Shown here in pieces: positions 1 through 64,000 of a stretch of DNA of 64,000 nt. The stretch lies in NCBI GenBank assembly GCA_958299035.1, contig CATQJL010000223.1, positions 53,922,302 to 53,986,301 on the forward strand. Direction: 5' to 3'. The notes under the pieces were generated by a model. The model was not told where the DNA came from. It searched no databases and saw only the letters and a list, made by a program, of their open reading frames with translations. Position numbers and translations under genes: made by a program. The number at the start of each line of letters is the position of its first letter. Positions within the stretch are counted from its first letter, which is position 1. This DNA is from Cylicocyclus nassatus (Eukaryota; Nematoda; Chromadorea; Rhabditida; Strongylidae).

Positions 1-526
1 CGAAATGATAACTATGTTCTTCTTTTTTTCTCCACTTTGCTCTCCTATCACCTTAATATCTGAACCTATATTCTCGCTGCTTGCACACCTCACAATGGGA
101 CCAGAAAATGGGTGGAGCAATGGCGGGCCTGACCTCTGAGGCGCGGAGGTGTTAGAACCCTCCTGGGTGCGAATGCTGGTGCGAACTTGGTGCGAGGGAA
201 GGTGCTAGGAACTCCTGCACGCCCTCTGGCACATCACTGCTTCCTACAACCGGTTCCCTATAGACACGAGAAGACCATCGTATAGGTAAAAAAAGTCTTA
301 TCTACAGTCCAACCTCTTTCTGTGTGCCAGCTTATTTTATTCTGGCCGAGAAGAGTAACTATTGCAAATTGGTGCGATGTTGTGAAAAGTGCGACAGAAC
401 CTTCGCATGGTTCGATCTGAATCAAATTCATCTTCAAAGAGATTATGCAAGTTGCAGGGCACATACAAACGAATAAAACCTTCCTTCTAAATAACGGGAA
501 TCCTTCCTGAATGAGAATGGTTGCTA
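1..526. other. Intergenic stretch, nothing recognised
   Basis: I see no exon-like frame, RNA gene or inverted repeat here. The 101-residue minus-strand frame has no splice context or family motif and reads as chance. Confidence 0.5.
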
Positions 527-710
527 CTAGATTTAGGGTGGCGGTCAAGATGAACGATAGCATGTGCCAGCCGCCAGCTGGGTACCGTACGCGGTGCGCT
601 GGTCGCTCCGCCCCCTTGTTAATTAGCCCAGGAATGCGTTGCAGCTATTAGAAAACTCTCTAATACTTCATTCATGCTTCTTCGGTTGGTTGCAACTTGG
701 ATAACACTAA

Positions 711-1465
711 GGCCCGTATGCACGTACATCCCCGCTGGGGAGGGGAGGGGATCTGAGAGGGGATGCGTCATATCTCGCTACTTTACGTATCTTTCTTCTT
801 CCTTTTCTATCTTGCTTATAAAGGTTCTCATACCCTACTACCTGCGCATAATCGATGCCAGGTTACAGGCATAACTGATTAGATTTGTACTATTTTGTGT
901 GATCCCCTGGGGATCCCCAGGGGATCACCTCTCATTTTCAAAGTCATTTATCTTCCTGAGAAATCAATAAAAACGCCGCAAAATTGTACTGAGGATATAC
1001 TACGGCACTGCTAAGCATGTTTAAAGTAAAAATAAGTGAAATCTCAGGACATCAAAATCTTCGTTAATCCCTGGCTCAAAAGCTAGGGATCATCGAAAAA
1101 TTCACAATCTTCAGATTCCATTATTTCTGTCGAAAACATGCTTAGCAGTGCCGTAGTATATCCTCAGTACAATTTTGCGGCGTTTCCATTGATTTCTCAG
1201 AAAGATAAATGACTTTGAAAATGAGAGGTGATCCCCTGGGGATCCCCTGGGGATCCCCAGGGGATCACCTCTCATTTTCAAAATAGTACAAATCTAATCA
1301 GTTATGCCAGTAACCGGGCATCAATTATGCGCAGGTAGTAGGGTATGAGAACCTTCATAAGCAAGATAGAAAAGGAAGAAGAAAGATACGTAAAGTAACA
1401 AGATATGGCGCATCCCCTCTCAGATCCCCTCCCCTCCCCAGCGGGGATGTACGTGCATACGGGCC
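711..1465. mobile_element. PIF/Harbinger-type foldback MITE
   Basis: Long inverted arms (about 320 bp each, 711-1030 and 1120-1465) begin GGCCCGTATGCACGTACATC and end with the complement. The flanks are TAA at 708-710 and 1466-1468, the 3-bp TWA duplication typical of PIF/Harbinger elements, and the GGCC terminus fits the same superfamily. The arms contain stacked palindromes built on GGATCCCC/GGGGATCC. No transposase frame is present. It shares an internal motif (CTGCTAAGCATGTT) with the related element at 23522-24228. Confidence 0.8.
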
Positions 1466-2367
1466 TAAATTTCAAGATTTCAGCTGGATTGAAAATCAGT
1501 TTTCAGATCATTTTTCATTATAGAATCAGTCGGCAAGCTCTTTCTAATGTGTTTCAGTTATTTGTTCCTAGCAGGCTTGTCCAAAATAAATTTTTCATTG
1601 CAGGTATGAGGAAATTGTTTCGAAAATGCTTGGAAAAGTGTTTTTCTCTATTTACATCTGTTACCATATTGAATATGCTTTGATGTGCACTCTCAAATCC
1701 AGTTTCAAAAAAATTCAGCTTATGAAATGAAACACCATTATATGTTTTATCGGAAAAGTAAGTTTTAAAACCCTAATCATAACTAAAAACAGATTTCATT
1801 GCGACGAGAATTCAAAACAAGCATTATAGGTGAACTTTGTTTCAAGCGAACTAACTCGTTTTGAAAATATGCGTCATATCGCATAAATTTTCTTAGCTTT
1901 CAGGAAAATCATACTGCACTTATATATTTCCGAACTGCCTTAGATAACAAAATTCTTTTATTTTGCTTCCAAAAACTGCCATCCTCAATATAAATCGATC
2001 TGTAACTCAATCGAAATTGCGTGTGAACTAGTCGTAAGATGTGAGGTCACTCAGACAAGCATGCCTGAGGTGTTCTAGATCGATTTCACACTCAAAAGTT
2101 CGATATCCAGGAGTCACTCGGTCATTCATAGGTAAATCAGCAAATCTCTCAAATTTCACGACCAAAACATCAGCTGTTGATTGATTGCCAAAAAAAGAAA
2201 GTAAAAATCAAAACAAGATTCTTTAAACAGTCAAGCTTCACCCCAGCTTGCAATAAGCTTATATCTCACTATATCAAAAGTTATTTTTACTTGACATATC
2301 GTCCGAGAAACTCGTCCGTCGCAGTAGGGCGGAGCTTCCAGCAAACACGTTATTGCCAGTTCATGAC

Positions 2368-2934
2368 CAGGGTCAAGCGTGGGGTGCGGCACACGCCACA
2401 CCTGGGGGGGGGGGTCGTATTGAGGAGTCAAAAGGGGAATCGATAGCCTAAATCTCCTAGTTTTCACATGATTGATTTGAACCTGTTTCGTTTTCTTAGC
2501 TCTGAGTAATATTTGGTGAAAGCACAGCGATCAAAAGCGAGAAATGGGAAAAACGAGATTTTGGTTGGCTTCTAACTTCACAGTTTGGAGGTCTTCTAAA
2601 GCGGGATTTCTGAGGTGGACAAAGAGGGAGTAGTGCTTTGTCTTGAGTGCAAAAACGGATAGCTAATTCACCTTTGAAACAAAGTTAATCATGTCGGAAA
2701 ATGACCATTTCACTTAGGTAGCCTAGTATCTTGAATCTTCAGAATTCGCTCACACTTTGTCTACAAGGGGTTATTTGACATGCTAATTATGGATATGTTG
2801 CCCATTATGTTTGACAGGGACTTCAAGTAATGCTATCTTAAGTGTATAGTTCAGGGGGGGGGTCTTATTAAGACAGCAATCAGGGGGGGGGGTCGTAACC
2901 AGCGATCGTGTGCCACACCCCTTGCTTGACCCTG
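2368..2934. mobile_element. hAT-type MITE with 8-bp TSD
   Basis: The left end CAGGGTCAAGCGTGGGGTG is mirrored at the right end, which closes with GCTTGACCCTG. The flanks are TTCATGAC (2360-2367) and TTCATGAA (2935-2942), a 7/8 match and an 8-bp duplication. A CAGGG terminus with an 8-bp duplication is the hAT signature. Poly-G runs sit just inside both ends (2404-2414, 2883-2892) and another at 2854-2862. No transposase frame is seen. Confidence 0.75.
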
Positions 2935-2946
2935 TTCATGAACCCG

Positions 2947-3329
2947 GGGTGTATGTCAAGAGGCGCGATTTTTATTGCCAGCTGGACATCAAATTGCACA
3001 TTTTTAATGTTTAATAATGTTCTAGGGGCCTTTCAAATTTCTGAGAAGTTATAGAAGATCTTTGCATGAGCTGTCTGATCTCATCATCTTAAAAAAGATC
3101 CAAAACAAAAGCACTGGAGGTCAAAAACCTATGAAAATGCAAATAATGGCAATTTCGTGAATATTTCGCTCATTTTTGCAGCAAAAGCCGTGAAACTCAG
3201 CAAATGGTAACTTCGAACAACTAGTAAGCTAAACGACTTTGTCAGAAATTTTTTGAAAATCTGTGTAGTGCAGAAATGAGCTTTTAAGTTGGTGACAGCC
3301 AGAGAAATCGCGCCTCTTGACCGTCTCCC
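2947..3329. mobile_element. Small 9-bp-TSD (Mutator-like) MITE
   Basis: The left end GGGTGTATGTCAAGAGGCGC is mirrored by the right end, whose reverse complement reads GGGAGACGGTCAAGAGGCGC. A perfect 9-bp duplication ATGAACCCG flanks it at 2938-2946 and 3330-3338. The left copy of this duplication overlaps the right-hand target duplication of the neighbouring hAT MITE, so this insertion is the younger of the two. The longer copy at 10388-11689 has the same ends. Confidence 0.8.
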
Positions 3330-3389
3330 ATGAACCCGCGCGCCACTGTTACGAGCTATCGTTCATCTTGACATATACCCCTAGATTTA

Positions 3390-5493
3390 CAAAGCTTCAG
3401 TGAAATGAAAAATTTGTTATTTTGCACCGGACAAGAGACCGATAGTTTATGCAAAGCAACTTGAGGGGTAACTAATCTATCCATGACGGCATGACCGCCT
3501 CCATTTGCAACTTTTTTGAATCAGCCAGCACCTAGCCTAGACCAATGTAGCTAGCGCAGGTTTGAGGGATTGTATCGGAAGTTTATACTCTAATCTATCT
3601 ATTGACATTGCTAAGGTTCAAAAATACTTATATTACTCGAATTCAAGAAGATGCTTAGAAGCCGGTGATTCACTATGTACATCACGCGATCGGAAACGTG
3701 ATGATCATTCTCTTGAAGCCTTGACAGAGGTGTTCAATGTCTTGAAAGTTGTAATTTAGCGTGATTCCTAATCGGATGGACTGCTTTGAAGGATAAACAA
3801 GAAAAATCCAAGTCAGTGTTTGTCTGAAATTTCCTCGTTGGACTTGTCTCTGTCACTCTTTGAAGAAAAGAGTGACATTTCGAAGAATGACAAGAAGACA
3901 AAAAAAATGACATCTTTATTCTGCGGATACCACATAACTTCTACAACAACCTTCTATCACTGTGACATGCGGATTGTACTTTTTCAGAAATTCTGACCAT
4001 GTACAAGGGTCTATCGCAATGCGTTTTTTTTTTGCGCAATTTCGGATACACAAAAATAGCAAGATCAATTTTACTGTGCATGCGCTATCATATCCCGAAC
4101 GATTTCTTTTCGCTTCCCCCTCCCCTCGGTACGCCACTTAAGCGTGGTAATTTTTCCATCTTGAGAATAGGTCCACCATCTATGCCGCGATGTCTTAGCG
4201 GAAGTAAGATTAGCATTCGGCAAAATAGATTAATTTACGAATGTATAAACAAATTACACAAATGAATATTGAAGGATTGAAAAAAAAACACTAATGGACT
4301 TGAAAGTACTAGCATATCTCTTGTGGTAGCAGTGCAAAAACAAAATTTGTTTGTATGCGCAAATGTTATCTGCATCACGAAAAAATGGCAGCGTCCCTTA
4401 CCTATTCCCTTCACCAAATTATAATTAAACATGCTGACGAGATTCCGTAAAGGTACGATAATCACGACTGAAGGCCCTATTTCGAAATTTGTCGAGACTT
4501 CGCATGGAAAATTCTCGAGCTTTGGGTCCCACAAAAACATGCGTCACATCACCATTCTTGGTTCAAAGTAAACGAACTGAGTCCAAGCGTACCCTTGAAT
4601 TCAAAATTTATCCACTCTGAACCATGATATGGAGATGCGAGCAGATTCCGGTGAACTCCGGTGGAATCGGTAATTTTTTTCTTGACAATTTATGACTGAT
4701 GATGTGTAGTCAGCGAAAACCCTTACAATAACCTGGACTTAACACTTCTATCCAACTTATGTGATATCACAGTCTTAAGATCCCTAGATAGCCACGAAGT
4801 ATGCAATTCCAGAGGGCCGGGGGGGGGGGGGGAGGGAGGCGTCATTTGTTCTTCTTTTTTATTTCCTTCCGATAAGTAGCGAGCGAGCAATTATCTGTGA
4901 ATGACACCTTTTTAAAGAGCGGATTGAAGCGGGATAAACGCCCATTTTTTATGCAAACTTAAACTGGTTGCAAACTCGAGCGTGCTCCGATAGCCGCAGA
5001 AAGATGGCCGTTGAGACGTGCTGGACAAAATCTCAAAAATCGACAAAAAGTACAAAATGCGCGTATTCCTTTCGGGCTGGTAATTTGATTAGAAAAAGTA
5101 AGAAAACGTTCACACATAAGGTGCGTGGCATTTCTCAAAGATTAAATTGCCGACAATAAACGGGGAGTGAAATTTAGAGCAGATCCTTATGTATAGAAGG
5201 ATATTTCAAAATCATTATAACACGACTTTAAATGTGAACGCGAGTTTTCAAATGCCCGTTTCATAATGGTTCAGTAATATGAGAATTTGAACTGCAACGG
5301 ATAATCACGAAACAGCTGTCCTGTTTGATGTTCTGGCAATTTTTTTAGTGGAAACTGTGACTTGCACTCGACTTCAGTCAATGCGACTGCGTTTTCCAGA
5401 AAGGTACAGTCAATGGCAATTACGTACTCCCTTTATGGGAACTACGCATGCGCAACGCAAGGGCCCTGTGCGCGGACCTCCATCGATAAGGCC
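3390..5493. other. Intergenic stretch with poly-G run
   Basis: No gene or complete element recognised. A 14-base G run lies at 4819-4832. Short frames here have no splice sites or family motifs that I can tie together. Confidence 0.45.
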
Positions 5494-5640
5494 GGGTAGA
5501 GGACTATATGTCGCCGAAAAGGGGCGATCCCCGCGTTCATTTGCAACAAATAGGTGCGCACCCTTGTGTGCGCGGAAATGCGTTCCTGCAAGAAACCGCG
5601 GGAGACCCTTTTACATTCGGCGACATATAGTCCTCCACCC
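5494..5640. mobile_element. 147-bp hairpin MITE
   Basis: The left arm GGGTAGAGGACTATATGTCG is mirrored by the right arm, which ends CGACATATAGTCCTCCACCC. The imperfect stem is about 35 bp on each side and encloses a GC-rich loop. The flanks GATAAGGCC and GATAGGCC look like an 8-9 bp target duplication with one indel. It is too short to code. Confidence 0.6.
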
Positions 5641-5896
5641 GATAGGCCCATTTGAACGATCAGTCATACGCGCGCGAACGCGGCGCGAAGCTCATTGCAT
5701 ATATGGGAAAGGGAGCATGTGATTGACACGGACTGTAACACGCGTTTTACCGATCATCTTACCTATTGTAACTACAGTTACGGCAACTGTAAATGGGAAA
5801 CAAACAAGACACTTTTTTCTAGATAACAGTTTTTCGGCTGCGAAGAGCTCACACTGCCGCATCAAAGATGAGTTGGTTTTTGATGTAGGCTTCTAA

Positions 5897-6261
5897 AGGC
5901 ACAGTCCACCCAGATTCTCGACCTCGATGTTTTTGTTGTTCCGGGGCCTTCTCGTGTCCCTGATCCCGGATATCAAGTCGAGAATCCGCGAAAACACCGA
6001 CAAACCCCGTTTCGGAGAACCCTCAGGCGAGTTGTGCGGAACGGTGATTGGTTATTCGCGCTCAAATGGGCGGAACGAACGTCAGCCCATTCAAAGGGGA
6101 GGAGTCAACGTGGCGAACCCGTCATCCAAAGCGATTTTTGAAGCAATTTTCTCGCTTCGGAAGCAACTTCTGGCAGCGCGAGTTGGGCAAGTATACAGTT
6201 CGGGGCCACATTGCTGTTAGGCATCAAAATTCATCGACCACATTTTGGATGGACGGTGCCT
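5897..6261. mobile_element. TTAA-flanked MITE, family AGGCACxGTCCACC, copy 1
   Basis: The left end AGGCACAGTCCACCCAGATT is mirrored by a right end closing GGACGGTGCCT. Flanks are CTAA (5893-5896) and TTAA (6262-6265), consistent with a TTAA duplication with one substitution. The body aligns along its length with 57426-57741 (shared blocks GATTCTCGAC, CCGCGAAAAC, CGGAACGGTGATTGG). TTAA duplications are typical of piggyBac, but the ends are not canonical piggyBac ends, so I leave the superfamily open. Confidence 0.65.
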
Positions 6262-6265
6262 TTAA

Positions 6266-7051
6266 ACAGGTTACTCAAAATCATATAGAAAACAGGACTA
6301 CGGCATTTAGGCCGCTAGCGAGATTCCATTTTGTAAACTGACGAACATCCTATCTTCTGCCGATCCTAGTGTAGGATTCCATTGTGAAGCCTATCTTAAT
6401 TTTAAGAAAACAGATGCGACCCGCGATTAGAACAGCGACCTCTTCTCAAGGCTACAGGAATCTGCCATATCAAGCCTTAGCCGAATCTTCTGCAAAAGTT
6501 CTAGATGTTTCAAAACAATGACTTTTGAGGCAACACGGTTAACAGTGCGTCACTACTTGAACAAAAAAGAGATACTCTAAGGTCAAAATGACAGAGTCGC
6601 GAATTTTGAGCATCGGCCATACTTCGCGCGATTTTAGTGGCAGCGCGACTTGGATTGCTTTAATCACTCATAACTTTTGGTAAAAACAATTTTTGCAGTT
6701 TCGACTTAGCAGGTTTGCATGAGCTTGGAAAGCTTTGCGCTTATGCATTTGGAATTCGAGTGTGGTGAATCTGTAAACATGCGGAAAATTGGCAGATCGC
6801 GTGGCGAACAATTTGGTCGAATCGCTTGAAGTACAACCAATGCCCAAAAGGAGAGGGACTGTCGTAGAGCTGGATTCCCGAAAAATTATCTCTATCTCTT
6901 TCTAAGGTGAATACCATAAGTGACTACGTGTGAGATTCTATGAGAAAAACTCACATTTTTATTCGTAGGAGGTATGAAAAACGACATGGAGAACGTCGCA
7001 CTGAGTTCAACATTTATAAACACACCTCAAATTAGCAAAACTAGTAATAAT
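6266..7051. other. Intergenic stretch, nothing recognised
   Basis: No exon, RNA gene or complete inverted repeat was found in this stretch. Confidence 0.4.
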
Positions 7052-7130
7052 GCAGGCTTCAGACCGCACCGCTTGTCTCCCCCATTCCTCATATCAGCTT
7101 CGGGTGATTGCGACGCGGTCTGAAGCCTGC
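7052..7130. repeat. 79-bp hairpin repeat
   Basis: GCAGGCTTCAGACCGC at the left end is mirrored perfectly by GCGGTCTGAAGCCTGC at the right end. The unit abuts the TTAA that starts the next element, so it may be a separate micro-element or the target of that insertion. Confidence 0.6.
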
Positions 7131-7134
7131 TTAA

Positions 7135-7549
7135 AGGCAGTGCCTCACCAAAATTTAGTTGCCGAGATTTTTGCATTTTCAAGCCTGTCGGACCCTTTCT
7201 AGCATTGTATGGGCTTATCGCACGAAGTTCCCAAAAACCCCGTTTTCTGGAGGCCCTGCGGAAGCAACGTGGACGAGCTGTACCTTTCAACTTCAGCCTC
7301 AGCCACAGTGCAGCAACAGAGGGGGGGGGGGGAGAATGCCAAGTGGAGGGGCCTGTTCAAACGCGTAGGGGGGAGAACGAAAGAGTCGAACGCGCGTACA
7401 AATCGCTCTCCGCGTACCACTTTGAGCAAATTCTTCTCAGCGTGGAGGGGGACAAATTGAGTGGGACTTGTTGCAATGGCCTATTTAGAGGTCCCTATAA
7501 TAGAATATGTGAAGATCCGCGCGACCTCAACTTTGGTGAGACACTGCCT
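7135..7549. mobile_element. TTAA-flanked MITE, AGGCAGTG family
   Basis: The left end AGGCAGTGCCTCACCAAA is mirrored by TTTGGTGAGACACTGCCT at the right end. TTAA flanks both sides (7131-7134 and 7550-7553). A 12-base G run lies at 7321-7332. Overlapping frames here are shadows and not genes. Related ends occur at 14383, 31672 and 33470. Confidence 0.75.
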
Positions 7550-7840
7550 TTAAGGTAATAGTAAAGTTCACAATCCTTTAAAAGTAAGTTTTACAACTTA
7601 AAATTACCTCATTGATTTCCACACATTTTCCCTGAACATAAAGTGAAGTAAAAAAATTGCGACTGCATGCAAAAAAAAGAGATCGAAGAAAACTATAAGA
7701 GGTAAACGACAACGACCCGACGCGCGAACCGGGAAGCAAGCAATTTGTTCCGAAATGAAGAAAAACGTAAAGAAACTCCCATGTTTTTAGCAATACCTAT
7801 TCGCGGACCCGCAAAAGCCATCATTTTCGGATAGTGACGA

Positions 7841-8366
7841 CTAATGTAAATGTAAAGTGAGCGTAACACCTTCGAGAAAGGCGTGCGGTATCCTGATAAG
7901 ATTCACTTTAGTGTTTTGAACATCGGTCCCTCCATACTGTGACCAAACCATTTCTTCAGATCCATGAGGACGTGCGATGTACACTTCACAAGTATGAGAT
8001 CGTGAGCTATTCTGCCATGTCTGGAAAAATAGCTGCTTAGCGCAGTCTTCAGTAAAGAAGATGCATACTTGTATGACTTGACATAAATCCCCTGTGAAGT
8101 AGCGAAGAGGGGGCCGTTCGTAGACTATTCCGAACACGGACAGCATATTAATCATGGAGAATAGAAAACGAGGAGTGAAGCTAAGTTTGAATAGCCTAAA
8201 AATAACGAACAAAAACTGAGATTGGTTATGCTTGAAAAAAGGATGAAGAGTGCTTATCTTGAAGTGGCTAACTGCACTTCCTTCAAATCTGGTGATAGCA
8301 GCCGTATGAAATTGATGAAGCCGGTTTCCGTGAAGCATCGCAGATCCGCCCCAGCACGATGTGTGC
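7841..8366 (-). CDS. Partial gene model of unknown function (two exons, odd splice donor)
   Basis: Function not recognised. The minus strand holds the window's longest gap-free open frame, but it makes most sense as two exons. The first (8366-8258) follows a good acceptor (TTTCCATTTTAG) and reads THRAGADLRCFTETGFINFI onward. The second begins at 8195 after GTTATTTTTAG and runs to a stop at 7841, including the stretch YERPPLRYFTGDLCQ and five cysteines spread along it. The reading frame is continuous across the 62-nt intron (8257-8196), which supports the model. However, the donor reads AAG|ATAAGC, where AAG|GTAAGC would be expected, so the site is either mutated (pseudogene), an assembly error or a rare AT-AG intron. 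An alternative reading is one unspliced 188-codon frame. Upstream exons are not identified. A further downstream splice from CTCGAAG|GTGTTA is possible, so the 3' end is uncertain. Confidence 0.4.
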
Positions 8367-8635
8367 CTAAAATGGAAATGTTGGAGCTTATTATTGGTAA
8401 TTGTCAATGAACTATATAACTATGAACTATACAACTTTGCACACGGATGGCCTACAGTAATAAACAATTGCTTGAATATTTTTTTCGATGGAATAGGAAA
8501 TCTGGAATCAATATAGGTATAACAAAAAGGCTTCTTGCCGCTAGCAGCACAAGAGAAAGGATGCTTATCGAATCAAGTGAGAAAAGAGGAAATGAGAAGT
8601 ATTTTTTTCAGTTATTACTGAACAAAGCTAATTAA

Positions 8636-9177
8636 CACGTTTCGGACCGGTGCTGCACATGGTGCAGCACGCTGCTTTGAGGGATCTTTCTGGCGTTTGC
8701 AGGAGGTTTCCTTTTAGTCTAAAGTTGTTAAGTTAAAGGTCTAACCTCCTACTTTTCAAATGACTCTGTAGAGTTGTGCCTCCGATATTTGTTTAGGAGA
8801 TATGAGCACAAATCGAACAACAATTGCAACGAAGTGCGGCGACGCGAACGACGCGTGCGACGTCGCAACTTTCCTTTGCTTCGATACCAAAGAGAAAGCC
8901 CGTAGTTTCAATACTGATGTGTGCCGTGTACAACATAGATACCTTTGAATACTATTAGAATCTGAGTTCTTGTTCCTATCTTTCAAGAAAGCACAAAAGA
9001 CTCTCTCAAGCGACAAAATTCAAACACTTCGAATTTACTCAGAACTTTGGATATGGAGCTTATCTAACATGCTGATTACAAATATGGCCCACAGGCTGCG
9101 AAATAAGGTCCCTTTGTAGGCTAACGGCTGAAAGTACACTCTTTTTCGCCGCGCGCGATTTCGCGGTCCGAAACGTG
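8636..9177. mobile_element. TTAA-flanked MITE with CACGTTTCGGACCG ends
   Basis: CACGTTTCGGACCG at the left end is mirrored by CGGTCCGAAACGTG at the right end (one base differs close to the inner edge). TTAA flanks at 8632-8635 and 9178-9181. A GC-rich hairpin (GGTGCTGCACATGGTGCAGCAC region) lies just inside the left end. No transposase is seen, so the superfamily is open. Confidence 0.7.
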
Positions 9178-9181
9178 TTAA

Positions 9182-9952
9182 GAATATAAAAAATCAGTTA
9201 GGAAAAAAGTCAACAATTATAAGCGTGCTCACGTAAACTTATACACCTCTAGTGAACGAGCCGCCAGTGAAGGTAAGTGATATGGGAAGCAGTCGTTTTT
9301 CGCTATACAGGCTGCTGATTTCGCTGATCCAGTGGCCCACCAAAACTTTGTTCCCGAAGAAAATCTTAATTAGTCCATATAGGATCTGAATTAATTCACC
9401 TTTCACTATGAACAAGACCAATAACTCACGCGAAGTGGACAAGTTATAAGAGGAGGAACCACGTCACGTAGTGAAGCACCATTGTAAGAGGGATCCTGCA
9501 AGAGACGCTTGCGCTTCAATGCACGAACATCCTCCCGCCCTGTTTCTTTATTGAGAGCGATGTACACATCAAAAAGGGTGGACTGAAACTAACTGACGAA
9601 TGTTGAAAAAAGATAAGAAAAACTCATTCACAGCTTTCAAAGTACCTTCTTTCTTTCTAGAGTATTCAAATTTCTCTTTACAATGCTGCGCAGTTTATGA
9701 CAGACTTGTGCTACTGCTAGTATTTCAGACCCTGAAAGGCAGTGTCATAACAACAAAGCTGCCAACTATAGAGCAGATTTTTTTAGCGAGTTAGCTTTTT
9801 TGGCGTATATGCAACCCAGTAGAGCAACCTATCGGAAGCGCAACATTTGATTGATTGAGTCTGTGTTTTGATGATACTTGATATCTATTTGTGTTTGCAA
9901 GATAAATAGAAAGGAAGAGCACAATAAATAAAGACTTGTTACTGCGCGAATA
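9182..9952. other. Intergenic stretch, nothing recognised
   Basis: Short frames on both strands lack splice context and recognisable motifs. Confidence 0.4.
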
Positions 9953-10387
9953 TATTAGGTGGGTCCGGAAGTTTTGTCAGTTTTTTCAATCCGTCGGCAA
10001 ACACGCTAGAATGAAGATAAACAGTCGCTCCAAAATGCATCCAATGCAGAATTTCTTCCTCTTTCCAGTAGCTAAACTCACATTGTGTTTCGTTGCGAGA
10101 GTGATGAGATATTTGCTGGAAATTGCAACCATTCGTTTTCACCGTGTCCAACTTTCACTAACTTTCAAAATTTTTGGATGAGACTTTCGGAGGGGTTCTA
10201 ATAACCATCAGATAGGGCAAACATTTTGCCAACTTATGCAATTTTTTCCTTTCTCTCAGCTGCATTTTCAGATTTTTGCTAAATAATTTTATATAAGTCT
10301 TGTGTTTTGGAAAAATCGCATAACCTGTTATTGCACCAAACACAGCAAAACCTACAGAAAACTGAGGTTTCAGCACAAGTTTATTAC

Positions 10388-11689
10388 GGGTGTATGTCAA
10401 GAGGCACGATTTTTATTGCCAGCTGGACACCAAATAGCACATAACAAGTGCTCTGCAACTTTCTAAAAGTATACGAGATTTAGAAGAAGATATGTTAGAT
10501 AGTTGCATAAGTTGTTCAATCTTGATATTTTAGAAAAAATTCAAAACAGCAATTTTGAAGGCCAAAAACTCATGAAAATGCATTTCAAAACAAATTCATA
10601 AATATTAGGTTGATTCATAATTAATGCACGTTTTTCTTACCTCTTCTTCCAAGAGCTGGTATTTGACGTGTAATCAATTCCCTCAAAAACTTTTTACGCA
10701 TTCTAAAAGAGCGTTTCTTCTAGTTTCTTATGTGGGCCTTCGCTTTCGTACATCTCCGTTCATTCCAATGTTCTGAGCCTTCAAATAAGAGAGACTAAAT
10801 CCCAAAATTTTTGCTTTTCACTCTTTTTGCTCTAAATCCATGAGGAATAGCCGAATTGATTATAGAAAATATGCATAAGGATCAGGGAACTTTGCGCTAC
10901 AAGATGCTTTTTGAACAAAATTTTCCATGAATTCTGAGCCGAGAAATTCATTTGCGAACTTTAATAATGGTCGCGGCCCTTTCGTGGCATATAAAACTTT
11001 CAAGCAATTGGCGATTGCAGGTCTTTTGCACTATTTAGCAAGGGTAGACCTAGTTCATTTGTTTGTAGAAAAGCGCTAGGGTTTTCCCACTTTTTAGCGG
11101 AGATAAATGAAATAACTTCAAAAATGATCGATTTTTGAACCCGCCGAGATGCCAGAAAAAAGTGAGTACTTTCGACTTTTTCGCGATATTTTCTTCTACA
11201 TTTTTTCCGCAGAATTCAAGCTTGGCATTACTGCTCAAGAGACCCTTGGCTACACGATAAGCGAAGTCTGCTTTATCCTACTTCATTTAAACATAAATTA
11301 TGCTCTCTCAAAGTAAAGGCTTCTGAAAAAAGTTGTTGGCACTCTTCGGGCCAAAAATCTTTTTTGTGTTAGATACAGTCACGCAAAAGTATCTATTTTA
11401 TAGCCACTGATTTGGTGGTTACAGCAGTTTTTATTGCGCCCAGATATGTTCCTTGAAAAAAGAATTATCTTGGTCGAAAGTTGAAATATAGAAAACGTGC
11501 ATTAATTATGAATCAACCTAATATTTCAGTCCGATTTGTAGCAAAAACCATGAAACTCAGTAAGTGGTGACCCCAGACAGAAAGTAAGCTAATGCACTTT
11601 ATCTGATAATTTTTGAAGACTCGCATAGCATTAAACTAGATCTTCAAGTTGGTGACAACCGAAGAAATCGCGCCTCTTGACCGTCTCCC
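10388..11689. mobile_element. 9-bp-TSD (Mutator-like) element, itself hosting a mariner-type MITE
   Basis: The ends are GGGTGTATGTCAAGAGGCAC and, reverse-complemented from the right, GGGAGACGGTCAAGAGGCGC, the same as 2947-3329. A perfect 9-bp duplication GTTTATTAC flanks at 10379-10387 and 11690-11698. It interrupts the foldback 9955-12273 and is in turn interrupted by 10605-11521. With that insert removed, about 385 bp remain, matching the 383-bp copy at 2947-3329. Confidence 0.85.
10605..11521. mobile_element. Mariner-type MITE, innermost of a three-level nest
   Basis: The left end TTAGGTTGATTCATAATTAA is mirrored by TTAATTATGAATCAACCTAA at the right, extending to CGTGCAT/ATGCACG. TA flanks at 10603-10604 and 11522-11523. 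At 917 bp it is shorter than an autonomous mariner (about 1.3 kb), and no transposase frame is readable. Confidence 0.8.
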
Positions 11690-12498
11690 GTTTATTACTA
11701 CCGCTACTATTACGAAGTAAATGAGCGATTTTCGCTTTAAATTATGAAGATTTTGAAACATAGGTCACGTCAGTGTGCACTCTTGAAATTGAGAAATACT
11801 GCGATTTTTCCCACAAATTTCGCCTGTCTCGGCAAAAAAAAGACAAATGTTACAGAGGAGAAAAATTTGCATCGTATGGTGACTGAACGATTTAACATTT
11901 TGTGTTCTACGAGGTTAAAATAAGCCGATTGTAATATTTGGCCACTTCAAACAATAAATCGTAGAAATTCTGAAAGACAAGCCGTAGGGCTACAAAAAAC
12001 TGCATCTGTTGGCAAAAGGCTTGCTTTATCTGCTGGTTATTAGGGCTCCTTCGAAAGTCTCATACAAAAATTTTGGAATTTGGACATGGTAAAAACGAGT
12101 GGTTGTAATTTCCAACAAATATCTCGTCACTTTCGCAACGAACCACAATGGGAGTTTAGCAGCTGGAAAGAGGAAGAAATTCTGCATTGGATGCATTTTG
12201 GAGATGTTTATCTTCATTCTTGCGTGTTTGCCGATGGATTGAAAAAACTGACAAAACTTTCGGACCCACCTAATACATACGCTACCCCAGTATGGTTATA
12301 GATATATGCCAGTGCGCTTTGCTGGCACCCGGTCTACCGTTAGGCTTGATACATACCTTGCTGCAAAAGTATGGACAAAACCCACGAGCAGCGAAGTCGT
12401 AGCTGATCAGCGCTGCAAGCGGCTGCTATCCGATATTACTGCTCTGTCGTTGATGTGCGTTACTTCAAAAAGGCAAGATTTGCCTGAAACCTTCTAAA

Positions 12499-13531
12499 TC
12501 AGAAGTAGGAACTATTCTTTTTCTTGAAACGTCCTTTGTCTTTCCGTTTTCGCCAGTAGTCATGCCGGAAAAGTAGCCCGATAATACGAGCATATGTAAG
12601 GACTAGTAGCTGCTTGATTGTATTGTCTACGTTTAACTGTTTACCGGGTCGTGGATGTCCCAGCACAATCAACAGGTCCCTCCAGGCATGATCATGATCG
12701 TCCACTGGAGGTCAATTATTTGGCTGCATTGTCAGAGGCTTCCTAATTTCTTGAATATCCTTGGCAGCTCGGATATTGATAAAAATAAGTAGTTTCGAGC
12801 AAAAACATCTAATGGCAGCTCCAAACAGCTGAGATAAACTCACAAAAAGTGAAGTTGGCTGCAAATCCAGTTGCAGCGCTGATCAGCAAGAGCAGCGTGG
12901 TGCAGCTATGCTCAAAAATGACTCGCTAAGTATGCACACGATCTTTTTATTTAGCTGCTGCAGTGAGAGGCAGCAGCGCCACTCCGCTGCGAACGATACG
13001 CATCAAGTGCGTTGCTGCCACCGCTACGTATAGACACCCGGGAGACGTCAAAAGGCGCGATTGCGCGATCGGATAAGGCTTGAGCAAGACAATATTCAGG
13101 GCAATATTCAGCAGCAGAGAACTGATTGAAAGCATTAGTAACATGTACACTTACCATCTAAAAATACCAAAATACTCAATATCGAAACATCATCAAGATC
13201 GGTGAGTTTCTTTGCGGCCAGTAACCAACTAGAGGAAGAATAAACCGTATATGGGATGACTGAGGAGAGCTGTACACCCAGCTCCCACATGAAGCTGGAT
13301 TCCCTAGCAGCGAACAATTTGAGAGAAAACCTATTGAGGATAAGTGTACATAACGAACTCACATGTAGGAAATGGAGTTACGGAATTCTTCTCTCTGTCG
13401 TTCCAAATCGAGAAAATTTCGCCTGGCTAACTGTGCCATTTTACATTTGAGTCTGATAGTTGCTTTTCTTAGCTCAAAGATCACAGTGTTGACCAAAAGC
13501 GCAAATCGTGTCACCGGAGGAGCAGCGGACT
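12499..13531 (-). CDS. Three-exon 3' end of a gene of unknown function
   Basis: Function not recognised. Minus-strand exon 1 (13531-13363) follows the acceptor GCTGTTATTCAG and encodes a charged stretch (ARRNFLDLERQREEFRNSIS). Exon 2 (13330-13155) encodes ELGVQLSSVIPYTVYSSSSW and ends at a textbook donor GATG|GTAAGTG. Exon 3 (12704-12499) follows CTCCAG, encodes RDLLIVLGHPRPGKQLNVDN and ends with a basic tail and stop. The phase is consistent at both junctions (AT|G, then G|TG), giving about 183 residues. The first intron would be only 32 nt (13362-13331), unusually short. A 51-nt alternative starting at GTAACTCC exists, but it leads to a stop further on. The second intron (about 450 nt) holds a Mutator-like terminal remnant at 13040. 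Upstream exons were not found. The model rests on frame and splice consistency, not homology. Confidence 0.5.
13040..13062 (+). repeat. Solo terminal remnant of the 9-bp-TSD family
   Basis: GGGAGACGTCAAAAGGCGCG matches the right-end terminal repeat of 2947-3329 and 10388-11689 (GGGAGACGGTCAAGAGGCGC) with one indel and one substitution. No partner end or TSD was found. It lies in the long intron of the 12499-13531 gene model. Confidence 0.55.
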
Positions 13532-13554
13532 CTGAATAACAGCGCGTCAAGAGT

Positions 13555-14090
13555 CAAAGTACCCCATGCCACTCTTCAAGTACTACTTCCTATTCAATCA
13601 AGAGGATAATTGATACCAGTTTGAGAGTCTCTCGTTTAGAATGCATCAACGTAAGTGAAAGGAAACAATCAAAACTGCCGTGACCGTCATGTGATAACAA
13701 TATGGCTGTAACAAATACAACTTTACCAAACTATGCTGTATTTCAGAGCTCCGTTGATTCTGGATAGCATGATCATGTGGTAAACGTGTAATAATTCACA
13801 ACGCAACTTTTTTGTGAGGTGTGTATGTAAGAAAATAAGCTGGAGAGATCGCTACTCGGTCAGAATCAATCCATGGCATGTAAGCTAACTTGTCGAGACG
13901 CAGGCTGTGAAGGACGTCGTGACAGCCACAGCTTAGGCGTACATCTTCATGAGGTGGGTCACCGGGTGGCACAGCTCATCTGAAGGTGTACTGCCAAGAG
14001 ACTGTCATTCTGACATAGTCTGCGTCTCGAAAGCCAAAACCCCAAGATTTCACCAAGAAGACCGTCACCAAGTACATACAGATGGCAAAA
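13555..14090. other. Intergenic stretch, nothing recognised
   Basis: No feature could be supported between the gene model and the hairpin at 14097. Confidence 0.35.
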
Positions 14091-14096
14091 TTGCTA

Positions 14097-14135
14097 AATT
14101 TGCTCTAGATTGAGAGCAGCAATCTAGAGCAAATT
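14097..14135. repeat. Perfect 16-bp hairpin
   Basis: AATTTGCTCTAGATTG (14097-14112) is followed after a 7-base loop by its exact complement at 14120-14135. The role is unknown; it could be the remains of a foldback element. Confidence 0.75.
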
Positions 14136-14137
14136 CA

Positions 14138-14326
14138 ATGGAGGTACATCTCATAGCAGCAAAGTCTGACTATTACTTACGGAACCTTTCCTGCTGGCAA
14201 GATTTGTCCCTATTGATAATGGTAGACTATTTTTCCCGTTATTGCGAACTGAGGATGATGCTTATAATTCAATTTCACATCAAAATTCAGCACGCTACAA
14301 AGTGGGAGTCTAGAAAAGCACGTTAG
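14138..14326 (+). pseudogene. Possible LTR-retrotransposon integrase relic
   Basis: A short frame contains LLIMVDYFSRYCEL (VDYFSRY encoded at 14222-14242). This resembles the conserved VDYFSR block of the integrase core in Gypsy and BEL/Pao retrotransposons. No zinc-binding HHCC region, no second catalytic block and no LTRs are visible, so at best this is a decayed fragment. The match covers only about ten residues and could be chance. Confidence 0.25.
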
Positions 14327-14382
14327 CAAAGGAAAGCAAAAATCGCTCGCTAACTGCGACCTAAAAACTCATGCATCATTAA

Positions 14383-14739
14383 AGGCAGTGTCCTGGCAAA
14401 TCTGGAAAGTTTCGTGGAAAAACTTTTGCGGCCCTAACTAAGGAACGGCCCAAGCGGCAGCGCAAATAACTCACTAACGGCTGAGATATACACCTCCAAA
14501 GTGGACCCCAGGATCGTATATCGGACTTGCATCATGTTTGCAGGTTTTCGCGCGAGGACCCACGCGACACTGATGTGTCGCGCCATGAATATATGAATCC
14601 GATCCTGGGGCCAGTTTGGAGGCGAATATCTCAGCCGTTAGAACACCATCTGAGCTACTGGTTGGGTAATTCTTAGTTAGCCCCAAAATTACTGTCCACG
14701 TGAGATCCCCATATGTCCAGATTTGCCTGGACGCTACCT
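14383..14739. mobile_element. TTAA-flanked MITE, AGGCAGTGTCCTGGC ends
   Basis: The left end AGGCAGTGTCCTGGCAAATC is mirrored by the right end GATTTGCCTGGACGCTACCT with two mismatches. Flanks are TTAA (14379-14382) and TCAA (14740-14743). Inner blocks such as CAGCGCAAATAA and GGCTGAGATAT recur in diverged form at 32270-32590, linking it to the element there. Confidence 0.65.
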
Positions 14740-14743
14740 TCAA

Positions 14744-15899
14744 CTGAAACCAACTAAGCTCGGAGCGTTGACAGATTTGATAGAACTTTGAGTTTGCTAC
14801 TGCGATGACGAAGAGATTAGGTACTTACTTTAGACAAAGTTTGACTTGCAAAAACCATCTTAAAACATGGTTCCGCGAAAGCTTTGGAAGTCTAGCGATG
14901 GAGGGACAATTTGCCATACGTGACAAGTATTGGTAGATGTACCTTTCACCTGCAAAATTTCAATTGCCACCCGTTTGCGCTTCATCATTACCAGCTCTAA
15001 GTGACAGTGGAGGTAGAGGCAGCGCGATTATAGTGACGCGAAAAAAATAATGTGAACTGTTAACGTAAAGTCAAGCTTACGAAGTATCTACTTGCAGTAC
15101 GTATTTGAAGGGCCGATGAGTGATGAGCAAGGAATTTTGAGCTCTAATAAATAGAAGCTTTGTTTCTGTAGATGTAAATATTCCTGTTTATTATTATGGA
15201 ATGACTAGTGAAGAAAGTTGCAAAAGGTCGGCAAAAAACTACCTGCTACTATTTTTACTTGATAGTATGACACTAAACATGGGCGAGTTCTATGTAAACT
15301 TGATATATACGTGAACAGCAGAAAAATGATAGAGTAAAAATGATTAAAATGCAAAAATGAATAGCAAAAAACTTACTTGGTTCGCAATAGTCGCTGTTTG
15401 AGAAGTGGACTTCCCGCGGAAGCTCGGTAACATCCCGCACCTTCATATTGGACCGAGACCTTCGCGAAGCAGGCCGGAAAGTAGGAGTATGATTTTGGGA
15501 AGCAATATTGAATCATGAGCTAGACGACTTTACTGTAAGATTCAGCATAGCATCTAGATATATTTCTGGTCAAGCAGTGGGTGTGGCAAGTAAAGCCATG
15601 TAACAACCAAGAACGAGCCCCTCGCAAAATAATTTGTATGTATGTCGTGTGCCACTTTGTTTCACAGATGCTTCCACAGCAAGAAAAGTAGATATGCTTT
15701 CAAATCCATGGCTAGGTAAAGTCACTGCATGATTAGGCAACGATCTACCAATTTGAACCAGCACCGAAGAGGCCGAAATATTGCGGGTATGCCGTAAGAC
15801 ACAAGTTTCCCGCCTGTCACCAACTGTTCAGAGGCACCGTTAACCAACTTGAGGTTGGTGAGCTTTCGATGCGCTCAACAGTGACTCGTAATACCTACC
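14744..15899. other. Intergenic stretch, nothing recognised
   Basis: No convincing exon, RNA gene or complete element was seen. Confidence 0.4.
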
Positions 15900-15901
15900 T
15901 A

Positions 15902-16109
15902 CAGTCTGCTCCAATCCTAACCAGGCCAAAATTGGCTTGGCGGGAGTGCGCGTCGCGAGGGTTTCGCGCCACTCCTGCGTCTAGCTAGTCTGCTCTCTCC
16001 TCAATCTCTTCGCTCTCCGCGACAGCGCGCGTATGCAGCGCAAGCCCCCAGTGCTGCGAGCGCGCAAATTCAGCCGAGGGTTCGGCCTGGTCCCGATTGG
16101 GGCAGACTG
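15902..16109. mobile_element. TA-flanked MITE, CAGTCTGCTCCAATC family, copy 1
   Basis: CAGTCTGCTCCAATCCTAAC at the left and the mirrored CCGATTGGGGCAGACTG at the right are flanked by TA on both sides (15900-15901, 16110-16111). The 208-bp body is homologous to 47173-47369 in the opposite orientation. Its GC content is much higher than that of neighbouring DNA. TA duplication points to Tc1/mariner-type mobilisation. Confidence 0.75.
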
Positions 16110-16120
16110 TACATATAGGT

Positions 16121-16263
16121 AGGTGCCAGAGTAAGCGAATATTTTGTTCAGGTTGGGGTCCCGCGCAGAATTGACGTCACTTGGATTGATGCCAGCATGG
16201 TGAGTGACGTCCATTCTGCGCGGGACCCCAACCTGAACAAAATATTCGCTTACTCTGGCACCT
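16121..16263. repeat. 143-bp near-perfect hairpin
   Basis: The left arm starts AGGTGCCAGAGTAAGCGAAT and the right arm ends with its exact complement. Arms of about 60 bp (through GTTCAGGTTGGGGTCCCGCG) are almost perfect, and the loop covers about 16180-16205. The high arm identity implies a recent origin or gene-conversion-like maintenance. Flanks (CATATAGGT and CCCATAGTT) match only 6/9, so a TSD is not proven. Confidence 0.8.
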
Positions 16264-16269
16264 CCCATA

Positions 16270-18225
16270 GTTACAAATGGCTGCGAAGAGTGCGCCCCAT
16301 GGCCCAGTGCAAATCTCGCTTCCGCGCGGGACTGCTGCTCAGTGTTTGCACACACCCTATAACTTTCTCAAAAAGCAAGAGCAGATTCGACAGGCGCGGA
16401 GGGCATCAAGTGTTCTAGTGCGCAATTTAGGCACAGATGTGCAACATCCGAGCTATACATGCTACGAAAGTTTTTTCTAGAGTAAGCTTGTTAATACGTT
16501 GGAGTGACTTGTTGATAATGTCGCCGAGATAGCGGCAGCAGGTGAGTTGGAAGTGGCAAAACTTACAGGTGACAGTCTTTCACTGCATTATTCTTGTATG
16601 TGTAAACTTTCCTGTGAAGCTCTTTGTAAGTGATCATATTCGCGATTCTAGATGCTAAACAGTTGGGAAGCTTCAAATAAGCTGGCATTTCTAGTTCTTG
16701 CTTCTGCTTATGTTTCCTTGTCATTGAAACCTGTTCACTTTTAAGGCGAGTGTCCGAGGACCTGAGCACTTTATTTCGCTTTTTACAACCAACGTAAGTC
16801 GAACGATATGTTGCGTTCTTTCACATTTGAAACTGCCATAAAAGATGAACTCCCTTCACACGAGGAATTGAACCTGACTTCCACATAAATACAGGTAAAA
16901 AAGGACAGGTGTTTTATCCTGCGAAATACTCGTCATCATACTGCATCAGCAATATATATACTAACTTCTCGGTGTTGCCATTATTATAAGCAGTCTTCTT
17001 GATGGCGTGCAGTAGATCACTGGAACTCAGAGTGAGAATTTTGGGAAAGAATCATATGAGCCATTTTTGCCATAAACGCTAGCAGAAGTTATGCTATTCA
17101 AGAGTAACCCTAATCACGAACTCAAGGTCGAAAGTTATTCAACGCAAAGATGGTAGATTAGGTAGCAAGCTGATGTACAAGCTGCATAAGCCAAAAGTAG
17201 TGTGCCAAAGCTGAGGTAATGATTGCTTTGATCAAGTTGAAACTGTGGAAGTCTAAGCAAACTTGCATTACTCACCCATAGATGGCACTTACTGGTCAAC
17301 TTATCGAATCTACAGCCCCCTTTTTTATTGTGGCTATCCCATAGGGAGAACGCACCGTTTATTTACAGATTGCCTTTCCCTTTACACCGGACCTTTTTTT
17401 TTATCCGCGCTAAGTTTATGAGACAGACGAACATTGATCTAATGAGAACAATGCGACCAGACGGTAGGACAATCATCACAGCAGAAGCAATTGCTTTTCT
17501 TGAGATTCTTCTGAAGAAAGTAGTCGTTTCCTCTCATGTTTGAATAAATTTTTCGAATGTATCTGGACTGAGAATTCGATGCCCAAAAGAGACTCGCTGC
17601 CTGGCATTCTGTCGGTTGAGAATATTCCTGATTAAGGCAATCGCCGAAGCTTCGCTCACTTCTGTATCTTTAGGTCAGGACACTTGCCTAAAATTTTTGC
17701 AAGAAAGATAGCTATTCAGTGCGTGAAGAATTCCAAACTTCCATAGATTTGAGTTTTCCAGCCTGCCACAAATAGGCTCAAAAAATTGAACAATCTTGGA
17801 TTTCTATCTTTTCTTTTCGCGGAGCGCATTTCTTGAAGTCTTCTCCACACAAAGTACTTTGCGTCTACAAAATAAGCTGATTAGCAGATAGGAACAAAAC
17901 TTCAAAGGAGCTATAACCTCTCAAAGAGAGGTTTAATAACTTTGTTTTTGACGTGCGGTACCATTCCCAAGAGCTTTCCACGAAGAGTTTGCTGCTTCTG
18001 ATGGTCTTTATGCATTCATAAATTTGAAGAGTGAAAAAAGTTATAGCTTTTTGGAATAAAATTTTGCAAAAGGACATTATTGCACCAACCTAATACAATG
18101 ATTATTGATTTATTGTTGGGAATAAATTCGTATTGGCGATTCATGACACGCAACTGGGCGCCGTTGCGTCCAACCGAGATAGCTCGCACATGGGAGAGAT
18201 AGCAGATGGTAAGAGAAGGGAAAGG
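16270..18225. other. Intergenic stretch with a weak terminal-exon candidate
   Basis: Nothing firm. A plus-strand frame ending at 17543 (MRPDGRTIITAEAIAFLEIL and on to a stop) is overlapped by AATAAA at 17543-17548 and preceded by a T-rich tract, so it could be the last exon of a gene. The candidate acceptor (GCTAAG) is poor, and no upstream exon fits. Confidence 0.25.
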
Positions 18226-18233
18226 GCGCCTGT

Positions 18234-18901
18234 TATACTTCGGAATATTCGAATTTTTTTTCGAATAATCGATTAATCGATTATATTCGAAGATCAAAAA
18301 TATCGAATAGTCGAATTTCGAGTATTTTCAAAAACAAAAAATGTCGAATATCCGAATATCGAATTTTCGAAGAGCAAAAATGACAAATATCGAAGTAGTA
18401 TAGGGCTATCAAATATTTTCGAAAGAGGAAAATTGTCGAATAATCGAATATCGAATATTTTCGAAAAAAATTTGAATAATCGATTTTATTCGAGAAAAAA
18501 ACTTGAATAAACGAATACTTTGCATCGACTATGTCTACATCCAAAGAAATTCTAATCTAAATAGCACAATGAAGAACTAGATATAGTGGGCAACTTGAAC
18601 ACAAACGATATTTGCTACTATAGAAATCAAAATTGTGACGTTGTCATGTAGTTATTTAATAACACGAAAATGTCGAATAATTGAATAAACATTGAGAGTG
18701 GATATTCGAATGTACGAATATCTTCAAAAATCAAATTTTCAAATAACCGAATAATCGAATAAATTTGAAACTGACAAGTTTCAAAAAAGCAAATATCGAA
18801 TATAATCGAGATCTTAAAAATTTGGATAATCGAGTTCAAATAAAATTATTCGAATACTTATTTGAATACTCGAATATTTATTCGATTTGGTTCAAAGTAT
18901 A
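18234..18901. mobile_element. TCGAATA-rich element with 8-bp TSD, copy 1
   Basis: The ends are TATACTTCGG and the mirrored TCAAAGTATA. A perfect 8-bp duplication GCGCCTGT flanks at 18226-18233 and 18902-18909. The body is a low-complexity mosaic of TCGAATA and its complement, which fold on each other at many registers. The same ends and body recur at 56488-57158. An 8-bp duplication fits hAT or P-type elements, but the terminus is not a standard hAT end, so the class is open. Confidence 0.8.
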
Positions 18902-18909
18902 GCGCCTGT

Positions 18910-19744
18910 TCAGAACGACGCCGATACGTCCGCAATCTTTGTGTGTGATGAATCGCATGAATCGGGGAGCGGGACTGAGCACACTTAACTGAGTACGTTC
19001 ACACCCCCTTGCAGCAGCAAAAAACCACCAAGCTTCCACATGTTCTATACTATTCGATAGCTTTCGAAGAGTGGAATCCACTTATACTCTTTTTTTCGGA
19101 TTTCATTTGCTTCTACAAAGTTATTTCAAAAGGTTTACGTAGTTTATCAAGTTGTTTCAAAAATAGTGTCCGTTTTGCAAAGTTTTATTTGAAAAGCTAA
19201 AACTTCATTTAGCCTTCACATTTTCGAATGCAATCAAGACCTTCAGAACCAGTAAACCTTTCGTAACCTAGCGCACTGCCGCTTATACTGTTATCGCAAA
19301 CGGGAAGAAAACCATGCGTCAGGAAACCGAAAACTTTCTTTTGAAAACCGTCTTTGAGAGATTACAGCTCCCGTAAAGTTTTGTTGTTATGGCTGCTAAA
19401 CAGCTAACCTTGTAGACGCAGTATACGTTTGTATAAAAAACTTAAGGGAGGAGTTTTGCGAAAAGAAAAAAAAACGAGAAATCAAAAATTGTTCGCTTTT
19501 TTGAGCCTATTTATGATAGACCAGAAAGTCCCAAGCTTTGAAATTTTGGAATTCTTCATGCAGTAAATAGCTAAGTTTCTTTGTAAAGGTGTAGGCGAGA
19601 TATCCCGACCTCAAGCTTTTAGAAACGAGCGAAGCTTTGGCGGTTGCCTTAATCAGGAAAAATTCTTAACCCATAAAGTTCCAAGTATCTATTTTGTAAC
19701 GTCGATTTCTCAGTCCAATATGATCTAAAACTTTATTTAAACAC
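18910..19744. other. Intergenic stretch, nothing recognised
   Basis: No feature could be supported here. Confidence 0.4.
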
Positions 19745-20690
19745 TAGCTTGCTTACCCGGCTCCGCTCGGCCCTTTCAAAACACTGTAATAAAGGTCTCA
19801 TTCCCATCCCTATCCCTGTACAGCTTTTCCCTGTGCCCAATTCTACACTTCATTTCCCGTTTCCTGTGTTGTTTTCGAAATCAGCATGCCCACTTACCCC
19901 CTACCCCTGTGCCAACTCCCAGCCCTTCAGCTCAAATTTTGAAAAAATCGATAAAATCGGTAAAAGTAATGTGTAGTACCAAAAACTAATATTTTATTCG
20001 TGATCAGCATGCTCGATTACCCCCCTTCCCCCTATGCTAACTCCCAGCCCCGTAGCTCAAACTTTGCAAAAAAATCGATAAAATCGATAAAAGTAATCGA
20101 TAATTTTAGAAACTAATATTGTATTCGGAATCGCAATGCTCACTTGCCCCCCCCCCCCCGAGCCAACTCCCAGCCCCGTAGCTCAAACTTTGCAAAAAAT
20201 CGATAAAATCGATAAAAGTAATCGATAATTCTAGAAACTAATATTGTATTCGGAATCGCAATGCTCACTTGCCCCCCCCCCCCCGAGCCAATTCCCAGCC
20301 CCGTAGGTGAACTCTGCAAAAAAATCGATAAAAATCGATAAAATCGATATTAATCGATGACGAAAAGTAGCCTATGACTGTGTGCCAAGTTTGGTCTAAA
20401 TCGGTCCAGAAATAAAAATTTCTATTCCGCACATATCGTCCATTCGTTGTCTGTACGGATCTGTACGGACTGGACATAACCGCGGAGCATGCGCCTCGAG
20501 GTAAAACGCTTGCTCCGATACAAACTCGCCATTGTTAAAATCGTGCTCTCGCAACATTTTGACCGCGCCGCGCGTGGTCCGTAGCGTTTGAGCAGTCCGT
20601 ACGGCCAACGAATCGACGATACGTACACACAGACATACAGACATACAGACATTCAGCTTTATGTATAAGACTAGCGACCCTACGGGTCGC
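19745..20690 (+). repeat. Minisatellite-bearing dispersed repeat, single-orientation copy
   Basis: It begins CTAGCTTGCTTACCCGGCTC and ends in a (ACAGACAT)-type run followed by TTATGTATAAGACTAGCGAC. Inside are about four tandem units of roughly 120 bp, each with CCAACTCCCAGCCCCGTAG, AATCGATAAAATCGATAAAA and a C run (13 C at 20147-20159 and at 20272-20284). A perfect 8-bp hairpin (AGCGACCC-TAC-GGGTCGCT) lies at 20673-20691. The second copy at 41719-42790 is an inverted pair. The class is unknown; the terminus resembles widespread non-LTR or Helitron-like repeats, but I cannot place it. Confidence 0.65.
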
Positions 20691-20879
20691 TGGCAAGTGG
20701 GTTGAGGCCAATACATTAGTGAGTCAAAGCTACACTTGTTTGCACACTAACAATAGGGACATTTGAACAAAAACTATTTGCTTCATGTTGCAGCTTGCGG
20801 TACAATGACAAACAAGACTACTCACAATTTGCTGCACCGTTTTTGAGCACTAATAGTTTTACCAAAGTTAATCTCGATT

Positions 20880-22110
20880 ATCCATGGGTTATTCGCAAAG
20901 TTCTGCAATCCAGCGAGGTTACGAATTCTTTTCACTTCTCCGAAAGTCCGTGTATTCGATACAAATTCCTTTCGCACCTTAGGTTTTATAGAGGTGAAGT
21001 GGTAACATTGATTATTAAAGTTTTTCCACAAGACAGCCTTTCCTTTACATCCTCAAAATTTTTGCTAGTGCTAAAGATTTCCTTTTTATCTTTAGGCTTT
21101 TCCTTAAAAGACGCGGAGTTCACGAAACGCCTCTCAGTCCTACTGTAGAACTACCGTCACTTTGTTGTGCCTGAAAATCCTTGCAATGGATTCAAAGGTT
21201 TTGATAATTCAAGGTTTTATGAAAGTGAAGCGAAATTCATTAATTACCCAGCTCTTTCGAGAGTAGCGGAATTTCTTTGTAATTCTAAATTTTCATACAC
21301 TTGATCCAAATAACTATAACTTCAAGGCCTCTGTTTTTCCCAGGACGCGGAACACGCTCATTACCTCCAAAGCTTTGCTATCAAAAATACAACATCTTCT
21401 AACACTCCTAAGAATCTTCACAGTTTTGAACTTTTTTGGACTTCGCGGCTTCCTACCAGAGATGATGCGGAGCCTTTCACACACTGAAGCTCCATTAGCA
21501 GTATCGCCGTATACCATGCAACGAACTCAAACGCTCAGAAGAGACGCGAGACCCCTTGAACACCCTTCAATTCTTCTAATGCAAGTGCCACTATTTCCTC
21601 CACATTTCCGAGTATCTGCAAACTGCAGCTAACTTCCCCAATACTTAGAGACGCCCAAAACGGCGCGGAACCTGAAAACACTATGACTCTTCTAGCTAAC
21701 GAGCCGCGATTTATTCACATCGAGTTTTGCGCGAACTCCTTCAATCATACTCTCTCCCCAAAAATGACGCGGGCTCTTCAAAAACCCGAAGTTTATTCGC
21801 TAGACGTAGCGCTACTTTCACGTGCGCAAAAACCTTGAGGTAGAGCAAACCATAGCTTAGGCTTTGACGCTTTCCCGTCTTGCGAAACTTTTTAGGTTTT
21901 CTCGAGTCCTTCTATCAGAGAATAACAATTTGGTCACAATTTTGGATCCCGGCAGCTAAACGAGAGCACCACATTTCACACTTTGAGGCATTTTTGTGGG
22001 AAGTGATGAAAACTACCTCACTCAAGATTTTCCTACCAAAAACGAAAATCTTTTTTGAAATCCCAAGCTTCTATTCCATAGCTTCCTTACATAGCTGACT
22101 TCCAGAAGCG
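20880..22110. repeat. Degenerate tandem repeat, about 115-bp period
   Basis: A GACGCGGA-type core recurs at about 21110, 21341, 21460, 21658 and 21762, and another block (GGTTTTAT followed by GTGAAG) recurs at about 20983 and 21213. Spacing is close to multiples of 115 bp. Units are highly diverged, so this is an inference from eye alignment. Frames here read as non-coding. Confidence 0.35.
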
Positions 22111-23510
22111 ACGCTAATGCTAACATATGTCATATCCCTCCTCCTTGCACATCTCGAAGGCCAAAAACTGAACAGTAGTAGGCTTTGTTTTAGCGATATT
22201 TCGCAGACTATGCTCGCGGTGGCTCCTTTGATGGTTACTTCAAAGATCGCGCATGAGGCGACAGCTCCTGGTGTTGCATTGCAAAGATCACTGTTCGGCC
22301 AATTCTACCGTGATCTATGGACAGTACATTCTTGGAGCATAAGTCGAATCAAAAGCAAGCATTTGCTGCTTATTCAAGTCAACTAAATCGAAGATGTAAC
22401 TCTAGAACTACGGATATTCAGGAAGAATTATCAGGGGTACAGTGTATTTTTTATAATCAATATGTAAAACTTGGTTTCAAAACATATCGATTGGCTTTCG
22501 CATATCAGCTTGTCGTTGCTTGCTAGAAGTAGAAAGGGCAAGAAATTAACTTTGACACGTTATAACACTTGAATTGAGTCTTCGCAAGAAAATTATTGGT
22601 AACAAATTTTGCAGACAATTTTTGAAAACTTGAAAAGTTCACAAGTAGGAAGGAAGACAAGAACCACTGATCAATAAGCGTTTTATTAGTTCAAAATAAG
22701 AGCGAAACAAAAAATCAACTTGATTTTCACTGCGCATGTGTCAAAACCAGGGCACGGCACAGGTCGCTTACCAAGCAAGCTGGGTATCGTTTTTAGGAGA
22801 AAAAGCAAAAGGGATTTCCTTTTCGCGGGATAGCATAGCGCTGTCTTTCGATACGGGGTCTGCGTGCCACCGGCACGCTGCCGGCATCCCAGCGGCATGC
22901 TCTTTCAAACAAACAGAAGGCTTTTGCAGCAAAATGAAAATGAAATGACTCCAAAATTGATGGACAATGAGGAGTTGGGACTATGTATGAAAAACCATGA
23001 AAACGTTATGTAAACTGAAGGAATGATCAACTTTTTTTCGGAGTTAGGTGGCTTTCAAATTACGTGGAGACCACGTGAGGTGGCTTGGGAAAGAGAAAGT
23101 CATAAATGTTCCCTCCCTCACATAATTTTTCTACCTTTTTTACACTAGTTTTATCTATACCATAAACCCTAGAAATTGGTTCCTGAACTGCCGCAAACCC
23201 CCTCCTTCCCGCTTAGTTACAACCCCTCGAAAATTTTGAATGGCGCCGGCAACGTTGCTCCAGGCGCGTAGTGCTGCGCGCTAAAACATTATGATGCCAA
23301 TCCGGAGAACATGAATATATCGCGTTTGTTAGATGCTTCTTTGGCGTTTTTTTCGTTTGCTTTGTTCCGTTTCTTTTCATGTGCTTTCTTTTCTAACGTC
23401 TCATGGTAGATGTACTTTCATAGTGAAATTGAAGGGGATTTCGTTTTTTGCAATTTCGGATAGCCACCTTGTGCCAAGCATTGGGGTGATAAAAGGCTTG
23501 ACTTTGTCTT
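22111..23510. other. Intergenic stretch, nothing recognised
   Basis: No feature could be supported here. Confidence 0.4.
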
Positions 23511-23521
23511 GAAGTAACCAA

Positions 23522-24228
23522 GGGCCGCATGCACTAACCCATGTCCCCGCGGGGAGGGGATCGCAGCTTAAAAGAAAGCTTTATATTTCGAAACTCCAGA
23601 TACCTGGATTTCACGTTGTGTACCTTTCCGTAAGTATTCCTACTACCCTTCACCATGAACATGTTGAAGAGGAGCGAGAAGCTGTACGAACCGCATTTTC
23701 CAGCTTTTGTATGATCCCTGATGATCCCCGGCGCTTTTCTTTAAAGTCATTTTTTCTCCGAAGTTAACGAAAAACCTCCAAAGTTGTGCAGATTATCCAA
23801 CCCGACAGTGCTAAGCATGTTCCTGATAAGAACAAATGATATTTTGAAGTCATGAAATTTTCGATGATCCACAGGTCGAAATTTGAGGTTTACCGAAAAA
23901 CTCGACTTTTCAAAAACTTATTTGTTCTCATCAGCAAAATGCTTAGCACTGTTGTGTTAGATGTTCAGTACAGCTTTGGAAAGTTTTCGTTAACTTCGGT
24001 AAAAGAAAAATGACTTAAAAAAAACGCCGGGGATCATCAGGGATCACACAAAAGCTGGAAAATGCGGTTCGTACAGCGTCTCGCTCCTCTTTAACATGTT
24101 CATAGTGAAGGGTAGTAGGAATACTTACGGATCACAACGTAAAATCCAGGTATCTGGAGTTTCAAAATATAAAGTTTTCTTTTAAGCTGCGATCTCCTCC
24201 CCAGCGGGGAGGTTAGTGCATGCGGCCC
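23522..24228. mobile_element. PIF/Harbinger-type foldback MITE, second subfamily
   Basis: The left end GGGCCGCATGCACTAACC is mirrored by GGTTAGTGCATGCGGCCC at the right. Flanks are CAA (23519-23521) and TAA (24229-24231), consistent with a TWA duplication with one change. Arms of about 300 bp fold back. The centre shares AGTGCTAAGCATGTT and the GATGATCC motif with 711-1465, so the two are related subfamilies. Confidence 0.7.
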
Positions 24229-24508
24229 TAAGATAGAGTGTATCATAGAGCTAGGCCACTCGTTTGTATCAAACACTGAAAATCCCAATTTTCATCGAAA
24301 GCAAAATAAGCTCGCTATAATGGTATCTTGTCTAATAAATCATTGAACTGCGCTTTTCAGAGAAAATAAAGTTTGCACTGCAATCCTGGGAGCAGAAGTG
24401 AGATTTTTTTCCAGAGTATTTGACGGTTTTCACACGAAAAATGTCTTTTTTAAAGCAATATACAGTAGGGTCAAGCCGCCAGCGAAACCGAAATTGCACT
24501 TTTTCCTG

Positions 24509-24973
24509 ACAAGGGAAGGATACCAGCATTAGTTGGCGATTGAAGATGAGATGTATATCAGTAGACGCGCCTTTGAACGCTGATTCCAAATCTTCTTTTC
24601 TTTTTCGCGGAATACGTTTCCGAAAGGAGTTGTGGGCGTTCAAATGTCCAATTTTGTGAAGGCCTAGGTGGCCTAAAATTGACGTCAAGCTGTACAAAAA
24701 CACTGGAAAGTGAAAAATTATTCTTGTATCGAGTATATTGTTTGCAAAGAAGGAACACAGCCGGTGGAAATCGCATAGGTGTTGTTTTAGAGCACTTCGC
24801 TGATTTTAAGCCGCTCAATGCTTGGCAAATCTGGACATTCAAACGCTCATAACTTTTTTCGGAAACTTATTCCGCAAAACAGGAAAGCAGATTTGGAATC
24901 AGCGTTCAAAGGCGGATCTAATGATATACATCTCATCTTCAATTGCCAACTAATGTTGGTATCCTTCCCTTGT
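24509..24973. mobile_element. Palindromic element, ACAAGGGAAGG family
   Basis: ACAAGGGAAGGATACCAGCA at the left is mirrored by TATCCTTCCCTTGT at the right, with arms of about 190 bp. The arms encode mirrored frames on opposite strands (AHNSFRK... and AHNFFRK...), a consequence of the inverted repeat and not evidence of genes. The inner arm motif GATTTGGAATCAGCGTT is shared with 25603-26057, 41275-45095 and 52374-52503. Confidence 0.65.
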
Positions 24974-25602
24974 GAGAGCAAAAGCATATTTTCCAAAGTA
25001 GTCACAAAAAATTTGCAAAAACTAAGTGTGAAAGGTATATCCTGTAAAAGTGTCCTGACGTAAATATTATCAAGCCGTTTTTTAGCGAGACTGAGCTTAG
25101 CACGTTGCCAAAGTAAAATCTTTCAGAGTATTAGAAAAAGTTTATATCGAGTGCAGAATTTTTCTGCAAAACAACTTTGCCGTGAAAATCTTTGGGTTGT
25201 CCTCAAATACACAAACCCATTGTAAGCAGCACTCACCGAATTTCACAGATACATTTCGAAAGAGCACGATTTCTTTGGGAATAGCTCGCAAATAAGTATA
25301 AGTCAGCCCTGCGCTTTTTTGACGGCAAAGCGAGATTTCTCTGACATTACGTATTAATCAAGTTCTGACGAAGATGTTAAGCTGCTCATTCTGTGCCTTT
25401 TCTTATATCGAGATCAAGCCCGCTCCTCTGTTTTTTCTTTCTGTTGACAAACGTAGGATCTTTTTAAAACAGGAAAACCCGAAAGTATTTTTTCTGCATA
25501 TTTTTTCGTAAAAACCACCTCTAAAACCTAATCCTTGGGAAATCTTCCTGGCTTGCCGCAAGAAGCCTGTTTTCTTTTCTGGAAATAAGACCAAGCTCAC
25601 TC

Positions 25603-26057
25603 ACAAGGGAATGGTCAGAAGTCAAAGTGGCCAAACCAAACAAGCTGCATACCATTCGATGCAGCATAAAATGCTGATTTCAAATCTATCTTCCATATCT
25701 GCAGAGCGCCTTTGTAGGCGAAGTTGTGAGCAGCTTTAATGCGAAAAAACCGTATACAAAATTTGCAAAATTAGGCGCATGGTTGCTCTTTCAGCCCCAC
25801 TCTAGGTACGGATCATATGATGTGACCTAGTTGCATGTTTTGGTCCAACACTGAGCCACGAATGGCTTTGTACGGCCAAGTTTGCACTTTACACGCACAA
25901 TTTCTTAGCAAAATAATGGCATTCAACGGCTTATAATTTCGTCCACAAAAGCGCTCTGCAGATAAGGAAAACAGATTTAGAGTCAGCATTTTATGCTGCA
26001 TCTAATGGTATGCAGCTTGTATGGATTGGCCACTTCGACTTCTGACCATTCCCTTGT
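25603..26057. mobile_element. Palindromic element, ACAAGGGAATGG family
   Basis: ACAAGGGAATGGTCAGAAGT at the left is mirrored by ACTTCTGACCATTCCCTTGT at the right. Arms of about 170 bp contain GCAGCATAAAATGCTGA and the shared CTGCAGAGCGC block. At 455 bp it is nearly the same length as 24509-24973, supporting one family. It appears to interrupt an older relative of the satellite that follows. Confidence 0.65.
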
Positions 26058-26099
26058 CAGATCTTTTTGGATGGAGGGGGGGGGGGGGGGGGAAGGAAG

Positions 26100-27560
26100 C
26101 AATTATAGGAATCCCCAAAGTAGAAGAACCCAAGGTATCTTCTTTTTTGATTTTTATCTGTGACCATTCTTATTTTGAGGTGAAGTTCCTGCCGCTCAAA
26201 GTCCCTGGTCCTTTCTGTCAACGAGACCATGTTGCCCCCTCTTTTCTTTTTGAGCAGAAGTAAGAATTCCTCAGTGAAAAGAAAACCGAAAGTTCTTTCA
26301 ACACCAATTTTTGTCAATAAAGCTCGAAACTCCAAAAAAAAATCTCGCACCCGCGAAGCCTTTAGTCTTTTTTTGCCAGCGAGACCATGTTCGCCCTGCC
26401 CTTTTCGTTTGGGCAAAAGAGGATTTATTTAAAAAATGTGGAAGTGTCTTTCGACAAATTTTTCGAAATTTGTCTGTGAAACCTAGGAATTCCCAAGGAA
26501 AAGTTCGTGCCGCATTAAGTCCGTGGTCTTTTCTGTCGACGGCCATGTTGCCTCCTTTTTTTGGGCAGAAGTAAGAATTCCTCAGTGAAAAGAAAACCGA
26601 AAGTTCTTTCGACATCAAATTTTGTCAGTAAAGCTTGGAACTCCTAAAAAAAATTTCGCCCCCCAAAGTTCCTGGTTTTTTGCCAGCGAGACCATGTTCG
26701 CCCTGACCTTTTCTGCTTGGGCAAGAGTAAGAATTCCTCAGTGAAAAGAAAACTGAAAGTTCTTTCGAGATCAAATTTTGTTTGTAAAGCTTGGAACTTC
26801 AAAAAAAATTTCGCGCCCACGAAGCTCTCAGTCTTTTTTGCCAGCGAAACCATGTCCGCCCTGCTCTTTTATTTGGGCAAAAGTAGGATTTTTCCAGTGA
26901 GAAGAAAACCGAAAGTTCTTTCGAGATCAAATTTTGTTTGTAAAACTTGAAGCTCCTAAAAAAAATTTCGCCACACAAAGTTCCTGGTTTTTTTTTTGCC
27001 AGCGAGACCATGTTCGCCCTGCCTTTTTCGGTTTGGGCAAAAGTAGGATTTTCCCAGTGAAAAAGACGGAAGTACCTTTCGACAAATTTTTCAAATCGTC
27101 TGTGAAACCTTGTAATTCCTAAGGAAAAGTTTGTGCCGCATGAAGTCCGTGGTCTTTTCTGCCAGAGAGACCATCTTCACACTGTTCTGTTTTGTGAACA
27201 AATTTGGGATTTTCTCATCGGAAAAACCTGGGAGTTTTCGACACTATTTCAGAATTTGTCCATGAAACCTTGCAGTTCCTAGAAATAAGTTCGTGCCGCA
27301 TAAGGTTCCTGGTCTCTTCTCTCAACGAGACCATGTTCGTCCTGCCTCTTTTCTTTAAGGGCAGAAGTAGGATTTTGTTAGTGTTTGAATTCGAGCATCC
27401 TTCGGGGAGCTTCCTTCGAAAATCTGTATGGAAAGAGTGATTTTTGAGGAGAAGTTTCTGACGCATAAACTCCGTGGTTCTAAGCTAACTTCCCCGCGAG
27501 ACTGATGACTCCACGCTGCCGTTTTGAAAGCGAAAGTTCGATTTTGCTCGAATACCCCAC
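26100..27560. repeat. Satellite array, about 158-bp unit, roughly 9 copies
   Basis: The block GCGAGACCATGTTCGCCCTG recurs at about 26223, 26381, 26540, 26687, 26845, 27003, 27164 and 27328, with a degenerate ninth near 27500. Spacing is 147-172 bp, mostly 158. Each unit also carries GGGCAAAAGTAGGATTTTTC and GAAAGTTCTTTCGA-like blocks. The period is not a multiple of three and frames shift between units, so the many short frames are non-coding. Fainter relatives continue on both sides (about 25310-25600 and 27870-28040). A 17-base G run sits at 26076-26092 just before it. Confidence 0.75.
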
Positions 27561-27650
27561 TTTCATGAAAATTAGTTGTTTTGATTAGCTACTCACAAAT
27601 TTATAGAAATTATTTCCGAAAGATATTTTGCGTCGAAGCGTTTTGCCTTA

Positions 27651-27853
27651 GGCCCCGGACAGACTTCACGCGATTTGATCGTCGCGACTCAATCGCCGAC
27701 ATTTCCATTCATTTTCATTTCACATTCAAAAATTTCGGGTTGGAAAAGTATCACAACCGAAATGCAAGTTGATCGGCATGGAATGATGTTGTAACAGTTG
27801 TCTTGTCGCGATCCAGTCGCGACGATCAAATCGCGTGAAGTCTGTCCGGGGCC
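27651..27853. mobile_element. 203-bp Harbinger-type MITE
   Basis: The left end GGCCCCGGACAGACTTCACG is mirrored at the right end, with arms matching for over 40 bp (through TCGTCGCGACT). TTA flanks at 27648-27650 and 27854-27856, the classic TWA duplication. It splits a degenerate unit of the satellite array. Confidence 0.85.
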
Positions 27854-28047
27854 TTAGAGGTGCTGAGCTGTTTTCACGCTTTACCGAAGTTTCCACGATG
27901 CAGTCCAGAAAGCAAAAGTGAGATTTTGCTTAACTACTTCATGAAAATTTGATATTTTGTGCAAAAAAAATTGCCATAGAGTTTTATGTCGGCTTTTCCC
28001 TCGAGTCCGCAGTTTTACATTGCTGGACTGTAAATGTGGCATACCTA

Positions 28048-28725
28048 CAGGGTGTCCCAAAAGTAAGTACACACTTTTCAATCGTTAATATCTCTCTTCC
28101 CATTGCGTCTTTTTCAGCCATTTAAGAGTTATCCTGTAGAGGAGGCTTCAACTTAGATTTACAGTATTGAGCGAATCACCGACCGATCTTCATTACTGTA
28201 GGATTACTGTAGGAACTTCGACAAGGATTTTAGGCTGTTGCAAGCCATGTTCTGTCTCGGAACAAAACCAGACAAGCCAAAAACTTCTATACTATGGTAG
28301 TGGAAGCCGCTGATTTCGAATATGAAACTACCACATGTCTCTGATGCTTCTTTCCTAAGTTATCCCAGGTAAACCGTATTAACCGAGTTACCAGCATTTG
28401 TCCGAACTGCAATTACACTGTCAGAAAAGCTGAAAACACTTATAAAAAGTTGTGTAACGGAATCGGCGTGCGCGAAAACCCTAGTACACGATTTTTCAGA
28501 TTTTTTGAGAAAATTTTGTCGGATGGCATATTTCACAATGGTTCCACATGCTGGAAGTTCTTACCGTAATCCTACAGTAACGAAAAGCGATCGGAGATTC
28601 GATGGATACTAAAAACCTAAGTTGAAGCCTCCTCTACAAAATGGTACTTGAACGGCGGAAGAAGACCCAATGGGAAGAGAGATATTAACGATTGAAAAGT
28701 GTGTACTTACTTTTGGGACACCTTG
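28048..28725. mobile_element. TA-flanked palindromic MITE, CAGGGTGTCCC family, subfamily D
   Basis: The left end CAGGGTGTCCCAAAAGTAAG is mirrored by a right end closing TTTTGGGACACCTTG. TA flanks at 28046-28047 and 28726-28727. The body is a long inverted repeat and contains ATTACTGTAGGATTACTGTA, a motif kept in the three sister copies at 37269, 42963 and 44358. TA duplication and the terminus fit Tc1/mariner mobilisation. No transposase. Confidence 0.8.
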
Positions 28726-28729
28726 TATA

Positions 28730-29860
28730 TTGGATAATCTCAAAAGCAGACTTTTCAAAAAGATAAATGAGAATCATGTATTGAGGCGGAGCCGGCTTCA
28801 GCCGGCTTGCAGCGAGGTACCGTTAGCCACAGCTTTCCTTGAGCAAAATATGATAACGTGAAGAATTCTCCATGCGGTTCTCCCTACAAGTTACAAAAGA
28901 TCGCTCGCAAAAAAAAATTCCGAGATTATCTGAGTGAGATTCTCCCAAAATGCTTGCTTTCAAAGGATAGATGTTTTAGCAGATTCAGAAAGAGATAGAT
29001 GAGAACATTCGTAATGAAGTCCTTTCCCTAGGACCCTTGCTTTCTCTTCAAACAAGACCAAGCCTTTCTCTGCGGCAAAGGTAGATTTTGTAGAAGCGTT
29101 TAACAGCAGTTTCTTTTGATGGATCACGGAATATGGAGAGTGAGTGAAGATATTCTCTTTGAAAGTGTCAAACTGAAACCAAACTTCGTCGAAAGTAAAT
29201 GGTCGCACTATCGCAAGCGGATTCAATGCGATTAGCAGGCTGATTATTTATATGTTGAATAAAAAAGCTTCAGCTCCCATCAAGCTGACAAAAATAGGTA
29301 GCGTTGACTTGAATGGTTTTTGTAGTGAGGCAGATTTGTGATAATTTCGTTGAGATGCTTGCGCACGATGATTGTTCTTTCCCAGATCTAACCCCCCCCC
29401 CCCTTCAACACAGTTCCAGGAATGCTCAGTTTTCACAGATTTTTACCAATCTTCGAAAGAGTTTTCCATAGTTTTCCTTGGAACTTGTCTGTGAAAGGAA
29501 TATGAACTTTCCAGAAGGAGGTTAAATAGACGATATGTGTAGAATGTGGGTGACAGAAAGCTGTTAAGTTTGTCACAGATGAGATTGAAGCCTAATTTCA
29601 CACCTATTAGAGAGAACATGAAGAAAGCTTTCCAATGATATGCAGATTTTACATCGGAAAAGAAAGTTTATGGAATTAAGCTGTTCGGAATAGGTCTAGA
29701 GAAAAGGACATCATTTTTGCGCTAATCTGATACGTTTACTCTCGCAAACGGACCTGTTGTAATGATAGAGACTTACAGCAAGGAGTTGGAGACGCTTGAT
29801 AAACATAAAACGCTCGATAAATATGCGTAAAGTTGAAGTTTCAGTAGGTTGTTTATATCA
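28730..29860. other. Intergenic stretch, nothing firm
   Basis: No exon or complete element was seen. A 12-base C run lies at 29392-29403. Confidence 0.4.
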
Positions 29861-29862
29861 AA

Positions 29863-29900
29863 CCAGTGCGTCACCTCTGCTTCGCAGAGGCTCGCACTGG
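29863..29900. repeat. Bulged hairpin
   Basis: CCAGTGCG-TCA-CCTCTGC-TTC-GCAGAGG-CT-CGCACTGG forms an 8-bp plus 7-bp stem with asymmetric bulges and a 3-base loop. It may mark the edge of an unclassified repeat that ends in the CAGA/CA run at 30501-30536. Confidence 0.6.
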
Positions 29901-30500
29901 CTCTTCTATCTGTATGTCATACTCATTCCCGCATAACATGGCATTGAAACATACTGCGCAATGCCCGCCTACACGAACGATTCGTAAACAACTACTCATA
30001 CCCCTAAGCTTTTTCGTATGAGATCGGTATTTTGCGTGGATGTAACTTTGGAAGATGAAGAACAAATGCAAATTTGAAGAGGTTTTGAAACTTTTTTTGG
30101 CTTGGTAGTTGCCATGAGGACAATAGTTATCGTGAGCTACATCTCTATGCAAAAATTTTCTCAAATGCTTAGGTAAAACCACGGCGGATTGACCATTTAC
30201 GCGAACATTTCTTTTTGGCGTCTTTTTCGTAAAGTAGCAAACCTTTGGTCACTTTTTGGTCTAAAGTTCATGGCTTACACATCAACCTGTTAAACACATC
30301 CACGGCTTTGCAAAGAACGTTGACACGGACCAAATTTTGCGGGCCAGAAGCCAAGTGGATCCGTTTGACGCGCAAATTCTGAGGGACCCACTCAACGAAT
30401 CTGTTCGTGCTTTTGCATGCTGGAGTTCTACGTTGGTAGCATGCGCTATGTAAAATTTGGGCTCGGATGGTGGCTGGAACCCGCTGTATGAATTTCGTTA

Positions 30501-30536
30501 CAGACAGACAGACAGACAGACAGACACACACACACA
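30501..30536. repeat. (CAGA)n(CA)n microsatellite
   Basis: About six CAGA units run directly into about six CA units. Similar ACAGACAT runs end the repeats at 20690 and 42775, so this may be the tail of a related retroelement. Confidence 0.8.
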
Positions 30537-30539
30537 AAG

Positions 30540-31090
30540 TCACGTAAACACCCTTACCCCGTTATCATAAGTTATGATCTCTTTACGAGTGTATAGGTAA
30601 TGTCTAGTAAACTCTCCTTTATATGATGCAAGAAAAAGTAAATCATGAATGGACCCCATCACCGAGGCACGGAGGGTTTGGCTTAGAGAGGGGGAGGGGC
30701 TGGATATGGTTGGATACCCTCAAAACGGCTTAGTCCACATCTGTGAATCCTGCTTACTCAAGCGACTGACAAGTGAATCTTCGCTTATTTTCTTCCGTAA
30801 TAGGAGTTAAGACAAATTTCTTTGACTCAATTTCTGCTTGATTTGGATGCAGCTAACAACATGTTATCTAATACATGCATCAAACTGACATGGCAGTCTA
30901 TTCAGCAATAATCTCATTATCAATAAAAAATGTCCTTCTCCAGTTATTATGAGTCCTATGTAAGACTGCCTATCAGTGCCGTCTATGCCGGTGACTTCCT
31001 GTGAAAGTCCATTGACCATGTAGTTCGTCAAAATTGTATCAACTATCCACCACGTTCAGTTAAACATCCTCGACATCTTTCTCTACCACA
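30540..31090. other. Intergenic stretch, nothing recognised
   Basis: No feature could be supported here. Confidence 0.4.
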
Positions 31091-31092
31091 TA

Positions 31093-31268
31093 CCATTTGA
31101 TTCAATTGGCTTGGCATCGGCAAAGGCGGGGCTTCATGACCTAATTAAGACTAGGTAATGATCAGAGAGCACTCGCGCGAGAGAGACGCAGGAGCGTCGC
31201 GGGCGCGAGAGGCCTCAATTAGATCACAAAACCCCGCCTTGATGGTGCGAAGCCAGTTGAATCAAAGG
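31093..31268. mobile_element. 176-bp hairpin MITE
   Basis: The left arm CCATTTGATTCAATTGGCTT and the right arm, which ends AAGCCAGTTGAATCAAAGG, are inverted copies. They extend inwards to GGCGGGGCTT/AACCCCGCC. The loop is GC-rich with CGCGCGAG/CTCGCGCG-type palindromes. Flanks TA and TTA are compatible with a TWA or TA target, not resolved. Confidence 0.6.
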
Positions 31269-31671
31269 TTATATGCAAGTGTGGTCGTAATTCTTCCCTC
31301 CGCTCCCCGCCCCCTCCCCCCCCCCCTCCCCCGGTCGAGTGGGTCTGATATATCTCACTTCTGAAGGTCAAAAGCAGCTGAGATTCCTTTCACTCGGAAG
31401 CAACGGGCGCACCCTATCGCACTTATGCTTCTAGATGCTGACAAAGAGAACGATGACGTCAGGGGAACAAAGTCTTAGAGAGCTGTCACCAATTCTAACA
31501 TCTCTCTCGTTGGCGTTCACCAACTTCCTTCTTACTGAGGACCACAATCAACAGTTCGGGTGACTTTGTGGGCCTTGTAGCCGCTTTTTGACTGTAAGGC
31601 CAAGGATAGGTTGAGAACTGCAACATTATTGGAAGTGATGAAGGTTCGTGCAGCTCAGGCAAGCGACTTAA

Positions 31672-32592
31672 AGGCAGTGGCTCGGCAAATCTCAATCAAG
31701 TCAAATTTGCGCTTACCTGGGGTTTTTCAATACGCTGATCCCGAAAATCCACTTTTGAAAGCTTGGGCAAAAATGAGCGTTTTTTAATGTCATTCCCTTT
31801 GATATTGGACGAGTGGAGCAAGGTCGATGACGCTAAATCGTGGCAGGACCCAACGGTTATAGCGTTGCGGCGGGCAGCTTCCAATGGTGAGAAGGAAATT
31901 GCCAACTTGTCCAGATGCGTGTGAGATTGGCCTGCTCGTGTAAGTCCGAGAGCGACTTTCTCGGCAAGGAAAGCATGCTGTGCAATCGGGATTGCACTAT
32001 TTTCATAGTTGGGCGATAAGGAACCTACCGCGTTAAAATTTCGAGTTGTTGGATTTTGCCGATCCATTGCTTTTAAGCGTGGAAAAGGCAGGGCGTCAAT
32101 CGTTGATCAAGCATGGAAAATGTTTAGAGAGCACGTTCGCGACAGTGTGGTGTAGGAAAGGCGTTGCACTTTAACAAGGCCGCACGAGCCCCCTTTACTC
32201 CTAGTGATACAGAGTACAGTTCTTAGCATTCGGTCATATCCTCACATAAGCTGAGTTCACTTCGGCAGCCCCAGCGCAAATAATTCACTCAAGGCCGAGA
32301 AATTCGCATCCACACCCCCCGGTATCATAACTAACGACGTGCATCGCGCTTGCTTGGTTTCGCGCGAGAATCACGCTAAAATGATGGGTCGTGATACGAA
32401 ATCAAATGAGCTGATGCAAGTTCGTTAATTCGATACTGGGGTCTGATTTGGAGATAAGTATCTGACCGAATGCGCCAAGTAAGCTGCCCCATGGGCAGTT
32501 CTCAGTTAAGGGTCAAAATTACTTCCTCATATGTCCACATTTGTTACTTTCTATGAGATCCTCATATGTCCACATTTGCCTAAACGCTGCTC
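31672..32592. mobile_element. Diverged TTAA-type element, AGGCAGTGGCTCGGC end
   Basis: The left end AGGCAGTGGCTCGGCAAATC follows TTAA at 31668-31671. A weak mirrored right end (ATTTGCCTAAACGCTGC) lies at 32574-32590. The segment 32270-32590 is a diverged copy of 14450-14735 (CAGCGCAAATAA...TCATATGTCCACATTTG). The right boundary is uncertain, and the inner 31700-32250 part is unexplained. Confidence 0.45.
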
Positions 32593-32599
32593 TCATTTT

Positions 32600-33465
32600 T
32601 TTTTCGAAAGCTTATCGAATTTTCGCTTTCCCGCGTGAAAACGAAATTTTGGAGAAAAAAGATGGAGCAGAATTCGAATTTCCAAAAAATCTATTTTTAT
32701 TACTTCTGAGTAGTGCACAGTTTTTGTACTCATGTAGACCACTTTCAAAGTTTTGCGACCCATTCTCGACAGTGGGCTGGGAGGGGAAAGGGAGGGGGGG
32801 GGGGGGGAGGAGCTCATCTGCTGAGACAGGTTGGTATTGCAGGCACATCGAAAGCATTGGAGATCACCCCGAAGAGTTTTTGAGTACACTAATCAACAAC
32901 ACAAGCAACATTTTGTGGCACTTTACGGCACAAACATGAGTTATTCTAAGAAGACGATATATGGACATCAAAAACATCTGAATTGCCCTCGCCAAGCAAA
33001 ACGCTTCGGAAAGACCACCAGTGACATGTGCAGACGTGCTATGAATAGATGGATCAGCTCAGGAATCACCTTGCAATTCTTGTACCTAGATCTCATGGAC
33101 ACAGCCACCGACAAGTGCAAGAAGGGTTAAATGTGAGAAGCAAGGAACAGAATAGCAACTTCCGTGCTGTAGGCTGCATGCTGCATGGAGATAGATGCCA
33201 TCTAACAATAAGTGTTAGTGTATGTATCCAAAAATTCAACGCCAGTTATAATTGAGAGAGCCGATCTCGTTGAAGGTAACGCAAGTTAAGCGGCTAATCT
33301 GGCTCTCGAAAGCGTAGGCTGGCTGGTGCAAGCATCTCCTATATCAACCTGCAGTTTTTCCAGTTTGTAAAACTTTTTTCAGTGTCACCCATCCACAACA
33401 AAGGACTAAAAGACATATGGATGATCGCTTTTCTTGCACATCTTTCTACACATTGACACAAACGC
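32600..33465. other. Intergenic stretch with long G run
   Basis: A 14-base G run lies at 32794-32807. Overlapping frames on both strands centre on this low-complexity region and are not supported as genes. Confidence 0.4.
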
Positions 33466-33469
33466 TTAA

Positions 33470-35229
33470 AGGCAGTGGACAGGTAGAATGGATCCCTGTC
33501 AGATTTCGGTAGTGTTGGGTAGTAGACCTTTCAATTACACCCTAGCCCTAACCCCACTCTCCAAATCATGCGCTAAGTCCTGTAAACAAGCTTCCAAACT
33601 CCTCCAGTCCCGCCCACTTCCATTGAGTGGGCGTTATTGGTGGAAGTTTGAAGCGGCTTTTCGGGACTTAGCGCATGAATTGGAAGATAGGGTTGGGGCC
33701 ATAGGTGCGATAGGGCGAGCCGGGCCCTCTCCAGGTGAAGGGAATCTCTGCTACTCCCATCCTTGTAAGGTGAAGGGGGTAAGTGAGCCCTGAAAGCAAA
33801 ATGCCCTACCTACGTAGCATTCGAAAGCTGAGGTCACCTAGAACCGATATAGACCGTCGACTTTTTTTCAGGTCTTGGGTGCCGCGAAATATGAGGCATT
33901 TACGTACTTTATATATCAACTGATTTTGTCTCCTCAATTTCTGCTCCCCAAATGAATGCTACGAGAAAGTCGACGGTCTACGTTTGTTAATGAAGGCTTG
34001 CTCTGTAACATAGATAGATAACCAGGAGTGATTGGCTTCTCGTTTGGCAGAAATCTGTTGTTGAAAATGGACATGAATTCAGATAAAATGCAGTGTATCT
34101 CTCGGTAGAGGGGGCTAGAAAGAAGTCGACGGTCTGATTCGAATTCCCTTTTCCTGAACTTTCGGTTGGTATGTAGATTGCTGAGCGAAAAAACTCGCAG
34201 GTTTCAAAATGGGGTGGAGATATTTACTATTAGCTTGCTCCACCCAGCTCCACCCACTCCCAATGTATCGGCTTTTATCGGTCATCGGAGCAAGTGCTTT
34301 TTAAAGCAGCGGAGGAAGCGAAAAAGCCCTAACATGCTTTGTACCATTCCAAAGCTGAGATCATGGAGAATCGATACAGGCCGTCTCTTTTTTCATAGCT
34401 TCTATGTGAAGCGAGACAAAGCAATTTTATACGCCTACTCACCGGCTGATTTTGTGTACTTATTTTGTGCTTCATTTTTGAAAGAAAGGACAAAAATAGG
34501 AAAAAAGAGACGTTCTACGTTTACTGGCAAGGTTCTACTCTGTGATACTGTGAGGCAATCAGGCACCTTCATGCATTCTTCACGCAGGAATTTCTTGACA
34601 AAAACTCACATATCTTTAGCTAAAATGTCACGTATCTCTAGGTAGAGGGGAGCTAGAGAAAAAGAGACGGTCTACGTCGAATCCCTTTTTCGTGGGCTTT
34701 TTAATGGTATATAGGTTGTTGGGTGAACAAACTTGTGGCTTTTCAATAACGAGGTCGAGATATCCAATATTAACTTGCTCCACCCCGCTCCAGCTTTCTT
34801 TGGGTCGCCGGAGCAAGACTTTTTTGGACTTTTTTCGAAGAACAGATATCCTTTCAATTTTTGATTATGTTTTGTTAGCCACGCCCCTTTAAGTGCGGAG
34901 AAGGTCTCGAGCATGCGTTTTTCAAAAAAGCTGTTGGTTCGATAATCTCTTGCAGTCTTGATGTCTGAGAAGAAGAGTAGCTGGCGTTTTCTTTCCAAAT
35001 AAAAAATGTCATTGTAACAGCTGTTTGATTCGGCCGTTATGCTTTGATTCTAGTCTCAACCTCAGGTGAAAGGAGTCAGCCAGATGCCGTCCCTAAAGAA
35101 GGGGGTCAGAGAAATTTCTCCACCTATCGCATCTATGATTGGGGCTACGGTGTATTTGAGGTGTACGGTGTATCCACTACCCAACACCACCGAAATCTGA
35201 CAGGGGTTCATTCTGCCTGTCCACTGCCT
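33470..35229. mobile_element. 1.76-kb TTAA-type element, AGGCAGTGGACAGG ends
   Basis: The left end AGGCAGTGGACAGGTAGAAT is mirrored by CAGGCAGAATG... in reverse at the right end, which closes CCTGTCCACTGCCT. The arms match for about 60 bp (through AGATTTCGGTAGTGTTGGGTAGT). Flanks are TTAA (33466-33469) and TCAA (35230-35233). No transposase is readable. The interior is dominated by the tandem duplication at 33798-34840. Confidence 0.7.
33798..34840. repeat. Diverged tandem duplication, about 520-bp unit
   Basis: Unit A (about 33798-34320) and unit B (34321-34840) align along their length: GCCCTACCTACGTAGCATTC versus GCCCTAACATGCTTTGTACC at the start, three GTC..GAC-GGTCTA or GAGACGGTCTA blocks, GCTCCACCC and CCGGAGCAAG at the end. 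Within each unit, AGACCGTCGAC (A) or GGCCGTCTC (B) recurs in inverted form. Both lie in the transposon 33470-35229. Confidence 0.7.
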
Positions 35230-35233
35230 TCAA

Positions 35234-36239
35234 GCATTACTGACGAAAGTATTTAGGGTTATTGGCTGTAGGGCACATGATGCGCACGTTCACAGCGATG
35301 AGGACCTCTCACACCATATTTATTTTCGCTACGCTCAGTCGTTCAACCGCTTTCATCCTCGGTTAAACCACGTTCATGCTGTATGCTGAGGGCCTTCATG
35401 TATCGTCTGTGCCCCAGAGAAGTTCCCAGGAGTATTGTCGGTTGCACAACCAAATCGCTGCCTTTCGATCATTTCAACGCGTTAAATGCGAGTAATCGCC
35501 ATAGATTTGCTGAAGAACGTGTCAGAAGGGGAAAGGCAGCACTGAGTGCGCGAGCGATGGTACATATGGGAACATCCTTGGAGCACAGAGGTATGCGGCT
35601 GTGTATTTACGTTCCGCATGTAAATCTTCATATCTATTCAAATTCCATTTTAATCAATCATTCAATCAGATTCGGATTTTGCATGCACATTTGGGAAGGA
35701 GAGGGCAACTAAGGTACACTTTCTTTTGATATCAAATTATATGTATTCGTTATCGGTAGGACTCACCTGAAGATATGCTACTTGTTATTACTGAGGGCGG
35801 GAAGGGAAAAGGGAGGGAAGGAAAATAGGAAGCGTGTTTCAAGAATACCTAAGTTACTCTATTCAGTCGCTCTATCAACTTGGCTATTTGCAAACATTGA
35901 GCTAGAGCTGAGAGTAGCGTGGGGAGAGTGAGCACGCTGTTTAGGAAGTAATGGTTCTGCGATTATTGATTGTCAATATCAATCTCATCGCTTCTTTGTA
36001 CTCGTTAGGAGATGCTCAACAATAACGCAGGAAAGTTCGACAGCGAGATTGCAGATGAATTCTTGTTGAGTTACCGAGACTGATTTTATTGAAATATTCC
36101 GCATTGGCATAATGATAGGAAACTGGAATAGAGTAGTGTTCGTCATTAGAGTGCGATTTAAACTTGGTGAAATTGCGCATTTTAGGTAGTCTCTAAAATT
36201 TGACTCAAGCAACATTGTGCCTGTTCAAATTTGCAAGCA
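35234..36239. other. Intergenic stretch, nothing firm
   Basis: A 109-codon plus-strand frame (35383-35712) lacks splice context and recognisable motifs, and I could not support it as a gene. Confidence 0.35.
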
Positions 36240-36510
36240 GGGGACGAGTGGCGTAGTGGTATAAGGCGCCGCTATGACCAGATCGGGTACAGGTTCGATC
36301 CCCACCCGTGGGCCAACCAAGGCCTCCACCCTCCGCCGGCAAATTGGTACCAGAATACTCTGGGAGGATAAAAGCACTGACTTGGTAAACGGCTGGCCCC
36401 CGCAAGTCACTGTGATAAGCTCGCACGCATACAATTGCCTCTTCGGAAAATGCTGCCGCTCATGGAACGACTGTGCTTACTTATGGTCAATGATTAAAAA
36501 AATTAGAATA
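36240..36510 (+). mobile_element. tRNA-derived SINE
   Basis: The head has a Pol III A box (TGGCGTAGTGG, 36249-36259) and B box (GGTTCGATCCC, 36292-36302) at tRNA-like spacing, ending CCCACCCGTGGG. The tRNA-unrelated body (AATTGGTACCAG, GGAGGATAAAAGCACTGACT) is one I recall from hookworm and strongylid genomes, from memory and unchecked. The 3' end fades into an A-rich stretch near 36500; no clear TSD was found. The head does not fold as an intact tRNA with a full acceptor stem, so this is not a tRNA gene. Confidence 0.7.
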
Positions 36511-36611
36511 AAAATTCAAAGAGGTTGCAGATGCAAGTTGCACTCTAAAGAAAGTAATGAATGAGGTTGCAATAATAAAACTACAAAACTCATTTACGTG
36601 CATTGAATAGT

Positions 36612-37266
36612 GTTAAAGACAGTGGTCGCAAAAACTTATCTAAGATAAGCACTTTGCCCAAACCTTGAGTCAACTGATAACTCGTGTCATCCTCACGCGC
36701 TTTCAAGTTCTTGTTGCAAAGTATTTTCATCGATTGAAGTCAGTAGACGACGTTATTAACTTTGTGCCAATGAAACATCGGATTATATTTGAAGTTGAGA
36801 CACTTGGGGCATTCACTTTTAGAGGCACCGTCCGACCTTTCGCCCTCACCGTTTTGATCATGCTTGAGCTTTCCCATGCCTTAATCTCGGATATGACGTG
36901 CGAATAAATATCCCGAAGAACCCGCTTTTTGAAATGCTATCTTGACAAGCGCAAACAGTGCCCCAGCACTAATCCCGTCGTATGCAGCGCAGCAGGAGTA
37001 CAGCTGTGCAGTACTGGGCAAAGTTAAAGAGCCACTCTAAAGAATCACGGTAATTTGCCCTGTCATGGATAGAGTTGCCTGAAAAACCACTCACTTGTGT
37101 AAATTAACGCCATGCAACTGTCCAAAACGGCTCCCAATCTTATGTCTTGTCCCTAAAAATCCAAAAAATTGGAGAGCCCTGTCCCGAAGACTGGCCACAG
37201 CTATAAGGCCACCCATTCTCAAGCAAAACTATAATACATTCTCTAGAGCCAGTATTTTTATACAAA
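36612..37266. other. Intergenic stretch with a possible TTAA-element relic
   Basis: TTAAAGACAGTGG at about 36612 resembles the AGGCAGTG element ends, but no mirrored partner is convincing. Confidence 0.3.
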
Positions 37267-37268
37267 TA

Positions 37269-37948
37269 CAGGGTGTCCCAAAAGTATGTATCGAACGTTT
37301 GATCGTTAATATCTCTCTTCCCAAGAAGTCTTTTGCCTTGCTTCAAGTACCATTTTGTAGAGCTGGCTTCAACTTAGATTTGCATTATAGAACGAATCAC
37401 CCATACCTCTTCATTACTGTAGGATTACGGTAGAAACTTGAAACATATGGTGTCAATGTGGAAAAAGCTGCAGTTCCAAAATTCTTCAAAAAATTGTGAA
37501 AACTTGTGTAATAGGGTTTTTATGGATGCTGAGTTCAATACTCAACTATTCACAAGATTACAAAGCTTTTTAAACGGTGTAATCGCACTTTTTAGGAACA
37601 TTGAAAAAATGGCCGCTACCTCTTACCTGGCATAACTCCTCAATGAAGCATCATAATAAGTTGGGAACTTTACAGTTATAATCAGCAACTCTAATTAGCC
37701 TAGTGTGAAAACTTTCAGGCTGTTTTATTTCCTTTCTAAGGCAAAATATGGCCTTTCATTGCTTAAAACCCTCTTTGAAGTTTCTACCGTAATCCTACAG
37801 TAATGAAGAGGAATGAGTGATTCGTTCTATAATGCAAATCTAAGTTGAAGCTAGCTCTACAAAATGGTACTTGAAGCAAGGCAAAAGACTTCTTGGGAAG
37901 AGAGATATTAACGATCAAACGTTCGATACATACTTTTGGGACACCCTG
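37269..37948. mobile_element. TA-flanked palindromic MITE, CAGGGTGTCCC family, copy C
   Basis: CAGGGTGTCCCAAAAGTATG is mirrored by a right end closing TTTTGGGACACCCTG. TA flanks at 37267-37268 and 37949-37950. The body matches 42963-43616 and 44358-45037 closely, including CATTACTGTAGGATTACGGT near each arm centre. Length 680 bp. Confidence 0.85.
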
Positions 37949-37950
37949 TA

Positions 37951-40900
37951 TAGCTTCAAAATATGAAGCCTTAGGTTACACCCGGAGCTGTCGCTTTTGG
38001 AAAGAAAATCCATATTGCAGTTTTGCTACATAATGCTATAAAAGTCACAGTGTTTCAAAAAACTGCTGATTTACTGAGTTTTCATGCACTTATTCGACAA
38101 GAATGAACGTATCAGATTTACTGAGCCTTTGCAATGAATGCGGTGAAAGGCGCTTGAGTTAACTTTGCGTAGTCGTTGATATTGGTGAGCGAGTTACAAC
38201 CTTACCATGTGTGTAAGCACGCATATAAGCCAAAAACTCGATTTCTGGCGCGCGAACTTCTGGTCGGAAGCTGACACATTGTATGCATGATGACGTATTC
38301 ATGTAAAAACAAACGGCGATAACCTTACCCCGCTCCCTACTCCCGATATTTTAGTTACAAGCATTTTTTTGTACATGCTCTTCCTTTCATTATGTCAAGA
38401 AAGGTAGGCGGACTTAACGACATATGCGACGTACATTGAGGCACACATACTTTCCCTCGTCATCCACTTAATCCATTTCATTTGAGTCAAAACACAACTG
38501 ACGTGATTAAACAACGTTGCTTCGCACCGGATGGTAAAAGATAAATGAGGAAGATTATGGCGCATGCCTAAAAATGCAGCGTATGCGCACATTGCCATAA
38601 CTTACGTGAACAGCTAGTACTTGGCCGGCCAACTCCAGCAGCTGTATATCACTGTATTTGCCTTGAAACGCTGATATCAAATTTGTTGCTAAGCGACTAT
38701 GGAAGAATATAGGAGCGTTTTCAAACCCCATAAATAACATTGCATGGAAGGCGCCTGAGTGATTGTCAGTATGCTAATTACGGGGAAAACACCCCACACA
38801 CTTAACCATTAGAATCGCATGCGTTGAAACGTTTTCCGGCACAGCTTGTCAAGGTCGCACTCTTAAACAATGATAAAGAGCATGGCCGGACCAGGTCTAA
38901 CTTTCTTTTGGGAAAATTTGGAATTTTTTGAATATAGGTCCAGTTTTGGCTAACGAGTAGCCAAAATCCCATGATTTTGAGTCGTCGAACCTTTTTGAAT
39001 AATTATATTTATTGCACATAAGATATATATATATATAACATCATAGTACGTTCTAAGTAAATAACATTATACACTTTTTGGCCCATGTATAAGTGATAAA
39101 AGCTGCCAAAAGTGTTCAGAAATAATAAGCGCATCACAATGGGCTAAATTCAATAGATATGGTTGCCTGATTAGAAGGTCACGTTGTAAACTTTGCCCAA
39201 AATAACAGAGGTATGGCGTTATATCACAGGGGTTACATTACTGTATAAGCCACTTTTGGGCGATACGCTTACGAGGTAGTGCCTAGGCGATACGGCTATA
39301 CTATGCGTACCTAGGTTTAGGCTCCAGAAGGTTAACAAAAATCTACTATTCGACAATATGTGCGCTAGGAGCACCGTAGACACCTTTCGATCCGCTCCCG
39401 TCTTTTCAGTGAGTATTTAGTCGCGCTAGACCCGAAGGAACCTTCATTTCGTCAGGCTTATGCCAGAAGATAGATTGAGACGTCTTAGCATAGGTGCGAT
39501 AAGGTGAAAATGATCTCTCCAAAATGAGGAGAGTCAGGGGACGGGGGGGGGGGGGGGGAGAGAACAAGGGAGTGTGCGTAATAGGTTTGGTGCAAGGCAG
39601 TAGACGGAGCTTCTTTCTTCAATTTTTTGTTGAAGTCTGTTCTTAAAAAATTCCCTTCCTCCGCTCTTTTCATTATGTGTATATGGGCGTGAAATCACGT
39701 TCTATATTTCTTTCTATTCTTTTTGTTCTTTTTTATTCATTCTTTTTTCTCTCACTATGTTTTTGTTCATAATCACGGTTCATAATTTTGTTCAAACCTT
39801 GCGCAACCTTGCAACCTTTATCATCATTCGTTGTTACATTTAGTTCAGTAATATGTATCGTATGATTTGTGATGAAATAGACAATTCTTTCTCTAAGCAG
39901 CCCTTGTATTTTTTTGCATGTTCTCCTTATTGTATCAACTGTACGTGTGCAATTTTTCTTTTTTGTATTGTTTTCTTTGTAAGACTGTCTTTGACTGAGC
40001 AGTGCTCTCCCTCCTTACCGATGATTCCGTGGAGGGAAATCAATTTATGACACTCTTCCGTCTATAGCAAATAAACGGAGGTTTTTTGTTTTTAAGTTCT
40101 CCAAATTTCTTGCTTTTGTGGATTATTTTCCAGCTCTCCATGAGTAAAGATGTCATCACTTACCTTACACACATGTTGAAGGGGATGGTCCCGCATGTGT
40201 GCCAAAGGTGGGTTTTTGGTCACGGAACATTCCACTGCGTGATTGATTTCCTTCCTCCTTCTTATTTTCTATAACTCCTCCCAACATTTTGCTAGTCACT
40301 GTCCGCCATGAATCCATCATATTCATGTTTTTTAGCCGTTTTGGAAGACGGCGTCCGACGGTTTCTTTTACAAGAAAATGGGTCAAAATAGGTTTGTAGT
40401 GGCGAATCTCTGACAATATTTGTAATTGACGTAGGTTTATATGAGATAATTCCCAGTAATTAGCTGCGATCAGGAAGAAGTATCATAAATGGCTACGGCA
40501 TTTCATCCATAGCCTTTTTTGTCTGCAATCCTAATCAAGGGAGTAGAGGCATGAGGAGCCATGTGCGCTCTTAATTATAGATTAAAATTCGGACAAGAAA
40601 GTGAATTAGTGCATGTGCAGGCAGCAGGCAACACTCTGATCTACAAAATCCTGCGCTTCTGCGTGACAAATTCTTCTCCATATATTGGGCTGGACTGAAC
40701 GAAAAAAATCTGTTGTACTTTTGGCTTTAAATACCATCGGCTGATGTTTCATTGTCTGATCCTATGAGTTACGAAAATTGTACGCCACCTCGAAAATTGT
40801 TCACGCTACTTCAAAATGCTAAGTGAAGAAAAAAATTGTCTGAATGGTAAAAGCATCCCATACTGTCACACATCGACAAGAGATTCAAGAAGAAAACAAC

Positions 40901-40985
40901 CAAACAACTTGGCTATCTTCGGCTGGAAGCGTTAATGAGAAGTATATTTGCATCAAAATTTGTGCTTGCAAAAAGACGAGGTTTT
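37951..40985. other. Long intergenic stretch
   Basis: No gene could be supported over about 3 kb. Contents seen: a short TA run at about 39024-39038, a 16-base G run at 39543-39558, T-rich low-complexity DNA at about 39700-39990, and a faint GAAACGCTGAT block near 38665 that resembles the arm motif of the ACAAGGGAAGG family. Confidence 0.4.
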
Positions 40986-40990
40986 TGCAG

Positions 40991-41215
40991 TGCAAAGAGC
41001 CCGTCTTTAGAAGCCTGAAGACTCGAATAACAGCATTTGAAGCTGCAAATCTACTATTCGATCATCCTAGACCTGCTGTGATAACGTCCAACGTATTCTC
41101 GTATATGATGTGGGATGGGCAGGGCGTGCCGATGATGCTAGAATCTACTGTACTTCCGCCATCAGAGAAGAATATTAGAATGTATCAGGAGGGGAGGTAT
41201 CAAAAGATACACTAG
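40991..41215 (+). CDS. Possible terminal exon of an unknown gene
   Basis: After a strong acceptor (GAGGTTTTTGCAG) a frame runs 74 codons to a stop at 41213-41215. It includes RITAFEAANLLFDHPRPAVI and FSYMMWDGQGVPMMLES. The residue mix is protein-like, with no low complexity. The preceding 60 nt are open in the same frame and could be a short intron (GTTAATGAGA to TTTGCAG), joining HRQEIQEENNQTTWLSSAGS in phase 0, though that donor is weak. No family recognised. A foldback transposon begins about 60 bp downstream. Confidence 0.35.
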   Translation, partial: CKEPVFRSLKTRITAFEAANLLFDHPRPAVITSNVFSYMMWDGQGVPMMLESTVLPPSEKNIRMYQEGRYQKIH

Positions 41216-41718
41216 AGAATTTGGCACTATTGGTATGGTCCACAACCACATAGGTCCGTAGTAAAGCTGCTTCATTGGATCTGAAAGGAAAGGATACCTA
41301 GTCGAAAGCACTGATCCAGATGAGACATATCATATTAAAGCGCTTGAAACGCTGATTCCAAACCTGTAGTTTCTAGCTGCGGAGCGGTTTTGTAGAAGGA
41401 GTTTTGAGGGGCGTTTTCCTCTCGGGTTGACGCGTCTTCCAGCAGATCTCCTCTTATCTATGAGCACTGTAGAGGTACCAACTGGCGGCAACCGGCCTAG
41501 TGGTAAGTAACTTGCTTGAAAAAGAGAGTGTCAAGGTTTTAGCTCTCTTCGCATGCAACTTTATCGCAACTTTTGCGAAGTTGAGCTTCTCAATGGCTTT
41601 GAAGCCCTAAAGCTTGAAATTTCTGATGATATTGGTGCTAATCGAAGCTAGAAGTGCTTAAAATGCTAAGGTAATATGTGTATTCTTATTGTAATTTTCA
41701 TTCAAATTACTTACCACT

Positions 41719-42790
41719 AGCTGGCTTACCCGGCTCCGCCGTATCCGGACCAAACTTGGCACACATACACTTCGGGCCCCGGCGGGTGTCACAGTCCACT
41801 TTTCGTTATCGATCGATGTCGATTTTACCGATTTTTATCGATTTTTTTTGCAGAGTTCACCTACAGGGCTAGGAGTTGGCACAGGGGGGTAATCGAGCAT
41901 GGGGATTTCGAATACAATATTAGTTTTTAGAATTATCGATTATTTTTATTGATTTTATCGATTTTTTGTAAATTTTGACATGCGAGGCTGGGATTTTGCA
42001 CAGGGGGGTAATCGAGCATGCTGATTACGAACACAATATTAGTTTTCAGGATCGTCCATTACTTTTATCGATTTTATCGATTTTTTTGTAAAGTTTGACC
42101 TGCGGGGCTGGGAGTTTGCACAGGGGGTAATCGAGCATGCAGATTACGAATACAATATTAGTTTTCAAGATCGTCCATTACTTTTATCGATTTTATCGAT
42201 TTTTTGAAAATTTGAGCTAGGGGGCTGGAATTTGGCACAGGGGTGTAATCGAGGATGCTGATCACCCCCCTCGGGGATGATCAGCATGCTCGATTACCCC
42301 CTGTGCCAACTCCCAGCCCCCTAGCTCAAACTTTGCAAAAAATCGATAAAATCGATAAAAGTAATCGATAATCCCGAAAACCAATACTGTATTCGGAATC
42401 CCCATGCTCGATTACCCCCCTGTGCGAACTCCCAGCCCCGTAGCTCAAACTTTGCAAAAAAATCGATAAAATCGATAAAAGTAATCGATAATCCCGAAAA
42501 CCAATACTGTATTCGGAATCCCCATGCTCGATTACCCCCCTATGCCAACTCCCAGCCCCGTAGGTGAACTCAGCAAAAAAATCAATAAAAATCGATAAAA
42601 TCGATATCGATCGATGACGAAAAGTAGCCTATGACACGCGCCGGGGCCCGAAGTGTATGTGTGCCAAGTTTGGTCCGGATCGGTTCAGAAATGGAATTTT
42701 CTATTCGGAACATACGTACACACAGACATACAGACATACAGACAGACATACAGACATACATACAAACAGACATTCAGCTTTATATATAAG
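41719..42790. repeat. Inverted pair of minisatellite-bearing repeats
   Basis: The left half (41719-42262) is the reverse complement of the right half (about 42265-42790): GGACCAAACTTGGCACACAT on the left against ATGTGTGCCAAGTTTGGTCC on the right. Each half has several units of about 115-120 bp with ATCGATTTTATCGATT or its complement and CAACTCCCAGCCCC. The right half ends in an ACAGACAT run (42718-42775) and TTTATATATAAGA. It is a head-to-head version of the repeat at 19745-20690. Confidence 0.7.
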
Positions 42791-42962
42791 AAGATTAGGC
42801 TAGTTGTCACCAGTTGGTACTCCTCTATAGTGCTCAAAGATAAGGGGAGACCTGCTGGAGGGCGCCTCAACTCCAGAGGGAAACAGCCCTCATAACTCCC
42901 CCAACAAAACCGTTCCGCAGCTAGAAACTATAGGTTTGGAATTAGCGCTTCGAGACGATATA

Positions 42963-43616
42963 CAGGGTGTCCCAAAAAAATGTTTCGAACGTTTGATCGT
43001 TGATATCTCTCTTCCCAAGAAGTCTTTTGCCTTGCCTCAGGTACCGTTTTGCATTATAAAACGAACCACCCATCTCTCTTCATTACTGTAGGATTACGGT
43101 AGAAACTTGAAACATATGGTGTCAATATGGAAAAAGCTGCCTTTTCAAAAATTTTCAAAATAATGTGAAAACATGTGTAATAGGGTTTTTATGGACACTG
43201 AGTTCAATGCTAAACTATTCACAAGATTACGAAGCTTTCTAAACATTTTAATCGCACTTTTTAAGAACATTGAAAAATTGGCCGCTACCTCTTACCTGGC
43301 ATAACTCTTCAATGAAGCATCATAACAAGTTGGGAACTTTACAGTTGTAATCAGCAATTCTAATTAGCCTGGTGTAAAAGTTTTCAGGCTGTTTTGTTTC
43401 CTTTCTGAGGCAAAATATGGCCTTTCATGGCTCAAAACCCTCTTTGAAGTTTCTACCGTAATCCTACAGTAATGAAGAGAGATGGGTAATTCGTTCTATA
43501 ACGGAAATCTAAGTTGAAGCCAGCTTTACAAAACGGTACCTGATGCAAGACAAAAGACTTCTTGGGAAGAGAGATATTAACGATCAAACGTTCTAGACAT
43601 TTTTTGGGACACCCTA
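42963..43616. mobile_element. TA-flanked palindromic MITE, CAGGGTGTCCC family, copy A
   Basis: The left end CAGGGTGTCCCAAAAAAATG is mirrored by a right end closing TTTTTTGGGACACCCTA (final base mutated). It is homologous to copies B and C throughout and abuts, at a TA, the element 43621-44353. Confidence 0.8.
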
Positions 43617-43620
43617 TATA

Positions 43621-44353
43621 TTAGGTTGTCCCGAAAATTCGTTCGCACCATTTTCAAAAAATCATAACTTCTTTGCATCATAACGCTTTTGCAAAATTTA
43701 AATTTTATTAGAAAGCGTGAAGCATGTAGTTTCCATTAGTCCCCTGGTGACCTTTCAGCATGTACAGATTGCAGAGATAAAAGTGAAAGAACGAGAACAT
43801 CCGAAATTCGGAGTTTTCGAGCAAAAATTCTAGAAATTCAGAAATTGCGCGATAAAATCCAGAAAAGCCATTGCCATAATTTTTTAAATATTTGATTGCT
43901 AAATTAGTTAAATTTGTGCTAATCGAGCTCTTCTTTCAAAAGTTACGATTTTTTGAAAAAAATTCCGAAAAATCACTTTCCTAAGAATCTTAAGAAATTG
44001 ATTTTTCGACATTTTTTTCAAAAAATCATAACTTTTGAAAGAAGAGCTCGATCAGCATAAACTTAACTCGGTTAGTAATCAAATATAAGAAAAATTATGA
44101 TAATGGTTTTTCTGGATTTTATCGCGCAGTTTCTAGATTTTTAGAATTTTTGCTCAAAAATTCCGAATTTCGGATGTTTTCGTTCTTTCATTTTTATCTC
44201 TGCAATCTGAACATGCTGGAAAGTTAGCAGGGGATTGTTGGAAACTACATGCTTTGCGCTTTTTAATAAAATTTGAAATGCGCAAAATGGTTATGACGCA
44301 AAGAAGTTATGATTTTTTGAAAATGATGCGAACGAACTTTCGGGACAACCTAA
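43621..44353. mobile_element. Mariner-type foldback MITE, TTAGGTTGTCCC family
   Basis: TTAGGTTGTCCCGAAAATTC is mirrored by GAACTTTCGGGACAACCTAA, and the arms fold back over almost the whole 733 bp. TA flanks at 43619-43620 and 44354-44355. It lies exactly between two CAGGGTGTCCC elements and shares their GTCCC end motif. No coding. Confidence 0.85.
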
Positions 44354-44357
44354 TATA

Positions 44358-45037
44358 CAGGGTGTACCAAAAAATGTTTAGAACGTTTGATCGTTAATAA
44401 TTCTCTTCCCAAGAAGTCTTTTGCCTCGCTTCAGGTACCGTTTTGTAAAGCTGGCTTCAACTTAGATTTCCATTATAGAACGAATTACCCATCTCTCTTC
44501 ATTACTGTAGTGTTACGGTAGAAACTTCAAAGAGGGTTTTGAACCATGAAAGGCCATATTTTGCCTCAGAAAGGAAACAAAACAGCCTGAAAACTTTTAC
44601 ACCAGGCTAATTAGAATTGCTGATTATAACTGTAAAGTTCCCAACTTATTATGATGCTTCATTGAAGAGTTATGCCAGGTGAGAGGAAGCGGCCTTTTTT
44701 TCAATGTTCCTAAAAAGTGCGGTTACACCGTTTAGAAAGCTTTGCAATCTTGTGAATAGTTGAGTATTGAACTCAGCGTCCATAAAAACCCCATTACACA
44801 AGTTTTCACATTTTGTTTGAAAAATTTTGAAGTGGCAGCTTTTTCCGCGTTGACACCATACGTTTCAAGTTTCTACCGTAATCCTACAGTAATGAAGAGA
44901 GATGGATGATTCGTTCTATAATGTGAATCTAAGTTGAGGCCAGATCTACAAAATGTTACCTGAAGCAAGGCAAAAGACTTCTTGGGAAGAGAGATATTAA
45001 CGATCAAACGTTCGAAACATTTTTTTGGGACACCCTG
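44358..45037. mobile_element. TA-flanked palindromic MITE, CAGGGTGTCCC family, copy B
   Basis: The left end CAGGGTGTACCAAAAAATGT is mirrored by a right end closing TTTTTTTGGGACACCCTG. TA flanks at 44356-44357 and 45038-45039. Full-length match to copies A and C, including the two internal TACTGTAG..TTACGGTAG arm motifs. Confidence 0.85.
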
Positions 45038-45099
45038 TATGTCTCATCTGGATTGGCGCTTTCGACTAAGTTCTCTCCCTATCAGGTTCAGTGTAGGAT

Positions 45100-46178
45100 T
45101 CGACGAGTCGGATCTGCATCAGTTGAGCCATTGATTGATAATCCAACCATCCACGTTGATATAATTGAGTGTGCCACGTTCATGCCAGTTTACAAGTCAA
45201 AATCAGTTCTCCAAACATGTGCATCTTTGTGATTGGTACTACCGGAGGAAATGTGGCCGCACTTGTTAGCTCTTGTAAGATCGTTAGCCTGCACTGTGGG
45301 AACGGGAGACGGCGCAAGGCACGCATTTTCTTCGGGTGGCCGCGCAGGGCCGCGTCGCCGCGGCAATTTGAATCTTTCTCGGTATACTCGTCCCATTCTG
45401 CCGTCTGACAAGCGCAAGGCGCGTCCGGATTGATACACTGCTGGATTTTTCGTTCGCCACTATACTATTTATAGGCTGCTGCATGAGCGAAGGCGCAATA
45501 TCTTTGGGCGCGAACGCGAGTTTATTAGCCGCAGAGCGCATGAGGCGCAGGATTTATGACGGTGACAATATGCGCGCACCGCGTTCGCCCCCGCTCTACT
45601 AATACTGCTCTTGCGCCTTCGTGATGCAGTACCTTTTACATGAACGTTGTTTTTTCAGAAATTTTGCTCTCCTCCCTTTTCAGAATGTTGCGCCCGTAAC
45701 ATTCTGAAAAGGAAGGGCGGCAAAACTTAGCCCGCCGAACTCCATTCTTTTCTTCTTTTTTTTGCTTTGAGAATTCTACACTCAACGGCAAGAGCTTTCA
45801 AAAAGCAAATAGTTAGCAGGACAACACCTACGTTTACCCAAGAACGAATATCGGAAAAAATCGGGCTTTCGTTGTCACATACCAGGTTAGCGGAATGAGA
45901 AGTGATGCTTTAGTTCTATATTTTTTTTCAAATTTCTTGAACTTTCATTTTCCATGTGAAATTCGCAGCACCTTCCACTGTCCTCACATGCAAAGGACAG
46001 ACTAATTCGTCTCACTGGTGACTGTTATGATGGGAACAACGACACCAACTTTTATCACCCACAGGGAGTCTCATATATGCTTCTAGCTCATTACAAGAAC
46101 ATCACTTTCCTAGATGTCACAAGGAAGCAAAATCTTGAATACGCATTCTATCTGTTGATCTATCTGTTAACTGCTATA
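45100..46178. other. GC-rich intergenic stretch with hairpin
   Basis: Positions about 45280-45620 are clearly more GC-rich than neighbouring DNA (CGCGCAGGGCCGCGTCGCCG region), with short frames on both strands that I cannot support. A hairpin lies at 45671-45716: a 19-bp stem with one mismatch (CCTCCCTTTTCAGAATGTT and its complement) around an 8-base loop. Confidence 0.5.
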
Positions 46179-46179
46179 A

Positions 46180-47012
46180 TTAGGGTGAACGGTAAGAAAT
46201 AGGACACCTTGAGAATAATTGCAGATTTCTGAAGATTAGAATAAATTATTCTCTTTCAGATAGTACCTATATAAGTTCATTTATATAATTGATAATTTTT
46301 ATGCTTGCTGAAATGCAAGTTAGTCACTTCGATAAATTATGAAGTTTAAGCAGTATGTGCGCAATGAAACACGTGAGACCACCCAAAGTGCCACTGCTGG
46401 AGTGGGTGGTGGGACAGTCACCAGATCCACGACGTGGTGGCTTCAACTTTCAAAGTCAGGAGATATGGCCATTAACAGCTTCGAGGACAAATGTACGCGT
46501 TATTCAATTCTTTGCAGGTAAATGCATGTTTTCTAGGTATTATATGATAGAGCTTTTTATGCTCTATCCATCCATATGCAGCTTACCTCAGATTTTATCT
46601 ACCTTCGGAAAATATAGAGGAAAACACGATTTTTTGGTTTTTTATTGCGTCGAAAATAGCTATTTTTCAGTTTTTTTTCTGAAATTGAAAAGAAATCTCA
46701 TGCGTTTAACATATTGTTCGAAAGAGCATGAAGAGCTCTTTCGAATGGTATGTCGCTTGCTTCGACTTTACGGTATAACAGCGCAAGATTGAGAAATGTT
46801 CAAAAAACCCTGTTCGAGTTCTTCACGGCGCCACGCGTAGAGTAGTGGAGGAGGAGCGTTAACGCGTTGTCAAAATAATAGGCGAAGGTCGCCCATGTAA
46901 GCGGCATTTAAGTTGCAGCCTACTTGCTGTTGCTCAAAATAAAATTGCTCGAAACAAAAAATTCCAAAATGTAATAAAAATCAAGCTGTCCATTTTTTAC
47001 CGTTCACCCTAA
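46180..47012. mobile_element. Mariner-like element, TTAGGGTGAACGG ends
   Basis: TTAGGGTGAACGGTAAGAAAT-type left end (46180 on) is mirrored by TTTTTTACCGTTCACCCTAA at the right. TA follows at 47013; the left flank is AA, a likely mutated TA. Unlike the foldbacks nearby, the interior is mostly unique. It holds a 145-codon frame (46355-46792) with no DDD/DDE block or helix-turn-helix that I recognise, so I do not call it transposase. Confidence 0.6.
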
Positions 47013-47172
47013 TATCATGAAGCTTGCGTAAGCTCTAATTGCAAAATTGGATGATGTCAGCGAGAGTCAAATTAATGCCGCTTTCCAGTCCAGCAGTTTT
47101 CAAATTTGTGAAATAATTATATAAATGAGGGGTGTTTCTCTATTCATTCATTGTCTCGGAAAATACAACTTA

Positions 47173-47369
47173 CAGTCTGCTCCAATCGGGATCAGGCCGA
47201 ACCGTCCGCGTAAATTTGCGCGCTCGCAGCGCTAGCAGTCTGCGCTGTCAGAGAGAGCAAAAGAATTGAAGAGAGAGCAGAGAAGCAGGTCGTGGGCGTG
47301 ACCGCGAAACCCTAGTGACGCGGACTCCCGCCATGCCAATTTTGGCCTGGTTGGGATTAGGGCAGACTG
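47173..47369. mobile_element. TA-flanked MITE, CAGTCTGCTCCAATC family, copy 2
   Basis: CAGTCTGCTCCAATCGGGAT and the mirrored GGGATTAGGGCAGACTG are flanked by TA (47171-47172, 47370-47371). It matches 15902-16109 in reverse orientation. Confidence 0.75.
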
Positions 47370-47374
47370 TAGTC

Positions 47375-48655
47375 TCTTTTTGATGGTGGAAAGTTTTTGA
47401 AAATCACAAAACGTCATTTAGAAAGTTTCTGTGCGAGTACTGTGTAAGTTTTCTTGAACTGCAATTATTCACATAAAAGTGCAGAAAGAGTAAAGAAGGA
47501 ACGAAGACCATTGTGATCTAGTCAGGGCAGATGTTGCCGCTTTTTTCTTCAACAATAATTTCGGCTGCTTTTTTGATTCCATAATCTCATTGCGTTTAGT
47601 GCAATTCTTTCAGTGAGATACAATCTATAGCTCTCTGTTACTGACGCCTCTGCATTACAGGAAAAGACGGAAGCGACAAGAAAGTGCGCGACAAGCATCA
47701 AACCGTTGCTTGAAATAAAGTCTTTACAAAAGGAAGACCTAACAGTACAAATGTCAGGCCATTTTAAGACGTATTGATTTTTAGGTTTTTCCTAGGTTTT
47801 TTCACTGTATTTGTTCCATAAACAATACTGTCATCTCATTGCGCAAAAAAATCATAATTCTTCGATGCACGTCCGAGAATTTATTACCATTCACATAACA
47901 AGCAATCAACTTGATTCATGTAAACGATCGACATGTAGTTGGCCCCACATCAAAAGCTAACAACACAATGCTATCCATGGTGAATACTTTCACATAGCAT
48001 GGATAACAAGTAAAGACGTATCGAATATCGATTAAGAAACGGAAAATCATGTTCCAGTTGACATACGACCCATCTCCTAGAAAATGCACATCAATGACCC
48101 ATAGAGTTAACTAATGTAAGATGCAAAGCTATTAGAAGAAAACTACCTGCAGAGACATAAGTCTCCAAAGAAAGCACTTGCAGCTGGGATTTCATTGTAG
48201 GGCCGTAACTATCGACTCATGAACGTAAACGTTCACGGCGATGGACATTTTGATTGCTCAACTCTGAAGTTAAGAGATTTCGCTCACTTTACATGGTATT
48301 ATCCAAAAACAGGATTTTCCTTAGCATCTTCATTCAACTCATCATTCACTAATCGAACACTTGGCTAATCCGAAGGTGAGATGGGACATGGAGGAGGAAA
48401 CTTCCTAATAAACTTAGATTGAAAACTCTGTATAAGAGTAACTTGTTCGTCCTACTTCATTACAAACTCTATTTCGAAAATTTACTTACACGTTGTTCCA
48501 CTTCACATGCACTTCCCTTATCATCACCAAGATAAAGCAAAGAAAAAAGGCAATGCTGCGCCAGGTTAGCTAAAAAAATATTGAAGCAATATGAAAGCAG
48601 GGGTATCAAGCAACGGTATCATTTTGGTAGTGATTATTTTCTTTGTGCGAAAAAT
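47375..48655. other. Intergenic stretch, nothing recognised
   Basis: No feature could be supported here. Confidence 0.4.
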
Positions 48656-49262
48656 GTCCAAACTTTTCCAAAGCTTTTGATAGAGTAGACATTCCCAAAT
48701 TGATTGAAAAGCTTTTTGGAGTGGGAATTCGTGGCCCTCTTTTGAAATGGCTCTCATCTTATTTGTCTGATAGAACCTTTTCCGTCCGCTGATTCTGCTA
48801 CCTCTTCGATTTTCCCAGCAACAAGTGGTGTGCCACAGGGTGAGTACTGTCCCCTGTCCTTTTCAATATCTATACAAGCGATCTTCCTAGCCTCCTATCT
48901 ACCGACAACAGAGTTAAGATTATGGCCTATGCTGATGACATCAAAGTATTTGCATCATATACTGATGCTGATAGGGAGGAAGTAACATAGTGCCTGCAAA
49001 ATTCAGTGCATAATATGTTGCACTGGGCAACTACAAATAATATTGATGTAAACTTAACTAAAAGTGCTTGCTTGACTATCACAAGAAAAAGAGTGGATAA
49101 ATGCACTTTTGAAGATTATGGGGACTCTGACACCTTCCTCCCTAGACCTGAACTTATAAGAGTCCTTGGAGTTCTGGTGGACCATGACCTTCGACTTAGA
49201 TCCCATATTGAGAAAATAGCACGTGCGGCCCTGCACAGAATGTTTCTCTTGCTGCGTAACTT

Positions 49263-49848
49263 CTCAGATAATCGCCGGGGGCAGGCGGTCCGCAAACTCG
49301 CGCTTTTCTGCAGGCGTTTAGCAGAATTTTGGGGCGCAGCCAAACCTTCAGCGGGCGGCACTTCCTTTACGGTCGCATATTCTGCCAGCGGGCAGCAATA
49401 CAGCATTTTTTGCAAGCGCTCGGCAAATAATTTCTTTCAGCGAGCGCTGGCCAAACTTTCAGCAAGCGTTCGGACTCTTTTTACGCATTTTCGGGCGTAC
49501 CGAGCACAGGTAAGACTCTGTGTGGCAGAGGTGTCACCGTTGGTTTAATTACTCAATGTTGAGGTACTTTCTCTCAGCGGAAAGTACCTGGGGGCTGCGC
49601 GGTCCTCCACAAAGGACCGTGCGGCCCCCGAAAATTTTGCATATTCTCGCGGAAGTCCGCGAAAATGTGGCCACTGCGCCGCAGCTAATCTATAAGGAAG
49701 CCGCGATTGTTCTCCAAGCATTCGGCCAAAATTTCGTTAAAATTATTCCAAATTTCTGCAAGCGGACCGCAAGAAATCAGCGAACTATTTTTCCGGTGCG
49801 CGCTTGCTCAAAATTCGCATGGCCGCCTGCCCCCAGCGATTATCTGAG
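49263..49848 (+). mobile_element. SL1-bearing element, copy 1 (inserted in the LINE)
   Basis: Inverted ends CTCAGATAATCGCCGGGGGC and (from the right) CTCAGATAATCGCTGGGGGC bound a 586-bp unit that splits the LINE reverse transcriptase. The unit is colinear with 58901-59498: the SL1-like 22-mer starts 279 bp from this end here and 318 bp there, and the difference is explained by a 40-bp tandem duplication in copy 2. It has no open frame of its own; readings such as SDNRRGQAV are shadows. The TSD is unclear because the ends are palindromic with their flanks (TT...TTG). The class is unknown. Confidence 0.7.
49542..49662 (+). ncRNA. Spliced-leader-RNA-like sequence (SL1-like), copy 1
   Basis: The 22 bases from 49542 begin GGTTTAATTACTCAATGTTG and match nematode SL1 at 19 of 22 positions. 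They are followed at once by a GT donor (GAG|GTAC at 49564). Then come a perfect 10-bp hairpin holding the donor (49562-49571 with 49580-49589, 8-base loop), a 17-bp hairpin (49590-49606 with 49613-49629, two G-U pairs), an Sm-like site AATTTTGC (49633-49640) and a 6-bp tetraloop hairpin (49647-49662). Leader, donor in stem I, stem II, Sm site and stem III is the known order of nematode SL RNAs, and about 121 nt is near their usual 100-110. The sequence beyond the leader does not match C. elegans SL1 RNA as I remember it. It may be a functional variant, a pseudogene or transposon cargo. Confidence 0.5.
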
Positions 49849-51198
49849 TTGAGGCATGCTCTTGAGAATGTTTGCATTAGAACGTATGTGGCTTATGTCC
49901 TTCCGCATTTAGATTACGCTAGCCAAGTATGGAGTCCATTTATAAAAAAAGATATTCTGACCTTAGAGAAAGTCCAGATGACATTTACTCGTATCCTGTT
50001 TTATAGACTTTTTCCTAATGACAATTACCCTGCTGGCAGGTTGCAACGCTTGAAACTCCATAGTTTGCTTTACCGAAGGGTGATGGTCGATTTAGTCCTT
50101 GCGTTTCAAATCATACGTCTTAAGACCAAACTTTTGCCCAGTGAATTTTGGGTGTGGAAACCTTGCCATGGACGGACAGGTAGATTTAACTTTTGTTGTC
50201 CTGTAACGGAAACTTCTCAACTTTCAAATGCGCTTTTTTCGCAATTCCTTTTTTGTTCGCACTGCACGGTGGATGGAAAAATTACCAGATTCCGTCTTGT
50301 CTCCTGCTAACTCAAAAACCTTTAGAGAAAAACTTTTGAAATGCGATATTTTGAGTTTGTTAGGAATTGACGGGTCTGATTATTTCTAGATGTTTAAGCC
50401 CCTTTTTCTTATTGTTTTTTTCTTTTCGCTTTTCTTGTCTGTGTCCTTCCAGATTATGGCTGAGCTTCTGTTGCCTGCTCGTTTTGGCGGTTGCACTTCT
50501 GTCATAGTCTTTAGTCTGAAATGCTTGCAAGGGAGTTTAGCTCATTCTTCTCTTTTGGCTGTTTTTCCTCGTTTTCCTTTTTCAGATCCTTGCTCTCGGT
50601 TGGCCTCATATTTCGACCCTATGTTTGACAACTCACGTTGGGCTGGTGATTCAGTGCATAACTTTGCTTTAGTTCGTTGATAGATAGTCCGTTTTGTTCA
50701 CATGATAGTTTTCTGTTGATTTTGCTTATCTCTAATGGAAGTTTGATCGGGAACACATTTGTACGGTTTGAGTCTAATTTTCTTTGAGTTTATCTAAGGC
50801 TAGCCTACGAAGACTGCCCAAGCATATTTATTCTCGAGCTAATTTCTATTCATCTCTAATGAGCTTGTGGCTCATCCAGTATGTCGGTAGCGCGGAGGTT
50901 GCCTAGTTTTGTTGAGCTAGCATACCCATTTTCATTTTCATTGTCTACGTCATACTCCTGGAAACTAGGTGGCTTGCTGGTCGAGCGAGGGTGGCATGCC
51001 CGAACTCATGTGAACAATTCTTATGGCAGCTTCTAGTAGCTAAACCTTAATGCCTTTTCTATTATATTGGACCTAGATCGAAGAATGTCCCTATTCGATA
51101 AAATTTGCTGTAGTACTTTTTCTGTTGTTTGAGTTCTAACACTGGTTTTTTCTCTCATCTGCTAGTTACTAATTTGCTGTTGTAGCGTGCCTTTGGCG

Positions 51199-51201
51199 TA
51201 A

Positions 51202-51268
<67 letters not shown>

Positions 51269-51270
51269 AT
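51199..51270 (+). repeat. (AATA)n tail of the LINE
   Basis: About 17 AATA units follow TTTGGCGT and mark the 3' end of the LINE. A second, shorter AATA/AATG run at about 52180-52203 lies beyond the Penelope fragment, suggesting that element inserted in the tail. Confidence 0.85.
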
Positions 51271-51310
51271 AGTTTCCAAGTTCCGTCTGTTTTGAACCTG
51301 GGCATTCTTC

Positions 51311-52176
51311 TTATGTATTGTGTGTTCCTCTTGTGCCGTACAGGTTGGTAGGTGGTCCTTTATTAGTCAGTATCAACGGCCTTACGTTTCAACGCTTTCG
51401 TCTTCGTCAGAGGCCTAGAATGGTTCTGAGTTTCATCAGTGAGTCCAGCCCACCAAATGTCTCCCCTAGTTCTGCCAGTTTTCGGCCTTCACCCGATCTA
51501 GTTGCCACAAAAATTGCGAAAGCAATGATATACCAGGGAACCACCGCTTCGTCATCATCATCACACGTTACATTGGGGAAACAGGAAGAATGCTTAGCAT
51601 TCGCGTAAATGAACATCTTGCAGATAAAAGACGAAAGAACATGGCTTCAACGCTTGGCAGACATAGGCGCGTGGCGCATGGTGATGAAGATTTTGACATC
51701 AAAGTCACGATTCTAACATTTGAAGAGGAGATCTCAGCTAGGAAAGCTATGGAAGCCTTCTGGATTTCTGCGAGGAATCCAGAAATGAACAACAAAAACG
51801 AATGTCTATCAATAACCGCTGACTTTCTCCCGTTTATATCATTATGCGAGTTATGACTGTAGATCATTTACCATCCAAAACAGTATAACTCATTCGTCCG
51901 TCGCGACCGTCTCCTTCCGGTACGGACATCTGATATCGAAGCGGTGGTTCCCTGGTATATCATTGCTTTCGCAATTTTTGTGGCAACTAGATTGGGTGAA
52001 GGCCGAAAACTGGCGGAACTAGGGGAGACATTTGGTGGGCTGGACTCACTGATGAAACTCAGAACCATTCTAGGCCTCCGACGAAGACGAAAGCGTTGAA
52101 ACGTAAGGCCGTTGATACTGACTAATAAAGGACCACCTACCAACCTGTACGGCACAAGAAGAACACACAATACATA
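51311..52176 (+). pseudogene. Penelope-like retroelement fragment with inverted terminal repeats
   Basis: Inverted arms (51311-51551 and 51938-52176; TTATGTATTGTGTGTTC on the left, mirrored at the right end) surround a plus-strand frame of about 95 codons ending at 51856. It reads YIGETGRMLSIRVNEHL, then FEEEISARKAMEAFWI, then NPEMNNKNECLSIT. This is the C-terminal GIY-YIG endonuclease pattern of Penelope-like elements (GIY-YIG half, conserved R and E, ARK.xEAFWI tail). The reverse transcriptase is missing. Penelope copies are known for inverted as well as direct terminal repeats. The arms hold hairpin blocks (GGCCTTACGTTTCAACGC...). It looks inserted in the LINE's AATA tail. Confidence 0.7.
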
Positions 52177-52373
52177 CGAATAAATAAATGAATAAATAAA
52201 TGAACGCATGATCCAGATGTAACTGCGACGGACTTTCTAGCGCTCAAATAGAGCAGTGTTAAGTATGAGTGTTTTAGGCAGAAGGTATTTTCGTATGGAG
52301 TGCTCGACATTGGACCATTTGAGCAATTCTGACAAATTTTGTGCTAATCATCCATTCGATTTTTCAGTTCAAA

Positions 52374-52503
52374 AACGCTCATAACTCGACGTCCAAAGGC
52401 GCTCGGCAGATAACGAAGACAGATTTTGAATCAGCGTTCGATGCTCTTTATGGTCGTATTTTTATGTGAAAAGGCCACTTCGACCAAACGGGCCTTCCTT
52501 GTT
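52374..52503 (+). repeat. Half-copy of the ACAAGGGAAGG palindromic family
   Basis: AAACGCTCATAACTC, GCGCTCGGCAGATAACGAAG, TTTTGAATCAGCGTTC and the terminal CCTTCCTTGTTAG match the right arm of 24509-24973 and 25603-26057. No left arm is present. Confidence 0.5.
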
Positions 52504-52509
52504 AGATGA

Positions 52510-53620
52510 AAGGTTTTCTCCGTGATACAAACATATATGCAAAGAACGCATAAAAAAGAAAGATATGTTACAAGGCATGATAGGTATGATTGACGTTAGT
52601 GACATGTTTAGAGACTCATACACTGATATTGCTGCAGGCTCCTACACTCCTTTGGCGAAATTAGGTACTTGCAATGCAGGTGGCTAAATGCTGGTTACTG
52701 CAGCCTTTCTTCAAGGCAAAAACGAATTCGTGTTGCTTGCATTCTCCGTTGAGCTACCAACGAACTCGACCTTATCGACGGCAACCTTTAAGCAACTACG
52801 ATCATTTCCTTGCTTTTGGCGTGTTCCTTAGAATTCCCGAGCGTTCTCGTTGATACAAGAAATAAACATTGTGACTGACTATTTCACGCATACTCACCAT
52901 TGCATGGCTGAATCAAAGCGAGTGGAGAAATTTATTCAAAAAGATAAAGCGATTTTTACCACTAGGTTCTTCAGCCCTCGAAAACTCGATCTCTCAGACT
53001 TTTCCCCAATAATTTTTCTCCGAAACATCGTTCGAGGCTCCGAGTAGGGTACTATACTAGTTCGTGGGATCGGATCTTTTCCAACGCAGTGAGAGCGGCT
53101 ACTCAGCAGACAAAGAATCCGGCTGTGCGTAATGAATTTTTCTGTCTAACAACACTTTTAAAGGAGACTGTGGTCAAGTTTTCCTACATGCATTATTTCG
53201 TCAGTCACATTTTCGTCTTCGTCACCTTCAATATTGGCGTGAACCTGTTTGCGTTTTGCCTATCGCTTATAACGATTTCGCATTCTTTTCCAATTCACTT
53301 TTTTCCATCGGAAACAGCAGTGGTGTTTTGCCAAAACCCAGATAATTTATCACGAATACGAAGCTTTTTTTGTGAAGACTGGCTCAAGATTTTGTGCCCC
53401 CTTTCTTCCTACTCGCATCAACGCGGCTGTCCTCGCATTATGTGCCCCAATATTCCACCTTGATGAGTTATGTAAGGGGACCACGAAAAGTAAGATTTAT
53501 TGCACTTGAATTAGAGCTTCGTTAATAAGAAAAAATCCACATTCTCAAAGCATGGCGTTTGTTTATAGGACTTTCCTGTGCACAAATACCACTAAAACAA
53601 GTTTAGCATAAGCCGACTGA
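52510..53620. other. Intergenic stretch with unsupported frames
   Basis: A 124-codon plus-strand frame (53089-53463, hydrophobic middle) and a 65-codon frame (52850-53047) look somewhat protein-like, but I could not join either to other exons with in-phase splice sites. Confidence 0.3.
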
Positions 53621-53626
53621 TTGCAT

Positions 53627-54034
53627 TTAACGAAGATTATGATCACAAGAAATAGAAAGTGAATGACGACAAACACTAACAATAAGCTTGTACCAAAAGA
53701 AGGAAAAAACGAAAATGGTGGCGAGCATCATAATCGATAGAGAATAATACAGGAAGAAAGGCGACAAAAAGATTTCCTGACGGTGTAGATTCAAAAAGTT
53801 CCAAAATTTTCGCTAATGAAAGATGTAGCAAATGAAATGTCAGTTTGTAACTTGTATCCTCACTGCACAGCGCGCGATATCTCACGTATGTCATGATGCT
53901 GTCCAGGCACATATCACTCCATTCATTCCGCCTTCTAGCAGGGCCAGAAATCATGCTCGTAGAGTGCGGTTTAAAACCTCTCCAAGAGGTTGCCAGATAG
54001 AGCGGGGACAACGTATTGAGACAAGTCATGCTGG
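53627..54034 (-). CDS. Three-exon 3' end of a probable membrane-protein gene, family unknown
   Basis: Minus-strand exons: 54034-53977 (QHDLSQYVVPALSGNLLE), 53933-53885 (RRNEWSDMCLDSIMTY) and 53812-53627 (RKFWNFLNLHRQEIFLSPFF through a hydrophobic segment FLYYSLSIMMLATIFVFSFF to the stop). The introns are 43 nt (53976-53934, GTTTTAAACC...CCTGCTAG) and 72 nt (53884-53813, GTGAGATATC...TTTCATTAG), both GT-AG and the right size for a nematode. Phase is kept at both joins, and the last exon is 61 codons plus stop. The ~22-residue hydrophobic stretch predicts one membrane helix with a short cysteine-containing tail after it. The start of the first exon listed (after AATAACCAG) is tentative and further upstream exons must exist. 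I recognise no family. A single 117-codon unspliced frame overlaps but is less protein-like. Confidence 0.55.
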
Positions 54035-54039
54035 CTGGT

Positions 54040-55218
54040 TATTGAATATTGTAATGCGCATCAAGTACATTACACCAGCGCAGGGAAGAGCTTTCAGACA
54101 TTTTCCCGAAATTTAAACGAATACGACGGCTATGCTTGTGCCCGAAGTAAACGTTACGATTGTTATTTATAAACATAGACCGTTGACTGCGCTTACTCTA
54201 GTACGTTGCGTTTCAGATACGCTGTGTCTAGCCCAATCTTGAGTCGATGCTTTCGTTTAATTGTATCAAGTGGCTCATCTTCATCCACCTCTCTTAGAAT
54301 TACCTAAACCTAGAGGTGTTAAGAAAAAATCATGTAGAGATAACAGTCACTAAACATGGTTATACACGAGTAGATTTAGCATGGTACAGTTGCAGCAAAT
54401 GAAGTACTACCATATTCCATGAAAACTTTATCAGCGCGCCGCCGCTCTTTGCCATTGCCATGCAAAATAATCACAAGAATGAGGATATAGTGATTCCCAA
54501 TTTACTAGATAGATGAGCAGCAAATGGTTGCTACAAGTTCTCGTTACTTTATTACTACCTGCCCTTGGTTATGGTCGCAATAATCAAAAGCATAAGGTGA
54601 GATGAAAAGTTCGTTACGTACGAGGGAGAATCACTTTGAGCGGCATTTATTATTACGGCCACCAGTATCAAGGTAACGTTATTGGCGCCTCACCATCAGT
54701 TATGAAGCTATTGCTCTGTTCAGAGTTATCTCACATGTGTTAGCGCTGAAACTCCGCCGTAAGCTAGCGCTGCCCCTGCGGCGCCACAACGCTACCGGGG
54801 TCCCAATAAGAATCTTGATTGATACATGCGTCATGCTTCTGCCCTGCGAAGAACTCTAGAACATGGGTGCTTGTGCTTTATTGCGTTATCACCTCTTTCC
54901 AGCGTTTTCTATACTACAAACATCGTGGAAAAACGTCAAAACTACGGGAATCCGAAAAACAATTGAAGAGAGACTTTCCTTCAAAAAAGAACAGGGAAGA
55001 ATAGAGCAAAAATGAGGATGCAGAAGAACGGTAAGAGGTGAAAACCCAGTGAAGCAAAAAAGCAAATTTCGGCATTCGGGTTAGGGAACTACATGTCGCC
55101 GATAGGCTCCACCTCGCGCGAACTGCCAGTACGAATTCGTTATCTCGTATTATGTGGAGCTGTTACTTTGTCGCAGATGTCCGCATGGATCCCTCCAGCC
55201 CCCCTTCCTCCCCCGCTT
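54040..55218. other. Intergenic stretch up to the assembly gap
   Basis: Upstream exons of the minus-strand gene could lie here, but I could not place any with confidence. ACTACATGTCGCCGA at about 55088 resembles the end motif of the 5494 hairpin. Confidence 0.35.
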
Positions 55219-55718
55219 NNNNNNNNNNNNNNNNNNNNNNNNNNNNNNNNNNNNNNNNNNNNNNNNNNNNNNNNNNNNNNNNNNNNNNNNNNNNNNNNNN
55301 NNNNNNNNNNNNNNNNNNNNNNNNNNNNNNNNNNNNNNNNNNNNNNNNNNNNNNNNNNNNNNNNNNNNNNNNNNNNNNNNNNNNNNNNNNNNNNNNNNNN
55401 NNNNNNNNNNNNNNNNNNNNNNNNNNNNNNNNNNNNNNNNNNNNNNNNNNNNNNNNNNNNNNNNNNNNNNNNNNNNNNNNNNNNNNNNNNNNNNNNNNNN
55501 NNNNNNNNNNNNNNNNNNNNNNNNNNNNNNNNNNNNNNNNNNNNNNNNNNNNNNNNNNNNNNNNNNNNNNNNNNNNNNNNNNNNNNNNNNNNNNNNNNNN
55601 NNNNNNNNNNNNNNNNNNNNNNNNNNNNNNNNNNNNNNNNNNNNNNNNNNNNNNNNNNNNNNNNNNNNNNNNNNNNNNNNNNNNNNNNNNNNNNNNNNNN
55701 NNNNNNNNNNNNNNNNNN
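55219..55718. other. Assembly gap, 500 N
   Basis: Exactly 500 N bases, a rounded number suggesting a gap of unknown or nominal size. Long X-filled frames across it are meaningless. Confidence 0.99.
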
Positions 55719-55719
55719 A

Positions 55720-55744
55720 AAGCAGTGGTATCAACGCAGAGTAC
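55720..55744 (+). other. cDNA-amplification primer (SMART-type) sequence, artefact
   Basis: The first bases after the gap contain AAGCAGTGGTATCAACGCAG followed by AGTAC, which is the widely used SMART template-switch/PCR primer in full (25 bases). It has no biological role here. It marks the end of a contig built from, or contaminated by, amplified cDNA or amplified genomic reads. Confidence 0.95.
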
Positions 55745-55830
55745 TAACTTGCTCGTAAAGGTTATGCGACCTGCTGATTTCGAAACTCACATCTGCTTAG
55801 CAAGATAGCTTCGTATCCTGCGGATATGGC

Positions 55831-56450
55831 GAGTAGAATTTGGGACGACAAGATTTTTCCACAATTCACCAGCCGTTCTATTTCCTTTGAAAAGAAACCT
55901 GCGGCTACTATATAGCACATCATAATCTACAGAAAAAGTGCTATAGATCTTTGCTGAAATGTACTCGGGACAATGCTCGCTGCATTACACCTTCGCGAAA
56001 AGACGTCCTCAGAAAGATTTAAAAATACTGAAATCGAAATATCAAGGACATGCTGTATATGAGAAGATTCGCCTTGATGAGCTGAGCAAGGCGCAGTTTT
56101 CGGATTCAAAATATACTTATTCCGAAGGAAGTTACGGCGAGTAGAATTTAAAAACGCGTGATTTTTCCAAAATTTACCAACGCTTCTATCTCCTTTGGAA
56201 AGAAGTCTAAGCCTATTTTTTAGCGCACAATAATCTACAAGAACAGTATTATCGAATAGTACTTAGTAAAGTCTTCTATGTTGGGTAGGCGTTGCTTCAC
56301 ATATTCGCGAAAGGACCTCCGCAGAACAAATTGAAAAAACTGGGAAACGGAATATCGAAGACATTGTACCCCCACTTCCAATATATCAGAAGATTCTCCG
56401 CGCGGAGATGAATCGAATGGTGGCTTTGGATTCAGAATTCGTTCACTCTG
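55831..56450 (+). repeat. Diverged tandem duplication, 308-bp period
   Basis: GAGTAGAATTT starts a unit at 55831 and again at 56139. Shared blocks follow in order: TTTTTCCA.AATT.ACCA, TTCTAT.TCCTTTG.AAAGAA, ATAATCTACA, TTCGCGAAA and a closing GAAGATTC region. The second unit ends beside the ACATGTCCAT cluster that hosts 56488-57158. Confidence 0.65.
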
Positions 56451-56487
56451 AAGCGAGACATGTCCATACATGTACGGACATGTCCAT

Positions 56488-57158
56488 TATACTTTGGAAT
56501 ATTCGAGAATTTTTTCGAATATTCGAATAACCGAATATATTCGAGAATCAAAAATGTCGAATAATCGAATTTCAAATATTTTCAAAAACAAAAAATGTCG
56601 AATATTCGAATATCGAATATTTTCGAGAAACAAAAATGTCGAATAATCGAATATCGAATATTTTCGAAATAAGAAAATCGTCGAATAATCGAATATCGAA
56701 TATATTTGAATTGAAAAAAATCCGAATATTCGAATATATTTGAAAAAACAATCCGAATAAACGAATATTTTGCATCGATTATGTCGAATATTCAAACAAA
56801 TTTTGATCGAATTAGCACAGTGAAGGACTCCATGCAGTGGGCAACTTGGTCAACAAACGATGGTTGCTAGTATAGCAATCAAAATTGTGACGCTGTCATT
56901 TAGTTATTCGATTATACGAAATTGTCGAATAATCGAATAACTTCTGAAAATAAATATTCGAATGTTCAAATATTTTCGAAAATGAAATTTTTCAAATAAC
57001 CGAATAATCGAATAAATTCGAAATTGACAAATTTCGAATAAGCGAATATCGAATATATTCAAGATTTTTAAATTTTCGAATAATCGAATTTCGAATAAAA
57101 TTTATTCGAATACTTTATTCGAATACTCGAATATTTATTCGATTCGGTCCAAAGTATA
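56488..57158. mobile_element. TCGAATA-rich element with 8-bp TSD, copy 2
   Basis: TATACTTTGGA and the mirrored TCCAAAGTATA are the termini. A perfect 8-bp duplication ATGTCCAT flanks at 56480-56487 and 57159-57166. The body is the same TCGAATA/TATTCGA mosaic as 18234-18901 and nearly the same length (671 versus 668 bp). The target is a local cluster of ACATGTCCAT/ATGGACATGT palindromes (56455-56487 and 57159-57215). Confidence 0.85.
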
Positions 57159-57425
57159 ATGTCCATACATGTATGGACATGTCCGTACATGTCCATACAT
57201 GTCCATACATTCGCGTCTAATTTCAAAAAATGCGAGCGGTATTGTAATCTGATAATTATTCGCATTTTTGGCAAGAATAACGAGTTTCTTGCGAAGAAAA
57301 GCGTAGAATGGTGAAGTATCACAATACGACTGATGGGACAAGCCGTTAGCCGTAATCCATACAGAACTGTTGCAAACAATGCCATTTTTGAAAATCAAGA
57401 GGGAGGGAGGAAAGGAGCGTCTTGA

Positions 57426-57741
57426 AGGCATCGTCCACCCAGATTCTCGACTTCCAGTTTTGGTCGTTCCGAGGCCTTCCCATGTTGTTCCGAATATGAC
57501 GCCAAAATCCGCGAAAACCTCCACAATCACCGTTGCGGAGAATCTGCAGGCCAGTCCTCCGGAACGGTGATTGGATGGGCGCGGTGCCGAATCGGGGTCC
57601 TAATGCCTCTTCGCTATGTCGAAGCGATTTTCTCGCTTTTGAAACAACACTTTGCCGCTGCTTGGGCATTGGTTTGTTAAAGGTCCTATTATCGTAAGCT
57701 GCCAAGAGCTCAAAACCCCCAATTAAGGGTGAACGATGCCT
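57426..57741. mobile_element. TTAA-flanked MITE, family AGGCAxxGTCCACC, copy 2
   Basis: AGGCATCGTCCACCCAGATT at the left and a right end closing GAACGATGCCT, with flanks TTGA (57422-57425) and TTAA (57742-57745). Colinear with 5897-6261 (GATTCTCGAC, CCGCGAAAAC, GGAACGGTGATTGG). Confidence 0.65.
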
Positions 57742-58178
57742 TTAAGGTCGCGCATTGTATAAAAGGTAGGAAATCTGTAATATTGCTAGCGGCAAACCAT
57801 AGGTGCCTGGCTTGAGCCTATATGATTCTGAGTAAGTTAATGTATTGCTAGCTGTCGCAGAAACCTCACTCAAAGTCAGAAACCTCAGAGCACGACTTGC
57901 ACAAAACGATTGGTAATTCAAGGATTTGTTCCCGCGGCGCGCGTCCCGCAATTTACGGCCAGTCCTGCGTGCGGCGATTCGACGGGAGTGCAGTTTAGCG
58001 ACTGTATATCAACTTCCAACATCTTAACGACGATCGAAACTACATAATTGTACAAATTTATGTATTTATAACTGCATACTTATATATGCGTATACATACA
58101 TAACAAATACTCGGGTATTTGTCCCAGAATTTCACCTACCTCCCGAAGTTGCCAGTCTTTCAAAGATTCTTTTTCTAG

Positions 58179-58499
58179 ATAGGAATATGGTTGAAGTTTA
58201 TGACGCTCGGTCCCATGATCGTTAATATAATTACTATAGTCTTTATTCTACTCACTGTTCACTACATTCATCAAATTACAAAACGGTGTGACTCTGTAGT
58301 TCACAGGCAAGTGCAATCACATTTTTCATTTATGCTTGTTCGTTTTATTTTCAGCACGCATTCGCTTGCCCGCTGTGCCGTACGTTTAAGAGTTGGTCCA
58401 AACGCAAGAAAATCCATCAAAGAATATGCCAAGACCAAGCCAGAATTAAATAGGCTGCTTATTGAAGCGCCGCTCCACCCATCAATGGAGTACATTTGA
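58179..58499 (+). CDS. Two-exon 3' end of a probable membrane-protein gene with a GC-AG intron
   Basis: After the acceptor TTCTTTTTCTAG, exon 1 (58179-58306) encodes LKFMTLGPMIVNIITIVFIL and continues LLTVHYIHQITKRCDSVVH, one strongly hydrophobic segment followed by basic residues. The next 48 nt (58307-58354) start CAG|GCAAGT and end TTTTATTTTCAG, a GC-AG intron of standard nematode length. Exon 2 (58355-58499) encodes RVGPNARKSIKEYAKTKPEL and NRLLIEAPLHPSMEYI, then TGA. Because 48 is a multiple of three with no stop, the frame is also open without splicing. A poly(A) signal AATAAA lies 53 nt after the stop (58552-58557). If translation starts locally, ATG at 58200 is the first in frame, but more upstream exons are likelier. 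No family recognised. Confidence 0.5.
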   Translation: MGIWLKFMTLGPMIVNIITIVFILLTVHYIHQITKRCDSVVHRQVQSHFSFMLVRFIFSTHSLARCAVRLRVGPNARKSIKEYAKTKPELNRLLIEAPLHPSMEYI

Positions 58500-58900
58500 G
58501 AGATTCAGTTTTCGCTATTTCAAGTCCAATTCGTCAATGGCTTTTAATCAAAATAAATATGATTGTTAAACGAATTGAATTTTAATGCCCGCTTTTGCAT
58601 GAACAGAAATATAGCTTTTCACCTGCAGATGGCTTTCGAAGAGTTTAGTGCGTTCTGATGGTGAGATGCTGGCAGGTTGCCGGATTGAGTCCTAGAAAAC
58701 ACGCTATCTTTTGTAAGGATATCGTCACGTCCTGCGGTATCCGTATATCTTTGAGGGCTTCTGTTTCGATTTACTCAATGACTACGGTCTAATGATTATC
58801 CTCGCGTCTGCTTGTGATTTTCCGTCTGTCACAAAAATTGTGGAGCGAGTTACAGGAAGCGCCATCAGCCAGATTTCTGCAGAGCACGCGCTGACAGCAA

Positions 58901-59498
58901 CTCAGTTAATCGCTGAGGGCAGGCGGAGACCGGAAAAATAGTTCGCTGATTTCTTGCGGTCCGCTGGCACAAATTTGGAATAATTTTGGCCAAATTTAAG
59001 ACGAACGCTAGGAGAACTATCGCGATTTTTCTATGGATAAGTTGCGGCTTAGTGGCCGCATTCGGACCTTCTACGACAATATGCAAAATTGTTGGGGGCC
59101 GCACGGTCCTTTGTGAAGGACCGCACTGCCCAGGGTACCTTCCGCTGAAATAATGTACCCCAAACTCGGGCGATTTAACCATCGATAATACCTCTGCCAC
59201 ACAGAGTCTCACCTTTTCTCGGCGTACGCCCGAAACTGCGTAAAAACCTCACATTTCCTCGGCGTACGCCCGAAAGTGCGTAAAAAGAGTCCGAGCGCTT
59301 GCTGAAAGTTTGGCCAGCCCTCGCTGAAAAAAATTATTTGCCGAGCGCTTGCAGAAAATGCTGGTTGCTTCACGCTGGCGGAACATTAGGCAGTAAAGGA
59401 AGTACCGCTCGCGAAGGTTTGGCCACGCCCCAAAATTCTGCTGCCTCTTGCAAAAAAGCGCGAGTTTGCGGACCGTCTGCCACCGGCGATTATCTGAG
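58901..59498 (-). mobile_element. SL1-bearing element, copy 2 (inverted)
   Basis: The right end, reverse-complemented, starts CTCAGATAATCGCCGGTGGC and the left end starts CTCAGTTAATCGCTGAGGGC, so the ends are inverted copies. Read on the minus strand the unit aligns throughout with 49263-49848 (GGTCCGCAAACTCGCGCTTT, CAGAATTTTGGGGCG). It has a private 40-bp tandem duplication at about 59218-59290 (GGCGTACGCCCGAAA twice). The different flanking DNA from copy 1 shows it is dispersed and not a segmental duplicate. Confidence 0.7.
59061..59180 (-). ncRNA. Spliced-leader-RNA-like sequence (SL1-like), copy 2
   Basis: On the minus strand from 59180 the 22 bases begin GGTTAAATCGCCCGAGTTTG, 17 of 22 identical to SL1, and are followed by a GT donor (GGG|GTAC). 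A 6-bp stem I (GGGTAC/GTACCC), a long stem II (about 59094-59130, GTGCGGTCCTT/AAGGACCG core) and the Sm-like AATTTTGC (59090-59083) are kept. Stem III is weak. Every SL1 position changed in one copy is intact in the other, so the ancestor of both copies was probably SL1 itself. This copy looks more decayed. Confidence 0.4.
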
Positions 59499-59504
59499 AA
59501 TAGG

Positions 59505-60050
59505 TCCAACAAGGACGACTTGTTCTTATGTATGGATCTTGCAAAACTTTGAATAGGATCAAACTGCTTTCTGGCCCGAATTGAGCTCTCACCTTTTCGT
59601 GATATGCACTTGTTCGATTTGGAAATATGCAAGCCATGTTTTTTGGTTCAAGGTAACCAAGAAGCTTACTCTTCTAGATTCTTCTAGCAAAATGGACTCT
59701 CAAAAGGGTCATCTCATGACCTGCTAATTTCTCCACGCTCGTCAAGAAAATAGAGAGTTCTTACTAAGGGCTACAATGTGTTGTTCAAGCCAAGAGGCCC
59801 TCGATCCACTAAAAAGGAGATACCATAACTACATGTTGAACATTCTCAGCCACAATACGCGCGCTTACACGAACGACGTGTTAAAATAGGTATTGCTCAT
59901 TCGAAAAGATTCAAAAAAATCAGAACTTCTGATATTCACTTTTTCTTAGTGGAACGCAGTTCGCTCGCTTACAGTCACAAGTAACATCTAGCGCCACATT
60001 GAGTGCGAACGCATAAGGGCTAGTCGAATAGTGAGACAATTCAGGATAAA
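59505..60050. other. Intergenic stretch, nothing recognised
   Basis: No feature could be supported here. Confidence 0.4.
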
Positions 60051-60116
60051 GTGTTTTTGCAAACTGTTTTTGCAACTTTCATTCAAAAATTTCACAAAAC
60101 AAAATGCTTGGCAGTG

Positions 60117-60284
60117 ACGTTGGCAATTTACGGGCAGCATCATGTCATCAAATTTGTGTTTACGTGGGCAGCGAATAATAGGAATAAGTATGAAGTTAAG
60201 TTAAAAGAACTTTACGAGCAAGCTACTTGGATGAAGAGCATGGCTAAATTTTCCCAAATCAAAAAGACAACCACGTCCTTTTGA
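60117..60284 (+). CDS. Possible terminal exon of an unknown gene
   Basis: After a possible acceptor (AAATGCTTGGCAG) a frame encodes AIYGQHHVIKFVFTWAANNR and KYEVKLKELYEQATWMKSMA, then a basic tail and TGA at 60282-60284. The second part has a helix-like pattern of K, E and L. The open frame extends upstream to 60051. No poly(A) signal of the standard form is close, and no upstream exon is identified. Confidence 0.3.
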   Translation, partial: TLAIYGQHHVIKFVFTWAANNRNKYEVKLKELYEQATWMKSMAKFSQIKKTTTSF

Positions 60285-60299
60285 CAGTGGCAAAACTCT

Positions 60300-60835
60300 C
60301 AGTTTACATAACTTTCTCGTGGTTCCAACCTAAATACAGTACAGCTACTCTTTAGTGAATGGGAAAAATTATCAAACTTTTTCACTCCTTTCTACCGGAA
60401 TAACATCGAAAATCTAAGCCAAAGAAGGAAAGTGCGCATTAAGTGAGCACTGTGCAGCCGGCGCTATAGGAAAAGGCATGTTTAAATGGATAGTAGCTTT
60501 CTTGTATTCGCCATCTGTTGGGCCGTAATGTACATTCAAATACTGGTATTTTATAAGCCTCGATTAGCCAAATTCTCGGAGTAGGTCATAAACTCTTGTA
60601 CCTACTGTTCCGGATCTTTTTTTTTTACAATGACTAAGATTCTGGCGACGCGATTGAGAGCGAACGCAGCTCAAGTATTTCCTTTACTTTTATTCCCCGA
60701 ATAAATTAGCGGAGTGCTTCAAAGTACTACTGTTGAGTACATAAGTTTTTTTCTAGAAAAACATGGCAGATTAAGCGAGAAGTTACGAAACTCCGAAAGT
60801 AAATCATGTGAACTTTTGTTGCAACCGAATAACTA
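60300..60835. other. Intergenic stretch, nothing recognised
   Basis: No feature could be supported here. Confidence 0.4.
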
Positions 60836-60839
60836 TCTA

Positions 60840-61779
60840 TTAGGTCGTTTCATAAGTTCGTAGACTTTTTATTTTTGTCGCCGTTTTTCGATGAAGCGGT
60901 TCGTTTACGGCAAAGTACCTATACCATTGAAAAAAGAAAATCTTGCTCTACAAGAACTGTTGTTCGTTTTTGGAGCAAACTTGAATCCCCTTCTTTTACG
61001 ACTTATCAAAGCAAAATTTTTTGAGAGGCAAAAATTGGCGATTGCGGCAACTGCAACTTTCGATCCGTATACGGAGCCACAAGTGGGAATTTTTTGTCTG
61101 AAGTTGTTAAGAGTGATGAGAAACAACTATTTGTGGTACTACGGTGCATATAAAAGTAGTCTCCATATCCAAAGAGAGGCTATAAAGAAAGATTAAGCGC
61201 ACGTTTACCATGTGTGTAGATGTTTTGCGTTTGGCACAATTTTGAAAAGTTCCCACGTCAAAAAATTTTTTTAAGAAAGCGTAAAATGTTGGTCAGAGCT
61301 TGTACTCATACATCTACACCACTTAGAAGAACGCATCCATTCCTCAAGTTCCGATAGGAGGACCGACACATTGTGTCGCTGAACAACGCGCCAAACTCAA
61401 GCGGCAGCAGTCAAAGACAACAAAACCATTGGGACCTTGTTCAAACGGTTCTATGCATATTGGCATGCTGCAAATTTGTCAATGTTTCAGTCTTGCTTGC
61501 TACTATCCATCCCGCCTACCTATGACAGAAACATCTTGCGGAATACGGACCAAATGCGGAAAGTGCAGTTGCCGCAATCGCCAATTTTTGCCTCTCAAAA
61601 AATTTTGCTTTGATAAGTCGTAAAAGAAGGGGATTCAAGTTTGCTCCAAAAACGAACAACAGTTCTTGTAGAGCAAAATTTTCTCTTTTCATTGGTATAG
61701 GTATTTTGCCGTAAACCAACCGCTTCATCGAAAAACGACGACAAAAATAAAAAGTCGACGAACTTATGAAACGACCTAA
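60840..61779. mobile_element. Mariner-type foldback, TTAGGTCGTTTCATAAG family
   Basis: TTAGGTCGTTTCATAAGTTC is mirrored by GAACTTATGAAACGACCTAA, with arms of about 220 bp (60840-61060 and 61560-61779). TA flanks at 60838-60839 and 61780-61781. Mirrored frames in the two arms (KRFVYGKVPIPLKKENLALQ and KRLVYGKIPIPMKRENFALQ) are produced by the inverted repeat. The middle (about 61060-61560) shows no transposase. The termini are typical mariner. Confidence 0.85.
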
Positions 61780-61783
61780 TAGA

Positions 61784-63525
61784 AGGCTCAAGACTTTTGG
61801 AATATAGTGGGAATAGACGAGTAGTTTTACAGCTCACACGCACCGATCATCTTTACCTCCAAGTATCGGAGACAAGGCCATCAATTTCATTGACTTTCTA
61901 TTATAAGGTTCTGCTAAGTTAGGCAGACATTAGGCCAGTGTAAGATTTAAAAGCCATAGTAATAGTTTGGCGACTCTGAACACTCTCCCGTATAACCTGG
62001 TTTTTTTAAACCGAATTGTACTATAAATCAGCTCTCACTTCTGTAGGAAATCTGACTGCTCATAAACGAGTTGTATGACAATTACTGTTCGTCTTCAATT
62101 TTTTCCAATGAAGCAAAGGACGTCAAAAAACCGAATAGACCTTCATGTGTGTTACGACCAAATGAGGAAGAAGACTGAACTAGTTGGACCTTAAAAGCTG
62201 GCACGGTTCCAGTTTTTAACATGAATCTTGTGCCGAAACTGTGCTAGAACGCTTTAGGTCAACTTTTCTCAGAGAGCTGGATGCTATGTTTATATCACTA
62301 TTTTTACTTATCCCATGCATATATCATATCACCGCCCATTCTTGGTTCTCTCTTCGCATTATTATCGTCTTAAGAGAAGGAGTAGGACTCCAAAATAAGT
62401 AATGTTTATAAACAATCCACAAAGAGGACCGGTAAAAATGTCCTAGCTTTGCACTGCTCCAGCGTCCCACAAGCTATGCCAACTGAAGCTGAGTGTTTAA
62501 ATGAAGCGAAATGACAGCAATCGGAAGAACATACACAATGTAATTCGTCCAAAGCTTCTATGCCTATTTTTTCGGGTCTAATCCTTGTCAGGAGCTCTCA
62601 GCTTCCAACAATGGATGAGCTGTCCAATGGTTCCGAGGTTCGTACTTGTCTCACTGATTCACATTTCGGCGTAGGATTGGCAACGCAGTGTTGCGAAGGC
62701 GGGCAGACCAGAGCATCACACGCTGGAATTAAGCTTAATATGAGGTTTTCTACAGTACCAGCTTACTTCCGGGTTTGGCACAAGATGGTATCTTCTTGCA
62801 GACTTTAGCAATGCATGGCTCCACTCTTTCTACACATACTTCATTTGCTGGGCATTTGTGTTGTGCGCAACCTTAATCAATCTGTTTGGAAATAAAGTGG
62901 ATTAGTACACAAAATTACCATTTTCTTCAACTGGTAGGCAAAACAGAATCGGGCGGCAAGGTGGTTTTTTGCAAGGAAATACTCGCTCCTGGCAATATTT
63001 TCCAGGTGGACAGTATGAATCGACGCATGCTGAATGAGTTTATTGCTTTTGACATGATAATGGAATTTTGCTTTTTGATGACATTTTTGCTCTAGTGTGG
63101 GACTAATCGTTCACGATGATTATCAAGATGGAAACCAGCTAGCTTATGCACACTGCAATTATAAGGCTAAAATCAGAATTTAACTTACCAATTTACGCGT
63201 AGAATGGTAGAAATAAGGCTTAGACAAAGAAAGCTTCAAGTTGTGCATCTAGCAAAGGAAACGAAAAGCCCATCTAGAGACCTCTATGCGCGATAACGGT
63301 TACTTATTAGTACACGTAGCGATCTTCTCAGATCTGCTATCACAAAGACACTCAAAATTTTCATTTTTGATATTAATTCGAAGCATGAGTAGTGCTCATC
63401 ACGTTTGAATAAAATTGCTACTACAATCATCATCACATCTGCGTTCCTGTAATTTCCTCTCTAATGCTGAGATTTTTTACTAGCAAACATCAAACCTTCT
63501 TAGGAAAGCATATGAGTGCAAAATC
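61784..63525. other. Intergenic stretch with weak exon-like pieces
   Basis: A plus-strand piece after CTAATCCTTGTCAG (62591 on) encodes SSQLPTMDELSNGSEVRTCL and ends at AATATGAG|GTTTTC (about 62743). It could be an internal exon, but nothing in phase was found to join it. A second frame ending at 63095 is equally isolated. Confidence 0.25.
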
Positions 63526-63529
63526 TACT

Positions 63530-63640
63530 TTAAGGTCTTGTAGTGTCCTCTTTTTGGGTTGATTTCCAAATTTGATTGCAAAATTTACTCTAAGGTCTTG
63601 TAGTGACCTCTTTTTGGGTTGATTTTCAGCTTGAAAAGTA
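63530..63640 (+). repeat. Two-copy direct repeat, 60-bp period
   Basis: AAGGTCTTGTAGTG.CCTCTTTTTGGGTTGATTT occurs at about 63532 and 63592 with one or two differences. Frames across it repeat QPKKRSLQDL and QPKKRTLQDL on the minus strand, a result of the duplication. Confidence 0.8.
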
Positions 63641-63644
63641 CATA

Positions 63645-64000
63645 GTTTCTGGAAACCCGAAAGAAGCTTTTGCTTACTGTGTATAACCCAGCTCTCGAAT
63701 AACTCCTTCAGTGATGCTGGACTATTAGCCAAATTCCAGTTCATGCAAGATTTTTCTTCAAATAACATTTTAAAGCTCTGCTGACACGACCTTCTCTCCT
63801 ACCCATCGTGCAGTAAGATTTACACATAGCTAGCTTCTCAAAACAATTCGACGGAGCTTCACAAGAGTTTCCGAATGATTGCTACAAAACTACAGCAAGA
63901 CCTATGTTCTTGCAGTTTTGCGGCTGTCAGCTCCATATCGAAGCTCTGTGCGAAATTCGTCAATTCTCATTGCACTACATTGCTTTTCAATATGGAAAAC
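63645..64000. other. Window end, nothing recognised
   Basis: No feature could be supported here. Confidence 0.4.

Follow-up and report, generated by a model that had tools for sequence, protein, structure and literature searches.

A MITE-like DNA transposon with an SL1-like RNA unit in the genome of Cylicocyclus nassatus

The genes for spliced leader (SL) RNAs are generally regarded as clustered or tandemly arrayed. Cut-and-paste DNA transposons without a strong site preference are marked by a short target site duplication that is fixed in length and varied in sequence. Two described systems connect small RNA sequences with mobile DNA. Families of snRNA and SL RNA pseudogenes have been reported to behave like mobile elements, with SL RNAs found dispersed (PMC4233971), and the Tm1 elements of root-knot nematodes are described as including MITE-like members, some of which have a histone hairpin (PMC3169594).

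A 64,000-nucleotide stretch of Cylicocyclus nassatus DNA (contig CATQJL010000223.1; hereafter the window) contains an element that resembles several known systems and differs from each of them. Like the nematode SL1 RNA genes (Rfam RF00198, and the 680-bp units of the host itself), it has a leader identical to SL1 at 21 of 22 positions, followed by GT, the string GGTAyTTTCT, a U-rich Sm-like site and a 3' hairpin, in that order. In contrast to the host SL1 genes, the unit is dispersed by a transposon and not arranged in arrays, its donor pairs with downstream sequence and not with the leader, its hairpin II is long and GC-rich, its Sm-like site ends in GC and not GG, it is without the complete upstream element, and it scores 18.6 bits with RF00198, out of register, against 37.5 for the host. 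MITEs are the other close relatives: the element is 586 bp long, with terminal inverted repeats (TIRs) of 26 bp, 2-bp duplications, no coding capacity seen and a high copy number. What distinguishes it from other MITEs is its cargo, a structured RNA unit of the small nuclear type.

Tm1, too, is a family of nematode transposons that includes MITE-like members, and some of these bear a known RNA motif, but the accessible part of its description gives it composite TIRs of the foldback type, 9-bp duplications and a histone hairpin, and mentions no spliced-leader cargo (PMC3169594). The pseudogene families likewise consist of small nuclear RNA genes as dispersed repeats; however, these are described as copied through RNA (PMC4233971), whereas the TIRs and 2-bp duplications of the element point to DNA transposition. 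A DNA transposon with an SL RNA unit was not described in the literature searched, which was mainly open-access and in part available as excerpts (including PMC3169594, PMC4233971, PMC7986045, PMC4054779, PMC7652881, PMC3315495 and PMC6362198).

The carrier transposon and its SL1-like unit

The sequence-only reading of the window had placed an SL1-like leader inside a dispersed element, and this can now be sharpened to a discrete MITE-like unit (Table 1), which begins with the inverted repeat CTCAGATAATCGCCGGGGGCAGGCGG. For a test of the duplications, 30 best-copy loci were fetched and both ends were located in 22. At 21 of these 22 loci the same 2 bp stand on both sides of the element, identity over 3 bp was seen at none, and the duplicated dinucleotides vary (TT, TA, TG, AA, CA, GG, AG and CG). 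TIRs combined with 2-bp duplications of varied dinucleotides suggest DNA transposition by cut-and-paste, with no strong preference for a target sequence. No stop-to-stop frame of at least 130 amino acids lies wholly within the element; two such frames enter it from the flanks (48991-49548 and 49741-50310). The TIRs, the fixed-length duplication and the many dispersed, near full-length copies without coding capacity are those of a MITE. A first look at the assembly (514,686,895 bp, or 514.7 Mb, in 369 contigs, several of chromosome size) yielded 1995 candidates with a query from the centre, 1977 with the left part and 2620 with the left part of the older copy in the window, all of them rough counts with about 40 candidates scored per query.

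Table 1. Features of the element, of its SL1-like unit and of the insertion site in the window
Feature	Position	Strand	Basis
MITE-like non-autonomous DNA transposon with SL1-like RNA unit, 586 bp	49263..49848	+	TIRs, boundaries and TSDs in 30 loci, full-length alignments
Left terminal inverted repeat, 26 bp	49263..49288	+	96% complementary to right arm
Right terminal inverted repeat, 26 bp	49823..49848	-	pairs with left arm, 25/26 bp
Target site duplication (TSD) TT, left copy, 2 bp	49261..49262		locus L001, the window copy
Target site duplication (TSD) TT, right copy, 2 bp	49849..49850		locus L001, the window copy
SL1-like leader	49542..49563	+	19/22 in window copy; 21/22 in family majority
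GT splice-donor dinucleotide	49564..49565	+	directly after leader; aligned GT in 39/40 copies not selected by leader
Hairpin I, 11 bp, spans donor	49562..49589	+	minimum-energy fold; arms 49562-49572 / 49579-49589
Hairpin II, 17 bp	49590..49629	+	minimum-energy fold; arms 49590-49606 / 49613-49629
Sm-like site AATTTTGC, last base C, not purine	49633..49640	+	sequence; host SL1 has AATTTTGG
Hairpin III, 6 bp and tetraloop	49647..49662	+	fold; arms 49647-49652 / 49657-49662
Second, older element copy, TT-flanked	58901..59498	-	full-length alignment; leader GGTTAAATCGCCCGAGTTTGGG at 59180-59159
Decayed LINE-like reverse transcriptase, left part, interrupted by element	48637..49262	+	RVT_1 matches, YADD motif
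Probable right part of LINE reading frame	49851..50307	+	open to 50307; position and LINE motifs

The leader of the window copy has three mismatches to the SL1 22-mer and is the sole match in the window at three mismatches or fewer; shuffled sequences gave 0.00 such matches, in agreement with the claim that the match lies far above chance. The succession of leader, GT, three hairpins and AATTTTGC within 49542-49662 was likewise borne out. The minimum-energy fold of these 121 bases (-63.7 kcal/mol, z -8.0, as low in 0 of 200 shuffles) contains both the 17-bp hairpin and the 6-bp tetraloop hairpin, with AAAATTTTGC unpaired between them. It also contains the hairpin at the donor, with 11 bp where 10 had been counted. 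The further claim, that the parts stand exactly as in SL RNAs, is right about their order and wrong about the pairing: the donor pairs downstream here and with the leader in SL1. The family's usual hairpin III has 12 bp, against 6 in the window copy, which is decayed and atypical, with private changes beyond those of the family leader.

The leader of the family is GGTTTAATTACTCAAGTTTGAG, which is exact in 25 of the 29 other best-matching loci (L002-L030); three loci differ from it by one base, and the remaining one (L024) has a deletion. It is SL1 with C at position 12 changed to T (C12T), a string that was in no paper found in the literature searched, mainly open-access. This T12 leader followed by GT is present in exact form at 1047 sites in the genome (511 + 536), and exact SL1 followed by GT at 470, SL1 arrays and LTR elements included; the reversed control gave 0 in both cases. 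The transposon has thus made more copies of a leader with its donor than the assembly has exact SL1 sites with theirs. All 20 of the T12 sites that were fetched, drawn from the first 100 of the 1047 places and all on contig C1 (one chromosome), are the MITE-like element, and 17 of the 20 keep an AATTTTG-like run as defined by a script pattern. In several older copies the leader reads GGTTTrATTACCCGAGTTTGGG or nearly so.

Relationship to the host SL1 RNA genes

Where does the centre of the element come from? The host SL1 gene consists of the leader followed by GTATTTTCTAGATCTGACTCAATCAAATGATTGTGGTCTGATAAAATTTTGGATATCTC, and two stretches outside the leader are common to it and to the element. 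The first, GGTAyTTTCT, lies at the donor; the second, AAAATTTTGsATAT(T)CTC, lies at the Sm site and the start of hairpin III. The local alignment of the post-leader part, with the leader excluded, scores 26 over a short stretch, which was reached in 3 of 2000 dinucleotide shuffles. Because the similarity to the host array genes runs past the leader, descent from SL1 RNA is well supported, and a common descent of the element centre and host SL1 RNA is very likely from these alignments. The mRNAs of Haemonchus contortus are described as having canonical SL1 and SL2 leaders (PMC7652881), and canonical SL1 is therefore the likely ancestor of the element leader. An element of this kind would offer a route for SL genes to become dispersed.

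The host SL1 genes form 680-bp tandem units at two loci, L043 and L045 (C1, about 30.14-30.17 and 31.61 Mb). Within L043, SL1 is the sole Rfam match at E<=1, with no 5S rRNA; unlike these units, the SL1 genes of C. briggsae are described as 5S-linked (PMC7986045). Exact SL1 leaders are also present at L044 (G000:C1:31164600-31167100), where they are followed by GTACCT, or in one unit by GTACGT. These leaders lie in tandem and inverted units of about 80 bp, upstream of TATA-like boxes of two leftward frames, one of which is rich in arginine and glutamate. The leader context at L044 resembles that of the MITE.

Does the unit have the features of a working SL RNA gene? The 22-nt leader is followed directly by GT. 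The Sm site consensus is given as purine-A-U4-6-G-purine (PMC6362198), and the 3' purine is absent from the element, which has AATTTTGC or AATTTTTGC, with C after the G in 38 of 40 copies, against AATTTTGG in the host. The donor pairs with the leader both in the Rfam SL1 structure and in the host SL1 fold; this stem is not in the best fold of the element, where the donor lies in the 11-bp downstream hairpin, and a short leader-donor stem is possible.

The full upstream element derived from U1 and U2 genes was not found in 10 copies (scores -15.8 to -4.4, P 0.19-0.96), while the same model gives the host SL1 gene a score of 7.3 (P 0.003). The model comprised 21 of 31 U1/U2 regions, after removal of seven near-duplicates and of L140, L143 and L148, which scored poorly. 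It replaced a U1-only model, which had missed the host SL1 gene too (-1.0 at -55). A GTACG core, as is found upstream of U1 and U2, lies at -49 to -51 of the element, with P 0.006-0.031 in seven of the 10 copies and 0.068-0.249 in the other three; the host SL1 core has P 0.139.

A fold check against Rfam SL1 had been proposed, and it gave 18.6 bits (E 0.6), out of register, with RF00198; copies L017 and L002 yielded nothing for SL1 at E<=1. The test discriminates poorly because the host SL1 array genes also fall below the gathering score (37.5 of 75 bits), and the Rfam score was rejected as a diagnostic.

Since the 3' purine of the Sm site, the leader-donor stem and the full upstream element all fail, the unit is not filed as a functional SL RNA gene. 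Its sequence and the succession of its parts resemble those of an SL RNA gene, and the probability that it makes a working SL RNA appears low. The sequence-only reading had proposed an SL RNA gene or variant carried by a transposon, or a derivative of one. Its SL-derived and transposon-carried parts hold (TIRs, 2-bp duplications, SL1 similarity beyond the leader and about a thousand copies), and that the gene is a working one appears unlikely.

Constancy among copies and alternative readings

Copies selected by their leader would be a biased sample of leaders, and 40 copies were chosen by the left flank alone (20 of 43 and 20 of 40 places listed). The exact leader is present in 28 of these and leader plus GT in 27; the aligned GT is kept in 39. 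Shared variants were counted in 38 copies, L094 (rearranged) and L116 (leader replaced) being dropped; a related analysis of 20 copies dropped L094 and L102. Variants common to at least three copies number 0 over the 24 sites of leader plus GT and 60 over 205 flanking sites (Fisher p=0.0009, or p=0.0007 against the downstream flank alone, with variants treated as sites). There are 2 over 24 sites in the remainder of stem I, 1 over 10 in the Sm site and 2 over 26 in stem III; leader, stem I, Sm site and stem III together have 5 over 84 (p=5e-6, variants again treated as sites). Stem II, with 10 over 41, is flank-like. Leader plus GT has the second-lowest diversity of 322 overlapping alignment windows, and the lowest lies in hairpin III.

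Singletons tell of what happens after insertion. They number 0.375 per site in leader plus GT, 0.388 in the upstream flank and 0.58-0.85 downstream, and the fraction of copies with intact leader plus GT (27/40) compares with 0.69 expected from the private mutations of the 38 copies. Inserted copies decay as if neutral, and leader and donor were preserved in the parent lineages. A control 24-mer immediately 3' of stem III, without known role, is exact in 900 places against 1047 for leader plus GT; it was picked from a well-conserved stretch after the alignment had been viewed and is a strict control. Because this 24-mer is kept nearly as often and stem II varies like the flanks, the constancy of the SL-like part may partly reflect recent shared ancestry. 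The expectation that the SL parts would be kept above the rest of the element thus stands for shared variants and is weakened by the control 24-mer. An earlier comparison (0.90-0.93 for leader, stems and Sm site, 0.86-0.91 for inner flanks, 0.94-0.97 for TIRs) mixed subfamilies and copies close to selected ones, and was replaced by the copies found by left flank. Covariation in 31 copies is hardly above that of shuffles: the count of paired cells was reached by 61 of 500, both-side-changed pairs by 70, both-side-changed cells by 25, pair types by 47 and the score by 88.

Past trans-splicing may also leave traces in the genome. The C12 or T12 leader is not followed by G in 127 places, 100 of which were listed (30 T12 and 70 C12). 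All 30 listed T12 places were fetched: 26 are the element with a changed donor, three are LTR elements and one is doubtful (L059). The 17 C12 places fetched out of the 70 comprise 14 that are LTR-like, two that are ambiguous (L050 and L065) and one clear SL1-tagged retrocopy (L055), in which a 5' UTR and then an open frame without introns come after SL1; we take this frame to be an elongin-B-like gene. An SL1-like 22-mer (at most two mismatches) stands at 98 LTR junctions of the set examined; C12T occurs in four of them and is no commoner than other transitions (A6G five, T5C four). These genomic traces, retrocopies and LTR leaders alike, show no excess of the T12 leader.

The best explanation is probably a MITE with a passenger unit derived from SL1 RNA, most copies of which are silent or unused in trans-splicing. 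The transposon anatomy, the copy number, the similarity to host SL1 RNA and the constancy at the level of lineages are direct observations. A nematode MITE would have taken in an SL1 RNA gene, or the part from leader to stem III, and cut-and-paste by a transposase acting in trans on the 26-bp TIRs would have brought it to about a thousand sites, or more. Leader, GT, hairpin I, the U-rich Sm-like site and hairpin III would have stayed near-constant in the lineages that produce copies, while each inserted copy, presumably inactive, decays as if neutral.

Could the SL RNA unit of the element instead be an active gene? In that case snRNA-type machinery would transcribe some of the roughly 1000 copies, and their RNA would bind Sm proteins and donate the T12 leader to mRNAs. 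The AATTTTG-like site kept in 17 of 20 leader-selected copies, the zero shared variants in leader plus GT and a GTACG core at -49 to -51, which the host SL1 core does not outscore, would all fit such a gene. It is nevertheless unlikely: the full upstream model gives P 0.19-0.96 in 10 copies against 0.003 for host SL1, the Sm site is without its final purine, the donor lies within the 11-bp downstream hairpin, C12T is at 4 of 98 LTR junctions and no commoner than other transitions, 30 T12 sites include one doubtful case (L059) against a clear SL1-tagged retrocopy among 17 C12 sites, and covariation hardly exceeds that of shuffles. That some copies make working SL RNA, with part of the message 5' ends encoded by a transposon, is quite unlikely. 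Expression of even a few copies would give a mobile element a role at the starts of messages; without any expression, a thousand decoy donors are tolerated by the genome, and transcript annotation that relies on SLs has to take them into account in this species.

A different reason for keeping the SL-derived centre, such as a DNA hairpin used in transposition, a source of small RNAs or quasi-palindrome correction, is also unlikely. Young copies have CTCAAGTTTGAG and several old ones CCCGAGTTTGGG (with one G.T pair), a complete palindrome where SL1 has one mismatch, and the hairpins are very stable; however, stem II, the most stable of them, varies more than any other part of the unit, and the both-side pair changes are reached by 70 of 500 shuffles. 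Origin of the leader-like 22-mer and its context by chance is rejected as next to impossible: copies of one ancestor count once, so that copy number is no independent evidence, but shuffles and genome-wide reversed controls gave 0 matches and the similarity to host SL1 RNA extends to the donor flank and the Sm site with stem III.

SL1-bearing LTR elements and the insertion site

LTR retrotransposons of the genome (L031-L042 and the C12 loci of L046-L075) carry SL1 as an exact 22-mer, in many cases directly downstream of an AATAAA-like signal. One SL1-bearing LTR type is found in 98 places. An CGCGTGGCA-like string, likely a primer-binding site, lies within about 100 bases in 22 of the 29 SL1-bearing LTR loci fetched, and pairs of SL1-LTR sites that point the same way match each other like two LTRs, over 688 bp at 99.6% or over 1075 bp at 98.3%. 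The R region of the LTR may begin with SL1, as if trans-spliced RNA ends had been copied into the LTR. Ascaris Tas is said to be an older case of SL1 in an LTR. Titles and abstracts of the literature searched contain no report of SL1 in the R region of an LTR, and the mRNA of Cer1 is described as SL1 trans-spliced (PMC3315495).

The insertion in the window interrupts a LINE-like frame. RVT_1 matches 48844-48987 with E 2.4e-6 and 27.8 bits, just below the cut-off of 29.6, and 48637-48789 with E 0.008. The stretch 49851-50307 has no Pfam match, and its position and LINE motifs make it the probable right part of the LINE frame. Two further features were noted by eye. An AAAT/TAAA run at about 51200-51270, some 0.9 kb past the last open LINE frame, is possibly the 3' tail of the LINE. 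Two inverted arms near CGTTTCAACGCTTTCGTCTTCGTC and its complement, at about 51385-52105, likely belong to a foldback or composite repeat. Tandem repeats of 119-125 bp with ATCGAT and C runs occupy 19869-20343 and 41823-42600, and units that look similar by eye are present in L044.
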